This document shows positions 1-64,000 of a DNA stretch of 64,000 nt, piece after piece. How positions within the stretch are numbered: the stretch's first letter is position 1; every line of letters starts with the position of its first letter. This DNA comes from Propioniciclava flava (GTDB lineage Bacteria > Actinomycetota > Actinomycetes > Propionibacteriales > Propionibacteriaceae), in contig NZ_PPCV01000005.1 in assembly GCF_004126535.1 (NCBI RefSeq), forward strand, positions 124,001-188,000, written 5' to 3'. The translations under genes and the position numbers were made by a program. The notes under the pieces were generated by a model. It searched no databases. It was not told the DNA's origin and was given only the letters and a program-made list of their open reading frames with translations.

Positions 1-901
1 GTGCGCAGAAGCTGGACACCTTGTGGTGCTCCATGATGTCCAGCAGGGCCCGGGCATCGAAGCGCTCGTAGTTGACGATGAAGACGGTCGCCTCGGCGAG
101 GAAGGGCGCGAAGAAGTTGCTCCACGCGTGCTTGCCCCAGCCGGGCGAGGAGATGTTCAGGTGGACATCACCAGGGCGCACGCCTAACCAGTACATCGTG
201 GAGAGATGCCCGATCGGGTAGCTCACCTGCGTATGACGAACGAGCTTGGGGTGAGCGGTGGTCCCGGAGGTGAAGTACAGCAGCGAGGTCGCCTCGGCGG
301 GGGTCGCCGCGTCCGGCTCGAACGTGGCGGAGGCGGCATGGCGCTCCGACCAACCGATCCAGCCGGCGGGCACGTCATGCCCCACCCCGATCACGGTGGT
401 CTCCGGGCGCACCAGGGCGAATCGCTCGGCGAGGGCGGTCGGCGCGATGGCCCAGCCCGCGGAAACGGTGTCGATCCGCCAAGCCAGGTCGGTCTCGCTC
501 AGCAGCGTGGAGGTGGGGATCGCCACAGCACCGACCTTCAACAGACCCAGCAGGATCTCCCACAGATCGATGGTGTTGTTCAGCATGACGACCATCAGGT
601 CGCCTGGGCGAACGCCGAGGTCGCGCAGCCACGACGCGACCTGATCGGAGCGCTGTGACAGTTCGCCGTACGTCCAGGAGGCGGCCTCATGGCCGGGTTC
701 GGCAATGGTGACCGCGGGACGGTCGGGGTGCTCGGCCGCGACGACATCGAACCACTCCAAGGCGAAGTTGAAGCTCTCCGGGTGGGGCCAGCGGAACCCG
801 GCGACGGCGGCGTCATAGTCGTGAGGATGTGCCAGCAGGAAGTCTCGAGCGGCCCGCACCGCGTGCGTCGTGGGGGTCGCCTGGCGGCCGGGGTGCGTCA
901 T
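1..901 (-). CDS. Acyl-CoA synthetase, ACSM-like (3' end beyond window)
   Basis: AMP-forming acyl-CoA synthetase, activating a carboxylic acid with ATP and CoA. Only the first 300 residues are inside the window; the C-terminus lies beyond the left edge. The adenylation A3 motif YFTSGTTAHPK is visible near residue 220, followed by SPGWGKHAW and a VSSFCA segment, an arrangement that resembles medium-chain (ACSM) enzymes more than acetyl-CoA synthetase. The start is the ATG at 901. A TAGGGT box lies 7 nt upstream with no Shine-Dalgarno sequence, suggesting a leaderless transcript. It is separated from the upstream mdh by a strong hairpin, so it is its own unit. The exact substrate cannot be told. 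Confidence 0.88.
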   Translation of the reverse strand, partial: MTHPGRQATPTTHAVRAARDFLLAHPHDYDAAVAGFRWPHPESFNFALEWFDVVAAEHPDRPAVTIAEPGHEAASWTYGELSQRSDQVASWLRDLGVRPGDLMVVMLNNTIDLWEILLGLLKVGAVAIPTSTLLSETDLAWRIDTVSAGWAIAPTALAERFALVRPETTVIGVGHDVPAGWIGWSERHAASATFEPDAATPAEATSLLYFTSGTTAHPKLVRHTQVSYPIGHLSTMYWLGVRPGDVHLNISSPGWGKHAWSNFFAPFLAEATVFIVNYERFDARALLDIMEHHKVSSFCA

Positions 902-908
902 GGGAGTT

Positions 909-914
909 ACCCTA
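909..914 (-). promoter_or_regulatory. -10 box TAGGGT for the acyl-CoA synthetase
   Basis: TAGGGT on the minus strand, 7 nt before the ATG at 901. No Shine-Dalgarno is present, so transcription probably starts at or next to the start codon. No good -35 hexamer is visible. Confidence 0.5.
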
Positions 915-963
915 CGCCCCTTGGCTACGGATGCGTAGGTAGTGTCCCAGTGTGTGACGAAAC

Positions 964-1007
964 GAGGCTGGCCCTCGCGATCTGGGGCGATCGCGAGGGC
1001 CAGCCTC
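964..1007 (-). terminator. Hairpin terminator after mdh
   Basis: A perfect 19-bp inverted repeat (arms 964-982 and 989-1007) with a 6-nt loop lies 15 nt after the mdh stop codon. A short T-run follows on the minus strand. It separates mdh from the downstream acyl-CoA synthetase gene. Confidence 0.85.
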
Positions 1008-1022
1008 ACAAGCAAGGGTGGG

Positions 1023-2015
1023 TCAGATGAGGCCGAGTTCCGTCACGGCCTTCTTCTCATCGACCAGTTCGGCGACCGAGGCGTCGATCTTGGCGCGGGA
1101 GAAGTCGTTGATCGACAGGCCCTGGACGATGGAGTACACGCCCTCGGCGGACACGGTGCAGGGGAACGAGGAGATGACGCCCTCGGGAACTCCGTAGGAG
1201 CCATCCGACGGAACCGCCATCGAGACCCAGTCGCCCTCCGGCGTGCCCAGAGCCCAATCGTGCATGTGCTCGATCGTGGCGTTGGCCGCCGACGCGGCCG
1301 AGGAGGAGCCGCGCGCCGCGATGATGGCCGCACCGCGCTTGGCGACCGTCGGGATGAAGTCGTTCTCGATCCAGGCTTCATCGTTGACGGCCGCTGCCGC
1401 GTTCTTGCCGTTCACTTCGGCGTTGAACAGGTCGGGGTACTGGGTGGCGGAGTGGTTGCCCCAGATCGTCAGCTTCTTGACCTCGGTCACCGGGACGCCC
1501 AGCTTGTTCGCCACCTGCGAGATGGCGCGGTTGTGGTCCAGTCGGGTCAGCGCGTTGAAGCGCTCGGCGGGGATGTCGGGGGCATTGCTCTGCGCGATCA
1601 GTGCGTTCGTGTTGGCGGGGTTGCCGGTCACCAGCACCTTGATGTCATCGGCGGCGACCGCGTTGAGGGCCTTGCCCTGGGCGGTGAAGATCGCACCGTT
1701 GGCCGAGAGCAGATCACCGCGCTCCATGCCTGCGGTACGCGGACGCGCGCCCACCAGCATGGCCAGGTTCACACCGTCGAACACCTTGGTCGCGTCGTCG
1801 CCGATCTCGACCTTGCTCAGGAGCGGGAAGGCGCAGTCGTCGAGTTCCATGACGACGCCCTCCAGCGCCTTCAGGGCCGGCGTGATCTCGAGCAGGCGAA
1901 GCTCGATGGGCTGATCGGGCCCGAGGAGTTCGCCGCTGGCGATGCGGAACAGCAGGCTGTAGCCGATCTGCCCGGCTGCGCCGGTAACAGCGACCTTGAC
2001 GGGTGCTTGGGTCAT
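1023..2015 (-). CDS. mdh: Malate dehydrogenase
   Basis: NAD-dependent malate dehydrogenase of the TCA cycle, 330 residues, the usual length for the actinobacterial cytosolic-type enzyme. The Rossmann motif TGAAGQIGY is at residues 11-19. The substrate-binding arginines lie in the [11 protein letters not shown] loop, NPANTNA follows, and the catalytic histidine is in [11 protein letters not shown]. The start is the ATG at 2015, preceded by GGAGG at good spacing. It is transcribed alone: a promoter lies upstream and a 19-bp hairpin follows the stop. The full motif set leaves little doubt. Confidence 0.97.
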
Positions 2016-2064
2016 ATTTCCTCCACTGTGAAGACGGCAGCGGGCAGCCTGCCCGCACGTCTTG

Positions 2065-2070
2065 AACCTA
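2065..2070 (-). promoter_or_regulatory. Extended -10 box for mdh
   Basis: On the minus strand TGC-TAGGTT forms an extended -10 element about 50 nt before the mdh ATG. This leaves a leader of roughly 40 nt containing a GGAGG ribosome-binding site. Confidence 0.4.
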
Positions 2071-2163
2071 GCACCGAAGCAGTCTCCAGGAGGGGGCCTC
2101 GCATGGACTGGGGACCACGGTCACAGGTGGGCCGCGACGCCGGTGTACCCCTGCCGCGGCGCC

Positions 2164-2169
2164 TAGGCT
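2164..2169 (+). promoter_or_regulatory. -10 box TAGGCT for the histidine phosphatase gene
   Basis: TAGGCT lies 7 nt before the ATG at 2177, consistent with leaderless transcription. The overlapping GAGGGG could instead act as a ribosome-binding site if transcription starts further upstream. Confidence 0.4.
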
Positions 2170-2176
2170 GAGGGGC

Positions 2177-3115
2177 ATGCGCTTGTTCTTGGTGAGACAC
2201 GGACAGACCCCCGCCAACGTCGATCGGCTTTTGGATACGGCCAGTCCTGGCGCCGATCTTGATCCTTCTGGGCGCGAGCAGGCGCAAACCCTGGTCGAGC
2301 GGTTCGCCGGAGTGCCGATCGAGGCCCTCTACACCTCCGATCGGGTCCGGGCCCAGCAGACGGCCGCACCGCTGGCCGCCGAGCGAGGGCTGACGCCCAC
2401 CGTCCTGCCTGGGCTCGGGGAGATCGCCGCCGGGGATCAAGAACTGTGGCCCCGATGGGACGCCTACATCGCGATGCTGTCACAGTGGGCGATGGGCGAT
2501 CTGACGGCTTCGCGGCCGGGCGGAGAGTCGGGTGAGGAGTTCCTGTCCCGCTTCGACGCGGCCATTGTCGCGATCGCACGTGACGGTTCCGCATCAGCGG
2601 CCTTGGTGAGCCATGGGGCCGCGCTGCGCATGTGGATCGGGGCACGCGTCCAGGGCATCGCCCCCCGCGACATCGCGACCTGGCATCTGGGCAATACCGC
2701 CGTGATCGAAGTCGACGGCGATCCCGATCACGGCTGGCAGTTCGTGTCGTGGGATCCGGGCACGGAACTGGATGACGGGCCGCACGCCCATGCGCCGCGG
2801 GGCGAGGCCGGGAGTTTCGTGCTGGATCCCGACGAGGCGAGCGCTGCGGCACCCGAATGGCGTGTGCTCGGGGGAGCGCTGCGGATGACGACGCGTTGGC
2901 GCGACGCCTCGGCAGCGTGGCGCTTCGTGGCACTCGTGGGGGAGTTGTCCGTCGCCCTGGAGCATCCGATCGACGTCGATGTACGCGCAACGCGCGTCAT
3001 GGTGGCCCTGACGAGCCCCGATGCGGGCGGCATCACGCATCGCGATACGGCCTTGGCATTCCAGATCAGCGAGGCGTTGCGTCGCGAGGGTGGGATCGTC
3101 GAGGTGCCCGCCTAG
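2177..3115 (+). CDS. Histidine phosphatase fused to a pterin-dehydratase-like domain
   Basis: Residues 1 to about 200 are a histidine-phosphatase (phosphoglycerate-mutase superfamily) domain. RHG is at 7-9, and a second catalytic histidine is in VSHGAALR. Residues 228-312 resemble pterin-4a-carbinolamine dehydratase: a W at 228, EHP at 262-264, then TSPDAGG and ITHRDTALA. In authentic dehydratases the corresponding motifs are HHP and a His in THD/THE. Two of the three usual histidines are therefore replaced here, and dehydratase activity is doubtful. The gene stops at a TAG that lies inside the CCTAGG target duplication of the adjoining insertion element. A possible third-domain remnant lies past the element in the same frame. 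The fusion is clear from the sequence; the substrate is unknown. Confidence 0.85.
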   Translation: MRLFLVRHGQTPANVDRLLDTASPGADLDPSGREQAQTLVERFAGVPIEALYTSDRVRAQQTAAPLAAERGLTPTVLPGLGEIAAGDQELWPRWDAYIAMLSQWAMGDLTASRPGGESGEEFLSRFDAAIVAIARDGSASAALVSHGAALRMWIGARVQGIAPRDIATWHLGNTAVIEVDGDPDHGWQFVSWDPGTELDDGPHAHAPRGEAGSFVLDPDEASAAAPEWRVLGGALRMTTRWRDASAAWRFVALVGELSVALEHPIDVDVRATRVMVALTSPDAGGITHRDTALAFQISEALRREGGIVEVPA

Positions 3116-3116
3116 G
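3111..3116. repeat. Target site duplication CCTAGG, left copy
   Basis: CCTAGG flanks the left inverted repeat, and an identical hexamer flanks the right one at 5013-5018. IS481-type elements are known to prefer NCTAGN targets. The TAG inside this copy is the stop codon of the phosphatase gene. Confidence 0.75.
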
Positions 3117-3136
3117 TGTACTGACCGGAGACGTTG
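3117..3136 (+). repeat. Left terminal inverted repeat of the IS
   Basis: Starts TGTACTGA. It matches the reverse complement of 4993-5012 at 17 of 20 positions, with mismatches at positions 9, 13 and 14. Confidence 0.8.
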
Positions 3137-3160
3137 GTAGAGCGACTCTCTCTGGGAGCG

Positions 3161-3187
3161 TTGACCTTGACACTGTGTGATGCGGTC
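3161..3187 (+). promoter_or_regulatory. Candidate MerR operator/promoter
   Basis: Just inside the left IS end lie TTGACC (3161) and a perfect TTGACA (3167). They are embedded in a GACC...GGTC dyad whose centre is ACACTGTGT. MerR-family regulators bind such dyads between promoter elements, and autoregulation would be expected. No clear -10 box follows, so the exact promoter is uncertain. Confidence 0.4.
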
Positions 3188-3201
3188 TGGTGGGGGTCGA
3201 C

Positions 3202-3966
3202 ATGTTGAGTATCGGAGAGATCGCGCATAGCACTGGTGTCTCGCGGCGCATGCTGCGGCACTGGGAAGGCGAGGGGTTGCTGACCCCAGCTACTACCGAC
3301 CCTGTAACCGGCTATCGGCGCTACCAGGACAGCCAGCTTGGGCGCGTGCGTGCCATTGCGGAACTGCGCGCGCTGGGGTTCGGCTTGGCCGAGATCGGGC
3401 AGCTGCTCGATCCGCATCTTGAGCAGTCCACTCTGGAAGTGCTTCTCACTCACCAGGTAGACGCCCTGCAGCGGCAGATCACCGAGGCTTCAACACGTCT
3501 GGTCCACGTTCAGCACCGGCTGGACATCATCCAGAGCAAGTCCATGGAGATCATCATGAATCTGTCCATCACCGCACTGCCCAGCCTCAATATTTGGGGG
3601 CTGAGCACCACCGTCCTTGACGAGACCGAGATCGGTCACGCCGTCAAACAGTTGCACCGGGACCTCCCTCACACCGATGAAGAGATCGTGCTTCTGTATG
3701 ACGGTACGGACGACGACCAGATCACCGTCTCAGCCGGGATTACGACGCGCCCCGAATCTGAGGCGGTCAGCAGGATCGTCGTGCCGGAGGCCTCGGAAGG
3801 CGTAACGGTCACCTTCGATGGACCGCCAGAGAGCATCGGGGATGCCTGGGTCCTGATCGATGCCGAGCTAGAGAAGCGACACCTGACCAGTTTCGGCATC
3901 TATCGGCAGGTCAACAGCGTGACGGGACACGTCACCCTGCAGGCCCCTGTTCGCGAGCGACACTGA
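3202..3966 (+). CDS. MerR-family regulator with GyrI-like effector domain (IS passenger)
   Basis: Protein of 254 residues. The N-terminal winged helix-turn-helix (about 1-70) carries SIGEIAHSTGVSRRMLRHWE and GYRRY, typical of MerR proteins. A coiled-coil dimerisation helix follows, then a C-terminal GyrI/BmrR-like ligand-binding domain (about 115-250). An in-frame GTG at 3190 exists, but the ATG at 3202 has GGTGGGGG at proper spacing and is preferred. The gene lies between the inverted repeats of an IS481-type element. No transporter or enzyme target travels with it, so its regulon is unknown; it may respond to a hydrophobic or cationic compound as BmrR relatives do. Confidence 0.85.
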   Translation: MLSIGEIAHSTGVSRRMLRHWEGEGLLTPATTDPVTGYRRYQDSQLGRVRAIAELRALGFGLAEIGQLLDPHLEQSTLEVLLTHQVDALQRQITEASTRLVHVQHRLDIIQSKSMEIIMNLSITALPSLNIWGLSTTVLDETEIGHAVKQLHRDLPHTDEEIVLLYDGTDDDQITVSAGITTRPESEAVSRIVVPEASEGVTVTFDGPPESIGDAWVLIDAELEKRHLTSFGIYRQVNSVTGHVTLQAPVRERH

Positions 3967-4117
3967 TTTGCGGACCACAGCAAGGGAGGCCAGCGGCGAC
4001 GTCGAGCCCCCGCCTGGAGGTGTGTCTCAATGAAGCCATGCGAATGCGGCTCTCACCCCGCGCCACAGACTGATAGTTGCCCGGCTGGTTGTCGACCAGG
4101 GGTGGCGGATCAGTGAA

Positions 4118-5017
4118 GTGGCGGCCCGCTTTCAAGTGTCCTGGCCGACAGTTAAGCGCTGGGTCGATCGATACCTCGCCGGCGAATCGATGCAGGATCG
4201 CTCCTCGCGGCCACGGAGGTCTCCTGGCAAGACGTCCAAGACCGTGACTAAGAGGTGCGTCAGCCTACGAATGCGTCTGCGGGAAGGTCCGGTCCAGCTC
4301 GCTGCGAGACTCAACATCGCGCCGTCGACGGTTCATCGAATCTTGCGATCAGCCCGCTTGAACCGACTCTCTCATGTCGACCGCGAAACAGGTGAGCCCG
4401 TCCGCCGCTACGAGCACGATCATCCGGGATCAATGGTGCACGTAGACGTGAAGAAGCTCGGCAACATCCCCGACGGTGGCGGCTGGCGTTACGTTGGTCG
4501 CCACCAAGGCGAGAAGAACCGCGCCGCGACGCAGGACAAGTCACGCAACGTCTATGGCAATCCGAAGCTCGGATATGCATTCGTGCATGCCGTCATCGAT
4601 GACCATTCCAGAGTCGCCTACACCGAGGTCCACGACGACGAGACCGCCTTCACCGCTGTCGCTGTCCTGCGTCGGGCCGTTGATTGGTTCGCCGACCGCG
4701 GCGTCGCGATCGAGCGAGTGCTTTCAGACAACGGTGGTGCGTACCGATCGCACCTCTGGCGCGACACCTGCGAAGCACTGTCGATCACCCCGAAGCGGAC
4801 TCGTCCGTACCGGCCGCAGACCAACGGGAAGGTCGAGAGGTTCCACCGCACCATGGCCGACGGGTGGGCCTACGCCCGCTGCTACATCAGCGAGCAGGAA
4901 CGCCGCGACTCTCTCGAAGCCTGGCTCCACCAATACAACCAGCATCGTCCCCACACGGCCTGCGGCAACCAGCCGCCCTTCTCACGATTGATCAACGTTC
5001 CCGATCAGTACACCTAG
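4118..5017 (+). CDS. IS481-family DDE transposase, probably N-terminally frameshifted
   Basis: The catalytic core is intact: a helix-turn-helix (FQVSWPTVKRW), then the DDE residues in HVDVKK, LSDNGGAY and GKVERFH. Coding potential in this frame extends upstream of the GTG at 4118 back to about 4034, encoding SHANAALTPRHR, the usual N-terminus of this family. A GGAGG (4016-4020) and an ATG (4030) sit in front of that segment, but one extra A after the ATG puts it out of frame. The natural start therefore appears lost, and any product would begin at 4118 or arise by slippage. The stop TAG (5015-5017) belongs to the duplicated target CCTAGG. Confidence 0.85.
   Translation: MAARFQVSWPTVKRWVDRYLAGESMQDRSSRPRRSPGKTSKTVTKRCVSLRMRLREGPVQLAARLNIAPSTVHRILRSARLNRLSHVDRETGEPVRRYEHDHPGSMVHVDVKKLGNIPDGGGWRYVGRHQGEKNRAATQDKSRNVYGNPKLGYAFVHAVIDDHSRVAYTEVHDDETAFTAVAVLRRAVDWFADRGVAIERVLSDNGGAYRSHLWRDTCEALSITPKRTRPYRPQTNGKVERFHRTMADGWAYARCYISEQERRDSLEAWLHQYNQHRPHTACGNQPPFSRLINVPDQYT
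4993..5012 (-). repeat. Right terminal inverted repeat of the IS
   Basis: The reverse complement starts TGTACTGA and matches the left end (3117-3136) at 17 of 20 positions. It encodes the last residues of the transposase. Confidence 0.8.
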
Positions 5018-5018
5018 G
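5013..5018. repeat. Target site duplication CCTAGG, right copy
   Basis: Identical to 3111-3116. Its TAG serves as the transposase stop codon. Confidence 0.75.
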
Positions 5019-5218
5019 CGACGGTCGAGATCGCCATCGACACCACTCGCCCCGAGTCGCTGCGTCCCGTCGGACGGGTTGGCGATGGGACGAAGGTAAG
5101 CGATCGCGTCACGGATCTCCTTGCGTTGGCCCCGGGATCGGGGGAGCGTCCGGAAAGCGGAACTCCTCCGTCAGGGGCTCATCCCGGCGGGATGGCGCAT
5201 GACGGAGGAGCCGCGTGA
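5018..5218 (+). pseudogene. Coding remnant after the IS, possibly a lost VOC-like domain
   Basis: Directly after the right target copy, a 67-codon open stretch continues in the frame the phosphatase gene would have if the element were removed. It begins ATVEIAIDTTRPESLRP and ends at a TGA at 5216. No start codon or ribosome-binding site serves it. In actinobacterial pterin-dehydratase-like proteins a glyoxalase/VOC-type domain often follows and opens with a similar VEIAID segment. This may therefore be the eroded continuation of the gene cut at 3115. After about 20 codons the likeness fades. The assignment is inference. Confidence 0.45.
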
Positions 5219-5234
5219 TGCTCGACCGAGTCGA

Positions 5235-6107
5235 TCAGCTCTCGCTGCGTCGACGCCTGACCATCAGCAAAACGCCCGCACCCACGTTCAGTGCCCCGAT
5301 CGTGGCATACGTCCACAAAGCCGTCGGCCCTGTGAAGGGAAGGGTCCCACCCGGCTCGTCGGGTGTCCGGGAGTTCTCCACGGCACCGAAGTCACCAGCC
5401 AGATGCGTGGCATCGATCACGACCGTGCGGGGGGTCGTGTCGCGGACGAACCCCGCGGGGGCCTCCTTCTCGGTCAGCGTGTACGTGCCCCAGGCCACAT
5501 TCTTGATCGCGAACCCTCCATCGGCCGCGTTGGCGTCGATGCCCAGGTTGTCGCTGACAGTGACCGAGTAGCCGTGGGGCCCCTCCAGCGTCCACGTGGA
5601 TCCGGCGAGGCGATCACCGGAGGTGGCGTCCGTCTTCTGCCACGACAACGTGCCCGGCGCACGCGTGTTCCCGATCGCTCCCAAGTCCTGCTCGAGGTGC
5701 TCGCCGTCGAACGTGAGCGTGCGAACCGGAGTGGGGTTGGGCAGTTGGTATCCCGCCGGGGCGGTGTGCTCCCACAGCTTGTACTCGCCCCACTTCACGC
5801 CGATGTTCACGCGGAACTTGCCGACGGCCGGATCGAGGTCGTAGGTACCGTTATCGATCACCTCGCGGGTCAAGCCGTCGCCTTGAAGCGCCCAGACGCT
5901 TCCCGCCAGAGGGGTGCCGTCGGTCGCGTCGGTCTTCTGCCAGGAGAGCGTGGCTTCGCGGCGGTCGTTGAAGATGTCGGGCGAGCCGATGGCATCGGTT
6001 CTGCTCGTGTGGTCGACCCCAGTCGCCACCGACACAACGTGGTCTCTGGAAACTGAACCGACCGGAGCCGGTGGCGCGCGGTCGCGCCCCCGGCCGCATG
6101 CTAGCAA
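5235..6107 (-). pseudogene. 5'-truncated LPXTG surface protein with Cna-B repeats
   Basis: The C-terminal part of a Gram-positive wall-anchored protein is present: two Cna-B/SpaA-type repeats, each opening with TLSWQKTDAT and ending in an E-x-x-APAG-F/Y motif. They are followed by a proline-rich joint, the sortase motif LPFTG, one hydrophobic segment and an RRRR tail. The front is missing. The first ~45 residues show no signal peptide and have a skewed, non-natural composition, and an IFNDRRE piece just before the first full repeat looks like the end of an earlier repeat. No sortase gene is nearby. The region next to it holds the IS and another remnant. I read it as a deletion-truncated adhesin or pilin gene that is unlikely to be exported. 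Confidence 0.75.
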
Positions 6108-6150
6108 CGCTGACGGCTAGGGGATTCGCCGGTCACCCAGGTGGGGTACC

Positions 6151-6462
6151 TTAGCTGTCTGTCGCGTCGAGGGCGCGCTCGAGTCGCACCAGCTTGGCGT
6201 CGATCTCGCCCTCGTACCCGGGCCGGATGTCAGCCTTGATGACGAGCGAGACGCGGGACCCGAAGGGGAGGACAGCTTCTGTGGCCCGCCTGACCACGTC
6301 GAAGACCTCATCCCATGAGCCCTCCACCTCGGTGAACATGGAGGAGGTTCGGTTCGGCAAGCCGGAGTCGCGGACGACCTTCACCGCAGCGGCGACGGCG
6401 TCGTGGACCGAACCGTCCGCGCGACCGGTGCCGGATGGGGCAACTGAGAAAGCAAGCAGCAT
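6151..6462 (-). CDS. Thiamine-binding / MTH1187-YkoF family protein
   Basis: Protein of 103 residues of the small ferredoxin-like family once called DUF77 (MTH1187/YkoF). Recognisable features are MLLAFSVAP at the start, a PNRTSSMFTEVEG segment, and VIKADIRPG. Relatives bind thiamine or act as small cytoplasmic ligand carriers; the ligand here is not known. The start is the ATG at 6462, with AAGGAG at ideal distance. Longer in-frame upstream codons lack a binding site and look unnatural. It stands alone between the Cna-B remnant and the symporter terminator. Confidence 0.8.
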   Translation of the reverse strand: MLLAFSVAPSGTGRADGSVHDAVAAAVKVVRDSGLPNRTSSMFTEVEGSWDEVFDVVRRATEAVLPFGSRVSLVIKADIRPGYEGEIDAKLVRLERALDATDS

Positions 6463-6537
6463 GCGTTCTATCTCCTTCACAGGTGTCGCGGCAGCGAATG
6501 TGCGCCGCGGTGTCTCCACGCTAGTCCGCACACAGCA

Positions 6538-6587
6538 GTGCCGGGGTGAGGGCGGTTCGCAGCGTCGCACCCGCCTCACCCCGGCAC
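6538..6587 (-). terminator. Terminator after the symporter gene
   Basis: The arms at 6538-6555 and 6571-6587 pair over 17 bp with one bulged G, just after the symporter stop at 6598. Confidence 0.75.
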
Positions 6588-6597
6588 GCAGGTGCGG

Positions 6598-8226
6598 TCA
6601 GTGGTTGAGAGCCCCGGCTGCACCGGCTCCCGTCATGGAGCGAACCTCCATTTCAGCCGTCTTGACCGGATCGGACTTCTCCTTGGACAACACGGTGCCC
6701 AGCCATCCGGCGAGGAAGCCGAGAGGCACGGAGAATAAGGCCGGGTTGTCGTAGGGGAACCAGGCGAAGCTCGCCTGGGGGAACATCGCGCTAGCGAGCG
6801 GCTTCGCGGCACCCAGCGGTGTGGACACCGCCGGGGAGAAGGTGATCAGCACCAGGGCGCTGATCAGCCCCGTGTAGATCGACCACAAGGAACCGCGAGT
6901 GTTGAACCGCTTCCAGTACAAGGAGAACAGGATCGAGGGCAGGTTTGCCGACGCCGCGACCGCAAACGCCAAGGCCACGAGGAAGGCGATGTTCATGCTC
7001 TTGGCGAAGATCCCACCAAAGATCGCCAGCGCCCCGATGACGAGCACCGTGTTGCGGGCGACGACGATCTCGCGGGCGGGGTCGGCCTTCCCATCCTTCA
7101 TCACGTTGTTGTAGATGTCGTGCGCGAAGGAAGCCGACGCGGTGATGGTCAAGCCCGCGACGACGGCCAGAATCGTGGCGAAGGCGACGCCGGCGATGAC
7201 GGCGAGGAAGACCGTTCCCGGCGTGCCACCGCCTGGCAGGAAGAAGGCCAGGGCGGGAGCCGCGGCGTTCGCCTTGCCCGGCATGCCGCTGATGGCCTCT
7301 TGGCCACCCGGGACGAGGGCCGCAGCGCCATACCCCAACACGAGGGTGAACAGGTAGAAGGCGCCGATCAAACCGATAGCCCACGTCACCGACGTACGAG
7401 CCGCCTTGGCTGTCGGCACGGTGTAGAACCGCATCAAGACGTGAGGCAAGCCCGCGGTCCCCAGCACCAGGGCGATCGAGAGCGAGATGAACCCGACGGG
7501 ATCCTTGTACTTGTCACCGGGGGCCAGCATCTGGGGATGGTTGTTTGCCTCCACCGCCTTGCCCATGAGCGCATCGAAGTTGAAGCCGAAGGTGGCCAGC
7601 ACCCAGACGGTCATGATGCCTGCACCGGCGATGAGGAGCACCGCCTTGATCATCTGGACCCAGGTGGTCCCCTTCATGCCACCGATCAGCACGTAGACGA
7701 TCATCAAGACGCCGACGATGATGATGACGGCGTTCTGCGCGAACTCGCCGTTGAGTCCCAGCAGGAGCGACACCAGTCCACCGGCGCCAGCCATCTGGGC
7801 CAGCAGGTAGAAGAACGACACGGCCAGCGTGGAGAGGGCCGCAGCCAGCCGAACGGGCTTTTGCCGCATGCGGAAGCTCAGCACGTCCGCCATGGTGTAG
7901 CGGCCGGTGTTGCGCAGCGGCTCGGCTACCAGCAGCAGCGCGACAAGCCAGGCGACCAGGAACCCGATCGAGTACAGCAAGCCGTCGTAGCCGTTGAAGG
8001 CGATGGCGCCCGCAATGCCGAGGAACGAGGCCGCCGAGAGGTAGTCCCCGGCGATGGCGAAACCGTTTTGCGTGCCGGAGAACTGCGCCCCGCCGGTGTA
8101 GAAGGAGGACGCCGCCTTGTTCTGGTTGGAGGTCACCTTGATGACCACCGTCAGGGTGCCGATGACGAACAGCCCGAAGATGACGATGTTGAGGATGGGG
8201 TTGCCGAGGGCTTCCAGGAGCATCAT
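6598..8226 (-). CDS. Sodium:solute symporter, acetate/monocarboxylate type (ActP/MctC-like)
   Basis: Integral membrane symporter of 542 residues from the SSS family, with about 13 hydrophobic segments across the length. Segments typical of the acetate permease branch include GGAQFSGTQNGFAIAGDYLSAASFLG near the N-terminus (here cited in part) and FATILAVVAGL. The start ATG at 8226 overlaps the stop of the upstream DUF485 gene as ATGA, so the two are translationally coupled; this pairing is characteristic of acetate or pyruvate/propionate permeases. A terminator follows. The likely role is sodium- or proton-driven uptake of short-chain monocarboxylates; the exact substrate cannot be told. Confidence 0.9.
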   Translation of the reverse strand: MMLLEALGNPILNIVIFGLFVIGTLTVVIKVTSNQNKAASSFYTGGAQFSGTQNGFAIAGDYLSAASFLGIAGAIAFNGYDGLLYSIGFLVAWLVALLLVAEPLRNTGRYTMADVLSFRMRQKPVRLAAALSTLAVSFFYLLAQMAGAGGLVSLLLGLNGEFAQNAVIIIVGVLMIVYVLIGGMKGTTWVQMIKAVLLIAGAGIMTVWVLATFGFNFDALMGKAVEANNHPQMLAPGDKYKDPVGFISLSIALVLGTAGLPHVLMRFYTVPTAKAARTSVTWAIGLIGAFYLFTLVLGYGAAALVPGGQEAISGMPGKANAAAPALAFFLPGGGTPGTVFLAVIAGVAFATILAVVAGLTITASASFAHDIYNNVMKDGKADPAREIVVARNTVLVIGALAIFGGIFAKSMNIAFLVALAFAVAASANLPSILFSLYWKRFNTRGSLWSIYTGLISALVLITFSPAVSTPLGAAKPLASAMFPQASFAWFPYDNPALFSVPLGFLAGWLGTVLSKEKSDPVKTAEMEVRSMTGAGAAGALNH

Positions 8227-8615
8227 CGCGCCCCTCCTTCCAACTGCTCGCGGATCTGTTGAGCGATCGGGTCGAGGCGTCTCCGTGCTTGGCGCAGGTA
8301 CAGCCAGGTGATCGCGAAGGTGGTGACGAACTGCAGCAGGCCCAAGCCGTGCCCCAGGTTGAAGTACTGCATGCCAGGCAGCGGCGTGGACATGAAGTCC
8401 CGGGCGTAGACCGACATGAGGACGTAAGCGAAGTACCAGATGAGAAAAGCAGCGGTCATGGGGAAAGCGAACGTGCGGAAGCGGCGTTGCAGTTCCTTGA
8501 ACTGGGCCGTTTCCGCCATCTCGACAAAGGCCTCGGGGGGTATCTGCGCGGATGCAGAACCGGTCGCCGGGAGCTCCGGCGGATCCGAGGGCGTGTGATG
8601 CGAGGGAGTCGACAT
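8223..8615 (-). CDS. DUF485 membrane protein, partner of the symporter
   Basis: Protein of 130 residues with two transmembrane segments (FPMTAAFLIWYFAYVLM and the LGLLQFVTTFAITWLYL region). The F-x-E-L-Q-R-R-F stretch just before the first segment is typical of the DUF485 family. Such proteins are encoded with ActP/MctC-type permeases and are thought to accompany them in the membrane. The start is the ATG at 8615, preceded by GGAGG; an ATG at 8633 lacks a binding site. It overlaps the symporter start by four bases. Confidence 0.88.
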   Translation of the reverse strand: MSTPSHHTPSDPPELPATGSASAQIPPEAFVEMAETAQFKELQRRFRTFAFPMTAAFLIWYFAYVLMSVYARDFMSTPLPGMQYFNLGHGLGLLQFVTTFAITWLYLRQARRRLDPIAQQIREQLEGGAR

Positions 8616-8660
8616 GAAACCTCCATTGGTCATGTGGATGCCAGCGAGCTGGCAGCGCAG

Positions 8661-8666
8661 ACACTA
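8661..8666 (-). promoter_or_regulatory. Possible -10 box for the DUF485-symporter operon
   Basis: TAGTGT on the minus strand, about 45 nt before the DUF485 ATG, leaving a leader that contains GGAGG. The -35 region is weak. The rest of 8616-8778 holds nothing else recognisable. Confidence 0.3.
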
Positions 8667-8778
8667 ATGGGTGCGCCTCACCCCGGCGCGACCCCTGCGG
8701 CGGGATCGTTGCCGAATCGTGTTGTTTGCTCGACGTCGAGATTCTTTTTGGTCAGGACATCTCAAAAGGGGGTATAGG

Positions 8779-9630
8779 TCAGGCGAAGATCACGGTGCGT
8801 GGGCCGTCCAGGAAGACCCGCCGTTCGGCGTACAGCCGGACCGCTTCGGCCAGCGTCCGTGTTTCCTGCTCCTGCCCGCGGGCGACGAGTTGGTGAACAT
8901 CGAGCGTGTGATCCACCCGCGTGACGTTCTGCTCGATGATCGGCCCCTCGTCCAGGTCAGGCGTGACGAAGTGGGCGGTGGCGCCGATGAGCTTCACCCC
9001 CCGCTCGTGTGCCTGCCGATAGGGGTTTGCCCCCTTGAAGCCGGGCAGGAACGAGTGATGGATGTTGATGGCACGACCGGCCAGGGCGCGACACAACTCC
9101 GGCGACAAGATCTGCATGTAGCGAGCCAGGACGACCAACTCGACGTCGTCCTCTTCCACCCGGCGCAGAACGTCGGCCTCGAAGGCCGCCTTCGTCTCCG
9201 GAAGCACGACGAAGTCGCGGAAGTCCACACCGTAGAAGGTGGCCAGGGGGCGCAAATCCGGGTGATTGGCCATGACCCCGACCACTTCCAAGGGCAGCAG
9301 GCCAGAACGCTGCCGAAACAGCAGATCGTTGACGCAGTGGGCGGCCTTGCTGGCCAGGATCAGCGTCCGGCGACGGCGTCCGACTTCGTCGAGCGTCCAC
9401 GTGGCCTGCAGGTAGGCGGCCAGCGGAGCCAGCGACTCCTCAAAGGAGGAGCGCTCGAACCCGGTCTGAACCTGGACGCGCATGAAGAAGCGTCCCGTGT
9501 CGATCGAGGAGAACTGCTGCAACTCGGTGATGTTGCCCTGCGCTGCGGCGACCGCGCCGGTGACGGCATGGACGATGCCGGGGCGATCAGGGCAATCCAG
9601 GGTCAGGACCCAGTGGGACGAAGTGGTCAC
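8779..9630 (-). CDS. purU: Formyltetrahydrofolate deformylase
   Basis: Hydrolyses 10-formyl-THF to THF and formate, supplying formate and balancing the one-carbon pool. Length 283 residues, normal for PurU. An N-terminal ACT domain (about 1-80, with LDCPDRPGIVHAVTG) precedes a formyltransferase fold (about 88-283). The catalytic segment INIHHSFLPGFKGANPY and the DEGPIIEQ motif with the active-site Asp are present. The start is a GTG at 9630, with TAGAGT 8 nt upstream and no Shine-Dalgarno, again suggesting leaderless expression. It is a single-gene unit. Confidence 0.95.
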   Translation of the reverse strand: MTTSSHWVLTLDCPDRPGIVHAVTGAVAAAQGNITELQQFSSIDTGRFFMRVQVQTGFERSSFEESLAPLAAYLQATWTLDEVGRRRRTLILASKAAHCVNDLLFRQRSGLLPLEVVGVMANHPDLRPLATFYGVDFRDFVVLPETKAAFEADVLRRVEEDDVELVVLARYMQILSPELCRALAGRAINIHHSFLPGFKGANPYRQAHERGVKLIGATAHFVTPDLDEGPIIEQNVTRVDHTLDVHQLVARGQEQETRTLAEAVRLYAERRVFLDGPRTVIFA

Positions 9631-9638
9631 GGCGTCCG

Positions 9639-9644
9639 ACTCTA
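9639..9644 (-). promoter_or_regulatory. -10 box TAGAGT for purU
   Basis: TAGAGT on the minus strand, 8 nt before the GTG at 9630, with no Shine-Dalgarno between them. Confidence 0.5.
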
Positions 9645-9685
9645 CTGGCCCTGAGGCCGCCGGTCGGAGCTGTGTTGCGGTGGGA

Positions 9686-10672
9686 TCACAGACCTGCCTC
9701 GTCCAGCACGTGCGCTGTGGTCTCTTGGCCGATCGCGATTAGTTCGGCGGCGCGATGGAAGTCGAAGGTCGAAGCCATCTCCTGGCTGAACTCAATGAGG
9801 GTGTCGGGCGGGCTCGCGGCCAGCCGGAACCGGGTGATGAGCGCTTCGGCCGTCTCCAACGACAACGACACCACATCGCCGAGCTTCAACCCCTTGGGAA
9901 GGTCGTCAAAATCGAAGTCGGGGGTGCGTTCGGAGGCAGGCGCATCGCTGAGGCTCGGCTCTAGTGCGCGCGAGGACTCGGCGGGGAAGAAGCGCTCGGT
10001 CCGCCACTCGCGCCAGGTGCGGACAGGTCCGCTGTCGAGTACCCCGCGACGGAACCAGCCCGAGAGTTCGCCCATGAACCCCTCATTGGAGGCCGTTTCG
10101 GTGACTGGCCGCCCCGTTAGGCTGCCAGCGCGGCGTCCGGCCAGGCTCACGGCGATGGTGCGATCTGCGGGGACCCCGTGCAGCGGATCGACGGGGACAG
10201 GGTTGAGGAGTCCGCCGTCAGCCAGCAGGCGCCCATCGACCATCACGGGGGTGAAGACGCTCGGGATGCCGATGGAGGCGCGAATCGCCGTGGCAACGGA
10301 GCCTCGCTGGAACCACACTTCACGCCTGTTGGTGAGGTCGGTCGCCACGGCGGTGAAGGCGACGGGGAGATTCTCGATCTGGGCGCCGTCAAGGATGTCG
10401 GCGACCCGCGTCATGACGCGCTGCCCCCAAAACACCCCAGGGCCGGTGAGGGTAGGGTCCAGCAGCATCAAGACATCGCGCTGAGTCAGGCCACTGACCC
10501 AATCGGCGTAGTCGGAAAGCCGTCCAGCAGCCTCCAAGCCTCCGACGAGGGCACCCATGGACGTACCCGCGATCGCGACCACCTCATGGCCACGGGCATG
10601 CAATTCCTGGATGACACCGATGTGGGCATAGCCACGGGCTCCGCCGGAGCCAAGAGAGAGGGCGATCCGCAT
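9686..10672 (-). CDS. Patatin-like phospholipase / RssA-type esterase
   Basis: Serine hydrolase of the patatin family, 328 residues. The oxyanion-hole glycine-rich loop is in LGSGGARG (residues 7-14), the nucleophile elbow is GTSMG near residue 37, and the catalytic Asp is in ADGGLLNP. The catalytic dyad is therefore complete. No signal peptide is visible, so it is probably cytoplasmic like RssA/YchK relatives, acting on lipids or acyl esters. Its substrate is unknown. The C-terminal ~100 residues are less conserved and acidic. TATCCT sits 7 nt before the ATG. Confidence 0.88.
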   Translation of the reverse strand: MRIALSLGSGGARGYAHIGVIQELHARGHEVVAIAGTSMGALVGGLEAAGRLSDYADWVSGLTQRDVLMLLDPTLTGPGVFWGQRVMTRVADILDGAQIENLPVAFTAVATDLTNRREVWFQRGSVATAIRASIGIPSVFTPVMVDGRLLADGGLLNPVPVDPLHGVPADRTIAVSLAGRRAGSLTGRPVTETASNEGFMGELSGWFRRGVLDSGPVRTWREWRTERFFPAESSRALEPSLSDAPASERTPDFDFDDLPKGLKLGDVVSLSLETAEALITRFRLAASPPDTLIEFSQEMASTFDFHRAAELIAIGQETTAHVLDEAGL

Positions 10673-10679
10673 GGGAGCC

Positions 10680-10685
10680 AGGATA
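10680..10685 (-). promoter_or_regulatory. -10 box TATCCT for the patatin-like gene
   Basis: TATCCT on the minus strand, 7 nt before the ATG at 10672. It is a candidate leaderless promoter. Confidence 0.5.
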
Positions 10686-10698
10686 GGCGGGGCCCCGC

Positions 10699-11955
<1,257 letters not shown>

Positions 11956-11968
11956 GGCGTGTGATGAC

Positions 11969-12004
11969 ACAGCAACGGCCGCCCCTCGGGGCGGCCGTTG
12001 CTGT
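11969..12004. terminator. Bidirectional terminator between glf and the glycosyltransferase operon
   Basis: A perfect 16-17 bp GC-rich inverted repeat with a tiny loop lies between two convergent stop codons (11955 and 12008), so it can serve both strands. Confidence 0.85.
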
Positions 12005-12007
12005 ATG

Positions 12008-12907
12008 TCAGCGAACCGAACGAGGCTTGTTGCGCTCCACCTTGAATGTGAGCCCTCGTGCCGCAGACTTCAAAAGGCGAAGGCGTAGCCGCACAGGGAC
12101 GCCGGATCCGCGCCATTGCTTGAGCATGTTCTCCAGAAGGCTCGCGGCCAACGTGGGGGAGCGGAAGGCGACAGCCGAGGCGATCTGGTTCCGGGCGCCA
12201 TGCTCGAACTTCCAGATGTTGGAACTGTTCACGTCGCCCCAGTTCACGCCGCGGTTCTGAGGGATGTAGTGGTCCACGACCGAGTCGGCGACGAAGATGC
12301 CGGGGCGGAACTTCGAGAGGCGCTGGGTGTACTCGGCGTCGTCGTACCAGATGAAGAAATTCGCCGACGGCAGGCCCACCGCATGGACACCCTCGCGTGT
12401 CACTAAGCAGGAGACGAACGACGCGCTCTTGACGAGGGGATAGGTGGCGCCCAGAGCCAGCGGACGAGCCCAATCCCACGTCGTCTCCGGAACGTTCATC
12501 TCGCAGACGGAGCCGTCCTTTTGGAAGACGACCAGCGAGCAAGCGAAGGAGGGCAGGAACCCCAGTCGCTCCTCGGCGTCCTCCAGATCGCGCAGGAGCG
12601 GAGCCAGCGCGCTCGGTCGGCACACCGAGTCGTCATCCATGACCCAGAACGCATCAAAGCCCAAGCCATAGGCCAGATCGATCCCCGCGGCAAACCCGCC
12701 CGCGCCACCGGTGTTCTCGGCGAGCCGCTTCACCGTGTGCGGCACCGTGAACGGCCGCGCGGCGAGATAGTCCGCGGTGTCATCGGTCGAGGCGTTGTCG
12801 ATGATGACGATGTGGTCGAGAGGGCGCTCCTGAGCCTCGAGCCCGGCGAGTGTCTTCTCCAGCAGTTCGCGACGGTTGTACGTCACGACGACGGCGGACA
12901 CCTTCAT
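12008..12907 (-). CDS. GT2 glycosyltransferase, GlfT1-like
   Basis: Family-2 glycosyltransferase of 299 residues without transmembrane segments. It shows VVVTYNRRELL, IDNASTDDT, NTGGAGGFAAG, the metal-binding D-rich motif WVMDDDS, and FIWYDDAEYTQRL with a likely catalytic Asp. The GGAGGFA segment followed by W-x-x-DDD is typical of galactofuranosyl/rhamnosyl transferases acting early in galactan synthesis (GlfT1 branch). The ATG at 12907 overlaps the upstream GT4 stop by four bases. It is last in the operon and faces glf, which would make its donor. A paralogue lies at 19258-20223. Donor and acceptor are inferred from context. Confidence 0.88.
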   Translation of the reverse strand: MKVSAVVVTYNRRELLEKTLAGLEAQERPLDHIVIIDNASTDDTADYLAARPFTVPHTVKRLAENTGGAGGFAAGIDLAYGLGFDAFWVMDDDSVCRPSALAPLLRDLEDAEERLGFLPSFACSLVVFQKDGSVCEMNVPETTWDWARPLALGATYPLVKSASFVSCLVTREGVHAVGLPSANFFIWYDDAEYTQRLSKFRPGIFVADSVVDHYIPQNRGVNWGDVNSSNIWKFEHGARNQIASAVAFRSPTLAASLLENMLKQWRGSGVPVRLRLRLLKSAARGLTFKVERNKPRSVR

Positions 12908-14556
12908 GCTGTCTCCTTCAGGATCTCTGCGTAGCGGCGGCGGATGAACGTGGTTGCGGGCTCATGAGCGCGCAGATCGTCGTGCAGGTGACGCTGCTCA
13001 TCGAGCAGACGGTCAACCAGGCCCTGATCGTGGGCGAGTCGCTGCAAGACAGCGGACGACTGACGCAGGAAGGCCACGGGGGACGCTGGCATCACCAGGT
13101 CGGGAGCCACCACCGTGACCTGCGATCCAACGTCAGCGGACAACACCAAGACGCCATGCTGGGCCGCTTCGAGGGCCGTCAGCGTCAACCCCTCGTTGTC
13201 GGAGCAGACGACGAGGACGTCCACGTCCGCCAGGAAGGCGTCCACGGGGCCCCAATCGCGCCGCTCGATCACCGACTGCAGGTGTGCCCGAGCGATGTTT
13301 TGAGCCACGAAGTCGTCCAGGGGGCCGGACCCCTGCATGATGAACCGGAAGGCCGACGGATCCGCCTGGTGGAGGCGCCGAACCAGGTCAACGAACAGGA
13401 ACGGACGCTTTTGGGGTGCCAGGCGTCCCAGGAACCCGAGGCGGAGGGGTTCGTCCGGCTGCCGGGGTGTGCCCGTCTGGGCGCCAGGATCTTGCCCATC
13501 GAGGCCGATGAGCGGACGGTAGGCGACGCGCTCGGCCGGGATCTGCGCGTCGAGAAGGTAGACGTCTCGCAGCCCGGGACTGATCACGTGATGCTGATCG
13601 ATGAGGTTGCTGTGCTCCAGCGACTGGCGCACGAAGCCACCCGTGCGGTGCTCGGGCAGATGCGTGCTGTCCCAGACCACCAGATGCGGAGCGGTGTGCC
13701 GCAAGAGGGGGAGGAGTTGGTAGGCCGACGCCGAGTGGTGAATGTGTAGCAAGCGGATGTTGTGCTCTTCGACCAGGCGAACCCCGAACTCGCTCCAGTC
13801 TTGCCAGGGGAGCACGTTGCCTGCCAGATAGACGTGAGGGGTGATCGCGAGGGCCCGCTCCAACTGACGCTGGGGGGCACAACGATCCACCGTGATCACG
13901 ACCTCATAGCCGAGGTCGGCCGCGACCTGAGCGGACTCGAACGCCCACGATTCTGCGCCACCGCTTTCGAGCCAGTGCAACGCGAACCACGCGCCCGTTC
14001 GACCCTGGTGGGGGGACGGTCGGTGCGTCGCGAGGTAGGGGTGCAGCGCCTGCGCCCCGCGAGTGTGAGTGCCTTTGAGCCACGGGCGGCGTGCGTTGCG
14101 GACCTGCTTGAACAGATCCAAGGCCAGCGGCGCGCGGCGGTACACCTCGCCATAAACCTGGCCGATGCGACGCCGTAGGCCGTGGCGGCCATCGACAAAC
14201 GCGAAGGAGGATTCGCCGTCGAAAAGCGCGACGTCGGGAACCTGCGCTCGTCGGCCCACGCTCGGCTGCTGTTCGTCACCGGAGAGGCTGATAACGCCCA
14301 GAGCACCCAATTGCGTGAAGGAGTTGCCAGGAACGCCGGGGAGTACCTCGGTGGGAGGCGACATAGGTTCGCCCCTGGCGGGGATGAGGAGGAGGTCAAC
14401 GCGTCGCAGGGGGTGCGCGAGGTGGGCGGCGCGAATAAGTGCCGCGAACCATGCGTCCCCGAGCCGGGCCCAGATCTGCTCACCCTCGGGCGTCAACGAC
14501 ACCGTTACGTCCCGGCCTGCGGCGGCCTCCTGGATTACTCCGGTTGAACCTGTCAT
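12904..14556 (-). CDS. GT4-type glycosyltransferase with unassigned N-terminal region
   Basis: Protein of 550 residues. The C-terminal two-thirds (from about residue 185) is a GT-B glycosyltransferase: HWLESGGAESWA near the start of the donor/acceptor fold, LGFLGRLAPQKRP, and VVCSDNEGLTLTALEAAQHG with the E-x7-E-type element of GT4 enzymes. The first ~180 residues, which include DVALFDGESSFAFVDGRHG, are not recognised. The start is ATG 14556, overlapping the ABC ATPase stop as ATGA and preceded by GAGAGGG. Longer upstream reading is antisense-like sequence. It probably extends or primes the exported glycan. Confidence 0.85.
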   Translation of the reverse strand: MTGSTGVIQEAAAGRDVTVSLTPEGEQIWARLGDAWFAALIRAAHLAHPLRRVDLLLIPARGEPMSPPTEVLPGVPGNSFTQLGALGVISLSGDEQQPSVGRRAQVPDVALFDGESSFAFVDGRHGLRRRIGQVYGEVYRRAPLALDLFKQVRNARRPWLKGTHTRGAQALHPYLATHRPSPHQGRTGAWFALHWLESGGAESWAFESAQVAADLGYEVVITVDRCAPQRQLERALAITPHVYLAGNVLPWQDWSEFGVRLVEEHNIRLLHIHHSASAYQLLPLLRHTAPHLVVWDSTHLPEHRTGGFVRQSLEHSNLIDQHHVISPGLRDVYLLDAQIPAERVAYRPLIGLDGQDPGAQTGTPRQPDEPLRLGFLGRLAPQKRPFLFVDLVRRLHQADPSAFRFIMQGSGPLDDFVAQNIARAHLQSVIERRDWGPVDAFLADVDVLVVCSDNEGLTLTALEAAQHGVLVLSADVGSQVTVVAPDLVMPASPVAFLRQSSAVLQRLAHDQGLVDRLLDEQRHLHDDLRAHEPATTFIRRRYAEILKETA

Positions 14557-15326
14557 CGTCCCTCTCTCAATCGAGCCACCGCCTCGTGAATGGCACCGTC
14601 GTGTACGACCTCTCCGCGGCGAAGGAGGACGCCTCGATCGCACAACTGCTCCACCATATCGAGATCGTGGGTGACGATGACCAAAGCCTTGCCCGACGCC
14701 TTCAGCTCGCGGATTCGCTGGAGGCACTTCTTCTGGAAGGGTTCATCGCCCACCGCCAAAATCTCGTCGATGAGGAAGATGTCAGGGTCGGTGTGGATGG
14801 CCACGGCGAAGGCCAGGCGCAAGAACATTCCGGAGGAATAGAACTTCACCTCGGTCTGAATGAACTCGCCGATCTCGCTGAAGGCGACGATATCGTCGAA
14901 TCGCTCGCGAATCTGTTCCTCGGTCATGCCGAGAATGGCGCCATTGAGGTAGATGTTTTCGGCGCCGGTCAGGTCGGGGTGGAATCCTGCACCGACCTCG
15001 ATCAAGCCAGCGATCCGGCCCCGGACTCCGATGCTGCCCTGGTCGGGGCTCATCACTCCGGCAATCAATTTCAACAACGTGGACTTGCCTGAACCATTGA
15101 GGCCCAGGAGGGCGACGGCCTCGCCGTCGCTGACATGCAGGTCAACGCCGCTGAGCGCGGTGAAGTGGTCCACCGAGGCCTCACGCCGGTTCAAGACCTT
15201 CGAGACCACGTACTCCTTCAAGGAGTGGGTGTGGCGGATGTTGAAGTGCTTTTCGATGTCGGAGACGATGATGCGAGTCTTGGGGTCGGCGGCCACGCGG
15301 GCCAAGGACTGAGGTTCCACCGTCAC
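14553..15326 (-). CDS. wzt: Polysaccharide ABC exporter ATPase, Wzt-type
   Basis: ATP-binding subunit, 257 residues, of an ABC-2-type polysaccharide exporter. Walker A is GLNGSGKST, the signature is YSSGMFLRLAFA, Walker B is FLIDEIL, followed by AVGD and a switch histidine in VTHD. The segment NIYLNGAILGM is characteristic of the Wzt/TagH/RfbE branch. There is no C-terminal carbohydrate-recognition domain, as in mycobacterial galactan exporters. Four-base overlaps link it to the permease upstream and the glycosyltransferase downstream, so the proteins are made together. Confidence 0.92.
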   Translation of the reverse strand: MTVEPQSLARVAADPKTRIIVSDIEKHFNIRHTHSLKEYVVSKVLNRREASVDHFTALSGVDLHVSDGEAVALLGLNGSGKSTLLKLIAGVMSPDQGSIGVRGRIAGLIEVGAGFHPDLTGAENIYLNGAILGMTEEQIRERFDDIVAFSEIGEFIQTEVKFYSSGMFLRLAFAVAIHTDPDIFLIDEILAVGDEPFQKKCLQRIRELKASGKALVIVTHDLDMVEQLCDRGVLLRRGEVVHDGAIHEAVARLREGR

Positions 15327-16222
15327 AACTCCTGAGCGAAACGGCCGTCGAGGCGGCGGAAGACGTACTCACCGAAGAACAAGAAGGCGACGGAGGTCAC
15401 CGTCGCGATGAGGCTGAACATCCACAGGCCTGGCGGCTGGACGTACGTGACGACGCCAGGCGTCGGCGCCCAAAAGCACAAGTGGAACAGTTCGACGACG
15501 GGGGTGAGGGGGTTGAGCTGGTAGAGCGTCCATCCCCAGCCCTCGCCGACAGCGGCGCGGACGTTCTCCCAGTGGTAGAGCACCGGGGAGGCCCAGCTGG
15601 CCACCATGCCGACGAGGTCAACGATGTTCTCCGAGTCGCGCATCATGACATTGAGGGCGCCGAACAGAAGGCCCAAGCCGACGGACAGCGTCACCAAGAT
15701 CGCGAAGCCGAGCACTCCGGCAGCGAGGTTGAGGGGGCCAGGGCGCCACCCCATGAACAGCGCAGCGATGAGGAGGACGATGAGTTGCGGGATGAAGTGG
15801 ACGATGGCCACCCACACCGAGGCCAGCGAAAAGAGCTGGCGAGGCAGGTAAATCTTCTTGACGAGCGCGGCATTGCCGACGATAGCTCTCGTCGCGTTGC
15901 CGAATGCCTCGTTGAAAAGATTGATCGCGATGATGCCGGAGAAAAGGTAGACGGCGAAGTTCGGGACGCTTTGATTCATCCGAAGGAAAACGCCGACGGC
16001 AAAGTAGAACACGAAGAACTGGACGGTTGGTTTCACATAGGACCAAGCCATGCCGAGGATCGAACCCCGATACCTGACGCGTAGTTCCTTGTTGACCAGC
16101 AGTTTCAGCAGAAAACGGTTGTCGACGGCGTCCAACAAGCCGCGGCCGCGACCTGGCTTGGTGAAGCCGTCGGCGACGAGGGTGAGCTGATCCACCAGTG
16201 GTAACCCTTCCGCTAACGACAA
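15323..16222 (-). CDS. wzm: Polysaccharide ABC exporter permease, Wzm-type
   Basis: Membrane subunit of 299 residues of the ABC-2 family. It has an N-terminal amphipathic region with KELRVRYRGSILGMAWSYVKP, typical of Wzm/TagG, followed by six hydrophobic segments. It pairs with the Wzt ATPase encoded immediately downstream with a four-base overlap, and together they would export a lipid-linked glycan. The annotated start is a TTG at 16222; an internal GTG about 10 codons later is an alternative. Three CTAG tetramers lie within 30 bp upstream. Confidence 0.92.
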   Translation of the reverse strand: MSLAEGLPLVDQLTLVADGFTKPGRGRGLLDAVDNRFLLKLLVNKELRVRYRGSILGMAWSYVKPTVQFFVFYFAVGVFLRMNQSVPNFAVYLFSGIIAINLFNEAFGNATRAIVGNAALVKKIYLPRQLFSLASVWVAIVHFIPQLIVLLIAALFMGWRPGPLNLAAGVLGFAILVTLSVGLGLLFGALNVMMRDSENIVDLVGMVASWASPVLYHWENVRAAVGEGWGWTLYQLNPLTPVVELFHLCFWAPTPGVVTYVQPPGLWMFSLIATVTSVAFLFFGEYVFRRLDGRFAQEL

Positions 16223-16320
16223 GCGGCCGCCCTAGCTAGCGACTCGGTCCCCTAGAGTACCGCGTCGCCTCCGCCGCCGCGTCACCGCCAAGGGGCTCCG
16301 CAGCGCTGCGACGGTGTCGG

Positions 16321-18369
16321 TCAGGGCAGATCGAGCCGCTCGGCTAGCAGCGGAGCAAGCGAGCGTGCAAAGGTGCCGGTGATGTGGTCGGCGTCCCAGT
16401 AGACCGGCAAGCCACCCACGACGGGGTAGCAGCGCTCGGTATCGCAGTACACGTCCGAGAAGTCGAGGCGCGACACTCGCGGTCCGGCATGTGCTGCTGT
16501 CTCGTAAGCGACATCGCGGGGCAGGGCCTCGGCACGCGGTACTGCGCAGGCGTCGGTGTCGTGCGGGTGCTTGGCCAGACACTCCGGCCCCCAAACACCC
16601 CCGGTGCCGGGATAGTCGCGCACCACCACCAGTGGTGCCAGCGAGGTGATCTGACCCCACGTGTCGAGGTAGCCCTGAGCAGCGGCATCGGGGTCGCTCC
16701 AGCCGCCCCCCACGTAGGCGGAGGTGATGACCAGGCTGGGGCGCAGGTCGAGGATGTCGCGCAGCGTGCTGCGGGACCACTCGCCGCACCCCTGAGCCGG
16801 ACGCGGTGTGGTGTGCCACAGGTCAGAGCCCACCGTGTTCAACGGGCAGCCGCCCTTGAGGAAGAAGGCCAACTGGTAGCCGCGCGCCTCGGCGAGGGGG
16901 AGGAGGCCCTTGTAGAGCGTTTGGGCATGGGAGTCGCCCACGACGGCGATCACGCGGGGATTACGCTGCTCCTTCTCGCAAAAAGGGTCGCAGTGCGGCA
17001 TGTCCCACGGGCTGTCGGCCTCGCTCGCGGGTGCTTGGAGGGCGCGGGTGAAGGGTGACCCGCACTGGTCGGGATTCACTGTCGCCGAGGCGCCCATGCA
17101 GGGGTCGGCCTCCATGCGGAGGAGGCGCTCCTTGAGGGCCTCGCGGTCGGCGTGAACCGACCATGCGCTGTAGCCGGCGCAGGCGCCAGCGATGAGCGTC
17201 ATCGCGACCAGTGCGCTGAGCAACGTGCGCCAGGGGGTCCCGGTGAGGGCCGGGAGCCCGGTGAGGAAGGGGCGCTCGACCCATCGCCGTGTCATGTCAG
17301 CCAGCAGTGCCGTCACCACCACCACGACGAGCTTGTCAGGCCACGACAGGTCCCGGCCCAAGGCGATGGGCGCCAACGCGATCAGCGGCCAGTGCCACAG
17401 GTACACGGCGTAGGAGACATCTCCGAGCCACTGGACGGGGCGCAGACTGCTGAGCCCGATCACCGGATCGCGAGGACAGCCGTCGGCGGCCAGGATCGCA
17501 GCGGCGGTACCCACGACCGGAATCAGGGCGAGCGCTCCCGGATAGGGCGTGGCCTGGGAGAGGAGGCATGCGGCCACAACGATCGCCGCGAAACCGCTCC
17601 ACCGCAGGACAACGGCGAGCCAGGGGGTGGGCGTCCAACGGCGGGCGATCAGGCTGGTGAGCGCTCCGAGGGCGAACTCCCACACACGGGTGGTAGTCAC
17701 GAAGTAGGCGGCTGCCGGATCTGCGCTCGTCAACATGACCGAGTGAACGAACGAAGCACCCGCCAGGATCATCAAGGCGACCCCGACTCCCACGGCGGGG
17801 TTCGAGTCGCCGAGCGCCCGGCGTGGCCGCGTCCGGCTCACCCAGCGTTGCAGGGCGACCGCCCCGAGGATGAGTGCCGGCCATAGCGCGTAGAACTGTT
17901 CCTCGGTCGACAGCGACCAGTAGTGCTGGACTGGTGAGGCCGTGTCGTTGGAGGCCGAATAGGTGACGGCCTTGGAAGCCAGCCACACGTTCTCCACGTA
18001 CACGGTGCTGGCGATCACCTCACGCAGGGCAGCGCGCGCCAACTGGGCAGGGAGGATCAGCGCGGAGGCCACGGCTGAGAAGGCCAGGACCAGCAGGCTA
18101 GCGGGCAGCAAACGCCGGGCGCGGCGAGCATAGAACGTCCGCAACCGGACGCTGCCCGTGCGGTCGACCTCGCGCATGAGATGGCTCGTAATCAGGTACC
18201 CGGAGATCACAAAGAAGACATCGACCCCCACGAAGCCGCCCGACAGCCGCTGGGGCCACAGGTGGAAGAGAACGACCAAGGTGACCGCGAGCGCACGCAT
18301 CCCCTGAATCTCGGGCATGAACGAGCGTGGCTGGATCCTCGCCGGTGGCGGCTCGACAACGGTGTGCAA
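16321..18369 (-). CDS. Acyltransferase-3 / SGNH protein (OafA-like)
   Basis: Protein of 682 residues. The N-terminal half (about 20-370) is the acyltransferase-3 membrane domain with around ten hydrophobic segments, opening with PEIQGMRALAV and carrying FFVISGYLIT and RRARRLLPA. The C-terminal part (about 440-682) is an extracytoplasmic SGNH hydrolase-like domain with AVVGDSHAQTLY (catalytic Ser in GDSH) and DADHITG with the Asp-His pair. Such proteins O-acetylate envelope glycans, passing the acetyl group through the membrane. The start at 18369 is a TTG; the ATG at 18318 just before PEIQG is an alternative. It sits inside the glycan operon. Confidence 0.9.
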   Translation of the reverse strand: MHTVVEPPPARIQPRSFMPEIQGMRALAVTLVVLFHLWPQRLSGGFVGVDVFFVISGYLITSHLMREVDRTGSVRLRTFYARRARRLLPASLLVLAFSAVASALILPAQLARAALREVIASTVYVENVWLASKAVTYSASNDTASPVQHYWSLSTEEQFYALWPALILGAVALQRWVSRTRPRRALGDSNPAVGVGVALMILAGASFVHSVMLTSADPAAAYFVTTTRVWEFALGALTSLIARRWTPTPWLAVVLRWSGFAAIVVAACLLSQATPYPGALALIPVVGTAAAILAADGCPRDPVIGLSSLRPVQWLGDVSYAVYLWHWPLIALAPIALGRDLSWPDKLVVVVVTALLADMTRRWVERPFLTGLPALTGTPWRTLLSALVAMTLIAGACAGYSAWSVHADREALKERLLRMEADPCMGASATVNPDQCGSPFTRALQAPASEADSPWDMPHCDPFCEKEQRNPRVIAVVGDSHAQTLYKGLLPLAEARGYQLAFFLKGGCPLNTVGSDLWHTTPRPAQGCGEWSRSTLRDILDLRPSLVITSAYVGGGWSDPDAAAQGYLDTWGQITSLAPLVVVRDYPGTGGVWGPECLAKHPHDTDACAVPRAEALPRDVAYETAAHAGPRVSRLDFSDVYCDTERCYPVVGGLPVYWDADHITGTFARSLAPLLAERLDLP

Positions 18370-18422
18370 TGGTCCTACCGGCTCGGTGATGGCGGAGAAT
18401 GGGCTGGCCGGGACGGGCCCGG

Positions 18423-19274
18423 CTACCGCATGCTAGCTGAGGGTCTGACCATGCGGCGATACATCAGTGCCCGCAGCCGCAATGGGACGAAGCGATATAA
18501 CCCCCGCACCGCGATGTTGCGCGCGAACTGCGTTGTGGTGGTGAACCCTGAGCGCCACATGCGCCACTGCAGGCGCAGTTCGCTACGCAGCATGTCTGCC
18601 CCGCCGCGGCGGCGGTAGGCGCCCGCCCCGACCCGGTAGCGCACCAGCACCTGGTCGGTGTTGGCCACCCGTGCCCCATGAGCGATCATCCGCGCGAAGA
18701 GCCAGTAATCCTCCATCTTGTTCAGATGCTCGTAGCCGCCCGCGACCTCGACGGCCTCGCGCCGGTACACGACGGTTGGATGGTTGAAGGGATCGCGGAA
18801 GCGAGCCATGGCGGCGATGTCGGATGCATCGCACGGGAGGGCACGCACCATGCCGTCGGGGCCATCCTCCTCAGCGAACTCAACCAGCGCGCTGCCGACC
18901 AGGTCATATCCGGAGGCGATCATGGGCAGTTGCACAGCGAACCGTTGGGGGAGCGACAGGTCATCGGCGTCCGCGCGGGCCACGATCGAGTGGCTGCACG
19001 CCGCCAGCCCTGCTTCCAGGGCCCGCGCCAGCCCACCGTTACGCGGAAGCGCGACGAGCCGGACGGGGACGGGGCCCGTCGCCTCGCCCGCTTCAATCCG
19101 GCGCAGCACGGTGGCGATGCCCTCGGGTACTGGCCCGTCCACGACAAGAACCAGTTCGGATGGTGGCAGGGTCTGATCCACCGTCACCGAGGCTACGGCC
19201 GCAGCGAAAAACGCCGGATCATCGCCCGCGTAGACCGACATCAACACGCTGAAAGGTTCAGACACGCCCAGCAC
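18423..19274 (-). CDS. GT2 glycosyltransferase
   Basis: Family-2 glycosyltransferase of 283 residues. It shows FSVLMSVYAGDDP at the start, LVLVVDGP, RNGGLARALEAGL, then ARADADDLSLPQR with the metal-binding DAD, and KMEDYWLFARM. It is more like generic rhamnosyl/WcaA-type GT2 enzymes than its GlfT-like neighbours. The start is a GTG at 19274, inside the end of the upstream gene (16-base overlap); the GTG at 19265 is an alternative. It belongs to the minus-strand glycan operon. Donor sugar unknown. Confidence 0.85.
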   Translation of the reverse strand: MLGVSEPFSVLMSVYAGDDPAFFAAAVASVTVDQTLPPSELVLVVDGPVPEGIATVLRRIEAGEATGPVPVRLVALPRNGGLARALEAGLAACSHSIVARADADDLSLPQRFAVQLPMIASGYDLVGSALVEFAEEDGPDGMVRALPCDASDIAAMARFRDPFNHPTVVYRREAVEVAGGYEHLNKMEDYWLFARMIAHGARVANTDQVLVRYRVGAGAYRRRGGADMLRSELRLQWRMWRSGFTTTTQFARNIAVRGLYRFVPLRLRALMYRRMVRPSASMR

Positions 19275-20223
19275 CTCGTTCCACCCTCTCCACGTCGTGC
19301 GCCACCGGCGTGTCCGCCAGCACGACCGACGTAGGGCGAGGCGCCCTCATGGCTTCCTTGACGCCCTCTCGGCCATAACCCACGAGCGCGGAACGGTGAT
19401 CCGAACGGGCGAGCATACGTGCCCACCGCAGGCCCGTGGCCCCCACATACAGGGGCCATTCCAGTGGCCCGAGGGAACCCGAGCGGCCATACATCCACAG
19501 CTTGTTGCGCACCTCGTTGGTGAACCGCGGGCCGGGGTCAGCATCCGAGCTGCCAAACACTTTCGTGAGGTGATAGACCCGCGATGCGGGGACGTAGAGC
19601 CCCACGCCCGAGCGAAGCAGGCGGGTGGTGTACTCGAAGTCGTCGTTCCACAAGAAGTAGTCGGCCTGCGGCAGGCCATGGTCAGCGATCGCCTCGGCGT
19701 CGAGCAGGATCGACACGAACGATGCCGACCGGATCGGGAAGGCTCCGACGAGGCGGGCCGCTTCGCGCTCAGTGGCGGTCGTCCCGAGGCGCTCGCGGGG
19801 CAGGTTCATCGGATGTTCGCGGCCATCACGCCAGTCGGCCCGCGACGCGGCGACGGTGACCCGTCCGGGGTAGCGGACGCGGGCGCGCTGCAACTCCTCC
19901 AGGGCGGTCGGGGTCGGAACCGTGTCATCGTCCATGATCCACACGGCTTGAGCCTGGTGCGCGACTACAGCGCGGGCGATCCCCGCGGCGAAACCGCCAG
20001 CTCCGCCGGTGTTGGTCGGCAACGTGACCACCTCGGTGACGACCGGGTGCCGTGAGGCGAGTTCGGCGGTGTCGTCGGTCGAGGCATTGTCGATCACCAC
20101 GACCGCGTCGGGGCGATGGGTCTGGGCCGCCAGGCCGTCCAGGTTTTGGAGGAGGAGGTCACGCCGATTCCAGGCGACCACCACGGCCACGATGCGCTGA
20201 TTCACGGTCGCGTCGACACCCAT
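19258..20223 (-). CDS. GT2 glycosyltransferase, GlfT1-like paralogue
   Basis: Protein of 321 residues and first gene of the glycan operon. It shares a block order with the 12008-12907 product: VVVAWNRRDLL, IDNASTDDTAE, NTGGAGGFAAGI, WIMDDDT, SASFVSILLD, FLWNDDFEYTTRLLRSG. The two are diverged paralogues that could add successive or alternating sugars. The start is the ATG at 20223, with TAGGGT 7 nt before it. Further upstream codons in this frame are antisense to the CNNM gene and are not used. Confidence 0.87.
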   Translation of the reverse strand: MGVDATVNQRIVAVVVAWNRRDLLLQNLDGLAAQTHRPDAVVVIDNASTDDTAELASRHPVVTEVVTLPTNTGGAGGFAAGIARAVVAHQAQAVWIMDDDTVPTPTALEELQRARVRYPGRVTVAASRADWRDGREHPMNLPRERLGTTATEREAARLVGAFPIRSASFVSILLDAEAIADHGLPQADYFLWNDDFEYTTRLLRSGVGLYVPASRVYHLTKVFGSSDADPGPRFTNEVRNKLWMYGRSGSLGPLEWPLYVGATGLRWARMLARSDHRSALVGYGREGVKEAMRAPRPTSVVLADTPVAHDVERVERGAGRV

Positions 20224-20230
20224 GCGGGAC

Positions 20231-20236
20231 ACCCTA
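20231..20236 (-). promoter_or_regulatory. -10 box TAGGGT for the glycan operon
   Basis: TAGGGT on the minus strand, 7 nt before the ATG at 20223. This is the likely promoter for the run of genes down to 12008. Confidence 0.5.
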
Positions 20237-20317
20237 GACCAGCCGTTCCCGACGCGCGGACCCGGCAGCCTGTGGCGTGCAGGAACCCTCGGGCGTGGGG
20301 AGATCGGCAGCTCCCGA

Positions 20318-20323
20318 TACGAT
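20318..20323 (+). promoter_or_regulatory. -10 box TACGAT for the CNNM-family gene
   Basis: TACGAT lies 6 nt before the GTG at 20330 without a Shine-Dalgarno, pointing to a leaderless transcript. It is divergent from the glycan-operon promoter. Confidence 0.5.
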
Positions 20324-20329
20324 GTCGGG

Positions 20330-21655
20330 GTGAACACGATTGTGTCGAACGCCCTCTTGGTGCTGCTCTTCATCATCATCGGTGGTGTGTTCGCCGCGGC
20401 AGAGATGGCCCTGGTGTCGCTCCGCGACAGCCAGGTGAAGGCCCTCAGCGGGCGAGGCAAGCGGGGCGCCACCGTGTCCCGCCTGGCCGCCGATCCCAAC
20501 CTGTTCCTCTCGGCTGTCCAGATCGGCGTGACCCTGGCAGGCTTCATGGCCGCCTCGTTCGGTGCCGACAACTTCGCCCCGCTGCTGACGCCGGTGTTTC
20601 GGGACTGGGGAGTGCCCGAGGGGATCGCCGGTGGCCTCTCCACGGTCCTGATCACCATCATCATCTCCTACTTCTCCATCGTCTTGGGTGAACTCACCGC
20701 CAAACGGTTGGCGATGCAGCGCGCCGAGGCGTTCTCGCTGACGCTGGGGCCCTTGGTGAATGTGATCGCCAAGATCATGCGCCCCGTCATCTGGTTCCTC
20801 GGGGTCTCGACCAACGTCGTCGTCCGGGTCCTGGGCGGTGACCCGAACGCGTCGCGCGAAGAGGTCACCGACGAAGAACTGCGCGCGATGGTGTCCAGTT
20901 CGGTGACCCTCGGCGACGAGGAGCGGCACATCGTCGACGAGGTCTTCGCCGCGGGACAAGTGACGCTGCGCGAAGCCATGGTGCCGCGAACCGAGGTCGA
21001 CTTCCTCGACGCGGACATGGCAGCCAGCAAGGCCATTCGCGTGGTGCGCGACGGGGCGCACTCGCGATACCCCGTCGTCGGGCGTGACGTGGACGATGTC
21101 ATCGGCTTCCTGCACGTGCGTGACCTGTTCGATCTCGACCCCGCCACGCGTCAGGCCCCGATCCGCCAGTTGGTGCGACCGATCAACTCGCTCCCGGGCA
21201 CCGTGCGCATCCTTCATGCCCTGACCGAGATGCAGGCCCACAACGATCACATGGTCATCGTGTCTGATGAGTACGGCGGCACGGCGGGCATCGTGACCAT
21301 CGAGGATCTGGTGGAAGAACTCATCGGCGACATCACCGACGAGTTCGACCGTGAAGACCCCGATCCGCACGCGGCAGACCTCGACGGCCTGACCACGTTG
21401 GAGGAGTTCGAGGAGGCCTACGGATACCGGATCCCCGAGGGCCCCTATGACACGGTCGCCGGGTACCTGATGGCCGAACTCGGGCAGGTTCCGGCCGTGG
21501 GGGATCACATCACGAGCCGGTTGTTCCACCCCGAGTCCGAGGAAGACGCCGGGGAGGAGTTCCAGTTCACCGTCACCGAACTGGACGGCCGCCGCGTCGC
21601 GCGAGTGCGACTCGACAGGGCCGTGTTGACCAAGACTGAACCTGCGGCGGAATAG
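20330..21655 (+). CDS. CNNM/CorB-type membrane protein with CBS domains (hemolysin family)
   Basis: Protein of 441 residues. An N-terminal DUF21 membrane domain (about 1-190, with GGVFAAAEMALVSLRDSQ and ISYFSIVLGELTAKRLA) is followed by paired CBS domains (about 205-335, with REAMVPRTEV and VSDEYGGTAGIVTIEDLVEELIG cited in part), then a C-terminal CorC/HlyC transporter-associated domain. The family transports or senses Mg2+/Co2+. Older annotations call it hemolysin C, but there is no evidence for lysis. The start is GTG 20330, set by the TACGAT box 6 nt before it. Confidence 0.92.
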   Translation: MNTIVSNALLVLLFIIIGGVFAAAEMALVSLRDSQVKALSGRGKRGATVSRLAADPNLFLSAVQIGVTLAGFMAASFGADNFAPLLTPVFRDWGVPEGIAGGLSTVLITIIISYFSIVLGELTAKRLAMQRAEAFSLTLGPLVNVIAKIMRPVIWFLGVSTNVVVRVLGGDPNASREEVTDEELRAMVSSSVTLGDEERHIVDEVFAAGQVTLREAMVPRTEVDFLDADMAASKAIRVVRDGAHSRYPVVGRDVDDVIGFLHVRDLFDLDPATRQAPIRQLVRPINSLPGTVRILHALTEMQAHNDHMVIVSDEYGGTAGIVTIEDLVEELIGDITDEFDREDPDPHAADLDGLTTLEEFEEAYGYRIPEGPYDTVAGYLMAELGQVPAVGDHITSRLFHPESEEDAGEEFQFTVTELDGRRVARVRLDRAVLTKTEPAAE

Positions 21656-21663
21656 CTGCGTCC

Positions 21664-22878
21664 ATGCCCACCGACGACGACGGTGCGGAACTCCTGACGG
21701 GAGCCCAGATCGGGGGGCTGCTGGAGGCCGCCGTGCAGCACGCGGGGGGTCGGCTGGTGGCGTGGGAGCTCGATCACGTCGATGCCCAGCCACACAGGTC
21801 GACGACAGCGACGTATGCGGCGAAGGTGGTCTGGCCGCACGGTGAGCGTCATGAACTCCTGGGGGTGAGCGCGAGAGCGCAGGGCCCCACCGACGCGGAC
21901 GCACGCGCCGAGATCTTCGCCGATGGCGACCGCGAGGTCGCCGTGTGGCTGTACCCCAATGATCCCGAGCTGCCGGGGTTGACCCGGGCGGCGTATGCGG
22001 AGTCGATGGCCGCCATCTTGAGCGACTATCGGGTGGTGGAGCGACGGCTGACCGCCCCCGAGCTGACCCTCGACATGATGACGTACCGGCCGCGACGCAG
22101 AGCAGTCGTGCGGGACCGGGTCGCAGGTGGGGCCACTTTCTACACCAAGGTGCTACGCGAGAGTGCGGTCGGACCGGTGGCGCGGCGTCACCGGTTGCTG
22201 CAGGAGGCGGGCGTCCCGGCGCCACCGGTCCTGGCTCGTACCCCCGACCATCTCCTGGTGATGGGGGCGCTTCCCGGCGCTGCCCTGGCCCAGGCGCTCT
22301 TCCAGCCGGGACGGCCCTGTACGGCGGAGCAACTCATCGGCGTCCTGGACGCCATGCCGACCTCGGTAGCCGGTCTGGAGCGGCGCCCACCCTGGACGGA
22401 TGCACTGGAGCACTACAGCGCCATGATCGCCGCCGCGCTTCCGCAGGCGAGTTCCACGCTGGACTGGATTGGCAAGGAAGTGCGGGCCGGGCTGAGTGGG
22501 CTACCGCAGGGGACCGAACCCACCCACGGCGACTTCCATGAGGGACAGGTTCACGTCGCGGGTGGCAAAGTCGTCGGGATCCTCGACATCGACACGATCG
22601 GCCCCGGACGCCGGGCAGACGATCTGGCCTGCCTCATCGCTCACATGAGCACGATCTCAGGCATGAACGCCAGCCAGGCCGCTGGCGTGCACGCGCTGCT
22701 GCGCGCGTGGGTCCCCGTGTTCGATGAACGGGTCGACCCCATCGAGTTGCGGTTACGCGCCGCCGCGGTCATCGTCTCGTTGGCCACCGGGCCGTATCGC
22801 GTCCAAGCGCCCACCTGGGTGTCGGAGACGCTCGCCATGATCGATGCTGCCGGTGCCCTCGTGCGGCAAGTTGCCTGA
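21664..22878 (+). CDS. Phosphotransferase-fold protein (APH/maltokinase-like)
   Basis: Protein of 404 residues. The C-terminal part has the aminoglycoside-phosphotransferase/choline-kinase fold: THGDFHEGQVHV (catalytic-loop Asp) and GILDIDTIG (metal-binding Asp). The Asn that normally closes the catalytic loop (HGDxHxxN) is Gln here. The N-terminal ~130 residues resemble the cap of maltokinase-like proteins only loosely. It starts 8 nt after the CNNM gene and is probably co-transcribed. The substrate is unknown; there is no reason to call it a resistance gene. Confidence 0.75.
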   Translation: MPTDDDGAELLTGAQIGGLLEAAVQHAGGRLVAWELDHVDAQPHRSTTATYAAKVVWPHGERHELLGVSARAQGPTDADARAEIFADGDREVAVWLYPNDPELPGLTRAAYAESMAAILSDYRVVERRLTAPELTLDMMTYRPRRRAVVRDRVAGGATFYTKVLRESAVGPVARRHRLLQEAGVPAPPVLARTPDHLLVMGALPGAALAQALFQPGRPCTAEQLIGVLDAMPTSVAGLERRPPWTDALEHYSAMIAAALPQASSTLDWIGKEVRAGLSGLPQGTEPTHGDFHEGQVHVAGGKVVGILDIDTIGPGRRADDLACLIAHMSTISGMNASQAAGVHALLRAWVPVFDERVDPIELRLRAAAVIVSLATGPYRVQAPTWVSETLAMIDAAGALVRQVA

Positions 22879-22944
22879 CGTTACAAAGCGGTATCAACGC
22901 GTCATCTGAGGGCCTGAACCTCTCGCCATACGGCGCCGCGACGC

Positions 22945-22950
22945 TAGGAT
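22945..22950 (+). promoter_or_regulatory. Candidate -10 box for the nucleoside-uptake operon
   Basis: TAGGAT about 55 nt before the GTG of the BMP lipoprotein gene, leaving a leader with AAGGAGG ahead of the start. Confidence 0.4.
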
Positions 22951-23005
22951 CACTCGACTGGAAGGCCGCATCGGCCCCAAGCAAATCCGTGCCAAGGAGG
23001 CATTC

Positions 23006-24070
23006 GTGAAGAAGTCCCTGATCGGTTCCGGCCTGGTAGCTGCGATGCTGCTCGCCGGCTGTGCGACCCCGCCCCCGGCCGCCACGTCCACCCCCGCTGC
23101 GAGCGGTGCGCAAAGCAACTTCCTCGCCTGCATGGTCTCTGACGAGGGTGGTTTCGACGACAAGTCCTTCAACGAGACGTCCTACAAGGGTCTCAAGGAC
23201 GCCGAGAAGCAACTCGGGATCAAGGTTGATGAGTTGCAGAGCAAGACCGTTGCGGACTACGCGGGCAACGTGCAGAAGATGGTGGAGCGCAAGTGCAACA
23301 TCATCGTGACCGTCGGCTTCGCGCTCGGGGATGCCACGGCTGCCTCCGCCAAGGCGAACCCCGACGTTGACTACGCCATCGTCGACTACTCCTACAAGGA
23401 GCCCGAGAAGAACGTGAAGGGCCTCACGTTCAACACGGCCGAGCCGTCCTTCCTCGCGGGCTACCTGGCCGCGTCGCTGTCCAAGACGGGCGTCGTGGGC
23501 ACCTACGGCGGGGCCAACTACCCGACCGTGACGATCTTCATGGACGGCTACGCCCAAGGCGTCGCGCACTACAACAAGCAAAAGGGCGCCTCGGTGAAGG
23601 TCGTCGGCTGGGATCGCGCCAGCAAGACCGGTTCCTTCATCCCGGGCAACCAGTTCTCCGACGTGGCGGGTGGCAAGCAGTTGGCCACCAACCTCGTCGC
23701 TCAGGGCGCGGACGTCATCTTGCCGGTGGCTGGCCCCGCCTCGGAGGGCGGCCTGCAGGTTGCGGCTGAGTCCCAAGGCAAGGTCTCCTCGCTGTGGGTG
23801 GACTCTGACGGGTTCTTGTCGATGCCCAAGTACGCCGCTGTGATCCCGAGCTCGGTCGGCAAGGGCATGGACGCCGCGGTGCTGGAGGCTATCAAGGAGT
23901 CCAAGGAGAAGACCTTCACCAACAAGGCGTACGTCGGCACCCTCGCCAACGGGGGCGCTTACCTGGCGCCGTTCCACGACTGGGACAGCAAGGTTTCGGC
24001 GGAGACCAAGTCCGAGATCGAACAGATGAAGAAGGATATCGAGGCCGGCACCCTCAAGGTGGAAGCCTAA
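23006..24070 (+). CDS. BMP-family nucleoside-binding lipoprotein
   Basis: Substrate-binding lipoprotein of 354 residues of an ABC importer. It has a signal peptide with lipobox LLAGC (Cys at 20), a Ser/Thr/Pro/Ala-rich tether, then the BMP/PnrA fold. Features are DEGGFDDKSFNETSYKGL, NIIVTVGFALGDATA and YLAASLSKTGVVGTYGG. Family members bind purine and pyrimidine nucleosides. The start is GTG 23006, with AAGGAGG. It is first in an operon with two-domain ATPase, two permeases and cytidine deaminase, which supports nucleoside uptake. A hairpin follows. Confidence 0.92.
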   Translation: MKKSLIGSGLVAAMLLAGCATPPPAATSTPAASGAQSNFLACMVSDEGGFDDKSFNETSYKGLKDAEKQLGIKVDELQSKTVADYAGNVQKMVERKCNIIVTVGFALGDATAASAKANPDVDYAIVDYSYKEPEKNVKGLTFNTAEPSFLAGYLAASLSKTGVVGTYGGANYPTVTIFMDGYAQGVAHYNKQKGASVKVVGWDRASKTGSFIPGNQFSDVAGGKQLATNLVAQGADVILPVAGPASEGGLQVAAESQGKVSSLWVDSDGFLSMPKYAAVIPSSVGKGMDAAVLEAIKESKEKTFTNKAYVGTLANGGAYLAPFHDWDSKVSAETKSEIEQMKKDIEAGTLKVEA

Positions 24071-24083
24071 CTACCGCACAGGT

Positions 24084-24121
24084 GCGGCGGGAGGCGTGCA
24101 ACGGCGCACTCCTCCCGCCGC
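24084..24121 (+). other. Intercistronic hairpin after the binding-protein gene
   Basis: Perfect 11-bp arms (24084-24094 and 24111-24121) with further pairing inside the loop. It has no T-run. Such structures commonly stabilise the binding-protein part of the mRNA or partly terminate it, giving excess binding protein over transporter. Confidence 0.65.
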
Positions 24122-24165
24122 GTCGGTGTCAACGCACCACACGCCCAAAGGGGGGAATCACCACA

Positions 24166-25731
24166 GTGGAGCCGGACACACGCCCGAGCGGACTTGAGCT
24201 GCGGGGAATCACAAAGCGGTTCGGGTCATTCACCGCGGTAGACCACGTCGATTTGGACGTGAGACCAGGCGAGATCCACTGTCTTCTTGGCGAGAACGGC
24301 GCTGGGAAGTCCACCTTGATGAACGTGTTGTACGGGCTGCTGGAGCCCGACGACGGCGAGATCATCATTGACGGCTCCCCGCGCACCTTCGCCAATCCGC
24401 GCGAAGCGATGGCGGCCGGGATCGGCATGGTCCACCAGCACTTCATGCTGGTGGACGTCTTCACCGTGACCGAGAATCTGATGCTGGGCCGCGAAGGCGG
24501 CCCGGTGCTGAACCCTGGCGCGGCACGCAAGCGCGTCCAAGAACTCTCCTCCCGCTACGGCATGCCGGTGGAACCGGACGCTCTCGTCGAAGATCTACCC
24601 GTCGGCGTCCAGCAACGGGTGGAGATCCTCAAAGCGCTGGCCAACGACGCCCGCTTCCTCGTTTTCGACGAGCCCACCGCCGTTTTGACGCCCCAAGAGA
24701 TCGACGACTTGATGCGCGTCATGCAGTCGCTGCGCGACGAGGGCAAGGGCATCGTTTTCATCACCCACAAGCTGCGGGAGGTGCGAGCGATCGCCGATCG
24801 CATCACCGTCATGCGTCGCGGGGCGATCGTCGGTCAGGCGCAGCCCCACAGTTCCGAGGCCGATCTCGCCGAACTGATGGTCGGTCGCGCTGTTGACCTG
24901 CGTGTCGGCAAGGCCCCCGCGCATCCGGCGGGGACCCGCCTGGCGGTGCGGGATCTGCGGGTCGCGAACTCGGCCGGCGGCATCGTGGTCGATGGGCTCA
25001 GCTTCGACGTGGCGGGCGGCGAGATCCTGTGCGTGGCCGGGGTCCAGGGCAACGGCCAGTCCGAGCTTGCCGACGCCCTGTTGGGGAACATCGCCCCGCT
25101 CAGCGGCGAGATCCTCATGGACGGCGTGAGCTTGGCCAAGGCGTCCCCGCACGCCACGATCACCGCCGGGATGGGATTCGTCCCCGAGGATCGCGAGACC
25201 GACGGGTTCGTCGCCTCGTTCAGCATCGCCGAAAACCTCATCCTCAACCGCTCTACCGACGCCGAGTTCGCGACGGGACTGGCGCTCAACTGGGGCGCGA
25301 TCCGTGACAACGCCGAGGCCCGCAAGGAAGAGTTCGACATCCGGGCGCAATCGGTGTCGGATCCCATCTCCAGTCTGTCGGGTGGCAACAAGCAGAAGGT
25401 GATTTTGGCGCGCGAACTGAGCCGTCCACTCGCCGTGCTCGTGGCGAGCCAGCCCACCCGGGGCGTGGATGTGGGGGCGATCGAGTTCTTGCACAAGCGG
25501 ATCGTCGCCGAGCGCGATCAGGGGACCGCCGTCTTGCTGGTCTCCACCGAACTGGATGAGGTCGAGGCGCTCGCTGATCGTGTTTTGGTGATGTACCGCG
25601 GGACGCTGGTGGGCATTGTGCCTCCCGACACACCGCGCGAGGTTCTGGGCCTCATGATGGCGGGCGTCCCGTTCGAGGAGGCCACCAAGGTGGAGGCGGC
25701 CACGCCGACGAAGGAGGACTTCCATGGCTGA
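24166..25731 (+). CDS. Nucleoside ABC importer, duplicated ATPase subunit
   Basis: Protein of 521 residues with two ATP-binding domains. The first (about 10-235) has Walker A GENGAGKST, signature-like PVGVQQRVEILKAL and Walker B FLVFDEPTAVL. The second (about 260-505) has a degenerate Walker A GVQGNGQSE, the signature LSGGNKQKV, and ASQPTRGVD in place of a regular Walker B Glu. This asymmetry is normal for ribose/nucleoside-type importers (NupA/YufO-like). The start is GTG 24166 after AAAGGGGGGA. It ends 8 bases inside the next gene. It powers the two permeases encoded downstream. Confidence 0.92.
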   Translation: MEPDTRPSGLELRGITKRFGSFTAVDHVDLDVRPGEIHCLLGENGAGKSTLMNVLYGLLEPDDGEIIIDGSPRTFANPREAMAAGIGMVHQHFMLVDVFTVTENLMLGREGGPVLNPGAARKRVQELSSRYGMPVEPDALVEDLPVGVQQRVEILKALANDARFLVFDEPTAVLTPQEIDDLMRVMQSLRDEGKGIVFITHKLREVRAIADRITVMRRGAIVGQAQPHSSEADLAELMVGRAVDLRVGKAPAHPAGTRLAVRDLRVANSAGGIVVDGLSFDVAGGEILCVAGVQGNGQSELADALLGNIAPLSGEILMDGVSLAKASPHATITAGMGFVPEDRETDGFVASFSIAENLILNRSTDAEFATGLALNWGAIRDNAEARKEEFDIRAQSVSDPISSLSGGNKQKVILARELSRPLAVLVASQPTRGVDVGAIEFLHKRIVAERDQGTAVLLVSTELDEVEALADRVLVMYRGTLVGIVPPDTPREVLGLMMAGVPFEEATKVEAATPTKEDFHG

Positions 25732-26887
25732 GGCCGCGACGTCGCAGGTGTGGCGTGAGCGAGGCAGGACGGCGGCGATCACCGCGGGGTCCATCGTGCT
25801 GGCGTTGCTGGCCGGGGCGGTGCTGATGGTCGTGTCTGATCCTGACGTCATCACCCAGTACGCCTATTTGTTCACTGCACCGGCGCTGCCGCTGGGGGCC
25901 ACGTGGGCCAAGGTGTCTAACGCCTATGGTGCGCTGCTGCTAGGTGCTATCGGGTCCCCCAATGCGCTCGCGGAGACGGCCTGGCAGGCCGCCCCGCTGA
26001 TCTGCGCCGGGCTCGGCGTCGGACTGGGCTTCCGGGCCGGTTTGTTCAACATCGGCGCTCAAGGCCAGGCCATCTGGGGATCCATCGCTGCGGCCTATCT
26101 TGGGTTCACCCTTCACTTGCCCCCTGTCATCCACGTGATCGTCGCCGTGATCGGAGGCCTCATCGCCGGCGCCATCTGGGGCGGCATCGTGGGGTTCCTC
26201 AAGGCGCGCACCGGAGCGCATGAGGTCATCGTGACCATCATGTTGAACTACGTGGCGTTGCAGGCGCTGTCGTGGCTGCTCTCCACCCCTGCCTTCCTGC
26301 GTCCCGGACGCGTCGACCCCATCGCGCCGGTGATCGCCGAGACCGCCGCCTTCCCGATCCTGTTTCGACAACTCAACGTCGGCTTCTTCGTTGCGCTGGC
26401 GGCGGCGGGCGCCGTGTGGTGGCTGCTGGACCGTTCGACGCTGGGGTTCGCCATTCGGGCGGTGGGCGCCAACCCGGCCGCAGCGGGAACAGCTGGCATG
26501 AACGTGCCGAACGTCACCATCATCACGATGGCGTTGTCGGGGCTCCTGTGTGGGCTCGCGGGCGTGCAGTACGCACTCGGGCCGGGCGCAGACCTGGTCG
26601 CGACACCCTTGTCCATCGGGCTGGTCGGGACGGTGGGCTTCGACGCCATCACCGTGGCGCTGCTGGGCCGCAGCAAGCCGCTGGGGACCGTCTTCGCGGG
26701 TCTGCTGTTCGGTGGCCTGCATGCGGGCGGGCTCGCGATGCAAAGCATCGCCCAAACGCCCCTGACACTCTCCACGGTGCTGCAAGCACTCATCGTCTTG
26801 TTCGTTGCGGCACCCGCCCTGGTGGGTGCGCTCCTGCCGAAGGTCAAGGCGCCCGCTACTACCAGCCTCGTGGGAGGTGAAGCATGA
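25724..26887 (+). CDS. Nucleoside ABC importer permease 1
   Basis: Permease of 387 residues from the BPD_transp_2 family (NupB/YufP-like) with about ten hydrophobic segments. Typical family segments are FRAGLFNIGAQGQ, GAHEVIVTIMLNYVA, and GFAIRAVGANPAAAGTAGMN with the EAA-like cytoplasmic loop. It overlaps the ATPase gene by eight bases and the second permease by four, so the subunits are made together as a heterodimeric pore. Confidence 0.92.
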   Translation: MAEAATSQVWRERGRTAAITAGSIVLALLAGAVLMVVSDPDVITQYAYLFTAPALPLGATWAKVSNAYGALLLGAIGSPNALAETAWQAAPLICAGLGVGLGFRAGLFNIGAQGQAIWGSIAAAYLGFTLHLPPVIHVIVAVIGGLIAGAIWGGIVGFLKARTGAHEVIVTIMLNYVALQALSWLLSTPAFLRPGRVDPIAPVIAETAAFPILFRQLNVGFFVALAAAGAVWWLLDRSTLGFAIRAVGANPAAAGTAGMNVPNVTIITMALSGLLCGLAGVQYALGPGADLVATPLSIGLVGTVGFDAITVALLGRSKPLGTVFAGLLFGGLHAGGLAMQSIAQTPLTLSTVLQALIVLFVAAPALVGALLPKVKAPATTSLVGGEA

Positions 26888-28182
26888 CCACGGTTGATCC
26901 GATGTCGCTGATGGACGATGCCCCGATCCATCTCGAGGTCACCGAATCCCGCGCTGCGCGGCGTGCCCGGCTCTCCACAGGCGGGCTGCTGGTCGCGCTC
27001 GGAGCTGTGTTGGCCTTGCTCGCCTTCGGCGCACGCGGGGACGCAGCTTTCGCCTTGTCGGACGCCTTCGCCACGGTCCCGCTCCCGACCATCGTGGTGC
27101 CCGGTATGGCGACGGCGCTCATGTGTGGTTTCCTCACGGCCATCGTCGGGGCCGGGTTCTTAAGTGGGAAGCTCACCGGCTCCCTGCGAACATGGGCAGC
27201 CGTGGTGGCCGGGTTCGCCGTGGCCTTTGGATTCATTGCGTGGGCGGGCTCAGGCAGCGCGTTCCCGTTCCCCGTCGCGAATCAGTTGTCGGGGACGATC
27301 GTGCTGGCCACGCCGCTGGTGTTCGGCGCGCTGGCGGGCGTCTTGTGTGAGAACGCGGGTGTGGTGAACGTGTCCATCGAGGGCGAGTTCCTCGTGGCAG
27401 CGTTCACCGCCGCGACCGTGGGGTCGATCACCGGCTCCCTGGTGGCGGCTTTGATCGCGGCTATGGCTGCGGGGGTGGCGATGGCGGCGCTGCTGGCACT
27501 GTTCTCGATCAAGTACCTCGTCGACCAGGTCGTCTTGGGCGTGGTGCTCAACCTGTTGGCCTCCGGCATCACCGGCTTCTTGTTCGATCAACTCATCCAG
27601 CCCAATAGCGCGACATTGAATGCGGCACCTCAGTTGCCGCGCGTGGCGATCCCGGGGCTTTCGGCCATCCCCTTGCTGGGGCCGGCGTTGTTCAATCAGT
27701 CACCGCTGGTCTATCTCGCCGTCCTGGCGGTCGTCGTGGTCGCGCTTCTGCTCTACCGGACCAGGTGGGGGCTTCGCGTCCGTTCTGTGGGGGAGCACCC
27801 CGAGGCCGCGGACACGGTGGGGATCAACGTTCGGCGTACCCGGTGGATGGCGGTCCTCGTGGGCGGGCTGTTCGCTGGTCTCGGCGGCGCCTACTTCACC
27901 ATCGGTTCCACCGGCGGATTCATCAAGGACATCACGGTCGGTAACGGCTTCATTGCGCTCGCTGCGGTGATCATGGGCCGGTGGCATCCGGTGCGGGCCG
28001 CGTTCATGGCCCTGTTCTTCGGGTTCGTGACTCAGCTGGCTTCGCAGTTGCAATCGCTCAACGCACCCATGCCCAGTCAGTTCCTCTTGATGCTCCCGTA
28101 CCTGGCCACCATCGTGGCCGTGGCCGGGCTGATCGGACGCTCGCGCGGCCCCAAGGCCGACGGCGTCCCCTACACGAAGTGA
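26884..28182 (+). CDS. Nucleoside ABC importer permease 2
   Basis: Second permease of 432 residues (NupC/YufQ-like). Family features are CENAGVVNVSIEGEF, YLVDQVVLGVVLNLLASG, and RVRSVGEHPEAADTVGINV. It has an N-terminal extension of about 90 residues with extra hydrophobic segments. It pairs with permease 1. Its TGA stop shares a base with the ATG of the deaminase gene (TGATG), so cytidine deaminase is coupled to transporter translation. Confidence 0.92.
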   Translation: MTTVDPMSLMDDAPIHLEVTESRAARRARLSTGGLLVALGAVLALLAFGARGDAAFALSDAFATVPLPTIVVPGMATALMCGFLTAIVGAGFLSGKLTGSLRTWAAVVAGFAVAFGFIAWAGSGSAFPFPVANQLSGTIVLATPLVFGALAGVLCENAGVVNVSIEGEFLVAAFTAATVGSITGSLVAALIAAMAAGVAMAALLALFSIKYLVDQVVLGVVLNLLASGITGFLFDQLIQPNSATLNAAPQLPRVAIPGLSAIPLLGPALFNQSPLVYLAVLAVVVVALLLYRTRWGLRVRSVGEHPEAADTVGINVRRTRWMAVLVGGLFAGLGGAYFTIGSTGGFIKDITVGNGFIALAAVIMGRWHPVRAAFMALFFGFVTQLASQLQSLNAPMPSQFLLMLPYLATIVAVAGLIGRSRGPKADGVPYTK

Positions 28183-28601
28183 TGACGATGCACGAGGGAG
28201 GCCCCGCAACGTCTCCGGTTGATTGGGAGGCGCTGCGGGCCTTGGCCCGGGCTGCTTGTGCCCGTGCCTATGCGCCGTATTCGGGGTATCCCGTCGGGGC
28301 GGCAGCCCTCGTGAGTGATGGCCGTCTGATCAGCGGATGCAACGTGGAGAACGCCGGATACGGGGTGACGTTGTGCGCCGAATGCGGTCTGATTGGTGAC
28401 CTCATCAACGGTGGCGGTGGACGCCTGGTGGCCTTCACGTGCTGCAACCGGGACGGGGCGCAGATCATGCCGTGCGGTCGGTGTAGGCAACTGCTGTGGG
28501 AGCACGGGGGAGCGACGCTGCTCGTCGATACCCCTCAGGGCGTGTGGTCGATGGACCGCGTCCTGCCCCAGGCCTTCGGCGCGGAGGATCTCGCGCTCTA
28601 G
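28182..28601 (+). CDS. cdd: Cytidine deaminase
   Basis: Zinc enzyme that deaminates cytidine and deoxycytidine to uridine forms in pyrimidine salvage. Length 139 residues. YAPYSGYPVGAA, GCNVENAGYG, the catalytic CAECG (residues near 67) and the zinc site PCGRCRQ are all present. The ATG at 28182 overlaps the permease stop (TGATG); an in-frame ATG at 28188 is an alternative. Placement at the end of a nucleoside-importer operon links uptake to salvage. Confidence 0.95.
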   Translation: MTMHEGGPATSPVDWEALRALARAACARAYAPYSGYPVGAAALVSDGRLISGCNVENAGYGVTLCAECGLIGDLINGGGGRLVAFTCCNRDGAQIMPCGRCRQLLWEHGGATLLVDTPQGVWSMDRVLPQAFGAEDLAL

Positions 28602-28614
28602 GCCTGGGCCGTGC

Positions 28615-28830
28615 CTAGATTTTGTAGCCCAGCCCGTGGGCGACGATGACGGCGATCCCGGCGAACACGGACACCCCGACGACGGCGTAACTGGCGATCG
28701 CCCAGCCGAGCCGCCCAGAGGCGTGCGCACGAACGCCCAGGCTGAACAGGGCGGGAAGCCCCGCCCCCAGCAGCAGGCCGACGGCGACGACCTTCCACAC
28801 GGCGTCCAAAGCGGCGAGAAACTGCCCCAT
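28615..28830 (-). CDS. Small membrane protein coupled to pit
   Basis: Protein of 71 residues with two hydrophobic segments (VWKVVAVGLLLGAGLPALF and the region AIASYAVVGVSVFAGIAVIV) separated by a short basic loop. The start ATG shares a base with the stop of the phosphate transporter gene (TGATG), so it should be translated with it. I do not recognise a named family. It may be an accessory of the transporter or simply carried by the operon. Coding quality is supported by the coupling and the natural membrane-protein composition. Confidence 0.7.
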   Translation of the reverse strand: MGQFLAALDAVWKVVAVGLLLGAGLPALFSLGVRAHASGRLGWAIASYAVVGVSVFAGIAVIVAHGLGYKI

Positions 28831-30062
28831 CAGGAACCCACCTTCTGGCTGGCCGACTCCGACAAGGGGGCGGGGGAGTCGGGCACCTCCCAGGCGTCGT
28901 TGACGTTGTCGGGGTTGACGGGGGCCTGGCGGCTGTGCAGGAACATCCACAGCGCGAGGGCCGCCATCACCGCCACGGTGAACAGGGGACCCCACCAGTC
29001 GCCCAGAGCATGAGCCCCCAGCCACAGGGCTGCGCCCACGGCGGCGGATGCGGGCAGCGTGATGACCCAGGCGATGGCCATGCGTCCAGCCAGCCCCCAG
29101 CGGACCGTCGCCCCCTTGCGTCCCATGCCCGAGCCGAGGATCGACCCGGTGGCCACATGCGTGGTCGACAGCGCAAAGCCCAACTGGGAACTGGACAAGA
29201 TGACGGCCGCAGAAGCCGCTTCGGCGGCCATGCCTTGGGGTGAGGAGATCTCCACCAGGCCCTTGCCCATCGTCCGGATGATGCGCCAGCCCCCGATCCA
29301 GGTGCCCGAGGCGATGGCCAGCGCGCAAGCGACCTTGACCCACAAGGGGATCTCGTGGGTGCTGGTCCACGCGCCGGACGCGATCAACGCCAAGGTGATG
29401 ACGCCCATGGTTTTTTGTGCGTCATTGGCGCCGTGGGCAAGAGACACCAGCGACGCGGTCCCGATCTGTCCCCACCGGAAGCCCCGCTCCATGGTGGCTT
29501 CGGCCACGCCGCGCGAAATCCGGAACACCAACCAGGTGCCGACGGTCGCGACGAGCGCCGCGATCACCGGGGACGCGATCCCTGGAAGGATCACTTTGCC
29601 GACGACGCCGTCGAGCGTCGACCCGCTCCCGATCCACTTCACGGATTCGACGCCGAGGCCCGCAATGGTGGCGCCGACGAGACCACCGAACATGGCGTGG
29701 GAGGAGCTCGACGGGAGGCCGCGCAGCCAGGTGAACAGGTTCCAGGTGATGGCACCGGCCAGACCGGCCAACAGGACCAGCAACAGGGAGTGTCCGCCGT
29801 CGGCCAGCAGGTCGGCCCGCGGCGTCCCGTCAGGGTTTTGGATCCGGACGATCGCATTGGTGACGGTCAAGGCAACCTCGACCGACAAGAAGGCGCCCAC
29901 CAGGTTCAAAGCGGCGCATAAGAGGACGGCAACGCGTGGTTTCAGGGCGCCGGTTGCGATCGAGGTCGCCATGGCGTTGGCCGTGTCATGGAAGCCGTTG
30001 GTGAAGTCGAACGCAAGGGCGGTACCCACCACCAGGATGAGAAGGACCAGCTCAGGGGTCAC
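28830..30062 (-). CDS. pit: Low-affinity inorganic phosphate transporter, Pit family
   Basis: Membrane protein of 410 residues carrying metal-phosphate by proton symport. Both signature repeats are visible: an N-terminal FDFTNGFHDTANAMATS and a C-terminal-half SLAHGANDAQKTMGVI, with SSSHAMFGGLVGA and STTHVATGSILGSG as the matching inner motifs. The start is taken as GTG 30062 because TACCAT lies 6 nt upstream; longer in-frame starts encode an unlikely Arg/Trp-rich tail. The stop is coupled to the small membrane protein gene. Confidence 0.93.
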   Translation of the reverse strand: MTPELVLLILVVGTALAFDFTNGFHDTANAMATSIATGALKPRVAVLLCAALNLVGAFLSVEVALTVTNAIVRIQNPDGTPRADLLADGGHSLLLVLLAGLAGAITWNLFTWLRGLPSSSSHAMFGGLVGATIAGLGVESVKWIGSGSTLDGVVGKVILPGIASPVIAALVATVGTWLVFRISRGVAEATMERGFRWGQIGTASLVSLAHGANDAQKTMGVITLALIASGAWTSTHEIPLWVKVACALAIASGTWIGGWRIIRTMGKGLVEISSPQGMAAEAASAAVILSSSQLGFALSTTHVATGSILGSGMGRKGATVRWGLAGRMAIAWVITLPASAAVGAALWLGAHALGDWWGPLFTVAVMAALALWMFLHSRQAPVNPDNVNDAWEVPDSPAPLSESASQKVGS

Positions 30063-30068
30063 CCTTTG

Positions 30069-30074
30069 ATGGTA
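30069..30074 (-). promoter_or_regulatory. -10 box TACCAT for pit
   Basis: TACCAT on the minus strand, 6 nt before the GTG at 30062. It is a candidate leaderless promoter and the main reason for choosing that start. Confidence 0.4.
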
Positions 30075-30157
30075 ACCATGTTGAGGTCTCCAGGTCACCT
30101 TCCGTACAGGTGCGGTCCACCGGGTTGCCACGGGCACGGACGGTGAGGGTCAGGCCA

Positions 30158-30163
30158 TAGAAT
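30158..30163 (+). promoter_or_regulatory. -10 box TAGAAT for metG
   Basis: TAGAAT lies 6 nt before the ATG at 30170 with no Shine-Dalgarno, so transcription should start at the A of the ATG. Confidence 0.55.
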
Positions 30164-30169
30164 CCGGGC

Positions 30170-31960
30170 ATGACTTCTCGGATCCTCACCTGTGCTGCGT
30201 GGCCGTACGCGAACGGCCCCCGGCACATCGGACACGTGTCCGGTTTCGCCGTTCCGGCGGACGTCTTCGCGCGGTATCAGCGCATGGTGGGCAAGGACGT
30301 GCTGATGGTGTCGGGCACCGACGAACACGGCACCGCGATCCAGGTGAAGGCGGACGGCGAAGGCCTGACCGCACGCGAGACCGCCGACAAGTACCACCGC
30401 ATCATCGTGGAGGACCTTCAGGGGCTGGGGTTGTCGTATGACCTCTACACCCGGACGACGACGCTGAACCATGCCACGGTCGTGCAGGAGTTGTTCCGGG
30501 CGCTGTACGACAACGGATATGTGGTCGCGCAGCGGCAGTTGGGCGCCATTTCTCCCTCGACGGGCCGGACGCTGGCCGACCGCTACATCGAGGGCACGTG
30601 TCCGATCTGTGGCTACGAGGGCGCCCGCGGCGACCAGTGCGACAACTGCGGAAACCAACTCGACCCCATCGACCTGATCAACCCCCACAGCCGGATCAAC
30701 GGCGAGGTGCCCGAGTTCATCGAGACCGAGCACTTCTTCTTGGACCTTCCCGCGTTGGCCGACGCGTTGCAGGCCTGGCTGGGGACGCGGACGGACTGGC
30801 GTCCCAACGTGATCCGGTTCTCCACCGAGTTCGCCAAGGATCTCAAGCCTCGCGCCGTGACCCGCGACCTTGACTGGGGCGTCCGGATCCCGATCGACGG
30901 TTGGCAGGACGCCGATATGAAGCGCATCTACGTGTGGTTCGACGCGGTGACGGGCTATCTGTCGGCGTCGGTGGAGTGGGCGCGTCGCGTCGGCCGTCCG
31001 GACGCGTGGAAGGACTGGTGGACCAACGAGGGCGCCGAGTCCTACTACTTCATGGGCAAGGACAACATCACCTTCCACACCGTGATCTGGCCCGGCATGC
31101 TGATCGGTGCCAACGGGGAGGGCTCGCGGGGAGGCTCGCCGAGTTCCTTCGGCGTCTTGGATCTTCCGACGGAGATCGTCAGTTCGGAGTTCTTGACCAT
31201 GTCGGGGTCGAAGTTCTCCAGTTCCCGCAACAAGGTCATCTACGTGCGCGACTTCTTGGCCGAGTTTGGCCCCGACGCCCTGCGCTACTACATCGCGGTC
31301 GCGGGCCCTGAAAACCAAGACACCGACTTCACCTGGGACGAGTTCGTGCGCCGGGTGAACTTCGAGTTGGCCAACGAGTGGGGCAACCTGGTCAACCGGT
31401 CGATCTCGATGGCGCACAAGAACGTGGGCGCCATCCCGGAGGCGGGGGAACTCACCGCGGAGGATCGCGCCTTGCTGGACGCGTCCACGGCGGCGTTCGC
31501 CACGGTCGGCGCTTTGCTGGAGCGCGCGCGGTTCAAGCAGGGGATCAGCGAGGCGATGCGTGTGGTGTCCCTGGCTAACAAGTACCTCTCGGACCAGGAG
31601 CCGTGGAAGAAGAAGGACGACCCTGCTCGACGCGACACGATCCTGCACGTTGCCTTGCAGGCCGTCTCCGATTGCAACACGCTGCTGACCCCCTTCCTCC
31701 CGCACGCCGCCCAGAAGGTGTTCGAAGCGCTGGGCGGAACGGGCGTGTGGGCGGCGCAGCCGCAGATCGTGGAGGTGGACGAGGAAGGCGGCCCGTCCTA
31801 CCCGGTGCTCATGGGCGATTACGCGGGTGAGGCCGCGCGGTGGCACTCCGTACCGATCCTGGCAGGCACCCCGCTGGCCAAGCCGACGCCGATTTTCGCG
31901 AAGCTGGACGAGACGTTGGGCCAGACCGGGCCTTCGTGGGCGCCGGTGGCCGAAGCCTGA
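30170..31960 (+). CDS. metG: Methionyl-tRNA synthetase
   Basis: Class I synthetase charging tRNA-Met, 596 residues. The HIGH motif appears as PRHIGH (about residues 17-22). A zinc-knuckle domain with CPICGYEG and CDNCGN lies near residues 144-162. The KMSKS element is present as KFSSS. The anticodon-binding helical domain follows at the C-terminus. There is no C-terminal tRNA-binding dimerisation domain. It is probably expressed from a leaderless transcript, and a strong hairpin follows the stop. Confidence 0.97.
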
Positions 31961-31976
31961 GCGCTTCCCTGTGACG

Positions 31977-32014
31977 GTTGCGGCCGCTCAGCCTTCGGGT
32001 TGGGCGGCCGCAAC
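31977..32014. terminator. Bidirectional terminator between metG and the BASS transporter
   Basis: An 11-bp GC-rich stem (31977-31987 with 32004-32014) with extra pairing in the loop lies at convergent gene ends. The end of the transporter gene overlaps it. Confidence 0.7.
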
Positions 32015-32977
32015 GGCATTCGCCTGCCGCGCGTAGCGCGTGGCGAGCCACGAGCAGGCCATCAACTGCGCCTGATGGAAAACCATCAGGGGCAACATGA
32101 TCAGCCCGATCGGGGAGGACGCGAACAAGACGGTCGCCATGGGCAGCCCCGTAGCCAGCGACTTCTTCGTCCCACAGAACTGGATCGCGATGGCGTCGCC
32201 GCGATTGAAGTGGAGGCGACGCGCGCCCCACCAGGTCAGCCACAGCATGAACACCAGCATCACCAGGCACACCCCGATCAGCGCGGCGATGTCGGTCAGC
32301 CCGACCATGTGCCAGATGCCTTCGCGGACGCCTTCGGAGAACGCCGAGTAAACGACCATGACGATGGAGGCTTGGTCGAACAGCTTCAGCTTCTTGTGCT
32401 TGGCGACGAAGTCGGCGGTCCACCGCCGCGACAGCTGACCCAGGATGAAGGGCAGCAGGATCTGCCCCATCAAATCGAGGATCGAGTCGAAGCCGACATT
32501 CGCCTGCCCGGACGTATTCATCAAGGCGATGGCCAGCAGGGGGGTCAAGAACACGCCCAGCAGGTTGGAGGCCGACGCGCTGACGATTGCTCCGGCGACG
32601 TTGCCGCGCGCGATGGAGGTGAAGTTGATGGAGCTCTGCACCGTTGAGGGGCACAGCGTGACGTAGACCAACCCGGGGATCAGCGAGGGTGAGATCACCT
32701 GGGCGGGCAACTGGGCGATCAGCAAGCCGACGACGGGAAACACCACGAAGGTGCACGTCAGGATCATCAGGTGCAGCCGCCAGTGGGTGAGCCCGGCGAG
32801 CGCCTCGCGCGGGTGGAGGCGGGCACCGTAAAGGAAGAAGAGGCAAAAAATGGCGACCTTGGTGGCCCACGACAACACGACCGCCCCGATTCCGGCCGCA
32901 GGCAGGAACGTCGCCGTGAGCGCCGCCGCCACGATCGCGAGCAGGAAGTAGTCAGGTTTGAACTTGGGGAGCGCCAC
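31988..32977 (-). CDS. Bile acid:sodium symporter family transporter (SBF-like)
   Basis: Membrane protein of 329 residues with about ten hydrophobic segments from the BASS superfamily, SBF-like/YfeH branch. Features are FLLAIVAAALTATFLPA at the start, FFLYGARLHPREAL, a TLCPSTVQSSINFTSIARGN crossover region and QFCGTKKSLATGLPMA, which carry the family's unwound-helix motifs. These transporters move organic anions with sodium; the substrate is unknown. The start is GTG 32977, with TAGGGT 6 nt upstream. Confidence 0.9.
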   Translation of the reverse strand: MALPKFKPDYFLLAIVAAALTATFLPAAGIGAVVLSWATKVAIFCLFFLYGARLHPREALAGLTHWRLHLMILTCTFVVFPVVGLLIAQLPAQVISPSLIPGLVYVTLCPSTVQSSINFTSIARGNVAGAIVSASASNLLGVFLTPLLAIALMNTSGQANVGFDSILDLMGQILLPFILGQLSRRWTADFVAKHKKLKLFDQASIVMVVYSAFSEGVREGIWHMVGLTDIAALIGVCLVMLVFMLWLTWWGARRLHFNRGDAIAIQFCGTKKSLATGLPMATVLFASSPIGLIMLPLMVFHQAQLMACSWLATRYARQANAVAAAQPEG

Positions 32978-32983
32978 TCGGCA

Positions 32984-32989
32984 ACCCTA
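32984..32989 (-). promoter_or_regulatory. -10 box TAGGGT for the BASS transporter
   Basis: TAGGGT on the minus strand, 6 nt before the GTG at 32977. It overlaps the stop codon of the upstream DUF4185-like gene, so the transporter may also receive read-through. Confidence 0.45.
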
Positions 32990-35185
32990 GCCCGGCGTCA
33001 CGCCCAGCAGGGTGAGGTCCGCAGCACTGAGGTGGTGTTCCATGAGCACCACCTGGTAGGGGTTCCAGGTGGACAGCGTGTACCGCAGCGCGACGCCGTC
33101 GGCGTGCGGGCGGGAGTCGTACAGGTAAGGCGCGTAGGCGCCGCCGGGGCGTCCTGCTTGCGCGGCGAAGATGGCGTCCCCCACCGGATCGTCGTCGTGA
33201 AAAGCGCGAATGAACCGCCGGGAGGGATCATCAAAGGACAACCCTTCAGCGATCCAGTCGAACAGCACGAGACGCTCGCTCCAGGGCCCCCACGGCAGCG
33301 TCGACAGACGCAGGACGACGGCGCCTCCCGCTGCGTCTTCGGGATCGCTCATGCTCAACAAGGCGTAGGCACCCAAGGCTGCGACCCAGCGCACGCTCAC
33401 CTCACCGAAGGCGCCCCGAACCAGCGGGACCGCGTCCGTCTCGGCGACCGACCAGGACGGGACGCCACGATGCACCCCCGACAGGTAGGCCAACCGCGGG
33501 GAGGTGAGGTCGGCGGAGGGATCCAGGACGGCGAACCGGAGGTCGTCGGCGCGATAGGAGCCCGACCCCCACAATCCGATGAGCCCCTGGGAGGCATCGG
33601 GGAACGGCAGATGGGGCAGCTCGGCGGGAAGCCGTTGAGCGGAGACGTTGATGAAGGACAGGTCGGAAAGCTGGGCCAGCGTCGTGAACCGAAAGGGTCG
33701 CCGCGTGCGGCCCGTGATTGCACTTGGGCGATCGTCGGCGCGGGCCAGCAGGGAGCGTCCCATCACCTGGTGGCGAGCGAAATGGTTGGACGAGGTGAAC
33801 ACATACCACTGGCCGGCGTGGGTGAAACCGTCGAGGGGAACGTCGTACTCGGTCATCGTGGTGCCGTGGCCGCGAAACCGCAGCGGGCCGCCGTGGAACT
33901 CAAAGCGGGGGGCGGCACCGTCGGGATCGTGGATGAGTGCCAAAGCGTCACGGGTGGCCCACCGTTTGCGCTGCCAATGCGTGTCCCCAAACAGCATCAC
34001 CGACTGATCCCCGACCTCGACCCGCACCCCCAGATCGGTTCCTCGCACCCCGGAGGTGGAGTGCGAGGAACTCAGCGTGCTGCCGGTGCTGTTCCCTCCT
34101 GGTTGGGTGTCGTGTTCGCCGCTGATCTGAGCGACCTTGTGCGACGGGGCCTGGGCCCGCAGTACCGGGCCGACCGAAGGCACGCGCAGCGCCGCGGCCC
34201 GGACCCAGCGTGCGGACGCGGCCCGGGCGCGCGGCTGCTCACGGTGCCACAAGAAAAGACCGTCGTCCTCGGCGACGAGCGCCTGCACCCAGCCGCCCGG
34301 ACCAGAGAAGGCCTGACGAGTGCCGCCCAAGTTCAGCGCCCCCAACCCGAGACGCGACGCATCCCATCCGCCGCTCAGTGAGGTGACGCTCAAGGCCACA
34401 GAGCGCACCTGCGCGTGCCCGGCCAAGGCAGGGAGCGCGTCGGGCATCGGCGTCCACGAGGACGCCGTGGCTGACCCACGCCACCACGACACCCCGGTGT
34501 CTGGCTGAGGAAGAGCGAGCCACGCCTGCCGAGGAGCCGCCGATACGAGCGCGGGGGAATCGGAGAGGGACGCGACGCGATGCTGAGGCGTCCACCCCGT
34601 GCGTGGCTGCCCGATCACGATCTGCACTTCCTCACCTTGAGGGAGCGCGACGACGAGGCGATCGCCAAGGATGGTGAGAGCGGGCGTCCCGTTGGTCTGG
34701 CCGAGGAACTGCCCCGCCTGCCACGACACCGCATCACGAGAGAACCAATGGCGTGCCCGTCCCGCCTGCGCGATCACGGCGTGCAGGGTCCCCGCGTGTG
34801 CAGCGAGCGCCACCGCCTCACCCGCGCCCAGGCAGGCGACGTGCTGCCAGGGCGAGGCGTCCACGCTGGGATCGTGCGTCCAGGCTGCGACCCCCTCCTG
34901 GCTGGGGATGAGCGCAACCAACGCACCGGGACGCCAGCGGGGCCCCCATCGGTCGGGGCGCTGCGCCAGCGCAGCCGGGGCGAGGCACGACGTCGTCACC
35001 GTCGCGGCGCGTACCCATCCCCGGTCGGGTCGACCCTGAGAACGGACGTAGTGGTCCACGATCGCGGCGTCCTCGCTGCGGCGCACCAGCGCTTCCAGCC
35101 GGGGCGCGCGCAGCAAGGCGCGCCAGCGTCCGGTGTCGCCGGGGACCGAGGACTGGATCAGGCTGGAGGATCCGAGAAGCAGCAC
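32987..35185 (-). CDS. Large DUF4185-like beta-propeller protein
   Basis: Protein of 732 residues. The C-terminal half (from about residue 370) resembles the DUF4185 domain, a glycosidase-like five-bladed propeller: GTDLGVRVEVGDQSVMLFGDTH, DVPLDGFTHAGQWYVFTSSNHF (cited in part), GLIGLWGSGSYR, and PYLYDSRP. The N-terminal half has repeated W-rich strands and looks like a second propeller of unknown type. No signal peptide or lipobox is visible, which is unusual for this family. I take the GTG at 35185 as start because TATCGT lies 6 nt before it; the frame stays open to a TTG at 35245. Function unknown; carbohydrate binding or hydrolysis is a guess. Confidence 0.7.
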   Translation of the reverse strand: MLLLGSSSLIQSSVPGDTGRWRALLRAPRLEALVRRSEDAAIVDHYVRSQGRPDRGWVRAATVTTSCLAPAALAQRPDRWGPRWRPGALVALIPSQEGVAAWTHDPSVDASPWQHVACLGAGEAVALAAHAGTLHAVIAQAGRARHWFSRDAVSWQAGQFLGQTNGTPALTILGDRLVVALPQGEEVQIVIGQPRTGWTPQHRVASLSDSPALVSAAPRQAWLALPQPDTGVSWWRGSATASSWTPMPDALPALAGHAQVRSVALSVTSLSGGWDASRLGLGALNLGGTRQAFSGPGGWVQALVAEDDGLFLWHREQPRARAASARWVRAAALRVPSVGPVLRAQAPSHKVAQISGEHDTQPGGNSTGSTLSSSHSTSGVRGTDLGVRVEVGDQSVMLFGDTHWQRKRWATRDALALIHDPDGAAPRFEFHGGPLRFRGHGTTMTEYDVPLDGFTHAGQWYVFTSSNHFARHQVMGRSLLARADDRPSAITGRTRRPFRFTTLAQLSDLSFINVSAQRLPAELPHLPFPDASQGLIGLWGSGSYRADDLRFAVLDPSADLTSPRLAYLSGVHRGVPSWSVAETDAVPLVRGAFGEVSVRWVAALGAYALLSMSDPEDAAGGAVVLRLSTLPWGPWSERLVLFDWIAEGLSFDDPSRRFIRAFHDDDPVGDAIFAAQAGRPGGAYAPYLYDSRPHADGVALRYTLSTWNPYQVVLMEHHLSAADLTLLGVTPG

Positions 35186-35191
35186 CTCGAC

Positions 35192-35197
35192 ACGATA
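35192..35197 (-). promoter_or_regulatory. -10 box TATCGT for the DUF4185-like gene
   Basis: TATCGT on the minus strand, 6 nt before the GTG at 35185. It supports a start 60 bases inside the maximal reading frame. Confidence 0.4.
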
Positions 35198-35246
35198 GCG
35201 AGGCGTCCCGATCGGAAGCTCGTCTGGGAGGCGGGCCGTGAGCAAC

Positions 35247-35252
35247 TAGGGT
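35247..35252 (+). promoter_or_regulatory. -10 box TAGGGT for the mycothiol-dependent enzyme gene
   Basis: TAGGGT lies 7 nt before the ATG at 35260 without a Shine-Dalgarno. Confidence 0.5.
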
Positions 35253-35259
35253 GTCGGCC

Positions 35260-36018
35260 ATGATCGAGGTGCAGGATGTCCGGGACATGGGGGAGGCGCT
35301 CGGCAATGCCGGTGCCGTGCTGCGCGCGAATGCCGGTAGCGCAGGGCTGAATGCCCCCGTTCCCACCTGCGCCGGCTGGAGCGTCGCTGATCTGGTGGCT
35401 CACACTGGGCAGGTGCACCGCTGGGCTGCCGCTCAGTTGGCCCACCGGCCTCTGCAGCCGGAGGCCGAGGTGCTGGCCGAGGCGGCCTTGGTGCCCGACC
35501 TGCTCGACTGGCTGGACGACGGCCTCGTCGATCTCCTCAACGTGTTGGCCACCACACCCGCCGACGCGGAGGGTCCCTTCTTCCTGCCGGGGGCGCCGCG
35601 CCTGCGGGACGCCTGGCTGCGGCGGATGGTGCACGAAACCTCCGTCCATGCGATCGATGCGATGGCGGCCCGGCTGGGCCGTGAGGTGACGGCGTCGCAG
35701 GTGTGGTTGTCCCCAAGCCTGGCCGCCGATGGGGTGGACGAGTTCCTCACCGGTTTTCTGGCGCGCGATGCGCCGCTGCGGGCCGACTCGCCCCGCCGGG
35801 TCCGCTTCGACGCCACCGATGTGCAGCGATCCTGGCTGGTCCGCTTCGACGCCGACGCGGTGGTGACCACCCGGCTCGATGCGGAGGAGCCCGCCGACGT
35901 GGTCGTCACGGGCACCGCGCGGGAGCTTTACCTGCAGGTATGGAACCGGGGCGAAGGGGGAGCCAGCACCGACCCCCAGTGGTGGGCCACCTGGCGCTCG
36001 GCCGTGCGGGTGCTCTGA
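35260..36018 (+). CDS. Maleylpyruvate isomerase family, mycothiol-dependent enzyme
   Basis: Protein of 252 residues of the DinB-like/MDMPI superfamily (TIGR03083 type). The N-terminal four-helix domain carries CAGWSVADLVAHTGQVHRW, with the first metal-binding His in VAHTG. A second His pair appears in MVHETSVHAIDA. The C-terminal ~80 residues form the small alpha/beta domain found in these proteins. They use mycothiol, the actinobacterial thiol, in isomerisation or S-transfer; the substrate here is unknown. The start ATG 35260 is set by the TAGGGT box; a GTG at 35251 falls inside the box. Confidence 0.85.
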   Translation: MIEVQDVRDMGEALGNAGAVLRANAGSAGLNAPVPTCAGWSVADLVAHTGQVHRWAAAQLAHRPLQPEAEVLAEAALVPDLLDWLDDGLVDLLNVLATTPADAEGPFFLPGAPRLRDAWLRRMVHETSVHAIDAMAARLGREVTASQVWLSPSLAADGVDEFLTGFLARDAPLRADSPRRVRFDATDVQRSWLVRFDADAVVTTRLDAEEPADVVVTGTARELYLQVWNRGEGGASTDPQWWATWRSAVRVL

Positions 36019-36023
36019 GGCGC

Positions 36024-36821
36024 ATGCGCATCACGATCACCGATCCTGGCGACCCCCGGCTGTCCGACTATGTGGCCCTGCGCGACACCAGCCTGCGTAA
36101 GGCCGTCGAGACCGAGCGCGGCCTGTTCATCGCCGAGGGGGAGAAGGTCATCCGCCGGGCGCTGGAGGCGGGTTATCAGCCTCGCTCCTTCCTGCTCGCT
36201 GAGCGTTGGCTCCCCGGGCTCGCCGACGTGCTGGCCCCGCACGAGGACGTGCCGCTCTACGTCGTGACCGAGGACATGGCCGAGGCCGTGACCGGTTTTC
36301 ACGTCCACCGGGGCGCCTTGGCGTCTCTGCATCGCCGCCCGCCCACACCGATGGCGGATTTGTTGGGTGCGCGTCGCCTGGTCGTCGCCGAAGACATCGT
36401 CGATCACACCAATGTGGGGGCGCTGCTCCGTAACGCCGCCGGGCTGGGGTGGGACGGGGTGCTGCTGGCCCCCCGAGCCGCAGATCCTCTCTACCGGCGG
36501 GCGATCAAGGTCAGCATGGGCACCGTGTTCTCGTTGCCGTGGGCGCGGGTCGACGACTGGGCGAGCGCGCTGCCGCGCCTACGGGAGGCGGGCTTTACCG
36601 TGGTGGCGCTCGCTCTCACGCCCGATGCGATCAGCCTGGACGCGTTCGTGGCGGCGGGCGTCCCCGACAAGGTGGCTGTCGTGGTGGGGACCGAGGGCGA
36701 CGGGCTGTCGCAACGATGGATCGATCAGGCAGATGCCGTCGTGTCGATCCCGATGCAGCACGGCGTCGACTCGCTCAATGTCGCGGCAGCGACAGCGGTC
36801 GCGTGCTGGGCCCTGCGCTGA
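36024..36821 (+). CDS. SpoU/TrmH-family RNA 2'-O-methyltransferase
   Basis: SPOUT methyltransferase of 265 residues acting on tRNA or 23S rRNA with SAM. The N-terminal substrate-binding domain (RGLFIAEGEKVIRRALEAG) is followed by the trefoil-knot domain with the three family motifs: EDIVDHTNVGALLRNA (Asn and Arg), VVVGTEGDGLS, and SIPMQHGVDSLNVAAA. It starts 6 nt after the preceding stop and is probably in the same operon. The exact RNA target is unknown, so no symbol is given. Confidence 0.93.
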   Translation: MRITITDPGDPRLSDYVALRDTSLRKAVETERGLFIAEGEKVIRRALEAGYQPRSFLLAERWLPGLADVLAPHEDVPLYVVTEDMAEAVTGFHVHRGALASLHRRPPTPMADLLGARRLVVAEDIVDHTNVGALLRNAAGLGWDGVLLAPRAADPLYRRAIKVSMGTVFSLPWARVDDWASALPRLREAGFTVVALALTPDAISLDAFVAAGVPDKVAVVVGTEGDGLSQRWIDQADAVVSIPMQHGVDSLNVAAATAVACWALR

Positions 36822-36827
36822 ACGATC

Positions 36828-37418
36828 TCACTCGTCGCCGGTGACCTTCTTGGGGTGCACGGGCCAGTCGGCGGGGTAGAGGTGCGCCAGATCGTTCTTT
36901 TGCTGCTCGAGCTTGCGGAAGGAACGCGCCGAGAGCCGGTCGCCGAACACCGTGCCATTGAGGTGATCAGTCTCGTGTTGAAGGCAGCGCGCCAGCAGGC
37001 CGGTGCCCTCAACGGTGATCTCCTCGCCCCACGGGTCCTGCCCGACGCAGGTGGACAAGTCCGGGCGGGCCAACGGCTGGTAGCCACCGGGGAAGGACAG
37101 GCAGCCTTCCTCGGTCGATTCCAGGTGTCGAGCCTTACCCGTCGGCGTGGTCACCACCGGATTGCAGAACGCCCCGGCTTGGATCCGGTCGTCCCCATCG
37201 GGGCACTCGTAGACGAACAAGGCGATGCCGCGCCCCACCTGTGTCGCGGCCAAGCCGACACCGTTGGCGGCACGCATGGTGGCGAACATGTCGCGGACGA
37301 GCGTGCGCAGGTCGTCGTCGAACTCGGTGATCGGTGCGGTCTGCTCATGCATCACCGGCTCACCCCAGCGAGTGATGGGCAGCACAGTTCCACCGGTCAT
37401 CAAGTCGGTGATGGGCAT
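36828..37418 (-). CDS. def: Peptide deformylase
   Basis: Fe/Zn enzyme removing the N-formyl group from nascent proteins, 196 residues. All three motifs are present: GVGLAATQVG, EGCLSFPG with the metal-binding Cys, and QHETDHLNG (HExxH class). The start is ATG 37418, preceded by AAGGAGT. Longer in-frame codons upstream are antisense to xerC. It converges on the SpoU gene with a 6-nt gap and diverges from xerC. Confidence 0.96.
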   Translation of the reverse strand: MPITDLMTGGTVLPITRWGEPVMHEQTAPITEFDDDLRTLVRDMFATMRAANGVGLAATQVGRGIALFVYECPDGDDRIQAGAFCNPVVTTPTGKARHLESTEEGCLSFPGGYQPLARPDLSTCVGQDPWGEEITVEGTGLLARCLQHETDHLNGTVFGDRLSARSFRKLEQQKNDLAHLYPADWPVHPKKVTGDE

Positions 37419-37477
37419 TACGGGACTCCTTGCGTGGCAGCGTTTCGACAACGGGGCCATTCTGGCACGCTGACGCC

Positions 37478-38479
37478 ATGGAGCCTGTGACGCGCCCGCC
37501 GCGTGAGGGCGAGCGACCAGACGAACCGCAAGGCCCGCAGACGCCACCGCCTGCCGAAGTCCCTCAGGGTTTGATGCAGGCCTCGACTGCCTGGGGCGAG
37601 CATCTCCATTGGGAAAGGAACTTGGCCGAGCACACCCGGCGCGCCTACGCCGGGGACCTCGACGACCTGGCCACCTGGGCGGCCCGTCACGGGGTCGGGG
37701 CATGGGGCGAGGTCGATCATCGGCTGTTGCGGGCCTGGCTGGCCGACCTGCATCGGCGAGGTGCCGAACGCGCGACGATGGCGCGGCGCGCGACCGCAGC
37801 CCGGATGTTCTTCCGTTGGGCCCAGACACGGGGATACACCCGAGCCAACCCGGCGAGCGCCTTGGAGGCGCCGCGAACCGACCGGGCGTTGCCGCCGACA
37901 CTGGAGCGGGGCGCGGCCACCGATCTCTTCACGCACCTCGAGGACGCCGTGGCCCAGGCGACAGACCCCAAGACTGAAGCGATGGCCCAACGCGATCTGG
38001 CCATGATCGAAGTGCTGTATTCCTGCGGCCTGCGGGTCGCCGAGTTGTGCAGCCTGACCCCCGATCAGATCGACTGGGATCGTGATCTTCTCCACGTGGT
38101 GGGCAAGGGCGACAAGGAACGCAGCACCCCCGTGGGGCGACCCGCCGAACGCGCCTTGCAGGCCTGGCTGGGCGTCCGGCCGCGCCTGGCGGCCGCTGGC
38201 GTGGCGGAGGTCTTCGTGGGGGCACGGGGCGCTGCCATCGACCCGCGCGTCGTGCGGCGTGTGGTGCATGCCGCGCTGGCGGCGATCCCCGAGGCGCCCG
38301 ACCTGGGCCCGCACGGCCTGCGTCACGCGATGGCCACGCACCTGCTGGAAGGTGGGGCCGACCTGCGTAGCGTTCAGGAGATGCTCGGGCACGCGTCGTT
38401 GGCGACGACCCAGATTTACACCCACGTCACCAACGAACGCCTGCGAGAGGCGTTCCGTCAGGCCCATCCACGAGCCTGA
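37478..38479 (+). CDS. xerC: Tyrosine recombinase XerC
   Basis: Site-specific recombinase resolving chromosome dimers at dif, 333 residues. The N-terminal core-binding domain (about 30-130) is followed by the catalytic domain with Arg in YSCGLRVAELCSL, Lys in GKGDKER, His/Arg in HGLRHAMATHLL, and His...Tyr in LGHASLATTQIYTH. A 30-residue Pro/Glu-rich N-terminal extension precedes the usual start. Its chromosomal neighbourhood (def, M23 peptidase, rpsB) marks it as the housekeeping Xer protein, not a phage integrase. Confidence 0.93.
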   Translation: MEPVTRPPREGERPDEPQGPQTPPPAEVPQGLMQASTAWGEHLHWERNLAEHTRRAYAGDLDDLATWAARHGVGAWGEVDHRLLRAWLADLHRRGAERATMARRATAARMFFRWAQTRGYTRANPASALEAPRTDRALPPTLERGAATDLFTHLEDAVAQATDPKTEAMAQRDLAMIEVLYSCGLRVAELCSLTPDQIDWDRDLLHVVGKGDKERSTPVGRPAERALQAWLGVRPRLAAAGVAEVFVGARGAAIDPRVVRRVVHAALAAIPEAPDLGPHGLRHAMATHLLEGGADLRSVQEMLGHASLATTQIYTHVTNERLREAFRQAHPRA

Positions 38480-38502
38480 TCGGCTCTCGCCGGTCGGCGT
38501 GA

Positions 38503-39471
38503 TCACCCCAGCCATGGCAAGGGATCGACCTGGCGTCCGTTTGCTTTGACGCTGAAATGCAGGTGACACCCCGTCGACCACCCGGTGCTGCCCATGGTCC
38601 CGACCTGCTGACCTCGGGTGACCTGATCACCCACCCGCACGCGATAGCCCTGGGCGTGCAAGTAGACGGTCTGGAGGTTCACCCCGTTGACCCTCCCGTG
38701 ATCGAGGATGAGGCGCCAACCCCCCGAAGAATCGAACCCCATGTGGCTCACCCTGCCGTCGGCAGCGGCCGACAGCGGTGTGCCGCAGGCGTTCGACAAG
38801 TCGATGCCGGCATGGAGTCGCCATTCGTGAAAGATCGGGTGAAAGCGTGGCCCAAAGCGTGAACCCAGCCGCGCGTCGGCAGGGCGTCCCAACGCTCCTT
38901 GCCCTGCGAGGAGAGCATCCGGCGTCAGTGCAGGGAGCGCCTGCGCGGCCTCGGCACGTTCCCGGACCCGGCGACCCACGGCCTCCGCCGCCGAATCAGG
39001 CAGCAAGAGGGGAGCCTCCTGGGTACCCGGAAGAGGGTCCAGATACGTGTCGCCGCGCTTGAGTCCCCAGTGCAGGCACGCCGGAGCAGGGCACGGCTGA
39101 TGCCCGGCGTCCAGAACGCCGAGAGGATCGCCTTGCTTGACCCGCTGCCCGACCGGCACCGTCGCCGTGACGGGCTCCAAGGTGGTGCGAGTGTCGCCGT
39201 GGTCAAGGACCAAGACGGCTCGCCCGGCCAGTGTTTGGGCATACGTCACCACGCCGTCGCGGGGAGCCACGATGACGTCGCCTGGCTGGCCCGCCACATC
39301 GATGCCCCGGTGACCGGACCCCCAGGCCACCTCGGGAGGGTCGAATCCGCGAACGACGGCCCCAGACAAGGGCCAGCCTCCTGCCGCGTGGGCCGGTGGA
39401 ACCTGGCCGAGAGCGATCAGCCCGATGAGCAGCGCCGTGGCCCACACACGGCGCGCAAACGTGGCAGCCAT
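38503..39471 (-). CDS. Secreted M23 metallopeptidase with two LytM-like domains
   Basis: Protein of 322 residues with an N-terminal signal peptide (hydrophobic stretch then AHAAGG). A first LytM-like domain (about 40-125) keeps HRGID but ends in CLHWG, where the usual metal-binding HxH is CxH, so it is probably inactive. A linker with Ala/Arg-rich helices follows, then a second LytM domain (about 200-320) with complete HAGID and GCHLHF motifs. The enzyme should cut or bind peptidoglycan peptides outside the membrane. ATG 39471 has AAGGAG. Location beside rpsB is common in actinobacteria. Confidence 0.9.
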   Translation of the reverse strand: MAATFARRVWATALLIGLIALGQVPPAHAAGGWPLSGAVVRGFDPPEVAWGSGHRGIDVAGQPGDVIVAPRDGVVTYAQTLAGRAVLVLDHGDTRTTLEPVTATVPVGQRVKQGDPLGVLDAGHQPCPAPACLHWGLKRGDTYLDPLPGTQEAPLLLPDSAAEAVGRRVRERAEAAQALPALTPDALLAGQGALGRPADARLGSRFGPRFHPIFHEWRLHAGIDLSNACGTPLSAAADGRVSHMGFDSSGGWRLILDHGRVNGVNLQTVYLHAQGYRVRVGDQVTRGQQVGTMGSTGWSTGCHLHFSVKANGRQVDPLPWLG

Positions 39472-39833
39472 GAGAACTCCTTTCGCTCCCCACACAGGTA
39501 TCGGGGGTGCCGGAACGTTAGGCGGCCCGCGTCACGGCCCCCGGGCATCAGTGCCGGGCCGAACGCGATCACAGGGCAGCGGTCGCAGAAGACCGGACGG
39601 AGAGTTGGAGGGATTTGGTGAGGCCCCCGGGCAGGGCCGTAAGATAGAGGCAGCGACCCGGCTGGCGCCGGATCGACTACGCGTGCAGACCACCGTCTTC
39701 TCACCATCGGTCCCCGACAGGGGGCGGCGAGGGGCGCTGCACCAGGCAGGGCCGATGGTCGGTCCTGAACAACCGAGACTGGCATCACCATGCCCGCGCC
39801 TGTGCGCGAGTGATGCCGCAGAAAGGAACGGCC
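39472..39833 (+). other. Divergent intergenic region and rpsB leader
   Basis: A 362-nt non-coding stretch between the M23 peptidase and rpsB. It must hold both divergent promoters. The rpsB side has a likely -10 at 39639 and a leader of about 180 nt containing a mini-ORF (39790-39813, MPAPVRE) whose TGA overlaps an in-frame upstream ATG of rpsB. Ribosomal protein S2 commonly represses its own mRNA through the leader; no known leader consensus could be matched by eye. Confidence 0.5.
39639..39644 (+). promoter_or_regulatory. Candidate -10 box for the rpsB-tsf operon
   Basis: TAAGAT with TTGGTG 19 bp upstream (39614-39619). Transcription would start near 39651. Confidence 0.35.
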
Positions 39834-40733
39834 ATGGCCGTCGTGACCACGCGTCAACTGCTGGAAAGTGGTGTCCACTTCGGGCACCAGACCCGCCGCT
39901 GGAACCCGAAGATGAAGCGCTTCATCCTCGGCGAGCGCAACGGCGCTTACATCATCGACCTGCGCCAGTCGCTGACCTACATCGACAAGGCTTACGGCTT
40001 CGTCAAGGAGACCGTCGCGCGCGGCGGGCAGATCTTGTTCGTCGGTACCAAGAAGCAGGCTCAGGAAGCCATTGCTGAGCAGGCGACCCGCGTCGGGATG
40101 CCCTATGTCAACCAGCGCTGGCTGGGCGGCATGCTCACCAACTTCGCCACGATCTCCAAGCGGACCGCGAAGATGAAGGAGCTCGAAGCTCTCGACTTCA
40201 CCAACGCGGCGGGCTCCGGCCTGACGAAGAAGGAACTCCTCCAGGAGGAGCGCAAGAAGGACAAGCTCGAGAAGACCCTGGGCGGCATCCGCGACATGCA
40301 CCGCCTCCCGCAGGCCGTGTGGATCGTTGACACCAAGAAGGAGCACCTCGCCATCGACGAGGCGCGCAAGCTGCACATCCCGATCGTCGGCATCCTCGAC
40401 ACCAACTGCGATCCCGACGAGGTCGACTACGCGATCCCGGGCAACGACGACGCCATCCGCTCCGTCGCCCTGCTGACCCGCATCATCGCCGACGCCGCCG
40501 CCGAGGGCCTGCTGCAGCGCAGCCAGGGTGGGGCATCGGCTGGTACCACCGAAGCCGAGCCGATGGCTGAGTGGGAGCGCGAACTGCTTGGTGCAGCCGC
40601 CGTTGAGCCCACCACGTCCGAGGCTGAGGCGCTGGAGGGCAGCGACGTCCAGGGCAACGAGCTCGTCGACGAGGTCGAGGGCGGCATCGCCCAGGCCGAC
40701 GCCGTCGACGCCCCCGCGTCCGACGCCAAGTGA
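39834..40733 (+). CDS. rpsB: 30S ribosomal protein S2
   Basis: Protein S2 of the small subunit, 299 residues. It opens with [20 protein letters not shown] and carries [29 protein letters not shown] and [11 protein letters not shown]-like sequence ([12 protein letters not shown]). The last ~60 residues form an acidic Ala/Glu/Asp-rich tail beyond the conserved fold, as in many actinobacteria. The start is ATG 39834 with AAAGGA; an in-frame ATG at 39813 would add seven residues but lacks a binding site. It is followed by tsf after 39 nt. Confidence 0.98.
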
Positions 40734-40772
40734 CCCTTACTCACCTGTTCAACGAAAGCGAGTTACGACGTC

Positions 40773-41585
40773 ATGGCGATCACTGCCGCTGATGTGAAGA
40801 AGCTCCGCGACGCCACCGGCGCGGGGATGATGGACGCCAAGAAGGCCCTCACCGAGGCCAACGGCGATTTCGAGGCTGCCACCGAGATCCTGCGGGTCAC
40901 CGGTGCGGCCAAGGTGAGCAGCCGCGCCGACCGTGAGGCCAGCAACGGTCTCGTGGCCGCCGCTGGTACCACGCTGGTGCAGCTGGGTGCCGAGACCGAC
41001 TTCGTCGCCAAGAACGAGGAGTTCGTGTCGCTGGCTGCCGCGATCGTCGATGCGGTTCAGGCCGCAGGCGCCGCTGATCTGGAGGCCGCCAAGGCCGTCC
41101 AGTTGGGTGACGTCACCATCGAGGAGGCTGTCTCCACCCTGTCCGCGAAGATCGGCGAGAAGCTCGAACTGGCCCAGGTGGCGACGTTCGAGGCTCCCGC
41201 TGCGGTCTACCTCCACCGCCGTAGCCAGGACCTGCCCCCGCAGGTCGGCGTGATGGTCGAGTACGAGGGCACCGAGGACGACGAGTTCGTTCGCGGTATC
41301 GCGATGCAGATCGCGGCCATGAGCCCCCAGTGGCTCGACCGCGACGCGGTTCCGGCCGAGGTGATCGAGAAGGAGCGTCACGTCGCCGAACTGACGGCCA
41401 AGGAAGAGGGTAAGCCCGAGCACATCATCGGTCGCATCATCGATGGACGCCTCAACGGCTTCTTCAAGGACGTCACGTTGCTGGAGCAGCAGTCGGTGTC
41501 CGATGACAAGAAGACCGTGGGGCAGTTGCTCAAGGACAACGGTGTGACCGTGAAGCGGTTCGTCCGCTTCTCCGTCGGCGCCTGA
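40773..41585 (+). CDS. tsf: Elongation factor Ts
   Basis: Nucleotide exchange factor for EF-Tu, 270 residues. The N-terminal UBA-like domain (LRDATGAGMMDAKKALTEANGD) and the core signature TDFVAKNEEF are present. GKPEHIIGRIIDGRLNGFF near the C-terminus matches the family. The downstream gene pyrH begins after a strong hairpin, so rpsB-tsf is probably a separate transcript with some read-through. Confidence 0.98.
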   Translation: MAITAADVKKLRDATGAGMMDAKKALTEANGDFEAATEILRVTGAAKVSSRADREASNGLVAAAGTTLVQLGAETDFVAKNEEFVSLAAAIVDAVQAAGAADLEAAKAVQLGDVTIEEAVSTLSAKIGEKLELAQVATFEAPAAVYLHRRSQDLPPQVGVMVEYEGTEDDEFVRGIAMQIAAMSPQWLDRDAVPAEVIEKERHVAELTAKEEGKPEHIIGRIIDGRLNGFFKDVTLLEQQSVSDDKKTVGQLLKDNGVTVKRFVRFSVGA

Positions 41586-41607
41586 GATCCACGCAATCCA
41601 CTACAGT

Positions 41608-41644
41608 GGCGTGCGCCTCCGGGGAGAATCCCGGGGCGCACGCC
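41608..41644 (+). terminator. Hairpin terminator after tsf
   Basis: 10-bp GC arms (41608-41617 and 41635-41644), 22 nt after the tsf stop, without a T-run as is usual in high-GC genomes. Confidence 0.65.
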
Positions 41645-41708
41645 ACCGCCGCATCCGGGCCCTGTCAGCTCCCGCCTGCGGTGAGCACCCGCCGATGAAG
41701 GAGTCCCG

Positions 41709-42419
41709 ATGGCCGCGTACGACCGCATCTTGCTGAAGCTGTCCGGGGAGGCGTTCGGGGGTGGGGCCGTCGGCGTCGATCCCGACATCATCGGCGGCAT
41801 CGCCGAGGAGATCGCTGAGATCTCGCGCGGCGGCACCCAGATCGCCATCGTCACCGGTGGAGGCAACTTCTTTCGCGGCGCCCAATTGCAGCAACGTGGG
41901 ATGGAACGCCGTCGCGCCGACTACATGGGCATGCTCGGCACCGTCATGAACTGCCTGGCCCTGCAGGACTTCCTGGAGCAGGCAGGCGTCGAAACGCGCG
42001 TGCAGACGGCCATCACGATGGGTCAGGTTGCCGAGCCCTACATTCCGTTGCGCGCCGTCCGTCACATGGAGAAGGGGCGCGTCGTCCTGTTTGGGGCGGG
42101 CTCGGGTATGCCGTTCTTCTCCACCGACACCGTTGCCGCGCAACGCGCCCTCGAGGTCGGGGCGCAGGTGCTGCTGATGAGTAAGAACGGCACCGATGGC
42201 GTCTACGACAGCGACCCGAAAACCAACCCTCAGGCACGTCGCTACGACGAACTGACCTACACCGATTTCCTCTCCCAGGACCTCAAGGTGGCCGACGCCA
42301 CCGCGATCAGCCTCGCGCGTGACAACGGGCTTCCCATGGTCTTCTTCGACCTCGGGGTTCGCGGCAACATCGCCCGGGTGGTCAATGGTGAGAAGATCGG
42401 TACCACGGTCCACGCCTGA
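41709..42419 (+). CDS. pyrH: UMP kinase
   Basis: Phosphorylates UMP to UDP with ATP, the entry to pyrimidine nucleotide synthesis. Length 236 residues of the amino-acid-kinase fold. [11 protein letters not shown] at the N-terminus, [32 protein letters not shown] (cited in part), [11 protein letters not shown] and [12 protein letters not shown] are all family motifs. The start is ATG 41709, preceded by AAGGAG. It leads the pyrH-frr-cdsA group. Confidence 0.97.
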
Positions 42420-42446
42420 CCACGATTCTTGACGAAGGGAACCGAC

Positions 42447-43004
42447 GTGATCTCCGAGATCCTCTCCAGCGCCGAACAGAAGATGAAGGCCACGGTCGAG
42501 CATGCCAAGGAGGAGTTCGCCGCCATCCGCACGGGCCGCGCTCACCCGGCCATGTTCAACAAGATCATGGTGGACTACTACGGCAGCCCGACCCCGCTGC
42601 AGCAGTTGGCCACCTTCCAGGTGCCGGAGGCGCGCGTGGTGCTGATCAGCCCGTTTGATCGCGGCTCCATGAACGACATCGAGAAGGCCATCCGGGATTC
42701 CGACCTTGGCGTCAACCCGGCCAACGACGGCCAGCATGTGCGCATCGTCTTGCCGCAGCTCACCGAGGATCGCCGCAAGGAGTACGTCAAGCTCGCCAAG
42801 TCCAAGGCCGAAGAGGGGCGCGTCGCGGTTCGCGGCAACCGCCGTAACGCCGTCGATGCCGTGAAGAAGCTCGAAAAGGACAAGGAGATCGGCGAGGACG
42901 ACGCCCGCGGCGCCGAGAAGCACCTCGATCAGCTCACCAAGAAGTACGAAGAGCAGATTAACGAGCTTTTCAAGGCCAAGGAAGCGGAACTGATCGAGGT
43001 CTGA
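42447..43004 (+). CDS. frr: Ribosome recycling factor
   Basis: Releases ribosomes from mRNA after termination together with EF-G, 185 residues. RTGRAHPAMFNKIMVDYYGSPTPL (cited in part), QVPEARVVLISPFDRGS, and NDGQHVRIVLPQLTEDRRKE follow the family pattern. The start is GTG 42447 with AAGGGA at good spacing; a TTG at 42429 would add six residues without a binding site. Its stop overlaps the cdsA start as TGATGA. Confidence 0.97.
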   Translation: MISEILSSAEQKMKATVEHAKEEFAAIRTGRAHPAMFNKIMVDYYGSPTPLQQLATFQVPEARVVLISPFDRGSMNDIEKAIRDSDLGVNPANDGQHVRIVLPQLTEDRRKEYVKLAKSKAEEGRVAVRGNRRNAVDAVKKLEKDKEIGEDDARGAEKHLDQLTKKYEEQINELFKAKEAELIEV

Positions 43005-43876
43005 TGACCGACACCGCAGCCCCGCCCCCCAAGAAGCGGTCGGCGGGGCGCGACCTGCCCGCCGCGATCGCGGTCGGGGTCGGGCTGGTCGCCATCGTGG
43101 TCGCCACGCTGGCGTGGTGGCATTGGGGGTTCATTCTTCTGGTGGCGGTCGCCCTCTCGCTGGGGGCCATCGAGTTATCGAACGCGCTAGCCCGCCTCGG
43201 TATGCGCGCCGAGATCGTGCCCATCGTCATCGGTACGACCGCGATGGTGATCGGTACCTACGCTGCGGCTACCGGCGTCGGGTTCCGCCTGATGTCGTGG
43301 CATTCCGTCTTGTTGACGTTCCTCGGGGCGACTGTGTTGGCGGTCTTGATCGTGCGGTTCCCCCGTGGTCACGAGAACTTCGTGCGCGATGCTGCCGCGT
43401 CGGTGTTCATCATCGGCTACATCACGTTGCTGGGTTCCTTCACGGCGCTGATCCTCGCGGGTGAGCAGGGGGCCGCCCGCATGGTGACGTTCCTGCTGTG
43501 CGTGGTCGCGAACGACACCGGTGGGTATGTGGTGGGCGTGCTGTTTGGCCGCCGGCCGTTGGCCCCAGCCATCAGTCCGAAGAAGACCTGGGAGGGGCTG
43601 GCTGGGTCGGTGCTCTTCGCGTGCGTGGTCGGCGGTCTGCTTGCTGCGTTCGTGCTGGGGGTCGCCTGGTGGATCGGGGTGATCATCGGCGTGGTGTGCG
43701 TATTCTTCGGCACCTGCGGGGATCTCATCGAGAGCGCGGTCAAGCGCGATGTTGGCATCAAGGACATGAGTTCTTTCCTGCCTGGGCATGGTGGAGTCAT
43801 GGATCGCATCGACGCGATGCTGGTGGCCGCCGCGCCCGCCTGGCTGGTCATGTACCTGTTGGTCCCCGGCGGGTAG
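43004..43876 (+). CDS. cdsA: Phosphatidate cytidylyltransferase
   Basis: Makes CDP-diacylglycerol from phosphatidate and CTP, feeding all phospholipid synthesis. Length 290 residues with around eight hydrophobic segments. The family signature SAVKRDVGIKDMSSFLPGHGG and the DRID ending are intact. An N-terminal 20-residue Pro/Lys-rich cytoplasmic tail is present. It is translationally coupled to frr by a one-base overlap. Confidence 0.95.
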   Translation: MTDTAAPPPKKRSAGRDLPAAIAVGVGLVAIVVATLAWWHWGFILLVAVALSLGAIELSNALARLGMRAEIVPIVIGTTAMVIGTYAAATGVGFRLMSWHSVLLTFLGATVLAVLIVRFPRGHENFVRDAAASVFIIGYITLLGSFTALILAGEQGAARMVTFLLCVVANDTGGYVVGVLFGRRPLAPAISPKKTWEGLAGSVLFACVVGGLLAAFVLGVAWWIGVIIGVVCVFFGTCGDLIESAVKRDVGIKDMSSFLPGHGGVMDRIDAMLVAAAPAWLVMYLLVPGG

Positions 43877-43888
43877 CCTGTCTGCGCC

Positions 43889-45061
43889 ATGACCCATGAT
43901 CTGACTCCCGCCGAGCGCGCACACGCCGACGAACTGGAGGCGCACGCGCGCGCCGGACGCGTCCTGCCTCTCGTCTTCGATGCCCCCCGCCGCGGAAAGC
44001 CCCCGCGGCATTGGGCCGACCTGGACCCCGACGAACGGCGGGCGGCCGTGACCACCGCGGGACTGCCCGCCTTCCGAGCCTCACAATTCGATCGTCACTA
44101 CTACGCAGACGCGAACGCGGACCCGGACACGTGGACCGACCTTCCGGCCGCCCAGCGTGACGCCATCAAGGCGACGTTCTTCCCGGATCTGCTGCACGAG
44201 GTGCGCATGCAGACCGCCGATGAGGGCACGACGCGCAAGACCTTGTGGCGGCTCCACGACGGAAACCTGGTCGAGAGCGTCCTCATGGAGTACGGCGTCC
44301 CGGGCAAGCCCGGCAGCGGAACCGGGCGTCATCGCGCGACGCTGTGCATCTCGTCGCAGGCGGGCTGCGGCATGGCGTGCCCGTTCTGCGCGACGGGCCA
44401 AGGCGGGCTGCAACGCAACCTGTCGACGGCCGAAATCGTGGCCCAGGTAGTAGCCGCCTCGGCGATTGTTCGGCTCAACAATGTGGTCTTCATGGGCATG
44501 GGCGAGCCGATGGCGAACTACGGGGCCATCACGGGGGCCATCCGCCGCATGGTGGACGACATCGGCATGTCGGCGCGCGGGATCACCGTCTCCACGGTGG
44601 GACTTGTGCCCCGCATTCGGGCGCTCAGCGATCTGGGCTTGCCCTTGACGTTGGCCGTCAGCCTTCACGCTCCCGACGATGAACTGCGCGACACCCTCGT
44701 GCCCATCAACACACGGTTCAGCGTTGGCGAGGTCGTCGGAGCCGCCCACGACTACTTTGAGGCGACGGGCCGCCGGGTCTCCATCGAGTACGCCCTCATC
44801 CGTGACGTCAACGATCAGGCCTGGCGCGCGGACGCGTTGGCGGACTTGCTGGCAGGGCAGGGGCGGGGGACCGGCTGGGTGCACGTCAATCCGATCCCGC
44901 TCAACCCGACACCCGGCTCCAAGTGGACGGCCTCGCGCAAGCGAGACGAGCACGAGTTTGTGCGGCGCCTGCAGTCGGCCGGGATCGCCGCCACGATCCG
45001 GGACACGCGTGGCCAGGAGATCGACGGCGCCTGCGGACAGTTGGCCGCCAAGGAGCGCTGA
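43889..45061 (+). CDS. rlmN: 23S rRNA (adenine-2503)/tRNA (adenine-37) C2-methyltransferase
   Basis: Radical-SAM dual-specificity RNA methyltransferase, 390 residues. The iron-sulfur motif CGMACPFC starts at residue 160. GMGEPMANY follows, along with [23 protein letters not shown] and a C-terminal [15 protein letters not shown] carrying the methyl-carrying Cys. It begins 12 nt after cdsA. TAGCCT (43874-43879), which overlaps the cdsA stop, could also serve as an internal -10 box. Confidence 0.96.
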
Positions 45062-45066
45062 GGCGT

Positions 45067-45789
45067 GTGAGGCTCGCGGACGCTTTCGCGGCCCGGGCGT
45101 CGGGCCCCGGATTCGTTCTATTTGGGCGCCAGCACCTGAGCGCTGTCGCGGTGACCTCTGCGGGTCTGGCCACGTTGATGACGGTGGGGCGCCGGCTGGG
45201 CCCGCGCGGAAGGCGGAGAGTTCGGCGTGTTCTGGCGGGTGCGTTGGTGGGCCAGGAGGTGAGCTTTCACGCCTGGCGATGGGCGTGCGGGACGTGGAAC
45301 GTCCGCGAGATGTTGCCGTTGCACCTGTGCTCGGTCCTGGTGTGGGGTGGTGCCGCGACGCTAATCCACCCGACACGTTTGGGCGATGAGGTGGTCTGGT
45401 TCTGGGGACTGGCGGGGGCTCCTCAGGCCCTGCTGACTCCCGATGTGGGGGAGTATGCGGCCCCTCACTACCGGTTTTTCCAGTTCTTTGTCAGCCATGG
45501 GCTGGTCTTGACCGTGCCGCTGTGGCGCGTGTGCGTGGAAGGATACCGACCCGATGCCGCCGGGGCGCGGCGTGCGTTCTTTGCGCTACTCGCGCACGCC
45601 GGTGTGGTCGGTGTGATCAACGCGCGCCTGGGGAGCAACTACCTCTTCGTCAATCGCAAGCCGGACACGGCGAGCGTGCTCGACAAGCTGCCCCCGTGGC
45701 CGAAATACCTCCCGATCCTCGCGGGCATCGCGGCAGGAGTGTTCTGGCTCGCGCAGGCCCCCTTCACGAGGCGACGGCATGCCGGTTAG
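45067..45789 (+). CDS. YwaF/TIGR02206-type membrane protein
   Basis: Integral membrane protein of 240 residues with about seven hydrophobic segments. Typical segments are LPLHLCSVLVWGGA, FWGLAGAPQALLTPDV, FFQFFVSHGLVL, and GSNYLFVNRKPDTASVLD. The family's function is unknown. The start is GTG 45067, 5 nt after the rlmN stop. The gene ends in a 3-base convergent overlap with the LOG-family gene, so both strands read their stop codons within TTAG. Confidence 0.8.
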   Translation: MRLADAFAARASGPGFVLFGRQHLSAVAVTSAGLATLMTVGRRLGPRGRRRVRRVLAGALVGQEVSFHAWRWACGTWNVREMLPLHLCSVLVWGGAATLIHPTRLGDEVVWFWGLAGAPQALLTPDVGEYAAPHYRFFQFFVSHGLVLTVPLWRVCVEGYRPDAAGARRAFFALLAHAGVVGVINARLGSNYLFVNRKPDTASVLDKLPPWPKYLPILAGIAAGVFWLAQAPFTRRRHAG

Positions 45790-46862
45790 GTGAGGACGGC
45801 AAAGACCTCATCGAGGCTGTCGACCAGATGGATGGAGGATTCCATCAGTCGTCCGGCGGCCAGGGCTTGCAGCAGGGGCCAGGCGGGAACCTCGGTCGTC
45901 CAGTAGTCGACACCCAGCAGGACCATGGGGCGAATCTGGTGGCCTTCGAGCGCATAGTAGTTCCGGGTGAGCGCCTGGAAGATCTCCTGCGTCGTGCCCG
46001 CACGCCCGGGTACGTACACCAGGCCAGCCCCGCACAGCCGCAACAAGATGTCCTCACGGATCGCGTTGTCGAAGTACTTGGCGATGACGGTCCCAAACAC
46101 GTTGGGCGGCTCATGGCCGTAGAACCAGGTCGGGACGCCGACATTGAGCCGAGTGCAGTCGAAGCGCTCCTTAACGGACAACCCACGCGAGGCCCACGGG
46201 CTGGGGTCGGGGGAGTAGGTCGGCACGTCCGCCAGCAGGTGGCAGGCCTGCGCGAGGTCGGCGTCGGATCCCCGCAAGGACGCGCCCAGGTTGGCCGCCT
46301 CCATGGCGCCGGGGCCACCACCGGTGAGCACGAGCAGCCCGGCCTCGGCCAGCCCGCGCCCCAGGTGCGCCGCACGCGTGTAGTCCGCCGAGCCCCGCGC
46401 GACGTTGTGGCCGCCCATGATCCCGACCCCCATGCCGGGAGTGGGAACGAGATCGAGGAGGGCGTCACTGACGAAGTGGTCGTGGAGGGCTTGCGCCAAG
46501 GTGGCGTCCAGCAGGGAGGAACGTTCCCGCAATGCCCAGTTGTAAATGCGCGCGTCCGGCGTGGCGTTGTAGCCGTCCTGAAGCTCCTGGTACAGCTCGG
46601 CGGCGGTGTAAAGCGCCGGACGGTAGGCGTCGAAGGGAACCTGGGGCAGGCGCGGAAAGACGGCGGCGCCGCGAGCGGCCAGGTCAAGTGCTGAGCGGTG
46701 CTTGAGGCGGCAGCCGAGGAAGAAGGCGTTGTGGACGGGAACCCTGGCCAGCACGTCGGCGCGGCCACGCAAGTCAAGGGACTGCGCCAGGCAGCCCGCC
46801 AAGGATTGCTCGGCCCGGATTTGTGCGTCGAACTCCTCCAGAGTCTCGATCTCGCGGCGCAT
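45786..46862 (-). CDS. LOG-family (Rossmann-fold nucleotide-binding) protein
   Basis: Protein of 358 residues with the lysine-decarboxylase-like/LOG fold. LVLTGGGPGAMEAANLGA matches the nucleotide-binding signature. The second motif, normally PGGxGTxxE, reads PGRAGTTQE here, with one Gly changed to Arg. The length exceeds that of cytokinin-activating LOG proteins (about 200), placing it with the longer YgdH/PpnN-like or TIGR00730 relatives that cleave nucleoside monophosphates. Activity is uncertain because of the substitution. The start is ATG 46862, with TAGTCT 6 nt upstream. Confidence 0.8.
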   Translation of the reverse strand: MRREIETLEEFDAQIRAEQSLAGCLAQSLDLRGRADVLARVPVHNAFFLGCRLKHRSALDLAARGAAVFPRLPQVPFDAYRPALYTAAELYQELQDGYNATPDARIYNWALRERSSLLDATLAQALHDHFVSDALLDLVPTPGMGVGIMGGHNVARGSADYTRAAHLGRGLAEAGLLVLTGGGPGAMEAANLGASLRGSDADLAQACHLLADVPTYSPDPSPWASRGLSVKERFDCTRLNVGVPTWFYGHEPPNVFGTVIAKYFDNAIREDILLRLCGAGLVYVPGRAGTTQEIFQALTRNYYALEGHQIRPMVLLGVDYWTTEVPAWPLLQALAAGRLMESSIHLVDSLDEVFAVLT

Positions 46863-46868
46863 GGTGAG

Positions 46869-46874
46869 AGACTA
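46869..46874 (-). promoter_or_regulatory. -10 box TAGTCT for the LOG-family gene
   Basis: TAGTCT on the minus strand, 6 nt before the ATG at 46862. It lies in the 17-nt gap shared with divergent dxr. Confidence 0.45.
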
Positions 46875-46879
46875 GCGGG

Positions 46880-48046
46880 GTGCGTCATGTGGTGATCCTC
46901 GGCAGTACCGGCTCTATCGGCACGCAGGCCCTGGAGGTGATCGGCGCACGGCGTGACGAGTTCACCGTGGTGGCCCTCACCGCAGGGGGAAGCCAACTCG
47001 CACTGCTGGCCGAGCAGGTACGGACGTTCACCCCGCGCCTGGTCGCCGTTCCCACGGACGCCGTTGCTGACGCCTTGCGCGCGCTGGTGCCCGATGTGGC
47101 CGTCGAGATTGTGGGTGCAGGCGGCAACGAGCGCGCGGCCCGGATGCCCGCCGACGTCGTCTTGAATGCGATCACGGGGGCGGCTGGGCTGGTGGCGACG
47201 CTGGCGACGTTGGAGGCGGGCACCACGTTGGCCCTGGCGAACAAGGAGAGCCTGGTCATCGGCGGACGCCTCGTGACCGATGCTGCCGCGCCGGGGCAAT
47301 TGGTGGCCGTCGACTCGGAGCACTCCGCTTTCGCGCAGGCACTGCGGGCGGGGCGAGGCGAGGAAGTGCGCCGGCTGATCCTTACCGCCTCGGGCGGGCC
47401 GTTCCGGGGTCGCTCCCGTGCCGAACTAGCCGACGTGACACCGCAGCAGGCTTTGGCGCACCCGACCTGGAACATGGGCCGCGTCATCACCATCAATTCG
47501 GCGACTCTCATCAACAAGGGCCTGGAACTCATCGAGGCGGCCTTGCTCTACGGCGTCGATCTCGATGACGTCACCGTCGTGGTTCACCCCACCAGCGACG
47601 TTCACTCGATGGTCGAGTTCGTCGACGGGGCCACCATCGCCCAAGCGAGCCCGCCCGACATGAAGCTCCCCATTGCCTTGGGCCTCACCTGGCCCGATCG
47701 GGTGCCCGGCGCTGCACGTGCGTATGACTGGAGCGTCCCGCACACCTGGTCGTTCGAGCCGCTGGATGACGTGGCTTTCCCCGCCGTGAAGCTCGCACGC
47801 ACCGCAGGCAAGGCGGCAGGAACGGCCCCGGCGGTCTACAACGCCGCGAACGAGATCTGCGTGGACGCCTTTTGCGCTGGTCAGATCGGTTTCTTGGACA
47901 TCGTGGATACCGTGGAGGCCGTGGTGATGGAGCATCTGGGCGACGGCCACGTCGCCGACGCGGACCTCACCGTCGACGCCGTCTTGGCCGGCGACGCGTG
48001 GGCACGCGCCCGTGCCCTGGAGCGTGTTTCGGGGGCAGCCTCCTGA
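46880..48046 (+). CDS. dxr: 1-deoxy-D-xylulose 5-phosphate reductoisomerase
   Basis: Second step of the MEP isoprenoid pathway, NADPH-dependent, 388 residues. The NADPH-binding LGSTGSIGTQALEV is at the N-terminus. NKESLVIGG, VDSEHSAFAQ, LTASGGPFRG, HPTWNMGRVITINSATLINKG (cited in part) and HPTSDVHSMVEF carry the substrate and metal ligands. The start is GTG 46880. The stop overlaps the site-2 protease start as TGATG. It forms an operon with the S2P and ispG genes. Confidence 0.97.
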   Translation: MRHVVILGSTGSIGTQALEVIGARRDEFTVVALTAGGSQLALLAEQVRTFTPRLVAVPTDAVADALRALVPDVAVEIVGAGGNERAARMPADVVLNAITGAAGLVATLATLEAGTTLALANKESLVIGGRLVTDAAAPGQLVAVDSEHSAFAQALRAGRGEEVRRLILTASGGPFRGRSRAELADVTPQQALAHPTWNMGRVITINSATLINKGLELIEAALLYGVDLDDVTVVVHPTSDVHSMVEFVDGATIAQASPPDMKLPIALGLTWPDRVPGAARAYDWSVPHTWSFEPLDDVAFPAVKLARTAGKAAGTAPAVYNAANEICVDAFCAGQIGFLDIVDTVEAVVMEHLGDGHVADADLTVDAVLAGDAWARARALERVSGAAS

Positions 48047-49329
48047 TGGACATGTTCGCGACGGTGGCTTTCGGGCTGCTGTTCTTCGTCTTGCTGATGG
48101 CTTCGGTGGCGCTGCACGAAGTCGGACACATGGTGCCGGCCAAGCTGTTCGGCGTCCGGGTGCCGCAATACTTCGTTGGGTTCGGCAAGACGCTGTGGTC
48201 GCGGCGGTGGGGCGACACCGAGTACGGCGTCAAACTGTTCCCGCTCGGAGGGTTCGTGCAGCTTCTTGGCATGTACCCGCCGCGCAACCCCGCAGCCAAG
48301 CAGACCTGGCTCCAGCGGTTCGCCGACGACGCGCGGAGCTACGAGTGGGAGAACATCACCCCCGCCGACGATGGTCGACTGTTCTACCAGCAGCCGGTGG
48401 GCAGGAAGCTCATCATCATGGCCGGTGGGATCGTCATGAACCTGTTCTTGGCCTTCGCGATCCTGCTGGGCGTCTACGGCTTGCACGGCACCTACCAAGA
48501 CGCCCCGATCGTGGCTGGGGTGCAGCAGTGCTACCTCACCACGCCGCGCGCTGATACCACGTGCCGGGCGGGCGACCCGGCCACCCCCGCCGCGGAGGCG
48601 GGCCTGCGTCGCGGGGATCGCATCACCGCGTTCAACGGCGTGGCAGTCACCTCGTCGGCGCAACTCACGTCCCTGATTCAAGCCAACGGCGACCAAGAGA
48701 TGACGTTGGTCATCGAGCGTGACGGAGCGAGCGTCACGCTGCCGACCGTCCACAGCATCACCGTGGCGGCGACGGACCCCACCGATGCGTCCAAGACGAT
48801 CTCCGTGGGTTACCTGGGTTTCGTGCGCGGGCGGGAACTCGTGCGCGGCGGCCCCGTCGAGGTGGTGCGTGACATGGGCACCATGACCACGCAATCGCTC
48901 AGCGCTCTCGCCCAGTTCCCCGTCAAGGTGTGGTCGGTTGCCACCGATGTGGCGATGGGGAAGCCGCGCAGCGCCGAGGACCCGGTCAGCATTGTGGGGG
49001 CGAGCGTCACGGCCGGTCAGGCCGCCACCCTCGCCGACACGCCCGTCTCAGATCGGGTCGCCATGTTCGCCACCATCCTCGCGTCGGTGAACTTGTTCTT
49101 GGCACTGTTCAATCTCGTGCCCCTGCCGCCGCTGGACGGCGGGCACATCGTCGGGGCCCTGTGGGAGGGCCTGCGACGAGCCTTCGCTACGCTCACCAAG
49201 CGGCCCGATCCGGGCCCGGTCGACACCGCCAAGATGGTGCCGATCGCGTACGCGGTGGGAGGATTCCTCCTGTTGTGCGGCGTCGTGTTGATCGTGGCCG
49301 ACATCGTCAGTCCGGTGAAGATCTTCTAA
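48046..49329 (+). CDS. Site-2 protease (M50, RseP/Rip1-like) with PDZ domain
   Basis: Intramembrane zinc protease of 427 residues. HEVGH at 24-28 lies in the first transmembrane segment, and the third-ligand motif LDGGH is near residue 365. Between them is a PDZ domain ([19 protein letters not shown]). Four hydrophobic segments are visible. Such enzymes cleave anti-sigma factors or signal peptides in the membrane; the target here is unknown. Its place between dxr and ispG is widely conserved in actinobacteria. Confidence 0.95.
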
Positions 49330-49337
49330 GGAGAGTC

Positions 49338-50486
49338 ATGCCCGCCATCAACCTCGGTATGCCCGCTGCGCCCGCCCCTGTGCTGGCACCCCGCGCACCG
49401 ACGCGCCGCATCAACGTCGGTCGGGTGCCCGTGGGTGGGGGTGCCCCGATTTCGGTGCAGTCGATGACCACCACGAAGACCACCGACATCAACGGCACGT
49501 TGCAGCAGATTGCGCAGTTGACCGCTGCTGGGTGCGACATCGTGCGGGTGGCCGTCCCCAGCCAAGACGACGCGGATGTGCTGCACATCATCGCGAAGAA
49601 GAGCCAGATCCCCGTCATCGCGGACATCCACTTCCAACCCAAGTATGTGTTCGCTGCCATCGACGCTGGCTGTGCTGCGGTTCGGGTCAACCCGGGCAAC
49701 ATCAAGCAGTTCGACGACAAGGTGGGCGAGATCGCCAAGGCCGCCACCGACGCGGGAGTCTCGTTGCGCATCGGCGTGAACGCCGGGTCGCTGGACAAGC
49801 GCCTCCTCGCCAAGCACGGTGGTCCCACCGCGGACGCGCTCGTCGAGTCGGCGCTGTGGGAGGCGTCCCTGTTCGAGGAGTACGGGTTTCGCGACTTCAA
49901 AATCTCGGTTAAGCACAACGATCCGATCGTGATGGTGCAGGCTTACCGCAAGCTCAGTGCCGCCTGCGATTACCCGCTCCACTTGGGTGTGACCGAGGCT
50001 GGCCCCGCGTTCCAGGGCACCATCAAGAGCGCCACGGCCTTCGGCATTCTGCTCGCGGAGGGCATCGGTGACACGATCCGTGTGTCGCTGTCCGCCCCGC
50101 CGGTGGAGGAGGTCAAGGTCGGCCAGAAGATCCTGGAGGCGCTGAACCTCAAACAGCGTCAGATGGAGATCGTCTCCTGCCCCGGCTGCGGGCGGGCTCA
50201 GGTGGACATCTGGGGGCTGGCCAATGACGTCACCGACGGGCTGGAGGGGCTCACCGCGCCGTTGCGCATCGCTGTGATGGGCTGCGTGGTCAACGGGCCA
50301 GGGGAGGCTCGCGAGGCCGACCTGGGTGTTGCTGCGGGCAACGGCAAGGGACAGATCTTCATCAAGGGTGAGGTCATCAAGACGGTTCCGGAGTCGGAGA
50401 TCGTGGCCACGTTGATCGAGGAAGCCAACCGGCTGGCCGCCGACATGGAGCACACGGGCGAAGCCCCGCAGGTCACTGTCGTGTGA
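49338..50486 (+). CDS. ispG: 4-hydroxy-3-methylbut-2-enyl diphosphate synthase
   Basis: Iron-sulfur enzyme of the MEP pathway converting MEcPP to HMBPP, 382 residues. [17 protein letters not shown], a TIM-barrel run with ADIHFQPKY and VRVNPGNIK, then the cluster ligands CPGCGR and CVVNGPGEA. The start is ATG 49338 with AAGGAGAG directly after the protease stop. It completes the dxr-S2P-ispG operon. Confidence 0.97.
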
Positions 50487-50573
50487 GGCGGGGGCGGCGA
50501 CGCGGGTGGAGCAGGAGAAGATCCTCGCCCCGAAACGTCGTCGGCCCCTCACAGGAATGGATACCGTGAGGGC

Positions 50574-51398
50574 ATGCATGCGCGGGTACTCGACAGCACG
50601 GACCACGCGCTCGTCTCGGCGCTCCTGGACAAGGACCCGGTGGGCAACTGCTTTGTCGCTTCCCGGGTGGATGCCGGGCTGCTGAACCTCGGCCCGGGGG
50701 AGTTGTGGGGCTACCCTGCCCACCAGCCGCGCAGTCTGCTCCACGTGGGCGCCAACCTCGTTGCGGTCAACCCCGATGAAGAAGCCCTGGACGCTTTCTC
50801 AGAGGACCTGGGCGCCTGGCGGCGATTCGTTGCGATCGTAGGCCCCCGCGACGTGGCTCTTGGGCTGCAGCGGCGCCTGACCCGGTTGTGGGGCCGCGCG
50901 TATGCCAACCCTCGCATCGTCCGCGAACGGCAGTTCCTGATGGTGCGCACCGAGCCCAGCCCGGTGAGCGTCGACCCGCTGGTGACCCGCGCCGTGTTTG
51001 ACGATTTCGAGAGCTACCTGACCGGGGCGGTGGCGATGTACCGGGAGGAACTCGATGAGGATCCGCTGGCTACCAACGCGGTGGGGTACCGGCGGTATGT
51101 CCGTTCCCTGATCGATACGGGCCGGGCGTTCGCTCGGCGGGAGGATGGCGAGGTCGTGTTCAAAGCCGACCTCGGTGCGGTCACCGACCATGTGGCGCAG
51201 ATTCAGGGTGTCTGGGTGGCGCCCCGGCTGCGCGGGCGTGGCCTGTCGGTGCCCGCCATGGCCGCGGTCACCAACGCCATCCTTGAGCAGGGACGGGTCG
51301 CGTCGCTGTACGTCAACGACTTCAACGCCGCCGCGGTCGCCTGCTATCTGCGCTGCGGCTACGTCGTCGTGGACGAACTGGCGTCGGTCCTCTACTGA
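50574..51398 (+). CDS. GNAT acetyltransferase with DUF4081 domain
   Basis: Protein of 274 residues. The N-terminal half (about 1-120) matches the DUF4081 region found before GNAT domains in actinobacteria (GNCFVASRVDAGLL, GPRDVALGLQRRL). The C-terminal half is a GNAT fold, with acetyl-CoA binding RLRGRGLSVPAMAAV and a final LYVNDFNAAAVACYLRCGY. The substrate is unknown. Two overlapping ATGs exist; only 50574 is in frame. It follows ispG after 87 nt. Confidence 0.87.
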   Translation: MHARVLDSTDHALVSALLDKDPVGNCFVASRVDAGLLNLGPGELWGYPAHQPRSLLHVGANLVAVNPDEEALDAFSEDLGAWRRFVAIVGPRDVALGLQRRLTRLWGRAYANPRIVRERQFLMVRTEPSPVSVDPLVTRAVFDDFESYLTGAVAMYREELDEDPLATNAVGYRRYVRSLIDTGRAFARREDGEVVFKADLGAVTDHVAQIQGVWVAPRLRGRGLSVPAMAAVTNAILEQGRVASLYVNDFNAAAVACYLRCGYVVVDELASVLY

Positions 51399-51453
51399 GG
51401 CACCCCGGGGGTGCGAGGCGCTCGGCGCGCGAAGATCGGTGGGCGCTGAGCGG

Positions 51454-51459
51454 TAGGGT
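51454..51459 (+). promoter_or_regulatory. -10 box TAGGGT for proS
   Basis: TAGGGT lies 8 nt before the GTG at 51468, and no proper Shine-Dalgarno is present. Confidence 0.45.
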
Positions 51460-51467
51460 GATGAGTC

Positions 51468-53228
51468 GTGATCACCCGCATGACCAAGCTGTTCGTCCGT
51501 ACGCTGCGCGAGGACCCCGCCGACGCCGAGTTGCCGAGCCACCGCTGGTTGGTCCGTGCCGGCTACATCCGTCGGGTGGCCCCCGGCATCTATAGCTGGC
51601 TCCCCTTGGGGCTGCGGGTGCTGCACAAGGTCGAGGCGATCGTCCGCGAGGAGATGAACGCGATCGGCGCCCAAGAGGTGCACCTGCCCGCGCTGCTGCC
51701 GCGGGAACCCTACGAGATCACCCACCGGTGGACCGAATACGGGCCCAACTTGTTCCGCCTCCAGGATCGCAAGGGCGCCGACTACCTGTTGGGGCCCACA
51801 CATGAGGAGATGTTCACCTTGATGGTGAAGGATCTCTACTCCTCCTACAAGGATCTGCCGCTGTCGATCTACCAGATCCAGACCAAGTACCGGGACGAGG
51901 CACGTCCGCGAGCGGGCCTGCTGCGGGGCCGCGAGTTCGTCATGAAGGACTCCTACTCCTTCGACATCGACGATGCGGGGCTGCAGGCCTCCTATGACGC
52001 CCACCGTGCCGCTTACATCAAGATCTTTGACCGCTTGGGCTTGGACTACGTGATCGTCAAGGCCACCTCCGGCGCCATGGGTGGTTCGGCCTCGGAGGAG
52101 TTCCTCGGGATCGCCGCGAACGGTGAGGACACGTTCGTCCGGAGCCCGGGCGGGTATGCGGCCAACGTCGAGGCCGTCGTCCGGCCGCTGGCGCCCGCCC
52201 GAGACGCATCCGGCGTCCCGGCGCCGCACGTCGAGGACACCCCCGATAGCCCCACCATCGAGGCACTCGTCGCCTTGTCGAATGCGCGTTTTCCCCGCGA
52301 GGACCGGGCCTGGGAGGCGGGCGACACCCTGAAGAACGTGTTGTTCATGCTGGTGCAGCCCGATGGGACGCGGGAGCCGCTCGCCATCGGTTTGCCCGGC
52401 GACCGTGAGGTGGACACCAAGCGCCTCGAGGCGGCCATCGAGCCCGCGGAACTGGACGCCTTCACCGAGGATGACTTCCTCGCCTTCCCGGCGCTGGTGA
52501 AGGGCTACATCGGCCCCGCCGCGCTGGGCCTGGGGGAGGACGGCGCAGGGGTGCGCTACCTGACCGATCCGGCAGTGTCCGAGGGGACCCGGTGGATCAC
52601 CGGGGCGAATGAGCCCGGTCACCACGTGTACGACCTGGTGATGGGCCGCGATTTCACCTCCGATGGCGTCCTCGACGTCGCCGAACTGCGTGAAGGTGAT
52701 CCGGCCCCCGATGGTTCGGGTCCTTTGACGCTGGCACGGGGCATCGAGTTGGGCCACATTTTCCAACTCGGCCGCAAGTATGCCGAGGCGTTGGGCCTGA
52801 AGGTTCTGGACCCCAACGGCAAGCTCGTGACCGTCACGATGGGCTCCTACGGCGTGGGCGTCTCCCGGGCCGTGGCCGCCATCGCGGAAGAGACCAGCGA
52901 CGAGAAGGGGCTGGTCTGGCCCCGCAACGTCGCCCCCTTCGACGTCCACATCGTCGCCACAGGTAAGGACGCGGCCCCGCTGGAGTTCGCTGCCACGCTC
53001 GCTGAGGCGGTCTCCGAGGCAGGCTTCGAGGTGCTGCTCGATGACCGCAAGGCTTCCCCCGGAGTGAAGTTCGCCGATGCCGAGGTGCTGGGCGTACCGA
53101 CGGCGGTCGTGGTGGGGCGCGGTTTGGCCGAGGGAGTCGTGGAGATTCGCGATCGCGCCACGGGTGAGAGGACCGAGGTTCCTGCCAGCGAGGCGGCCGA
53201 ACGGGTCGTGGCCATCCTGAACCGGTGA
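51468..53228 (+). CDS. proS: Prolyl-tRNA synthetase
   Basis: Class II synthetase of 586 residues, bacterial type with the editing (INS) domain in the middle (about 230-390). Class II motifs are present: motif 1 around [16 protein letters not shown], motif 2 [18 protein letters not shown] (cited in part) with YSFD, and motif 3 [16 protein letters not shown]. The C-terminal anticodon domain follows. The start is GTG 51468. The stop overlaps the GTG of the next gene by four bases. Confidence 0.97.
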
Positions 53229-54016
53229 CGGGCCTGGAGTTGCCGCTGCTGACGCTGGCGCTGCTGGTGTCGGCATCGTTCGTTGCCGGGTGGGTGGATT
53301 CGGTCGTGGGCGGCGGGGGGCTGATCCAGTTGCCCTCCCTCCTCATCGGGCTACCGGCGGACACGCCTGTCCCGACGATCTCGGGAACGAACAAGCTGCC
53401 GAGTTCCTTAGGGACGGCGGCGGCTGCGCTCACCTATCTGCGGCGCGTCCCCGTGAACCTGCTGCACGTGCTTCCGTTGATTGCGGGGGCGGCGTCCGGG
53501 TCGGTGCTGGGGGCGAACCTTGTGCAGTTGCTGGATCGTCGCGCCTTCAATCCGCTGGTGCTGGCGGCCATCGTCGGCGTCGGCTGGTACGTGTGGCGGC
53601 GCCCCGAGTTGGGCTTGGTGGCGCGCAGCGGCCCGGTCGGCTGGGCCGCGGTGGTCCGCTTGCTGGGGATCGGTGTGCTCGTGGGGCTGTGGGATGGCTT
53701 CATGGGGCCCGGGACGGGCACCTTTTTCCTCATCCTGCTCGTGGCGGGGATGCGGATGGAGTTTCTGCCTGCTACCGCCATGACCAAACTGGCCAACCTC
53801 ACCACCAACGTGGCCGCACTCCTCGTGCTCGGGTTCTCCGGGCATGTCCTGTGGGGGCTCGGGTTGACGATGGGGGCCGCGAACCTGTGCGGGGGACTGC
53901 TGGGGGCACGCACTGCGCTCAAACACGGCAACGGTTTCGTGCGTCGGGTGTTCCTCGTCGTGGTGTGCGTGTTGGGTGCCAAGGTTGCGTGGGACACCCT
54001 GCAGGGGCTGCTGTGA
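53225..54016 (+). CDS. TSUP-family (TauE/SafE-like) membrane transporter
   Basis: Membrane protein of 263 residues with about eight hydrophobic segments in two inverted halves. The N-terminal half has [19 protein letters not shown] and [14 protein letters not shown]; the C-terminal half has [18 protein letters not shown] and [12 protein letters not shown]. These paired G-x-GGG / T-K-x-x-N motifs define the TauE/SafE family of sulfur-compound or organic-anion exporters. The substrate is unknown. Its GTG start overlaps the proS stop. Confidence 0.9.
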
Positions 54017-54026
54017 GATTCCGACC

Positions 54027-54926
54027 TTAGGACAGGGGCAGGCCGGGCCAGCGCTGCATCAGCCCGCCCCAGCGCACCACCGCTCGCGTCGAGGCCTCGA
54101 TCTGGGAGGCCAAGAACTGCTGCGCCGATGCCGGGCCGTGGGCCAGCGCACGCCCCAGGACCGGGAGCGCCGCGCCCTCCAGACGTGCCACGAGCGCACG
54201 CGCGTCCGCCGGGTCGGCAACCCGCTCGACGCCATACCAGGGTGATCCGGCGGTGGGCCGTGGTGAAGCGCTCGCGGCGTCCTCGCTGAGGGAATCGCGC
54301 AGGGTGAGCCAGGCGGCACGCTGGGAACGCAGCGCTGCGGTCTCCTCAGGCGTAAGCCCTGACGCACCTGCGGCGGTGTCGAGCCCAAACACGGCCTCGC
54401 TGGCCGCATCGAGTGCCGCTTGCACCGCCTCCTGAGGGCTCTGTGGGGCGGGTGCGACAAGGGCGCGCGCCGGTTCTAGGGAGAAAGAGGCGTCGGCCCA
54501 GTGCTCGGCCAGTGTCCCGGCCCAGGCTGACATAGACGCCCACACCAGGGGGTGCGCGGTGGTGGCACTGCGCGCCTGGACGCCGAACGCGGACGCGGCG
54601 GTGCGCAACGCCTCCCATGGCGACGGGGAACTGGTGGTCGCCGATGGTGAGGCGGTCGGACGTGCGGTCGCGGGTGGGAGCGACACGGCCATCAGGTGAT
54701 CATCAGACACCGACAGCGCCCAGGCGAGAACGGAGGCGTGGGCCGCGTCCAGCGATGTTGCTGCGGCCGCATCGAGCGCTGCACGAAGCGCGATGGCGGC
54801 CACCTGACCTGGCAGGAGCACCCCGGTGGGCGACGAAGCGGGGGACGGTGTTGTGGGAGGGAGGAGGGAGCAGCCGCTCAAGGCCGCTGCGAGGACTCCG
54901 CCCAGCACTACTCGCCTGCTCACCAC
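54027..54926 (-). CDS. DUF4439-type ferritin-like lipoprotein
   Basis: Lipoprotein of 299 residues. The signal peptide has the twin-Arg-like start VSRRVVLGGVLAAALSGC with lipobox LSGC (Cys at 19). A Ser/Thr/Pro linker is followed by Ala-rich helices. The C-terminal ~110 residues, with SPWYGVERVADPADARAL and QFLASQIEASTRAVVRWG, resemble the DUF4439 four-helix domain found beside rimP in actinobacteria. No iron-binding ExxH is seen. Function unknown. The start is GTG 54926, with TAGCCT 6 nt upstream. It converges on the TSUP gene with a 10-nt gap. Confidence 0.75.
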   Translation of the reverse strand: MVSRRVVLGGVLAAALSGCSLLPPTTPSPASSPTGVLLPGQVAAIALRAALDAAAATSLDAAHASVLAWALSVSDDHLMAVSLPPATARPTASPSATTSSPSPWEALRTAASAFGVQARSATTAHPLVWASMSAWAGTLAEHWADASFSLEPARALVAPAPQSPQEAVQAALDAASEAVFGLDTAAGASGLTPEETAALRSQRAAWLTLRDSLSEDAASASPRPTAGSPWYGVERVADPADARALVARLEGAALPVLGRALAHGPASAQQFLASQIEASTRAVVRWGGLMQRWPGLPLS

Positions 54927-54932
54927 ACGCGA

Positions 54933-54938
54933 AGGCTA
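54933..54938 (-). promoter_or_regulatory. -10 box TAGCCT for the DUF4439 lipoprotein gene
   Basis: TAGCCT on the minus strand, 6 nt before the GTG at 54926. Confidence 0.45.
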
Positions 54939-54955
54939 GCCGATCCCTGCTCGGG

Positions 54956-54961
54956 TAGACT
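54956..54961 (+). promoter_or_regulatory. -10 box TAGACT for the rimP-nusA operon
   Basis: TAGACT, giving a leader of about 30 nt with CAGGAGG before the rimP ATG. It is divergent from the lipoprotein promoter. Confidence 0.45.
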
Positions 54962-54996
54962 GCGGATCACAATTGCTCGTCACAACAGGAGGCTCC

Positions 54997-55488
54997 ATGA
55001 ACGAACACGCCCTTGCGTCCTTGGTGGAGCCGATCCTGGCCACCGCCGGTTTGGAACTCGACCGCATGGAGATCGTGCGCGCGGGCAAGCGCAGCGTCCT
55101 GCGCTTCTACCTTGATGGCGATGGCCCCCAGGGGCAAGGCCCCAGCCTGGATGAGATCGCCGAGGCGACGCGCGCCATCTCCGTGGCGCTGGACGATTCA
55201 CCGGCGGTCGGCAACGCCCCCTACACGCTGGAGGTCAGCTCACGCGGGGTCAGCCGTCCCCTCACTGAGGCGAAGCACTTCCGGCGCAACACAGGACGCC
55301 TCGTGACGCTCACCGTGGCCGACGGTTCACTGTCGGGCCGGATCCTTGGCGCCGATGACGAGGCCGTCGCACTGGACGTGGACGGGACCGTGCGCAGCGT
55401 GGCCCTGGCCGACATCACCCATGCCGTCGTCACGGCTGAACTCCGTAAGGATGTTCCCGGGGACGACGACGCTGACGAAGAGGAGTGA
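54997..55488 (+). CDS. rimP: Ribosome maturation factor RimP
   Basis: 30S assembly factor of 163 residues. The N-terminal alpha/beta domain (LVEPILATAGLELDRMEI, YLDGDGP, SLDEIAEATRAIS) precedes EVSSRGVSRPLTEAKHF, the most conserved segment of the family, and an SH3-like C-terminal domain ending in an acidic tail. ATG 54997 has AGGAGG. nusA follows after 3 nt, as in nearly all bacteria. Confidence 0.95.
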   Translation: MNEHALASLVEPILATAGLELDRMEIVRAGKRSVLRFYLDGDGPQGQGPSLDEIAEATRAISVALDDSPAVGNAPYTLEVSSRGVSRPLTEAKHFRRNTGRLVTLTVADGSLSGRILGADDEAVALDVDGTVRSVALADITHAVVTAELRKDVPGDDDADEEE

Positions 55489-55491
55489 CTC

Positions 55492-56460
55492 GTGGACATC
55501 GACATGGCTGCCCTGCGCAGTTTGGAGCGTGACAAGGACATCCCCATGGACGTTCTCGTCAAGGCGATGGAGGAGGCCATCCGCAACGCCTACGAGAAGT
55601 CCGCACACCCGGTGAAGGGTGCCCGCGTCGAACTCGATACGAAGTCGGGCACCTTCGCCGTCATGGCGCCGGAGGTGGACGATGAGGGCGAGGTCGTCGG
55701 CTGGTACGAGGACACCCCCGACGGATTTGGTCGCGTGGCTGCGGCTACCGCACGTCAGGTGATCTTCCAGCGGCTGCGCGAGGCTGAGGACGAGCAAAAG
55801 TTCGGTCAGTTTGCCGCCAAGGAGGGCGACATCCTCACCGGCGTCATCCAGGCCGACCGGGACAGCCGGACGGTGCGCGTCGACCTGGGAGCCTTGGAGG
55901 CCATCATGCCGCCAGCCGAGCAGGTCCCCACCGAAACCTACCGTCATGGCGACCGCATCCGGGTCTACGTCGTGGCCGTTCGCCGGGAGCCGAAGGGCCC
56001 CCAGGTTGTCGTCTCCCGGACACACCCGAACCTGGTCCAGCGGCTGTTCAAGATGGAAGTGCCCGAGATCGAGTCCGGCGTGGTGGAGATCAAGGCACTG
56101 GCGCGGGAGGCGGGCTACCGCAGCAAGATCGCGGTGACCAGCCACGATCCCCACGTGTCGGCCAAGGGCGCCTGCATCGGCCCTATGGGCCAGCGGGTCC
56201 GGGCGGTCATGAACGAGTTGGGCGGGGAGAAGATCGACATCATTGACTGGTCCGAGGACGGTGCCACGTTCGTGGCGGAGGCGCTGAGCCCCGCCAAGGT
56301 GAGCTCGGTCACCGTGACCGATCAGTTCGCCAAGGCGGCACGTGTCATCGTTCCGGACTACCAACTCAGCCTCGCCATCGGCCGTGAGGGGCAGAACGCC
56401 CGTCTGGCTGCGAGGCTGACGGGCTGGCGCATCGACATTCGCCCCGATACCGCGGAGTAA
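55492..56460 (+). CDS. nusA: Transcription termination/antitermination factor NusA
   Basis: RNA polymerase-binding factor of 322 residues. The N-terminal RNAP-binding domain (about 1-120), an S1 domain (about 120-190, with [22 protein letters not shown] cited in part), then two KH domains with ARGAxxGPxGQRVRAV-type sequence ([18 protein letters not shown]) and [18 protein letters not shown]. It lacks the C-terminal acidic repeats of E. coli NusA, the normal actinobacterial form. Start GTG 55492. Small hairpins follow. Confidence 0.97.
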
Positions 56461-56468
56461 CCCCTCCA

Positions 56469-56482
56469 CGGTGCCTCGGCAC
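56469..56482 (+). other. Small hairpin after nusA
   Basis: A perfect 6-bp repeat (GGTGCC/GGCACC with a 2-nt loop) directly behind the nusA stop. It is too short to be sure of a role. Confidence 0.25.
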
Positions 56483-56524
56483 CCCGTTAGCGAAGGTCCC
56501 CAGCCATGCAAGGCCCCGCTAAGG

Positions 56525-56555
56525 AGACCCCGCGCCGCAAGGATCGTCGGGGTCT
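56525..56555 (+). terminator. Possible terminator/attenuator between nusA and ylxR
   Basis: An 8-bp arm AGACCCCG pairs with CGGGGTCT, with partial extension. It separates rimP-nusA from ylxR, which appears to have its own promoter. Confidence 0.5.
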
Positions 56556-56616
56556 CTCCGCAGGCGGGGGCACGCTGCGGCCGGGAGCCCCGTCAGGGAG
56601 AACACTGCGAGAGTCG

Positions 56617-56622
56617 TAAGGT
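56617..56622 (+). promoter_or_regulatory. -10 box TAAGGT for ylxR
   Basis: TAAGGT lies 6 nt before the GTG at 56629 without a Shine-Dalgarno. Confidence 0.5.
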
Positions 56623-56628
56623 GGGATC

Positions 56629-56901
56629 GTGCCGATCAGGACGTGTGTAGGGTGCCGTGTCGCCGACGAGCAGTCCGTGCTGGTACGGCTGGTTCAAGGC
56701 CGCACGGGGGTCGTGGTGAGCCGGACAGCCCCCGGCCGAGGTGCCTGGCTTCACCCCGGATGCGGCGAGTTGGCCGCGCGTCGGCGCGCCGTTCCGCGGG
56801 CACTCAAGGTCGCTCCCGGCGCCCTTCTCGGGCTCGCTGAGGCCCTGGCAGAGGTGGACGCGGCCGGTTCGGCTTGGGAAAAACCGGGCCCGACGCAGTA
56901 G
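56629..56901 (+). CDS. ylxR: YlxR/RnpM family nucleic-acid-binding protein
   Basis: Protein of 90 residues of the DUF448 family. It starts PIRTCVGCR, has the conserved GRGAWLHPGCGELA core, and ends with the basic helix. In Bacillus the homologue modulates RNase P (RnpM). It sits between nusA and infB as in most Gram-positive genomes. The usual L7Ae-like ylxQ is absent here. The start is GTG 56629, with a leaderless-type promoter. Confidence 0.9.
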   Translation: MPIRTCVGCRVADEQSVLVRLVQGRTGVVVSRTAPGRGAWLHPGCGELAARRRAVPRALKVAPGALLGLAEALAEVDAAGSAWEKPGPTQ

Positions 56902-56904
56902 ACT
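56899..56904 (+). promoter_or_regulatory. Candidate -10 box for infB
   Basis: TAGACT overlaps the ylxR stop codon, with TTGGGA 19 bp upstream. It would give infB a leader of roughly 125 nt. Confidence 0.35.
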
Positions 56905-56908
56905 GGTA

Positions 56909-56925
56909 CAGCGCTTCGCGCGCTG
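56909..56925 (+). other. Hairpin in the infB leader
   Basis: CAGCGC pairs with GCGCTG around a TTCGC loop at the very start of the leader. Confidence 0.4.
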
Positions 56926-56960
56926 TGCGCGAACACAACCCAGAAGGTGGGCTAACGCTC

Positions 56961-57003
56961 ATGACCACTCGATGAGTACCCAACAATGAGCAACAACGTC
57001 TAA
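56961..57003 (+). other. Chain of three overlapping mini-ORFs in the infB leader
   Basis: MTTR (56961-56975), MSTQQ (56972-56989) and MSNNV (56986-57003) follow one another, each stop overlapping the next start as ATGA. They lie between two hairpins ahead of infB. Such coupling can let a ribosome travel along the leader, but the peptides may be chance. Confidence 0.35.
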
Positions 57004-57005
57004 CC

Positions 57006-57025
57006 GGCCTGCGCTTTCGCGGGCC
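57006..57025 (+). other. Hairpin before the infB ribosome-binding site
   Basis: GGCCTGCG pairs with CGCGGGCC (one G-T pair), ending 2 nt before GAAGGAGAG. Confidence 0.4.
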
Positions 57026-57037
57026 TGAAGGAGAGTA

Positions 57038-59950
57038 GTGGCCAAGGTCCGCGTCTACGAACTCGCAAAAGAGTTCGGACTCGAAAGCAAAGAGGTTCTG
57101 ACGGTCCTCAAGGACATGGGCGAGTTCGTCCGGTCCGCATCGTCAACGATTGAGCCGCCCGTCGTGCGGCGACTCACCGAAAAGCTCAAGGGCGGCTCCA
57201 CAGGGAGCAAGCCCACCCCAACGCCGTCGGCCCCCAAGGCCGCGGCTCATGCGCGTCCGGCTCCACGTCCCTCGGCTCCTACGCCGTCGGCGAGCGCAAC
57301 GGCCGCATCCTCCCCGGCAGCAACCCCCTCGGCACCGGTGGTCCCGTCGGCACCGGTGGTTCCGGCTGCGCCGGCTCCCTCCGCGCCCGCCGCGGCCTCA
57401 CCCTCGGCATCGGCAGGAAAGCCGAGCCAGGCGGCCGCTCCCGGTCCGCGCCCTGCGGCGCCGACGCCAGGTCCGCGTCCTGCCCCTCGGCCGGCCGCTC
57501 AGCAGCGCCCGGCAGCCCAGCAGCGTCCCTCCGGGGGAGCGCCGCGCCCGTCCGCGCCGGTTCCGGGGGCCCGCCCCGGCCCCGCCGCACGTCCGGGTCC
57601 GCGTCCGGCTGCTCCCGGTGGAGCCGGACAGTCGCGCTCGCCGCGTCCCAGCGGTGCCCCGCGTCCGGGTAACAACCCCTTCGCCTCAAGCCAGGGCATG
57701 GGTGTGCGGCGAGCACGTCCGGAAGCGCCCCAGGGTGGTGCACCTCGTCCGGGTGCGCCGGGTCGTCCCGGCGGCGAAGGCGGCGCGCCGCGGATGCCGC
57801 GTCCCGGCGGGACAGGCGGCATGCCGCGTCCCAACCCGGCGATGATGCCCAAGCACGCCTCGGGTCAGCTCAGCCCCGCAGGGCAGCGCCCCGCACGTGG
57901 CGGTGCAGGCGGCCCCGGTCGCGGTCGCCCCGGTGGCGGTGGCGGCGGCGGTAACCGTCCCGGTTTCGGCGGCGGCCCCTCCACGGGTCCCGTCGGCGGC
58001 GGCGGTCGCGGTCGCGGTGGTCGTGGCGGCACCCAGGGTGCCTTCGGTCGTGGTGGGCAAGCCCGTCGTGGACGCAAGAGCCGCAAGGCGCGTCGCGCCG
58101 AGTTCGACCAGATGGAGGCCCCGACGATCGGCGGCGTCCGGATCCGCTCCGGTGAAGGCCAAAAGGTCCGCCTGCGTCGCGGTGCATCCCTGACGGATCT
58201 CGCTGAGAAGATTGGCGTCGAGCCGGCATCGCTGGTGCAGGTGCTGTTCCACCTCGGTGAGATGGTCAACGCCACCCAGTCGGTGGCCGATGACACGCTG
58301 CAGGTGCTCGGCTCGGAGTTGAACTACGAGATCGAGATGGTCAGCCCCGAAGACGAGGACCGCGAACTGCTGGAGTCCTTCGACCTGGAGTTCGGCGAGA
58401 ACGCTGGCGGTGAGGACGATCTGGCTCCCCGTCCGCCGGTCGTCACCGTCATGGGTCACGTCGACCACGGCAAGACGAAGCTGCTGGACGCCCTGCGTCA
58501 CTCCAACGTGGTCGCCCAAGAGGCCGGTGGCATCACCCAGGCCATCGGCGCCTACCAGGTGCAAACCGAAGTGGACGACGTCGAACGGAAGATCACCTTC
58601 ATCGATACCCCGGGTCACGAGGCCTTCACGGCCATGCGTGCACGGGGTGCGAAGTCGACCGACATCGCGGTGCTCGTGGTGGCAGCCGATGACGGCGTGA
58701 TGCCGCAGACGATCGAGGCGCTCAACCACGCCCAGGCGGCGGACGTCCCGATCGTGGTCGCGGTCAACAAGATCGACAAGGAGGCGGCCGACCCGGTTCG
58801 CGTCCGTGGCGAACTGTCCGAGTACGGGTTGATCCCCGAGGAGTACGGCGGCGACACCATGTTCGTCGACGTGTCCGCCGTGACCCGCGAGGGCCTGGAC
58901 AAGCTCCAGGAGGCGATCGTCCTCACCGCGGATGCGTCCTTGGATCTGCGTGCCAACCCCGACATGCCTGCCCAGGGCGTGGCCATCGAGGCGCACCTCG
59001 ACAAGGGCCGCGGCCCCGTCGCGACCGTTTTGGTGCAGCGCGGAACGCTCCACACCGGCGATTCGATCGTCGCGGGTTCGGCTCACGGCCGTGTTCGCGC
59101 CATGATCAACGATCTGGGCGAGACGGTTGATGAGGCTCCGCCGTCGATGCCTGTTCAGGTGCTCGGTCTGACGTCCGTGCCCGGTGCTGGTGATTCGTTC
59201 CTGGTCGTGGACGACGACCGGATGGCCCGCCAGATCGCGGACAAGCGGGAGGCACGTCAGCGCGCCGCACTGCTGGCCCGCACGACGCGTCGCAAGACGC
59301 TGGATCAGCTGTTCGAGCAGTTGGAGAAGGGCGAGACCCAAGAGCTCAAGCTTATCCTCAAGGGCGATTCGGCCGGTTCGGTCGAGGCGCTGGAGGACTC
59401 GCTGGCCAAGATCGAGGTGGGCGACGAGGTGTCGCTGCGCGTCATCGACCGGGGTGTGGGTGCCATCACCGAAACCAACGTGTCGCTGGCTGCGGCGTCC
59501 GACGCCGTCATCATCGGCTACAACGTTCGTGCTCAGGGCAAGGCCACGCAGATGGCCGACGCCGAGGGTGTCGACATCCGCTACTACTCGGTCATCTACG
59601 CGGCGATCGACGACGTGGAGGCGGCGCTGAAGGGCATGCTGAAGCCCATCTTCGAAGAGAAGTCGATGGGCCAGGCCGAGATCCGTGAGATCTTCAAGAG
59701 CTCCAAGATCGGCACGATCGCGGGCTGCATGGTGACCGACGGACACATCCGCCGCAACGCCAAGGCGCGCCTGATCCGCGACGGCATCGTCGTCACGGAG
59801 TCCTCGATCGCGTCGCTGCGGCGCGAGAAGGACGACGTCACCGAAGTCCGCGAGGGCTTCGAGTGCGGCCTGACGCTGAACCACTACAGCGACATCAAGG
59901 TCGGCGACATCGTCGAAACCTACGAGATGGTGGAGAAGCCCCGCGACTGA
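57038..59950 (+). CDS. infB: Translation initiation factor IF-2
   Basis: GTPase of 970 residues placing initiator tRNA on the 30S subunit. The N-terminal helix ([17 protein letters not shown], about 1-50) is followed by a very long Pro/Ala then Gly/Arg-rich linker (about 60-350). The G domain begins near 465 with GHVDHGKT at 473-480, then DTPGHEAF and NKID. Domains II-IV follow to the C-terminus. Long Pro/Gly linkers are typical for high-GC actinobacteria. The start is GTG 57038 with GAAGGAGAG. Its leader carries two hairpins and mini-ORFs. Confidence 0.97.
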
Positions 59951-59967
59951 CGTCCGGCCTTCCACCA

Positions 59968-60010
59968 GCGGCTGGCCCGGGAAGCACCTGTGCTCACCCG
60001 GGCCAGCCGC
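59968..60010 (+). terminator. Strong hairpin between infB and rbfA
   Basis: A perfect 14-bp repeat (59968-59981 with 59997-60010), and the loop can pair further. It may partly terminate infB transcription before rbfA. Confidence 0.7.
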
Positions 60011-60041
60011 GTCCCACACCACCGAACCGAAAGAGGAAGCG

Positions 60042-60485
60042 ATGGGTAACCCCCGCTACATCAAGGTCGCTGAGCAGATCAAGGTCATCGTGGCCGACAT
60101 GCTCGAGCGACGGATCAAGGATCCCCGGCTGGGTTTCGTCACGATCACCGACGTGCGGTTGACCGGCGATGGCCGTGAAGCGACCGTGTTTTACACGGTG
60201 CTGGGCGACGATTCGGAGCGTGTGGCAACGGCTGCGGCGCTCGCGTCGGCGAAGGGGCTGATTCGGTCCACCGTCGGTAAGCAACTGGGCATGAAGTTCA
60301 CTCCCACGATCGAGTTCATCTTGGACGCCGTGCCCGAGACGGCGGCGGAGATGGACGCGTTGCTCAAGGCCGCGCGCGCCTCGGACGCCGACGTGGCAGC
60401 CCGCAGTGCCGGGGCGAGCTATGCCGGCGAGGCGGATCCGTACCGCAAGCCTGCCGACGAAGACGACGTCGACGACGAGGCCTGA
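60042..60485 (+). CDS. rbfA: Ribosome-binding factor A
   Basis: 30S maturation factor of 147 residues with the KH-like fold. [33 protein letters not shown] (cited in part) and [14 protein letters not shown] are the two family blocks. A 35-residue acidic tail follows. ATG 60042 has GAGGAAG. truB begins 4 nt later, so the two are co-translated. Confidence 0.95.
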
Positions 60486-60489
60486 CCCT

Positions 60490-61392
60490 GTGGTGACCTC
60501 CGCGGTGCTCCTGGCGGACAAGCCAGGTGGTATCACCAGTCACCAGGTCGTGTCGCGGGCCCGCCGCGCCCTGGGCACGACGAAGGTGGGTCACGCCGGG
60601 ACGCTGGATCCGATGGCGACGGGCCTGATGATTCTGGGCATCGAGAAGGGGACCCGGCTGCTGGGTCACCTCACGGGCATGGACAAGACCTACGAAGCCA
60701 CCATCCGCCTGGGCGTCTCCACCACGACCGACGACGCCGAGGGGGAGGTCGCGACCGCGCGGGGCGCCCGGTTGGAAGAGCTGGGGTCGCGCTTGGCTGC
60801 CGGCGTCGCGGCCTTGACCGGGCCGCTGTCGCAGGTGCCCTCATCGGTGTCAGCGATCAAGGTCAATGGTCAGCGCGCGTACGCGATGGTGCGACGAGGC
60901 GAGGAGGTCGCCCTCGCGGCGCGCCCTGTCGTCGTGTCTCGCTTCGATGTGCTGGATGTTCGCTCGGGGGAGAGCGCCGAGGGGCAATCGGTGGTGGACC
61001 TCGATGTTGTCGTCGATTGTTCCTCGGGCACGTATATCCGTGCCCTCGCCCGCGATCTGGGCGAAGGCCTGGGTGTCGGCGGGCATCTCACCGCGTTGCG
61101 CCGTACGAGGATCGGGCCGTTTCAGTTGGCGCACGCAGGCTGGGACGCCACGTTGCCTGAGCTGGCGCGCGGCGAGTTGTTTCCCCTGCCCACCTATCCC
61201 TTGGCGGACGTCGCCCCTGTGCTGTTCGCCACGGTCGAGGCCAGCGACGAGCAGGCCCGCGACATCGGTTTTGGTCGGCCGCTCAGCCAGCCAGTTCCCG
61301 CGAATCCCACCGCGATGCTGCACGGGGGGCACCTGCTGGCGCTCTACCGCCCCGAGGGTTCGGGGTCAGTCCCGGTTGCGGTGCTGGTTTAG
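60490..61392 (+). CDS. truB: tRNA pseudouridine-55 synthase
   Basis: Makes pseudouridine 55 in the T-loop of tRNAs, 300 residues. LLADKPGGITSHQVV, KVGHAGTLDPMATGLM with the catalytic Asp, DKTYEATIRLG, and CSSGTYIRALARDLGEGLG match the family. The C-terminal ~70 residues are a PUA-like segment. It starts at GTG 60490, or the next codon GTG 60493. It is between rbfA and ribF as in most bacteria. Confidence 0.95.
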   Translation: MVTSAVLLADKPGGITSHQVVSRARRALGTTKVGHAGTLDPMATGLMILGIEKGTRLLGHLTGMDKTYEATIRLGVSTTTDDAEGEVATARGARLEELGSRLAAGVAALTGPLSQVPSSVSAIKVNGQRAYAMVRRGEEVALAARPVVVSRFDVLDVRSGESAEGQSVVDLDVVVDCSSGTYIRALARDLGEGLGVGGHLTALRRTRIGPFQLAHAGWDATLPELARGELFPLPTYPLADVAPVLFATVEASDEQARDIGFGRPLSQPVPANPTAMLHGGHLLALYRPEGSGSVPVAVLV

Positions 61393-61443
61393 GCTGGGGC
61401 GCCGGTGCGGATGAACAAGCGTGTAGACGCGCGAAGGAGTGAC

Positions 61444-62385
61444 GTGTCAGGTTCCGTGGTCGTCATTGGCAACTTCGACGGGGTGCATCCCGGGCATCGG
61501 GAGGTTCTCGCCGTCGCGCGGGCCACCGAACCGGATCTGCCGTTGATCGTCGTCACCTTCTGGCCGCACCCGGCGTCCGTGGTCCGCCCCGGTGGGGGCC
61601 CCAAGCTCCTGACTGATCTCGCCGATCGTGTGGCGTTGCTGCGCGCGGCAGGCGCCGATGAGGTCAAGGTCGTCGACTTCACTCAGGAGTTCTCCCAGCT
61701 GACTCCGGCGCAGTTCGTCGAGCAGGTGCTGCTGCCGTTGCATCCGACGCGGGTGGTGGTGGGGGAGAACTTCCGTTTCGGGCACAAGGCTGCTGGCACC
61801 CTGGCGACGTTGCGCGAACTGGGGGCGGGCGTCTTCGAGGTGACCGGGTTACCTTTGGTGAAGGTGCGCGACGAAGAGACCTGTAGTTCCGCCGTCCGGG
61901 CGGCGGTGGCCGCGGGCGATGTGAGACACGCGGCAGAACTGCTCGGGCGTCCGTTTCGCTTTCGTGGCGTCGTCCAGCATGGCGACCACCGGGGCCGCGA
62001 GTTGGGTTTCCCGACCGCGAACCTCCCCGTTCCGGCCGCGTTCGCGGCGCCTGCCGACGGGGTTTATGCGGGTTATCTCACGCGGCTGGATGGCCGTGAC
62101 GGGCACGGTGTTCCCCTTCCCCCAGGCGCCCCGGCCGCATCGTGGCCCGCAGCGATCTCGGTGGGCACGAACCCCACCTTCGATGGCGAGGAGCATCGGG
62201 TAGAGAGCTTCGTGCTCGACCGTCACGATCTTGACCTCTACGGTGCCGACATCGCCGTGGACTTTGACCAGCGGATCCGCGGGCAGGTGAAGTTCGCGGG
62301 CGTGGACGCACTCATCGAGCAGATGGACGCCGACGTCTCCGCGACGCGTGAGGCCTTGCAGCACAACGCCTCACTCGATCGCTGA
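61444..62385 (+). CDS. ribF: Bifunctional riboflavin kinase / FAD synthetase
   Basis: Converts riboflavin to FMN and FAD, 313 residues. The N-terminal nucleotidyltransferase domain (about 1-150) has GNFDGVHPGHREVL and VGENFRFGHKAAG. The C-terminal flavokinase domain (about 170-310) has HGDHRGRELGFPTANL and GTNPTFDG. The start is GTG 61444 with GAAGGAG at ideal spacing; upstream in-frame codons from 61405 have no binding site. It is followed by a bidirectional hairpin. Confidence 0.95.
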   Translation: MSGSVVVIGNFDGVHPGHREVLAVARATEPDLPLIVVTFWPHPASVVRPGGGPKLLTDLADRVALLRAAGADEVKVVDFTQEFSQLTPAQFVEQVLLPLHPTRVVVGENFRFGHKAAGTLATLRELGAGVFEVTGLPLVKVRDEETCSSAVRAAVAAGDVRHAAELLGRPFRFRGVVQHGDHRGRELGFPTANLPVPAAFAAPADGVYAGYLTRLDGRDGHGVPLPPGAPAASWPAAISVGTNPTFDGEEHRVESFVLDRHDLDLYGADIAVDFDQRIRGQVKFAGVDALIEQMDADVSATREALQHNASLDR

Positions 62386-62450
62386 CGCCGCTCGCTGGCG
62401 CCGCGGCGAGGCAACACGGGCACGGAGGCGCTCCCCGGCGGGTGCAGAAA

Positions 62451-62478
62451 CGCCCCGGGTGAGGTGTCTCCCGGGGCG
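62451..62478. terminator. Terminator between ribF and the GNAT gene
   Basis: A perfect 9-bp GC stem with a 10-nt loop between two convergent genes. Confidence 0.75.
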
Positions 62479-62512
62479 CTGCGTGGGCGCGAGGCCTCGC
62501 CGTGATGACGGC

Positions 62513-63019
62513 TCAGCGGATCCGCAACGACTTACGGAAGATGGCTTCGGTCGGGTCGTCGCCCACCGGGGCGTCCGCGTCGATCACCGACAGGTTGATG
62601 GCGCTGCGGTGATCCCCGGTGGGGGTGTAGTCGAGGCTGATGTAGAGCGGAATCGCCGCCGGGTTGTTGTCGGCAGAGACGCCGAGGAAGATCTCTTCGT
62701 AGCCCAAGGTGCGAGCCACGGCCTCCAAGTGGTGCGTCATGGCGGCGCCCAGGCCTTGACGCCGCGCGGTGGGGACGACCCACAGCAGCTTCATTTCGGG
62801 GGTCAGCACAGCGGGGTCGTCGCGCACATCCAAGATGACGCGTCCAACGATGTCGCCCTGCAGGAGGCCGACGACGACGTAGAACTCACCGCGATCCTGT
62901 GCGTCCAGGTACGTCGCCGAAAGGCCGCGCGTCCTAGCCGTCTCGAGCGCCTCCAATGAGGGCAGGTCGTCGCGCGTGGCAAGGCGGGCGGCGACGGCGG
63001 TCGTGGGGTTTTCCGTCAT
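62513..63019 (-). CDS. GNAT-family acetyltransferase
   Basis: Single-domain GNAT protein of 168 residues. The acetyl-CoA site VVPTARRQGLGAAMTHHLEA and the following helix with GVSADNNPAAIPLYISLDY fit the fold. The substrate is unknown. The start is taken as ATG 63019, with AGGAG 7 nt upstream; a GTG codon directly before it is an alternative. Confidence 0.85.
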   Translation of the reverse strand: MTENPTTAVAARLATRDDLPSLEALETARTRGLSATYLDAQDRGEFYVVVGLLQGDIVGRVILDVRDDPAVLTPEMKLLWVVPTARRQGLGAAMTHHLEAVARTLGYEEIFLGVSADNNPAAIPLYISLDYTPTGDHRSAINLSVIDADAPVGDDPTEAIFRKSLRIR

Positions 63020-63224
63020 CACATCACTCCTGAACTGGCTTGTCTGTGACCAGTCTTGCCGATGCCCGGGAAAACACCAATCCGATTAGCCTGAGCGGAC
63101 GCCCCGGAAGGTCAAGACCTTCGCGGCTCACGATAGTGCGCGGGGAGACAGCGCACTCGCGATCTCAGAAGGGAAGGCAGGCCTTGGTGCCGTGGGGGGA
63201 TGACGCAGCGTGGGGAGAGCCCGC

Positions 63225-63230
63225 CATACT
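63225..63230 (+). promoter_or_regulatory. -10 box CATACT for the scramblase-like gene
   Basis: CATACT lies 6 nt before the ATG at 63237, with no Shine-Dalgarno. The stretch 63020-63224 has nothing else recognisable. Confidence 0.4.
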
Positions 63231-63236
63231 AAGGCC

Positions 63237-63815
63237 ATGACCGAAGAACCCCGCACCGGCCTGTTGAGCCATGATGTGCTCATCGTTCAGCAAATCAACT
63301 CCTTCATGGCTAACGACTTCGACATTCTCGACACCACCGGAGGTGTGTTGGGGCGCGTCGTGGGCCAAGATTCGTTCGGCGGCCTGTTCTTCGCCGGGCC
63401 ACGCCGATTCCTTCTCGTGCAAAGCGATGGGACGCCCCTGCTCGCCTTCGACGACGTCATGGATATCGGGTTCGACACCTTCGAGATGAGTTGGCCCGAC
63501 GGACGCCGGTTGGCGACGCTGCGCCGTCGCCCGGCGCTGTTTTCCACGTCGATCACCGTGACAGCTGCCACCGGGGCTTCTATGGAACTGGTGGGGGATC
63601 TGGGGGGTCTCGACTACCAGGTCGTCTCCGGGGGAACCGTCCTGGGGCGGGTGGCGCGGGAGTGGGCCGGAATGGGGGCAGCCCTGCTGGGGCACAGCCG
63701 CTACGCGATGACTTTTGCCCCCGGCGCCACCGAGGAAACGCGCCTGCTGGCGTTGGGTACCGCGATCGCCCTTGACCTCATCCGCAGGAAGCGCCGCCGC
63801 CGAGCCAACAACTGA
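63237..63815 (+). CDS. Phospholipid scramblase / LURP-one-related protein
   Basis: Protein of 192 residues with the Tubby-like beta-barrel pattern of bacterial scramblase-related proteins: an N-terminal SHDVLIVQQINSFMANDFDI, the strand pairs DTTGGVLGRV and GGTVLGRVAREW, and a hydrophobic C-terminal helix (LLALGTAIALDLI) followed by RRKRRRR. The function in bacteria is unknown; lipid or membrane association is likely from the tail. ATG 63237 is set by the CATACT box. Confidence 0.8.
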   Translation: MTEEPRTGLLSHDVLIVQQINSFMANDFDILDTTGGVLGRVVGQDSFGGLFFAGPRRFLLVQSDGTPLLAFDDVMDIGFDTFEMSWPDGRRLATLRRRPALFSTSITVTAATGASMELVGDLGGLDYQVVSGGTVLGRVAREWAGMGAALLGHSRYAMTFAPGATEETRLLALGTAIALDLIRRKRRRRANN

Positions 63816-63825
63816 TACGCAACAG

Positions 63826-63856
63826 CGGCGCGGCGGGCACCTCGCCCACCGCGCCG
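63826..63856. terminator. Terminator between the scramblase-like gene and pntB
   Basis: 13-bp arms with one mismatch and a 5-nt loop at convergent gene ends. Confidence 0.75.
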
Positions 63857-63873
63857 CCGTCACCGCTGAGGTG

Positions 63874-64000
63874 TTAGCTCAGTTCCTTGATGTGGGTGAT
63901 GACTTCGGCGACCGCCTGTTGGGCGGAGCCGTACAGCATCGACGTGTTGTCGGCGAAGAACAGCGCGTTCTCAATGCCGGAGTAGCCGGCACCCTTGCCC
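63874..64000 (-). CDS. pntB: NAD(P) transhydrogenase beta subunit (C-terminal fragment)
   Basis: The last 41 residues only; the gene continues past the right window edge. GYSGIENALFFADNTSMLYGSA with its Asn-Thr-x-Met-Leu-x-G run (cited in part) matches the C-terminal end of PntB, the proton-translocating transhydrogenase subunit that binds NADP(H). The stop is TAA at 63874-63876. Confidence 0.8.
   Translation of the reverse strand, partial: GKGAGYSGIENALFFADNTSMLYGSAQQAVAEVITHIKELS

Follow-up and report, generated by a model that had tools for sequence, protein, structure and literature searches.

Does the MerR regulator gene found in this stretch travel with the transposase beside it, and if so, what might it do there? 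The question arose in a window of 64,000 nucleotides (the whole stretch of DNA analysed), in which a sequence-only reading had proposed that a MerR gene is mobile together with an IS481-type element. We consider it very probable that positions 3111–5018 hold one copy of a mobile element of the IS481 family, with a lone BmrR-type MerR as passenger and a self-controlled promoter that would serve merR and the transposase gene (tnp) as an operon.

Overall layout of the element

The complete element spans positions 3117–5012 (1,896 bp) and has the terminal inverted repeats of the IS481 family together with NCTAGN target duplications, a trait of a subgroup of that family. Its features are listed below.

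3111–3116, no strand: left CCTAGG target duplication, read from the sequence; its TAG also ends the upstream histidine-phosphatase-like gene
3117–3136, plus strand: left inverted repeat, matching the right repeat at 17/20 and identical at 19–20/20 in four other full-length copies
3161–3191, plus strand: putative merR promoter/operator, by eye TTGACC and TCTGGT separated by 19 bp
3202–3966, plus strand: merR gene, 254 amino acids, BmrR-like, with an N-terminal MerR DNA-binding domain and a probable C-terminal GyrI-like fold
3967–4029, plus strand: short merR–tnp spacer, conserved weakly (47–49/63 against copies L021–L023), in which neither a promoter nor a terminator was matched
4030–5017, plus strand: IS481-family transposase gene; the ORF as it stands covers 4118–5017, with its TAG stop inside the right target duplication
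4993–5012, minus strand: right inverted repeat, from the sequence and repeat comparison
5013–5018, no strand: right CCTAGG target duplication, read from the sequence

CTAG occurs 30 times in the window, compared with about 195 expected from base composition. Across all 421 CTAG pairs separated by more than 500 bp, the runner-up among inward repeats matches at 13/20, and chance pairing of the two arms was rejected. The repeats and flanking CCTAGG of the earlier reading were confirmed, as was its complete regulator, an intact ORF from ATG 3202 to the stop at 3966. The element exceeds the size of about 1–1.3 kb, with transposase alone, that had been given for the family; this size is not a strict criterion for IS481 elements because passenger-carrying members are in print. 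No Rfam family matched the window at the gathering threshold. A 58-bp repeat adjoins the right end; its counterpart elsewhere (L109) resembles, by eye, a gene for a UvrD/PcrA-type helicase, and the repeat is therefore probably a gene fragment unrelated to the element.

The transposase was correctly recognized as IS481-type: it matches the integrase-core profiles rve (E 1e-14) and rve_3 (E 7.4e-20), it belongs to the DDE enzymes of this type, and its plasmid relatives are annotated as IS481 family. The reading frame required revision. Compared with the other full-length copies, this gene is out of frame in its start region, so that the ORF now begins at GTG 4118 and encodes 299 amino acids. An intact 328-amino-acid ORF is found in L021 and L022, and the ORF is broken in L023. 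Comparison of the window with L021 and L022 gives a dN/dS of 0.09 for tnp.

The merR product matches the MerR_1 profile (E 1.9e-16) and has an N-terminal MerR winged helix; Pfam called no GyrI-like domain in its C-terminal part. In the predicted structure, the C-terminal part forms a beta-alpha-beta-beta unit twice, with pLDDT of about 40–70 after residue 110 and a pTM of 0.41. Foldseek aligned the model end to end with a Pseudomonas aeruginosa regulator (5xql; E 3.6e-11), BrlR (5xbt; E 1.0e-10), EcmrR (6xl5), and BmrR (3d71). The domain arrangement is not matched in these alignments, because overall TM scores are 0.31–0.39 with an rmsd of 16–18 Å. BmrR, BrlR, and EcmrR are multidrug-sensing regulators of the MerR family. 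They share with the moderate-confidence model a MerR N-terminus and, probably, a GyrI-like C-terminus, but are only about 17–22% identical in sequence to the window protein. The resemblance along the whole length suggests that the window MerR is probably a multidrug sensor. BmrR controls an adjacent efflux pump, whereas the window element has no such pump. Comparison with L021–L023 reveals purifying selection on merR (dN/dS 0.29–0.32).

The regulator travels with the transposase

The merR–transposase unit is present at full length in four other genomes, those of a Nesterenkonia, a Brevibacterium, and two Brachybacterium, and its flanks differ among the five genomes, which implies past movement of the element. 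DNA identity to the window element is 99.7% in Nesterenkonia and 88–89% in the other three. Identical NCTAGN hexamers lie on both sides in three of the four other copies; L020 lacks the right one. These are the further copies with the same ends that the sequence-only reading had called for. Identities for the merR cassette and tnp, respectively, are 89.3 and 88.3% between window and L021, and 99.8 and 99.7% between window and L020. The two genes thus diverge in step, from which we infer that the regulator travels with the IS, as had been proposed. Several copies may nevertheless be immobile now because of the out-of-frame start in the window, the broken ORF in L023, and the missing right CTAG in L020. 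A truncated merR element in genome G756 (query positions 1–1139; L114) was left out of the analysis.

At ten same-genus loci with the mdh–phosphatase neighbourhood, merR and transposase were both absent downstream in all ten, within the sequence that the loci cover, and a relative with merR at this position but without the IS, which the sequence-only reading had named as refuting, was not seen among them. No plasmid record covers 80% of the element, all 305 plasmid records with a MerR match fall below 60% identity, and 15 pattern stretches on viral contigs contained no MerR relative.

Passengers are the rule in one transposase clade

The window transposase falls inside a clade of 49 tree rows with branch support of 100/100. 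One or more genes separate the left end from the transposase in all 46 scorable elements of this clade, compared with none of 16 more distant relatives outside it, in which the left end lies 118–140 bp before the transposase alignment. The passenger had been taken for an exception among IS481 elements, but in this clade it is the rule. A left end right before the transposase, which had been named as the observation that would speak against a passenger-carrying unit, is seen in 16/16 elements outside the clade and in none of the scorable ones within it. Several of the 46 rows are near-copies and not independent. The position of the transposase and the gene following the left repeat place the window element among passenger-carrying IS481 elements of the ISArsp12 type.

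The count of 46 includes a second family of 14 elements. A passenger had been predicted for these in writing beforehand, and all 14 have one; the accompanying predictions held for matching hexamers in 7/14 and for the same strand in 13/14. Identical hexamers occur on both sides in 32 of the 46 scored passenger rows, and CTAG on both sides in 35. Transposase alignments shorter than 850 bases were removed before the tree was built (pieces of L004, L070, L075, L095, L136, L137, and L145). Three rows could not be scored, because the contig ends (L072), the record ends (L088), or a left repeat was not found (L094). L140 has two candidate left repeats: we used the nearer, whose hexamer does not match, and the other, 4.7 kb upstream, has a matching one. 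In a sample of 391 genomes, 108 matched at E 1e-20 or better; of these matches we examined only loci L029–L057, L075 (in G030, which has a second copy there), L072 (in G300), and a merR-only match in G345 (L074). In a class-wide sample of 394 genomes, four reached 1e-100, with one new match across the whole transposase (L104/L107); the partial new matches L105 and L106 were left out. Another sample comprised 47 genomes, 11 of which matched, and contributed 14 new nearly full-length transposase matches; shorter pieces (two in G770) were left out.

Twenty-two cassette types can be distinguished. A regulator-like protein is encoded in 21 of these, the exception being an ABC ATPase with an MFS protein, and in 20 it is accompanied by a second gene (efflux, detoxification-type, or unknown). 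The window cassette is the sole regulator-only type. The gene adjoining tnp is co-oriented with it in 21 types; in L138, a divergent gene occupies this position. At least one relative arose as a hybrid of two other elements by a single crossover: recombination inside the transposase gene has joined one parent's cassette to the other parent's right half. This element demonstrates, in one case, a route for cassette exchange. At the level of sequence, these comparisons establish that the unit is whole in several actinobacterial genera, that merR and transposase have diverged together, and that every scorable clade member has a cassette.

A conserved promoter-like sequence reads inwards

The sequence-only reading had noted a TTGACA and a dyad just inside the left end and suggested a regulated, or even outward-acting, promoter. 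The TTGACA is real (3167–3172). For the conserved, putative merR-type promoter, however, a better reading by eye is TTGACC (3161–3166), a 19-bp spacer, and TCTGGT (3186–3191), overlapped by the dyad GACC-N4-CAC-N3-GTG-N4-GGTC (3163–3187). Promoters of BmrR-like regulators in the MerR family have spacers of 19–20 bp overlapped by a dyad. The −10 sequence is weak, and its T....T is retained in aligned merR relatives; merR relatives that lack an IS also have a similar promoter-like stretch ahead of the gene. Positions 3161–3201 are conserved at 40–41/41 in full-length copies; in L021, this stretch is conserved at 40/41 versus 49/63 for the merR–tnp spacer. An outward promoter found no support: a consensus scan of both strands of 3080–5100 found no sigma-70-type promoter, and the sole conserved promoter-like sequence reads into merR.

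BmrR acts by ligand-dependent bending of an over-long promoter spacer. By analogy, MerR would bind the dyad at 3163–3187, and a lipophilic or cationic ligand filling the GyrI-like pocket would cause the protein to bend the 19-bp spacer, so that MerR would control its own promoter. Since tnp lacks a conserved promoter, transcription may then continue from merR into it. Under this model of read-through, the regulator is cargo and would probably double as the first gene of a transposase operon.

Hairpins before tnp bear on how widely such read-through applies. The five MerR copies lack one (z −0.3 to 0.2), whereas ordinary IS481 elements have a strong one in 16/16 (z −3.9 or lower). Sister cassettes have a strong hairpin in 15 of 32 (z −3.7 or lower) and the 14 elements added later in four (z −4.6 or lower), so read-through into tnp is not general in the clade.

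Alternative roles for the regulator

A serious alternative, which we judge to have somewhat less than an even chance, is that MerR has no role in transposition and is kept purely for host benefit, acting on host genes in trans or sequestering drugs. TipAS- and AlbA-type proteins bind and sequester drugs. Consistent with such a role, merR is intact without transposase in L024 and L025 (dN/dS 0.22–0.35), its relatives lie without any IS beside unrelated genes (L027, L028, and L074, by eye), and other cassettes of the clade look like host-benefit genes. A possible trans target is an operator-like site with two mismatches on contig 24 of the host, which by eye directly precedes an ORF of 231 amino acids followed by an msrA-like gene. 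However, this site lacks a T....T −10 at 19 bp, and the host genome contains the exact operator at a single place, within the element. A lone regulator without effector would also be poor cargo, and none of the 21 other cassette types consists of a regulator only.

At the opposite extreme, MerR might serve mainly to switch on transposase expression when a drug-like ligand is present. This appears doubtful. That merR is the only gene between the promoter and tnp, the spacer without hairpin or conserved promoter, and the prevailing co-orientation of tnp-adjoining genes would all suit such a switch, but the hairpins of many sister elements and the survival of merR without tnp in L024 and L025 argue against it. 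We regard as unlikely that an ancestral cassette of merR plus effector, resembling BmrR and its pump, has lost the effector. The predominance of two-gene cassettes is in keeping with such decay; against it, merR is followed by the 63-bp spacer alone in all five full-length copies, which leaves no room for an effector remnant, and we saw by eye no efflux gene beside merR relatives outside the IS. Finally, that merR merely adjoins an ordinary short IS481 element, such as the one of about 1.1 kb in the same genome (L003), is refuted to near certainty by the copies in other genomes that have merR between the same ends, the failure to find a left repeat just before the window transposase, and the cassettes of sister elements.

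Beyond the reading that we prefer, in which MerR is both cargo and probable upstream gene of tnp, we put forward tentatively a broader conjecture that we consider rather improbable. The clade may have swapped a hairpin-guarded leader for exchangeable sensor cassettes, so that tnp closes a stress-sensing operon; cassettes would be exchanged by recombination within the shared tnp, and the window element would be a minimal, ligand-inducible form. If so, a drug-sensing MerR directly before the transposase would render transposition ligand-inducible. The lone-MerR form allows a direct test of whether a small molecule switches an IS.

Comparison with known elements

Passenger-carrying IS481 elements are already known singly, as ISPfr21, ISArsp12, and TnRErm46. 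What extends beyond these is that every scorable member of one transposase clade carries a passenger, across 22 cassette types and one hybrid; we found no description of this pattern in titles and the beginnings of abstracts, a scope that excludes ISfinder pages and most subscription journals. If general, the clade would constitute a compact, integrase-free platform for exchange of regulator-plus-detoxification modules across actinobacterial genera and plasmids.

ISArsp12 is an IS481-family element of 2,615 bp on the Arthrobacter plasmid pA2H1, stated to be 86% identical to ISPfr21 (PMC6305408). It resembles the window element in its repeats (TGTACTGACCGGACACGTTG), a CCTAGA duplication, and passengers before the transposase (PMC6305408), and its transposase (L092) groups within the clade of the window element; it differs in carrying ArsR and a permease instead of a lone BmrR-type MerR. 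ISPfr21 of Propionibacterium freudenreichii, compared by its published description, likewise combines a transposase with a regulator and a second gene (PMC2909200) and is similar to ISArsp12 (PMC6305408), but its passengers are described as a TetR-family factor together with a protein of unknown function (PMC2909200). TnRErm46/ISRe46 of Rhodococcus equi, for which multiple insertion sites are reported, shares an IS481-type transposase at the right end, an NCTAGN target, regulator-plus-effector cargo, and a transposase gene whose stop codon comes from the target CTAG; in contrast, its repeats are TGTTGCGGGTCATGACGTTG, and its 6.9 kb include six non-transposase genes, among them erm(46) (PMC6794481). 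IS5564, the IS481-family label on plasmid matches, has an IS481-type transposase and is 67% identical at the DNA level across about 766 bases. This IS is linked with a chloramphenicol-resistance gene.

Ends and genes of the element

The IS481-family element encodes a BmrR-like regulator (merR) together with an IS481-type transposase (tnp) between its inverted repeats:

3111–3116, CCTAGG, left copy of the target duplication
3117–3136, left inverted repeat
3202–3966, merR, 254 amino acids
4118, GTG start codon of the tnp ORF
4993–5012, right inverted repeat
5013–5018, CCTAGG, right copy
5068–5125, 58-bp stretch a short way right of the element
5235–6107, minus strand, downstream ORF

The sequence-only reading described repeats matching at 17/20 positions within a CCTAGG duplication, and a complete MerR regulator beside the transposase; we found both, with the merR ORF intact. 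Among the 421 CTAG pairs that served as the window control, the next best inward repeat pair matches at 13/20. The target site is rare in the window, as CTAG occurs 30 times against ~195 predicted from base composition. The TAG of the duplicated CCTAGG forms the stop codon of both the upstream phosphatase-like gene and tnp; a stop codon from target duplication is likewise reported for TnRErm46 in a passage of PMC6794481. Near the tnp start, the reading frame of the window copy differs from that of other full-length copies, which may impair its transposase.

The 58-bp stretch has matches of 80–88% in the same genome (contig 22, 112462–112519) and in 9 of the 12 other genomes of the genus. It is probably a helicase gene fragment, since its counterpart (L109), read by eye on the reverse strand, resembles a UvrD/PcrA-type helicase gene. 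By eye, the downstream ORF shows domain repeats and, at its C-terminus, an LPFTG-like sorting signal; it probably encodes a surface protein.

merR as part of a mobile unit

The MerR protein, used as query against the genome_contigs collection, retrieved nine loci. The outcome that the sequence-only reading named in favor of a passenger-carrying IS was seen: the same MerR gene recurs within full units, present in four of the nine: L020 (Nesterenkonia, 99.7% identical to the window element), L021 (Brachybacterium sp. Z12), L022 (Brevibacterium aurantiacum), and L023 (Brachybacterium massiliense), the last three at 88–89%. All four start at the same left repeat preceded by CTAG. Flanking hexamers are identical left and right in L021–L023, while L020 has no right CTAG; the ORFs that flank the unit differ among full-length copies. 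Cassette and transposase have diverged in step, with identities to the window of 99.8/99.7% in L020 and 89.3/88.3% in L021. A truncated copy in another genome (G756) comprises the first 1,139 bases of the element at 89%. Finding merR at this locus without the IS had been named as evidence against a unit. The mdh-phosphatase locus was recovered from 10 of 12 other genomes of the genus (the two without a match were left uncounted), and neither a merR nor a transposase match (E 1e-4) was found in any of the ten, which extend only ~0.4–1.5 kb past the phosphatase gene. These sequence comparisons demonstrate a unit of merR and IS that has moved in the past.

L024, L025, and L026 carry merR at ~79% and no transposase, and merR of L026 is cut short. 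The merR relatives of L024 (3989–4765) and L025 (3977–4765) are intact, with dN/dS of 0.22–0.35. Gapped alignment indicates a possible decayed left end in both, at which ungapped agreement is only 6/20 positions; possibly, decayed elements left these genes behind. L027 and L028 contain more distant merR relatives and no IS match.

A passenger-carrying transposase clade

With the element as query against the same order (391 genomes), plasmids, and genomes of the named loci, homology mostly starts at the transposase and not before. This gave the first impression that the left end of the closest relatives lies immediately before tnp, which was overturned by left repeats 0.9–5 kb further upstream, past other genes. 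Such a short left end, raised earlier as an outcome that would refute a passenger, is thus absent among the closest relatives, but it does occur among more distant ones, whose left repeat lies 118–140 bp upstream of the transposase as in an ordinary IS. In a tree of 51 transposase rows, a 100/100 branch separates 32/32 scorable passenger rows from 16/16 ordinary rows. Expectations were then written down before 14 further elements were fetched from a set of 47 genomes belonging to the same family as that of L021. All 14 have a passenger and no short leader, as predicted; a same-strand gene adjoins the transposase in 13 and flanking hexamers are identical in 7. The combined tree places passengers in 46/46 scorable rows inside the clade and 0/16 outside, requiring one change (branch support 100/100), although the bootstrap had not fully settled and many rows are near-copies. 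Hexamers are identical in 32 of the 46 passenger rows, and CTAG lies on both sides in 35. At the level of sequence, this establishes a passenger-carrying transposase clade that includes the window element.

The 46 scored elements contain 22 cassette types.

Cassette types (number of elements in brackets where given). Typing used protein scans and plasmid annotation; near-identical elements were assigned by similarity or ORF pattern.
Lone MerR (5)
WYL, MFS, UvrA-like ABC
WYL, RidA (4)
WYL, alpha/beta hydrolase (2)
WYL, VOC
HxlR, unknown, TfoX_N (4)
HxlR, two MDMPI
ABC ATPase, MFS, no regulator seen (2)
CGNR zinc finger, LysE
MazE/AbrB-like, ABC, ABC2 (2)
DJ-1/AraC, DJ-1, DUF1348 (3)
DJ-1/AraC, alcohol dehydrogenase, SnoaL
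DUF2268, MerR-TipAS (6)
ArsR/IclR-like, MFS (2)
ArsR, permease (ISArsp12, passage of PMC6305408)
AraC, glyoxalase, two kinds (1 and 4)
MarR, glyoxalase
Rrf2, NAD-binding
TetR, ABC, ABC2
TetR, cupin, DUF4865
DUF2938, XRE-cupin

A regulator-like protein is found in 21 of 22 types, counting the CGNR and MazE/AbrB-like proteins, and the gene adjoining the transposase is co-directional in 21 (exception, L138). Only the window's cassette consists of a regulator and nothing else. Passages of PMC6305408, PMC2909200, and PMC6794481 describe IS481 elements with passengers (ISArsp12 with ArsR and permease, ISPfr21, and TnRErm46, respectively). Neither a lone BmrR-type passenger nor a clade-wide passenger rule was found in the literature searched, a scope outside which ISfinder and most subscription journals lay.

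Two AraC-glyoxalase elements seem to contain other insertions: in L107 (3380–4306) an IS3-type ORF, recognized by eye, splits the AraC gene, and in L145 (4552–5553) an IS481-like transposase ORF precedes it.

Cassette exchange

The transposase of L101, compared in 80-column blocks, is 98–100% identical to L058 over its first five blocks and 98–100% identical to L100 past the transition. All but three of its 184 informative sites fall into two blocks, one resembling L058 and the other L100. By this pattern, the L101 transposase (9960–10938) is a single-crossover hybrid, L058-like 5' and L100-like 3' of a crossover near 10390–10440, and a natural record of cassette exchange. L100 and L101 share one genome, Brachybacterium equifaecis JHP9 (G395). 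The unequal hexamers flanking L101 (ACTAGG and TCTAGA) and the gap between cassette and transposase identity to L058 (99.1% and 89.8%) are the expected outcome of two resident elements recombining. Elements with the DUF2268-TipAS cassette are found in each of the two main subclades (L134 versus L065, L068, and L142–L144), a spread that fits exchange, but the cassette could also be old. The window's host itself carries a second clade element, L058 (contig 19, 192661 and upstream; HxlR, unknown, TfoX_N).

The MerR protein and its promoter region

Pfam detected the MerR part alone, with no C-terminal domain match. The AlphaFold model, built from 10 rows (pLDDT averaging 73, lower C-terminally; pTM 0.41), gives end-to-end alignments with a P. 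aeruginosa regulator (5xql, E 3.6e-11), BrlR (5xbt, E 1.0e-10), EcmrR (6xl5), and BmrR (3d71), with overall TM of only 0.31–0.39. Its C-terminal elements run beta-alpha-beta-beta, twice, so that this part of the model is compatible with a GyrI-like fold. The dN/dS of merR is 0.29–0.32 versus L021–L023, and that of tnp is 0.09 versus L021 and L022.

The stretch TTGACCTTGACACTGTG ahead of merR hardly varies across relatives, whether the IS is present or absent. MerR promoters have a long spacer, and we infer that this region is one (TTGACC-19 bp-TCTGGT); a consensus scan of the element returned no sigma-70 promoter, which limits this reading to an inference. A 17-base operator-like motif occurs exactly once in the host genome, inside the element. 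A second site with two mismatches (L097, 1501–1517) is a possible trans target of the window MerR or another MerR; it lies ~20 bp before a 231-amino acid ORF with repeats, and the gene after this ORF looks msrA-like by eye.

Transcription of merR and tnp

The best conserved non-coding stretch in the MerR copies is the merR promoter region (40/41 versus L021–L023). Conservation of the spacer between merR and tnp is 47–49/63, and scanning these 63 bp returned neither a promoter nor a terminator. In the MerR copies, folding of the 80 bases that end at the transposase is no stronger than that of shuffled sequences (z −0.3 to 0.2; 60 mononucleotide shuffles each), and all 16 ordinary relatives have a strong hairpin just ahead of the transposase (z −3.9 or lower). 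The conserved promoter region, the spacer, and the missing hairpin favor a merR-tnp operon, which would be controlled by MerR itself. Counting against this reading are merR genes that survive without a transposase (L024, L025) and hairpins in sister rows: 15 of 32 passenger rows, a set of 32 that contains the five MerR rows, at z −3.7 or lower (L058, L064, L066, L070, L071, L089–L092, L098–L101, L103, and L107), and four of the 14 rows added later at z −4.6 or lower (L133, L135, L140, and L145). Weighing both sides, the unit, its past movement, and the clade are established, the operon is likely, and ligand-gated transposition is a possibility.
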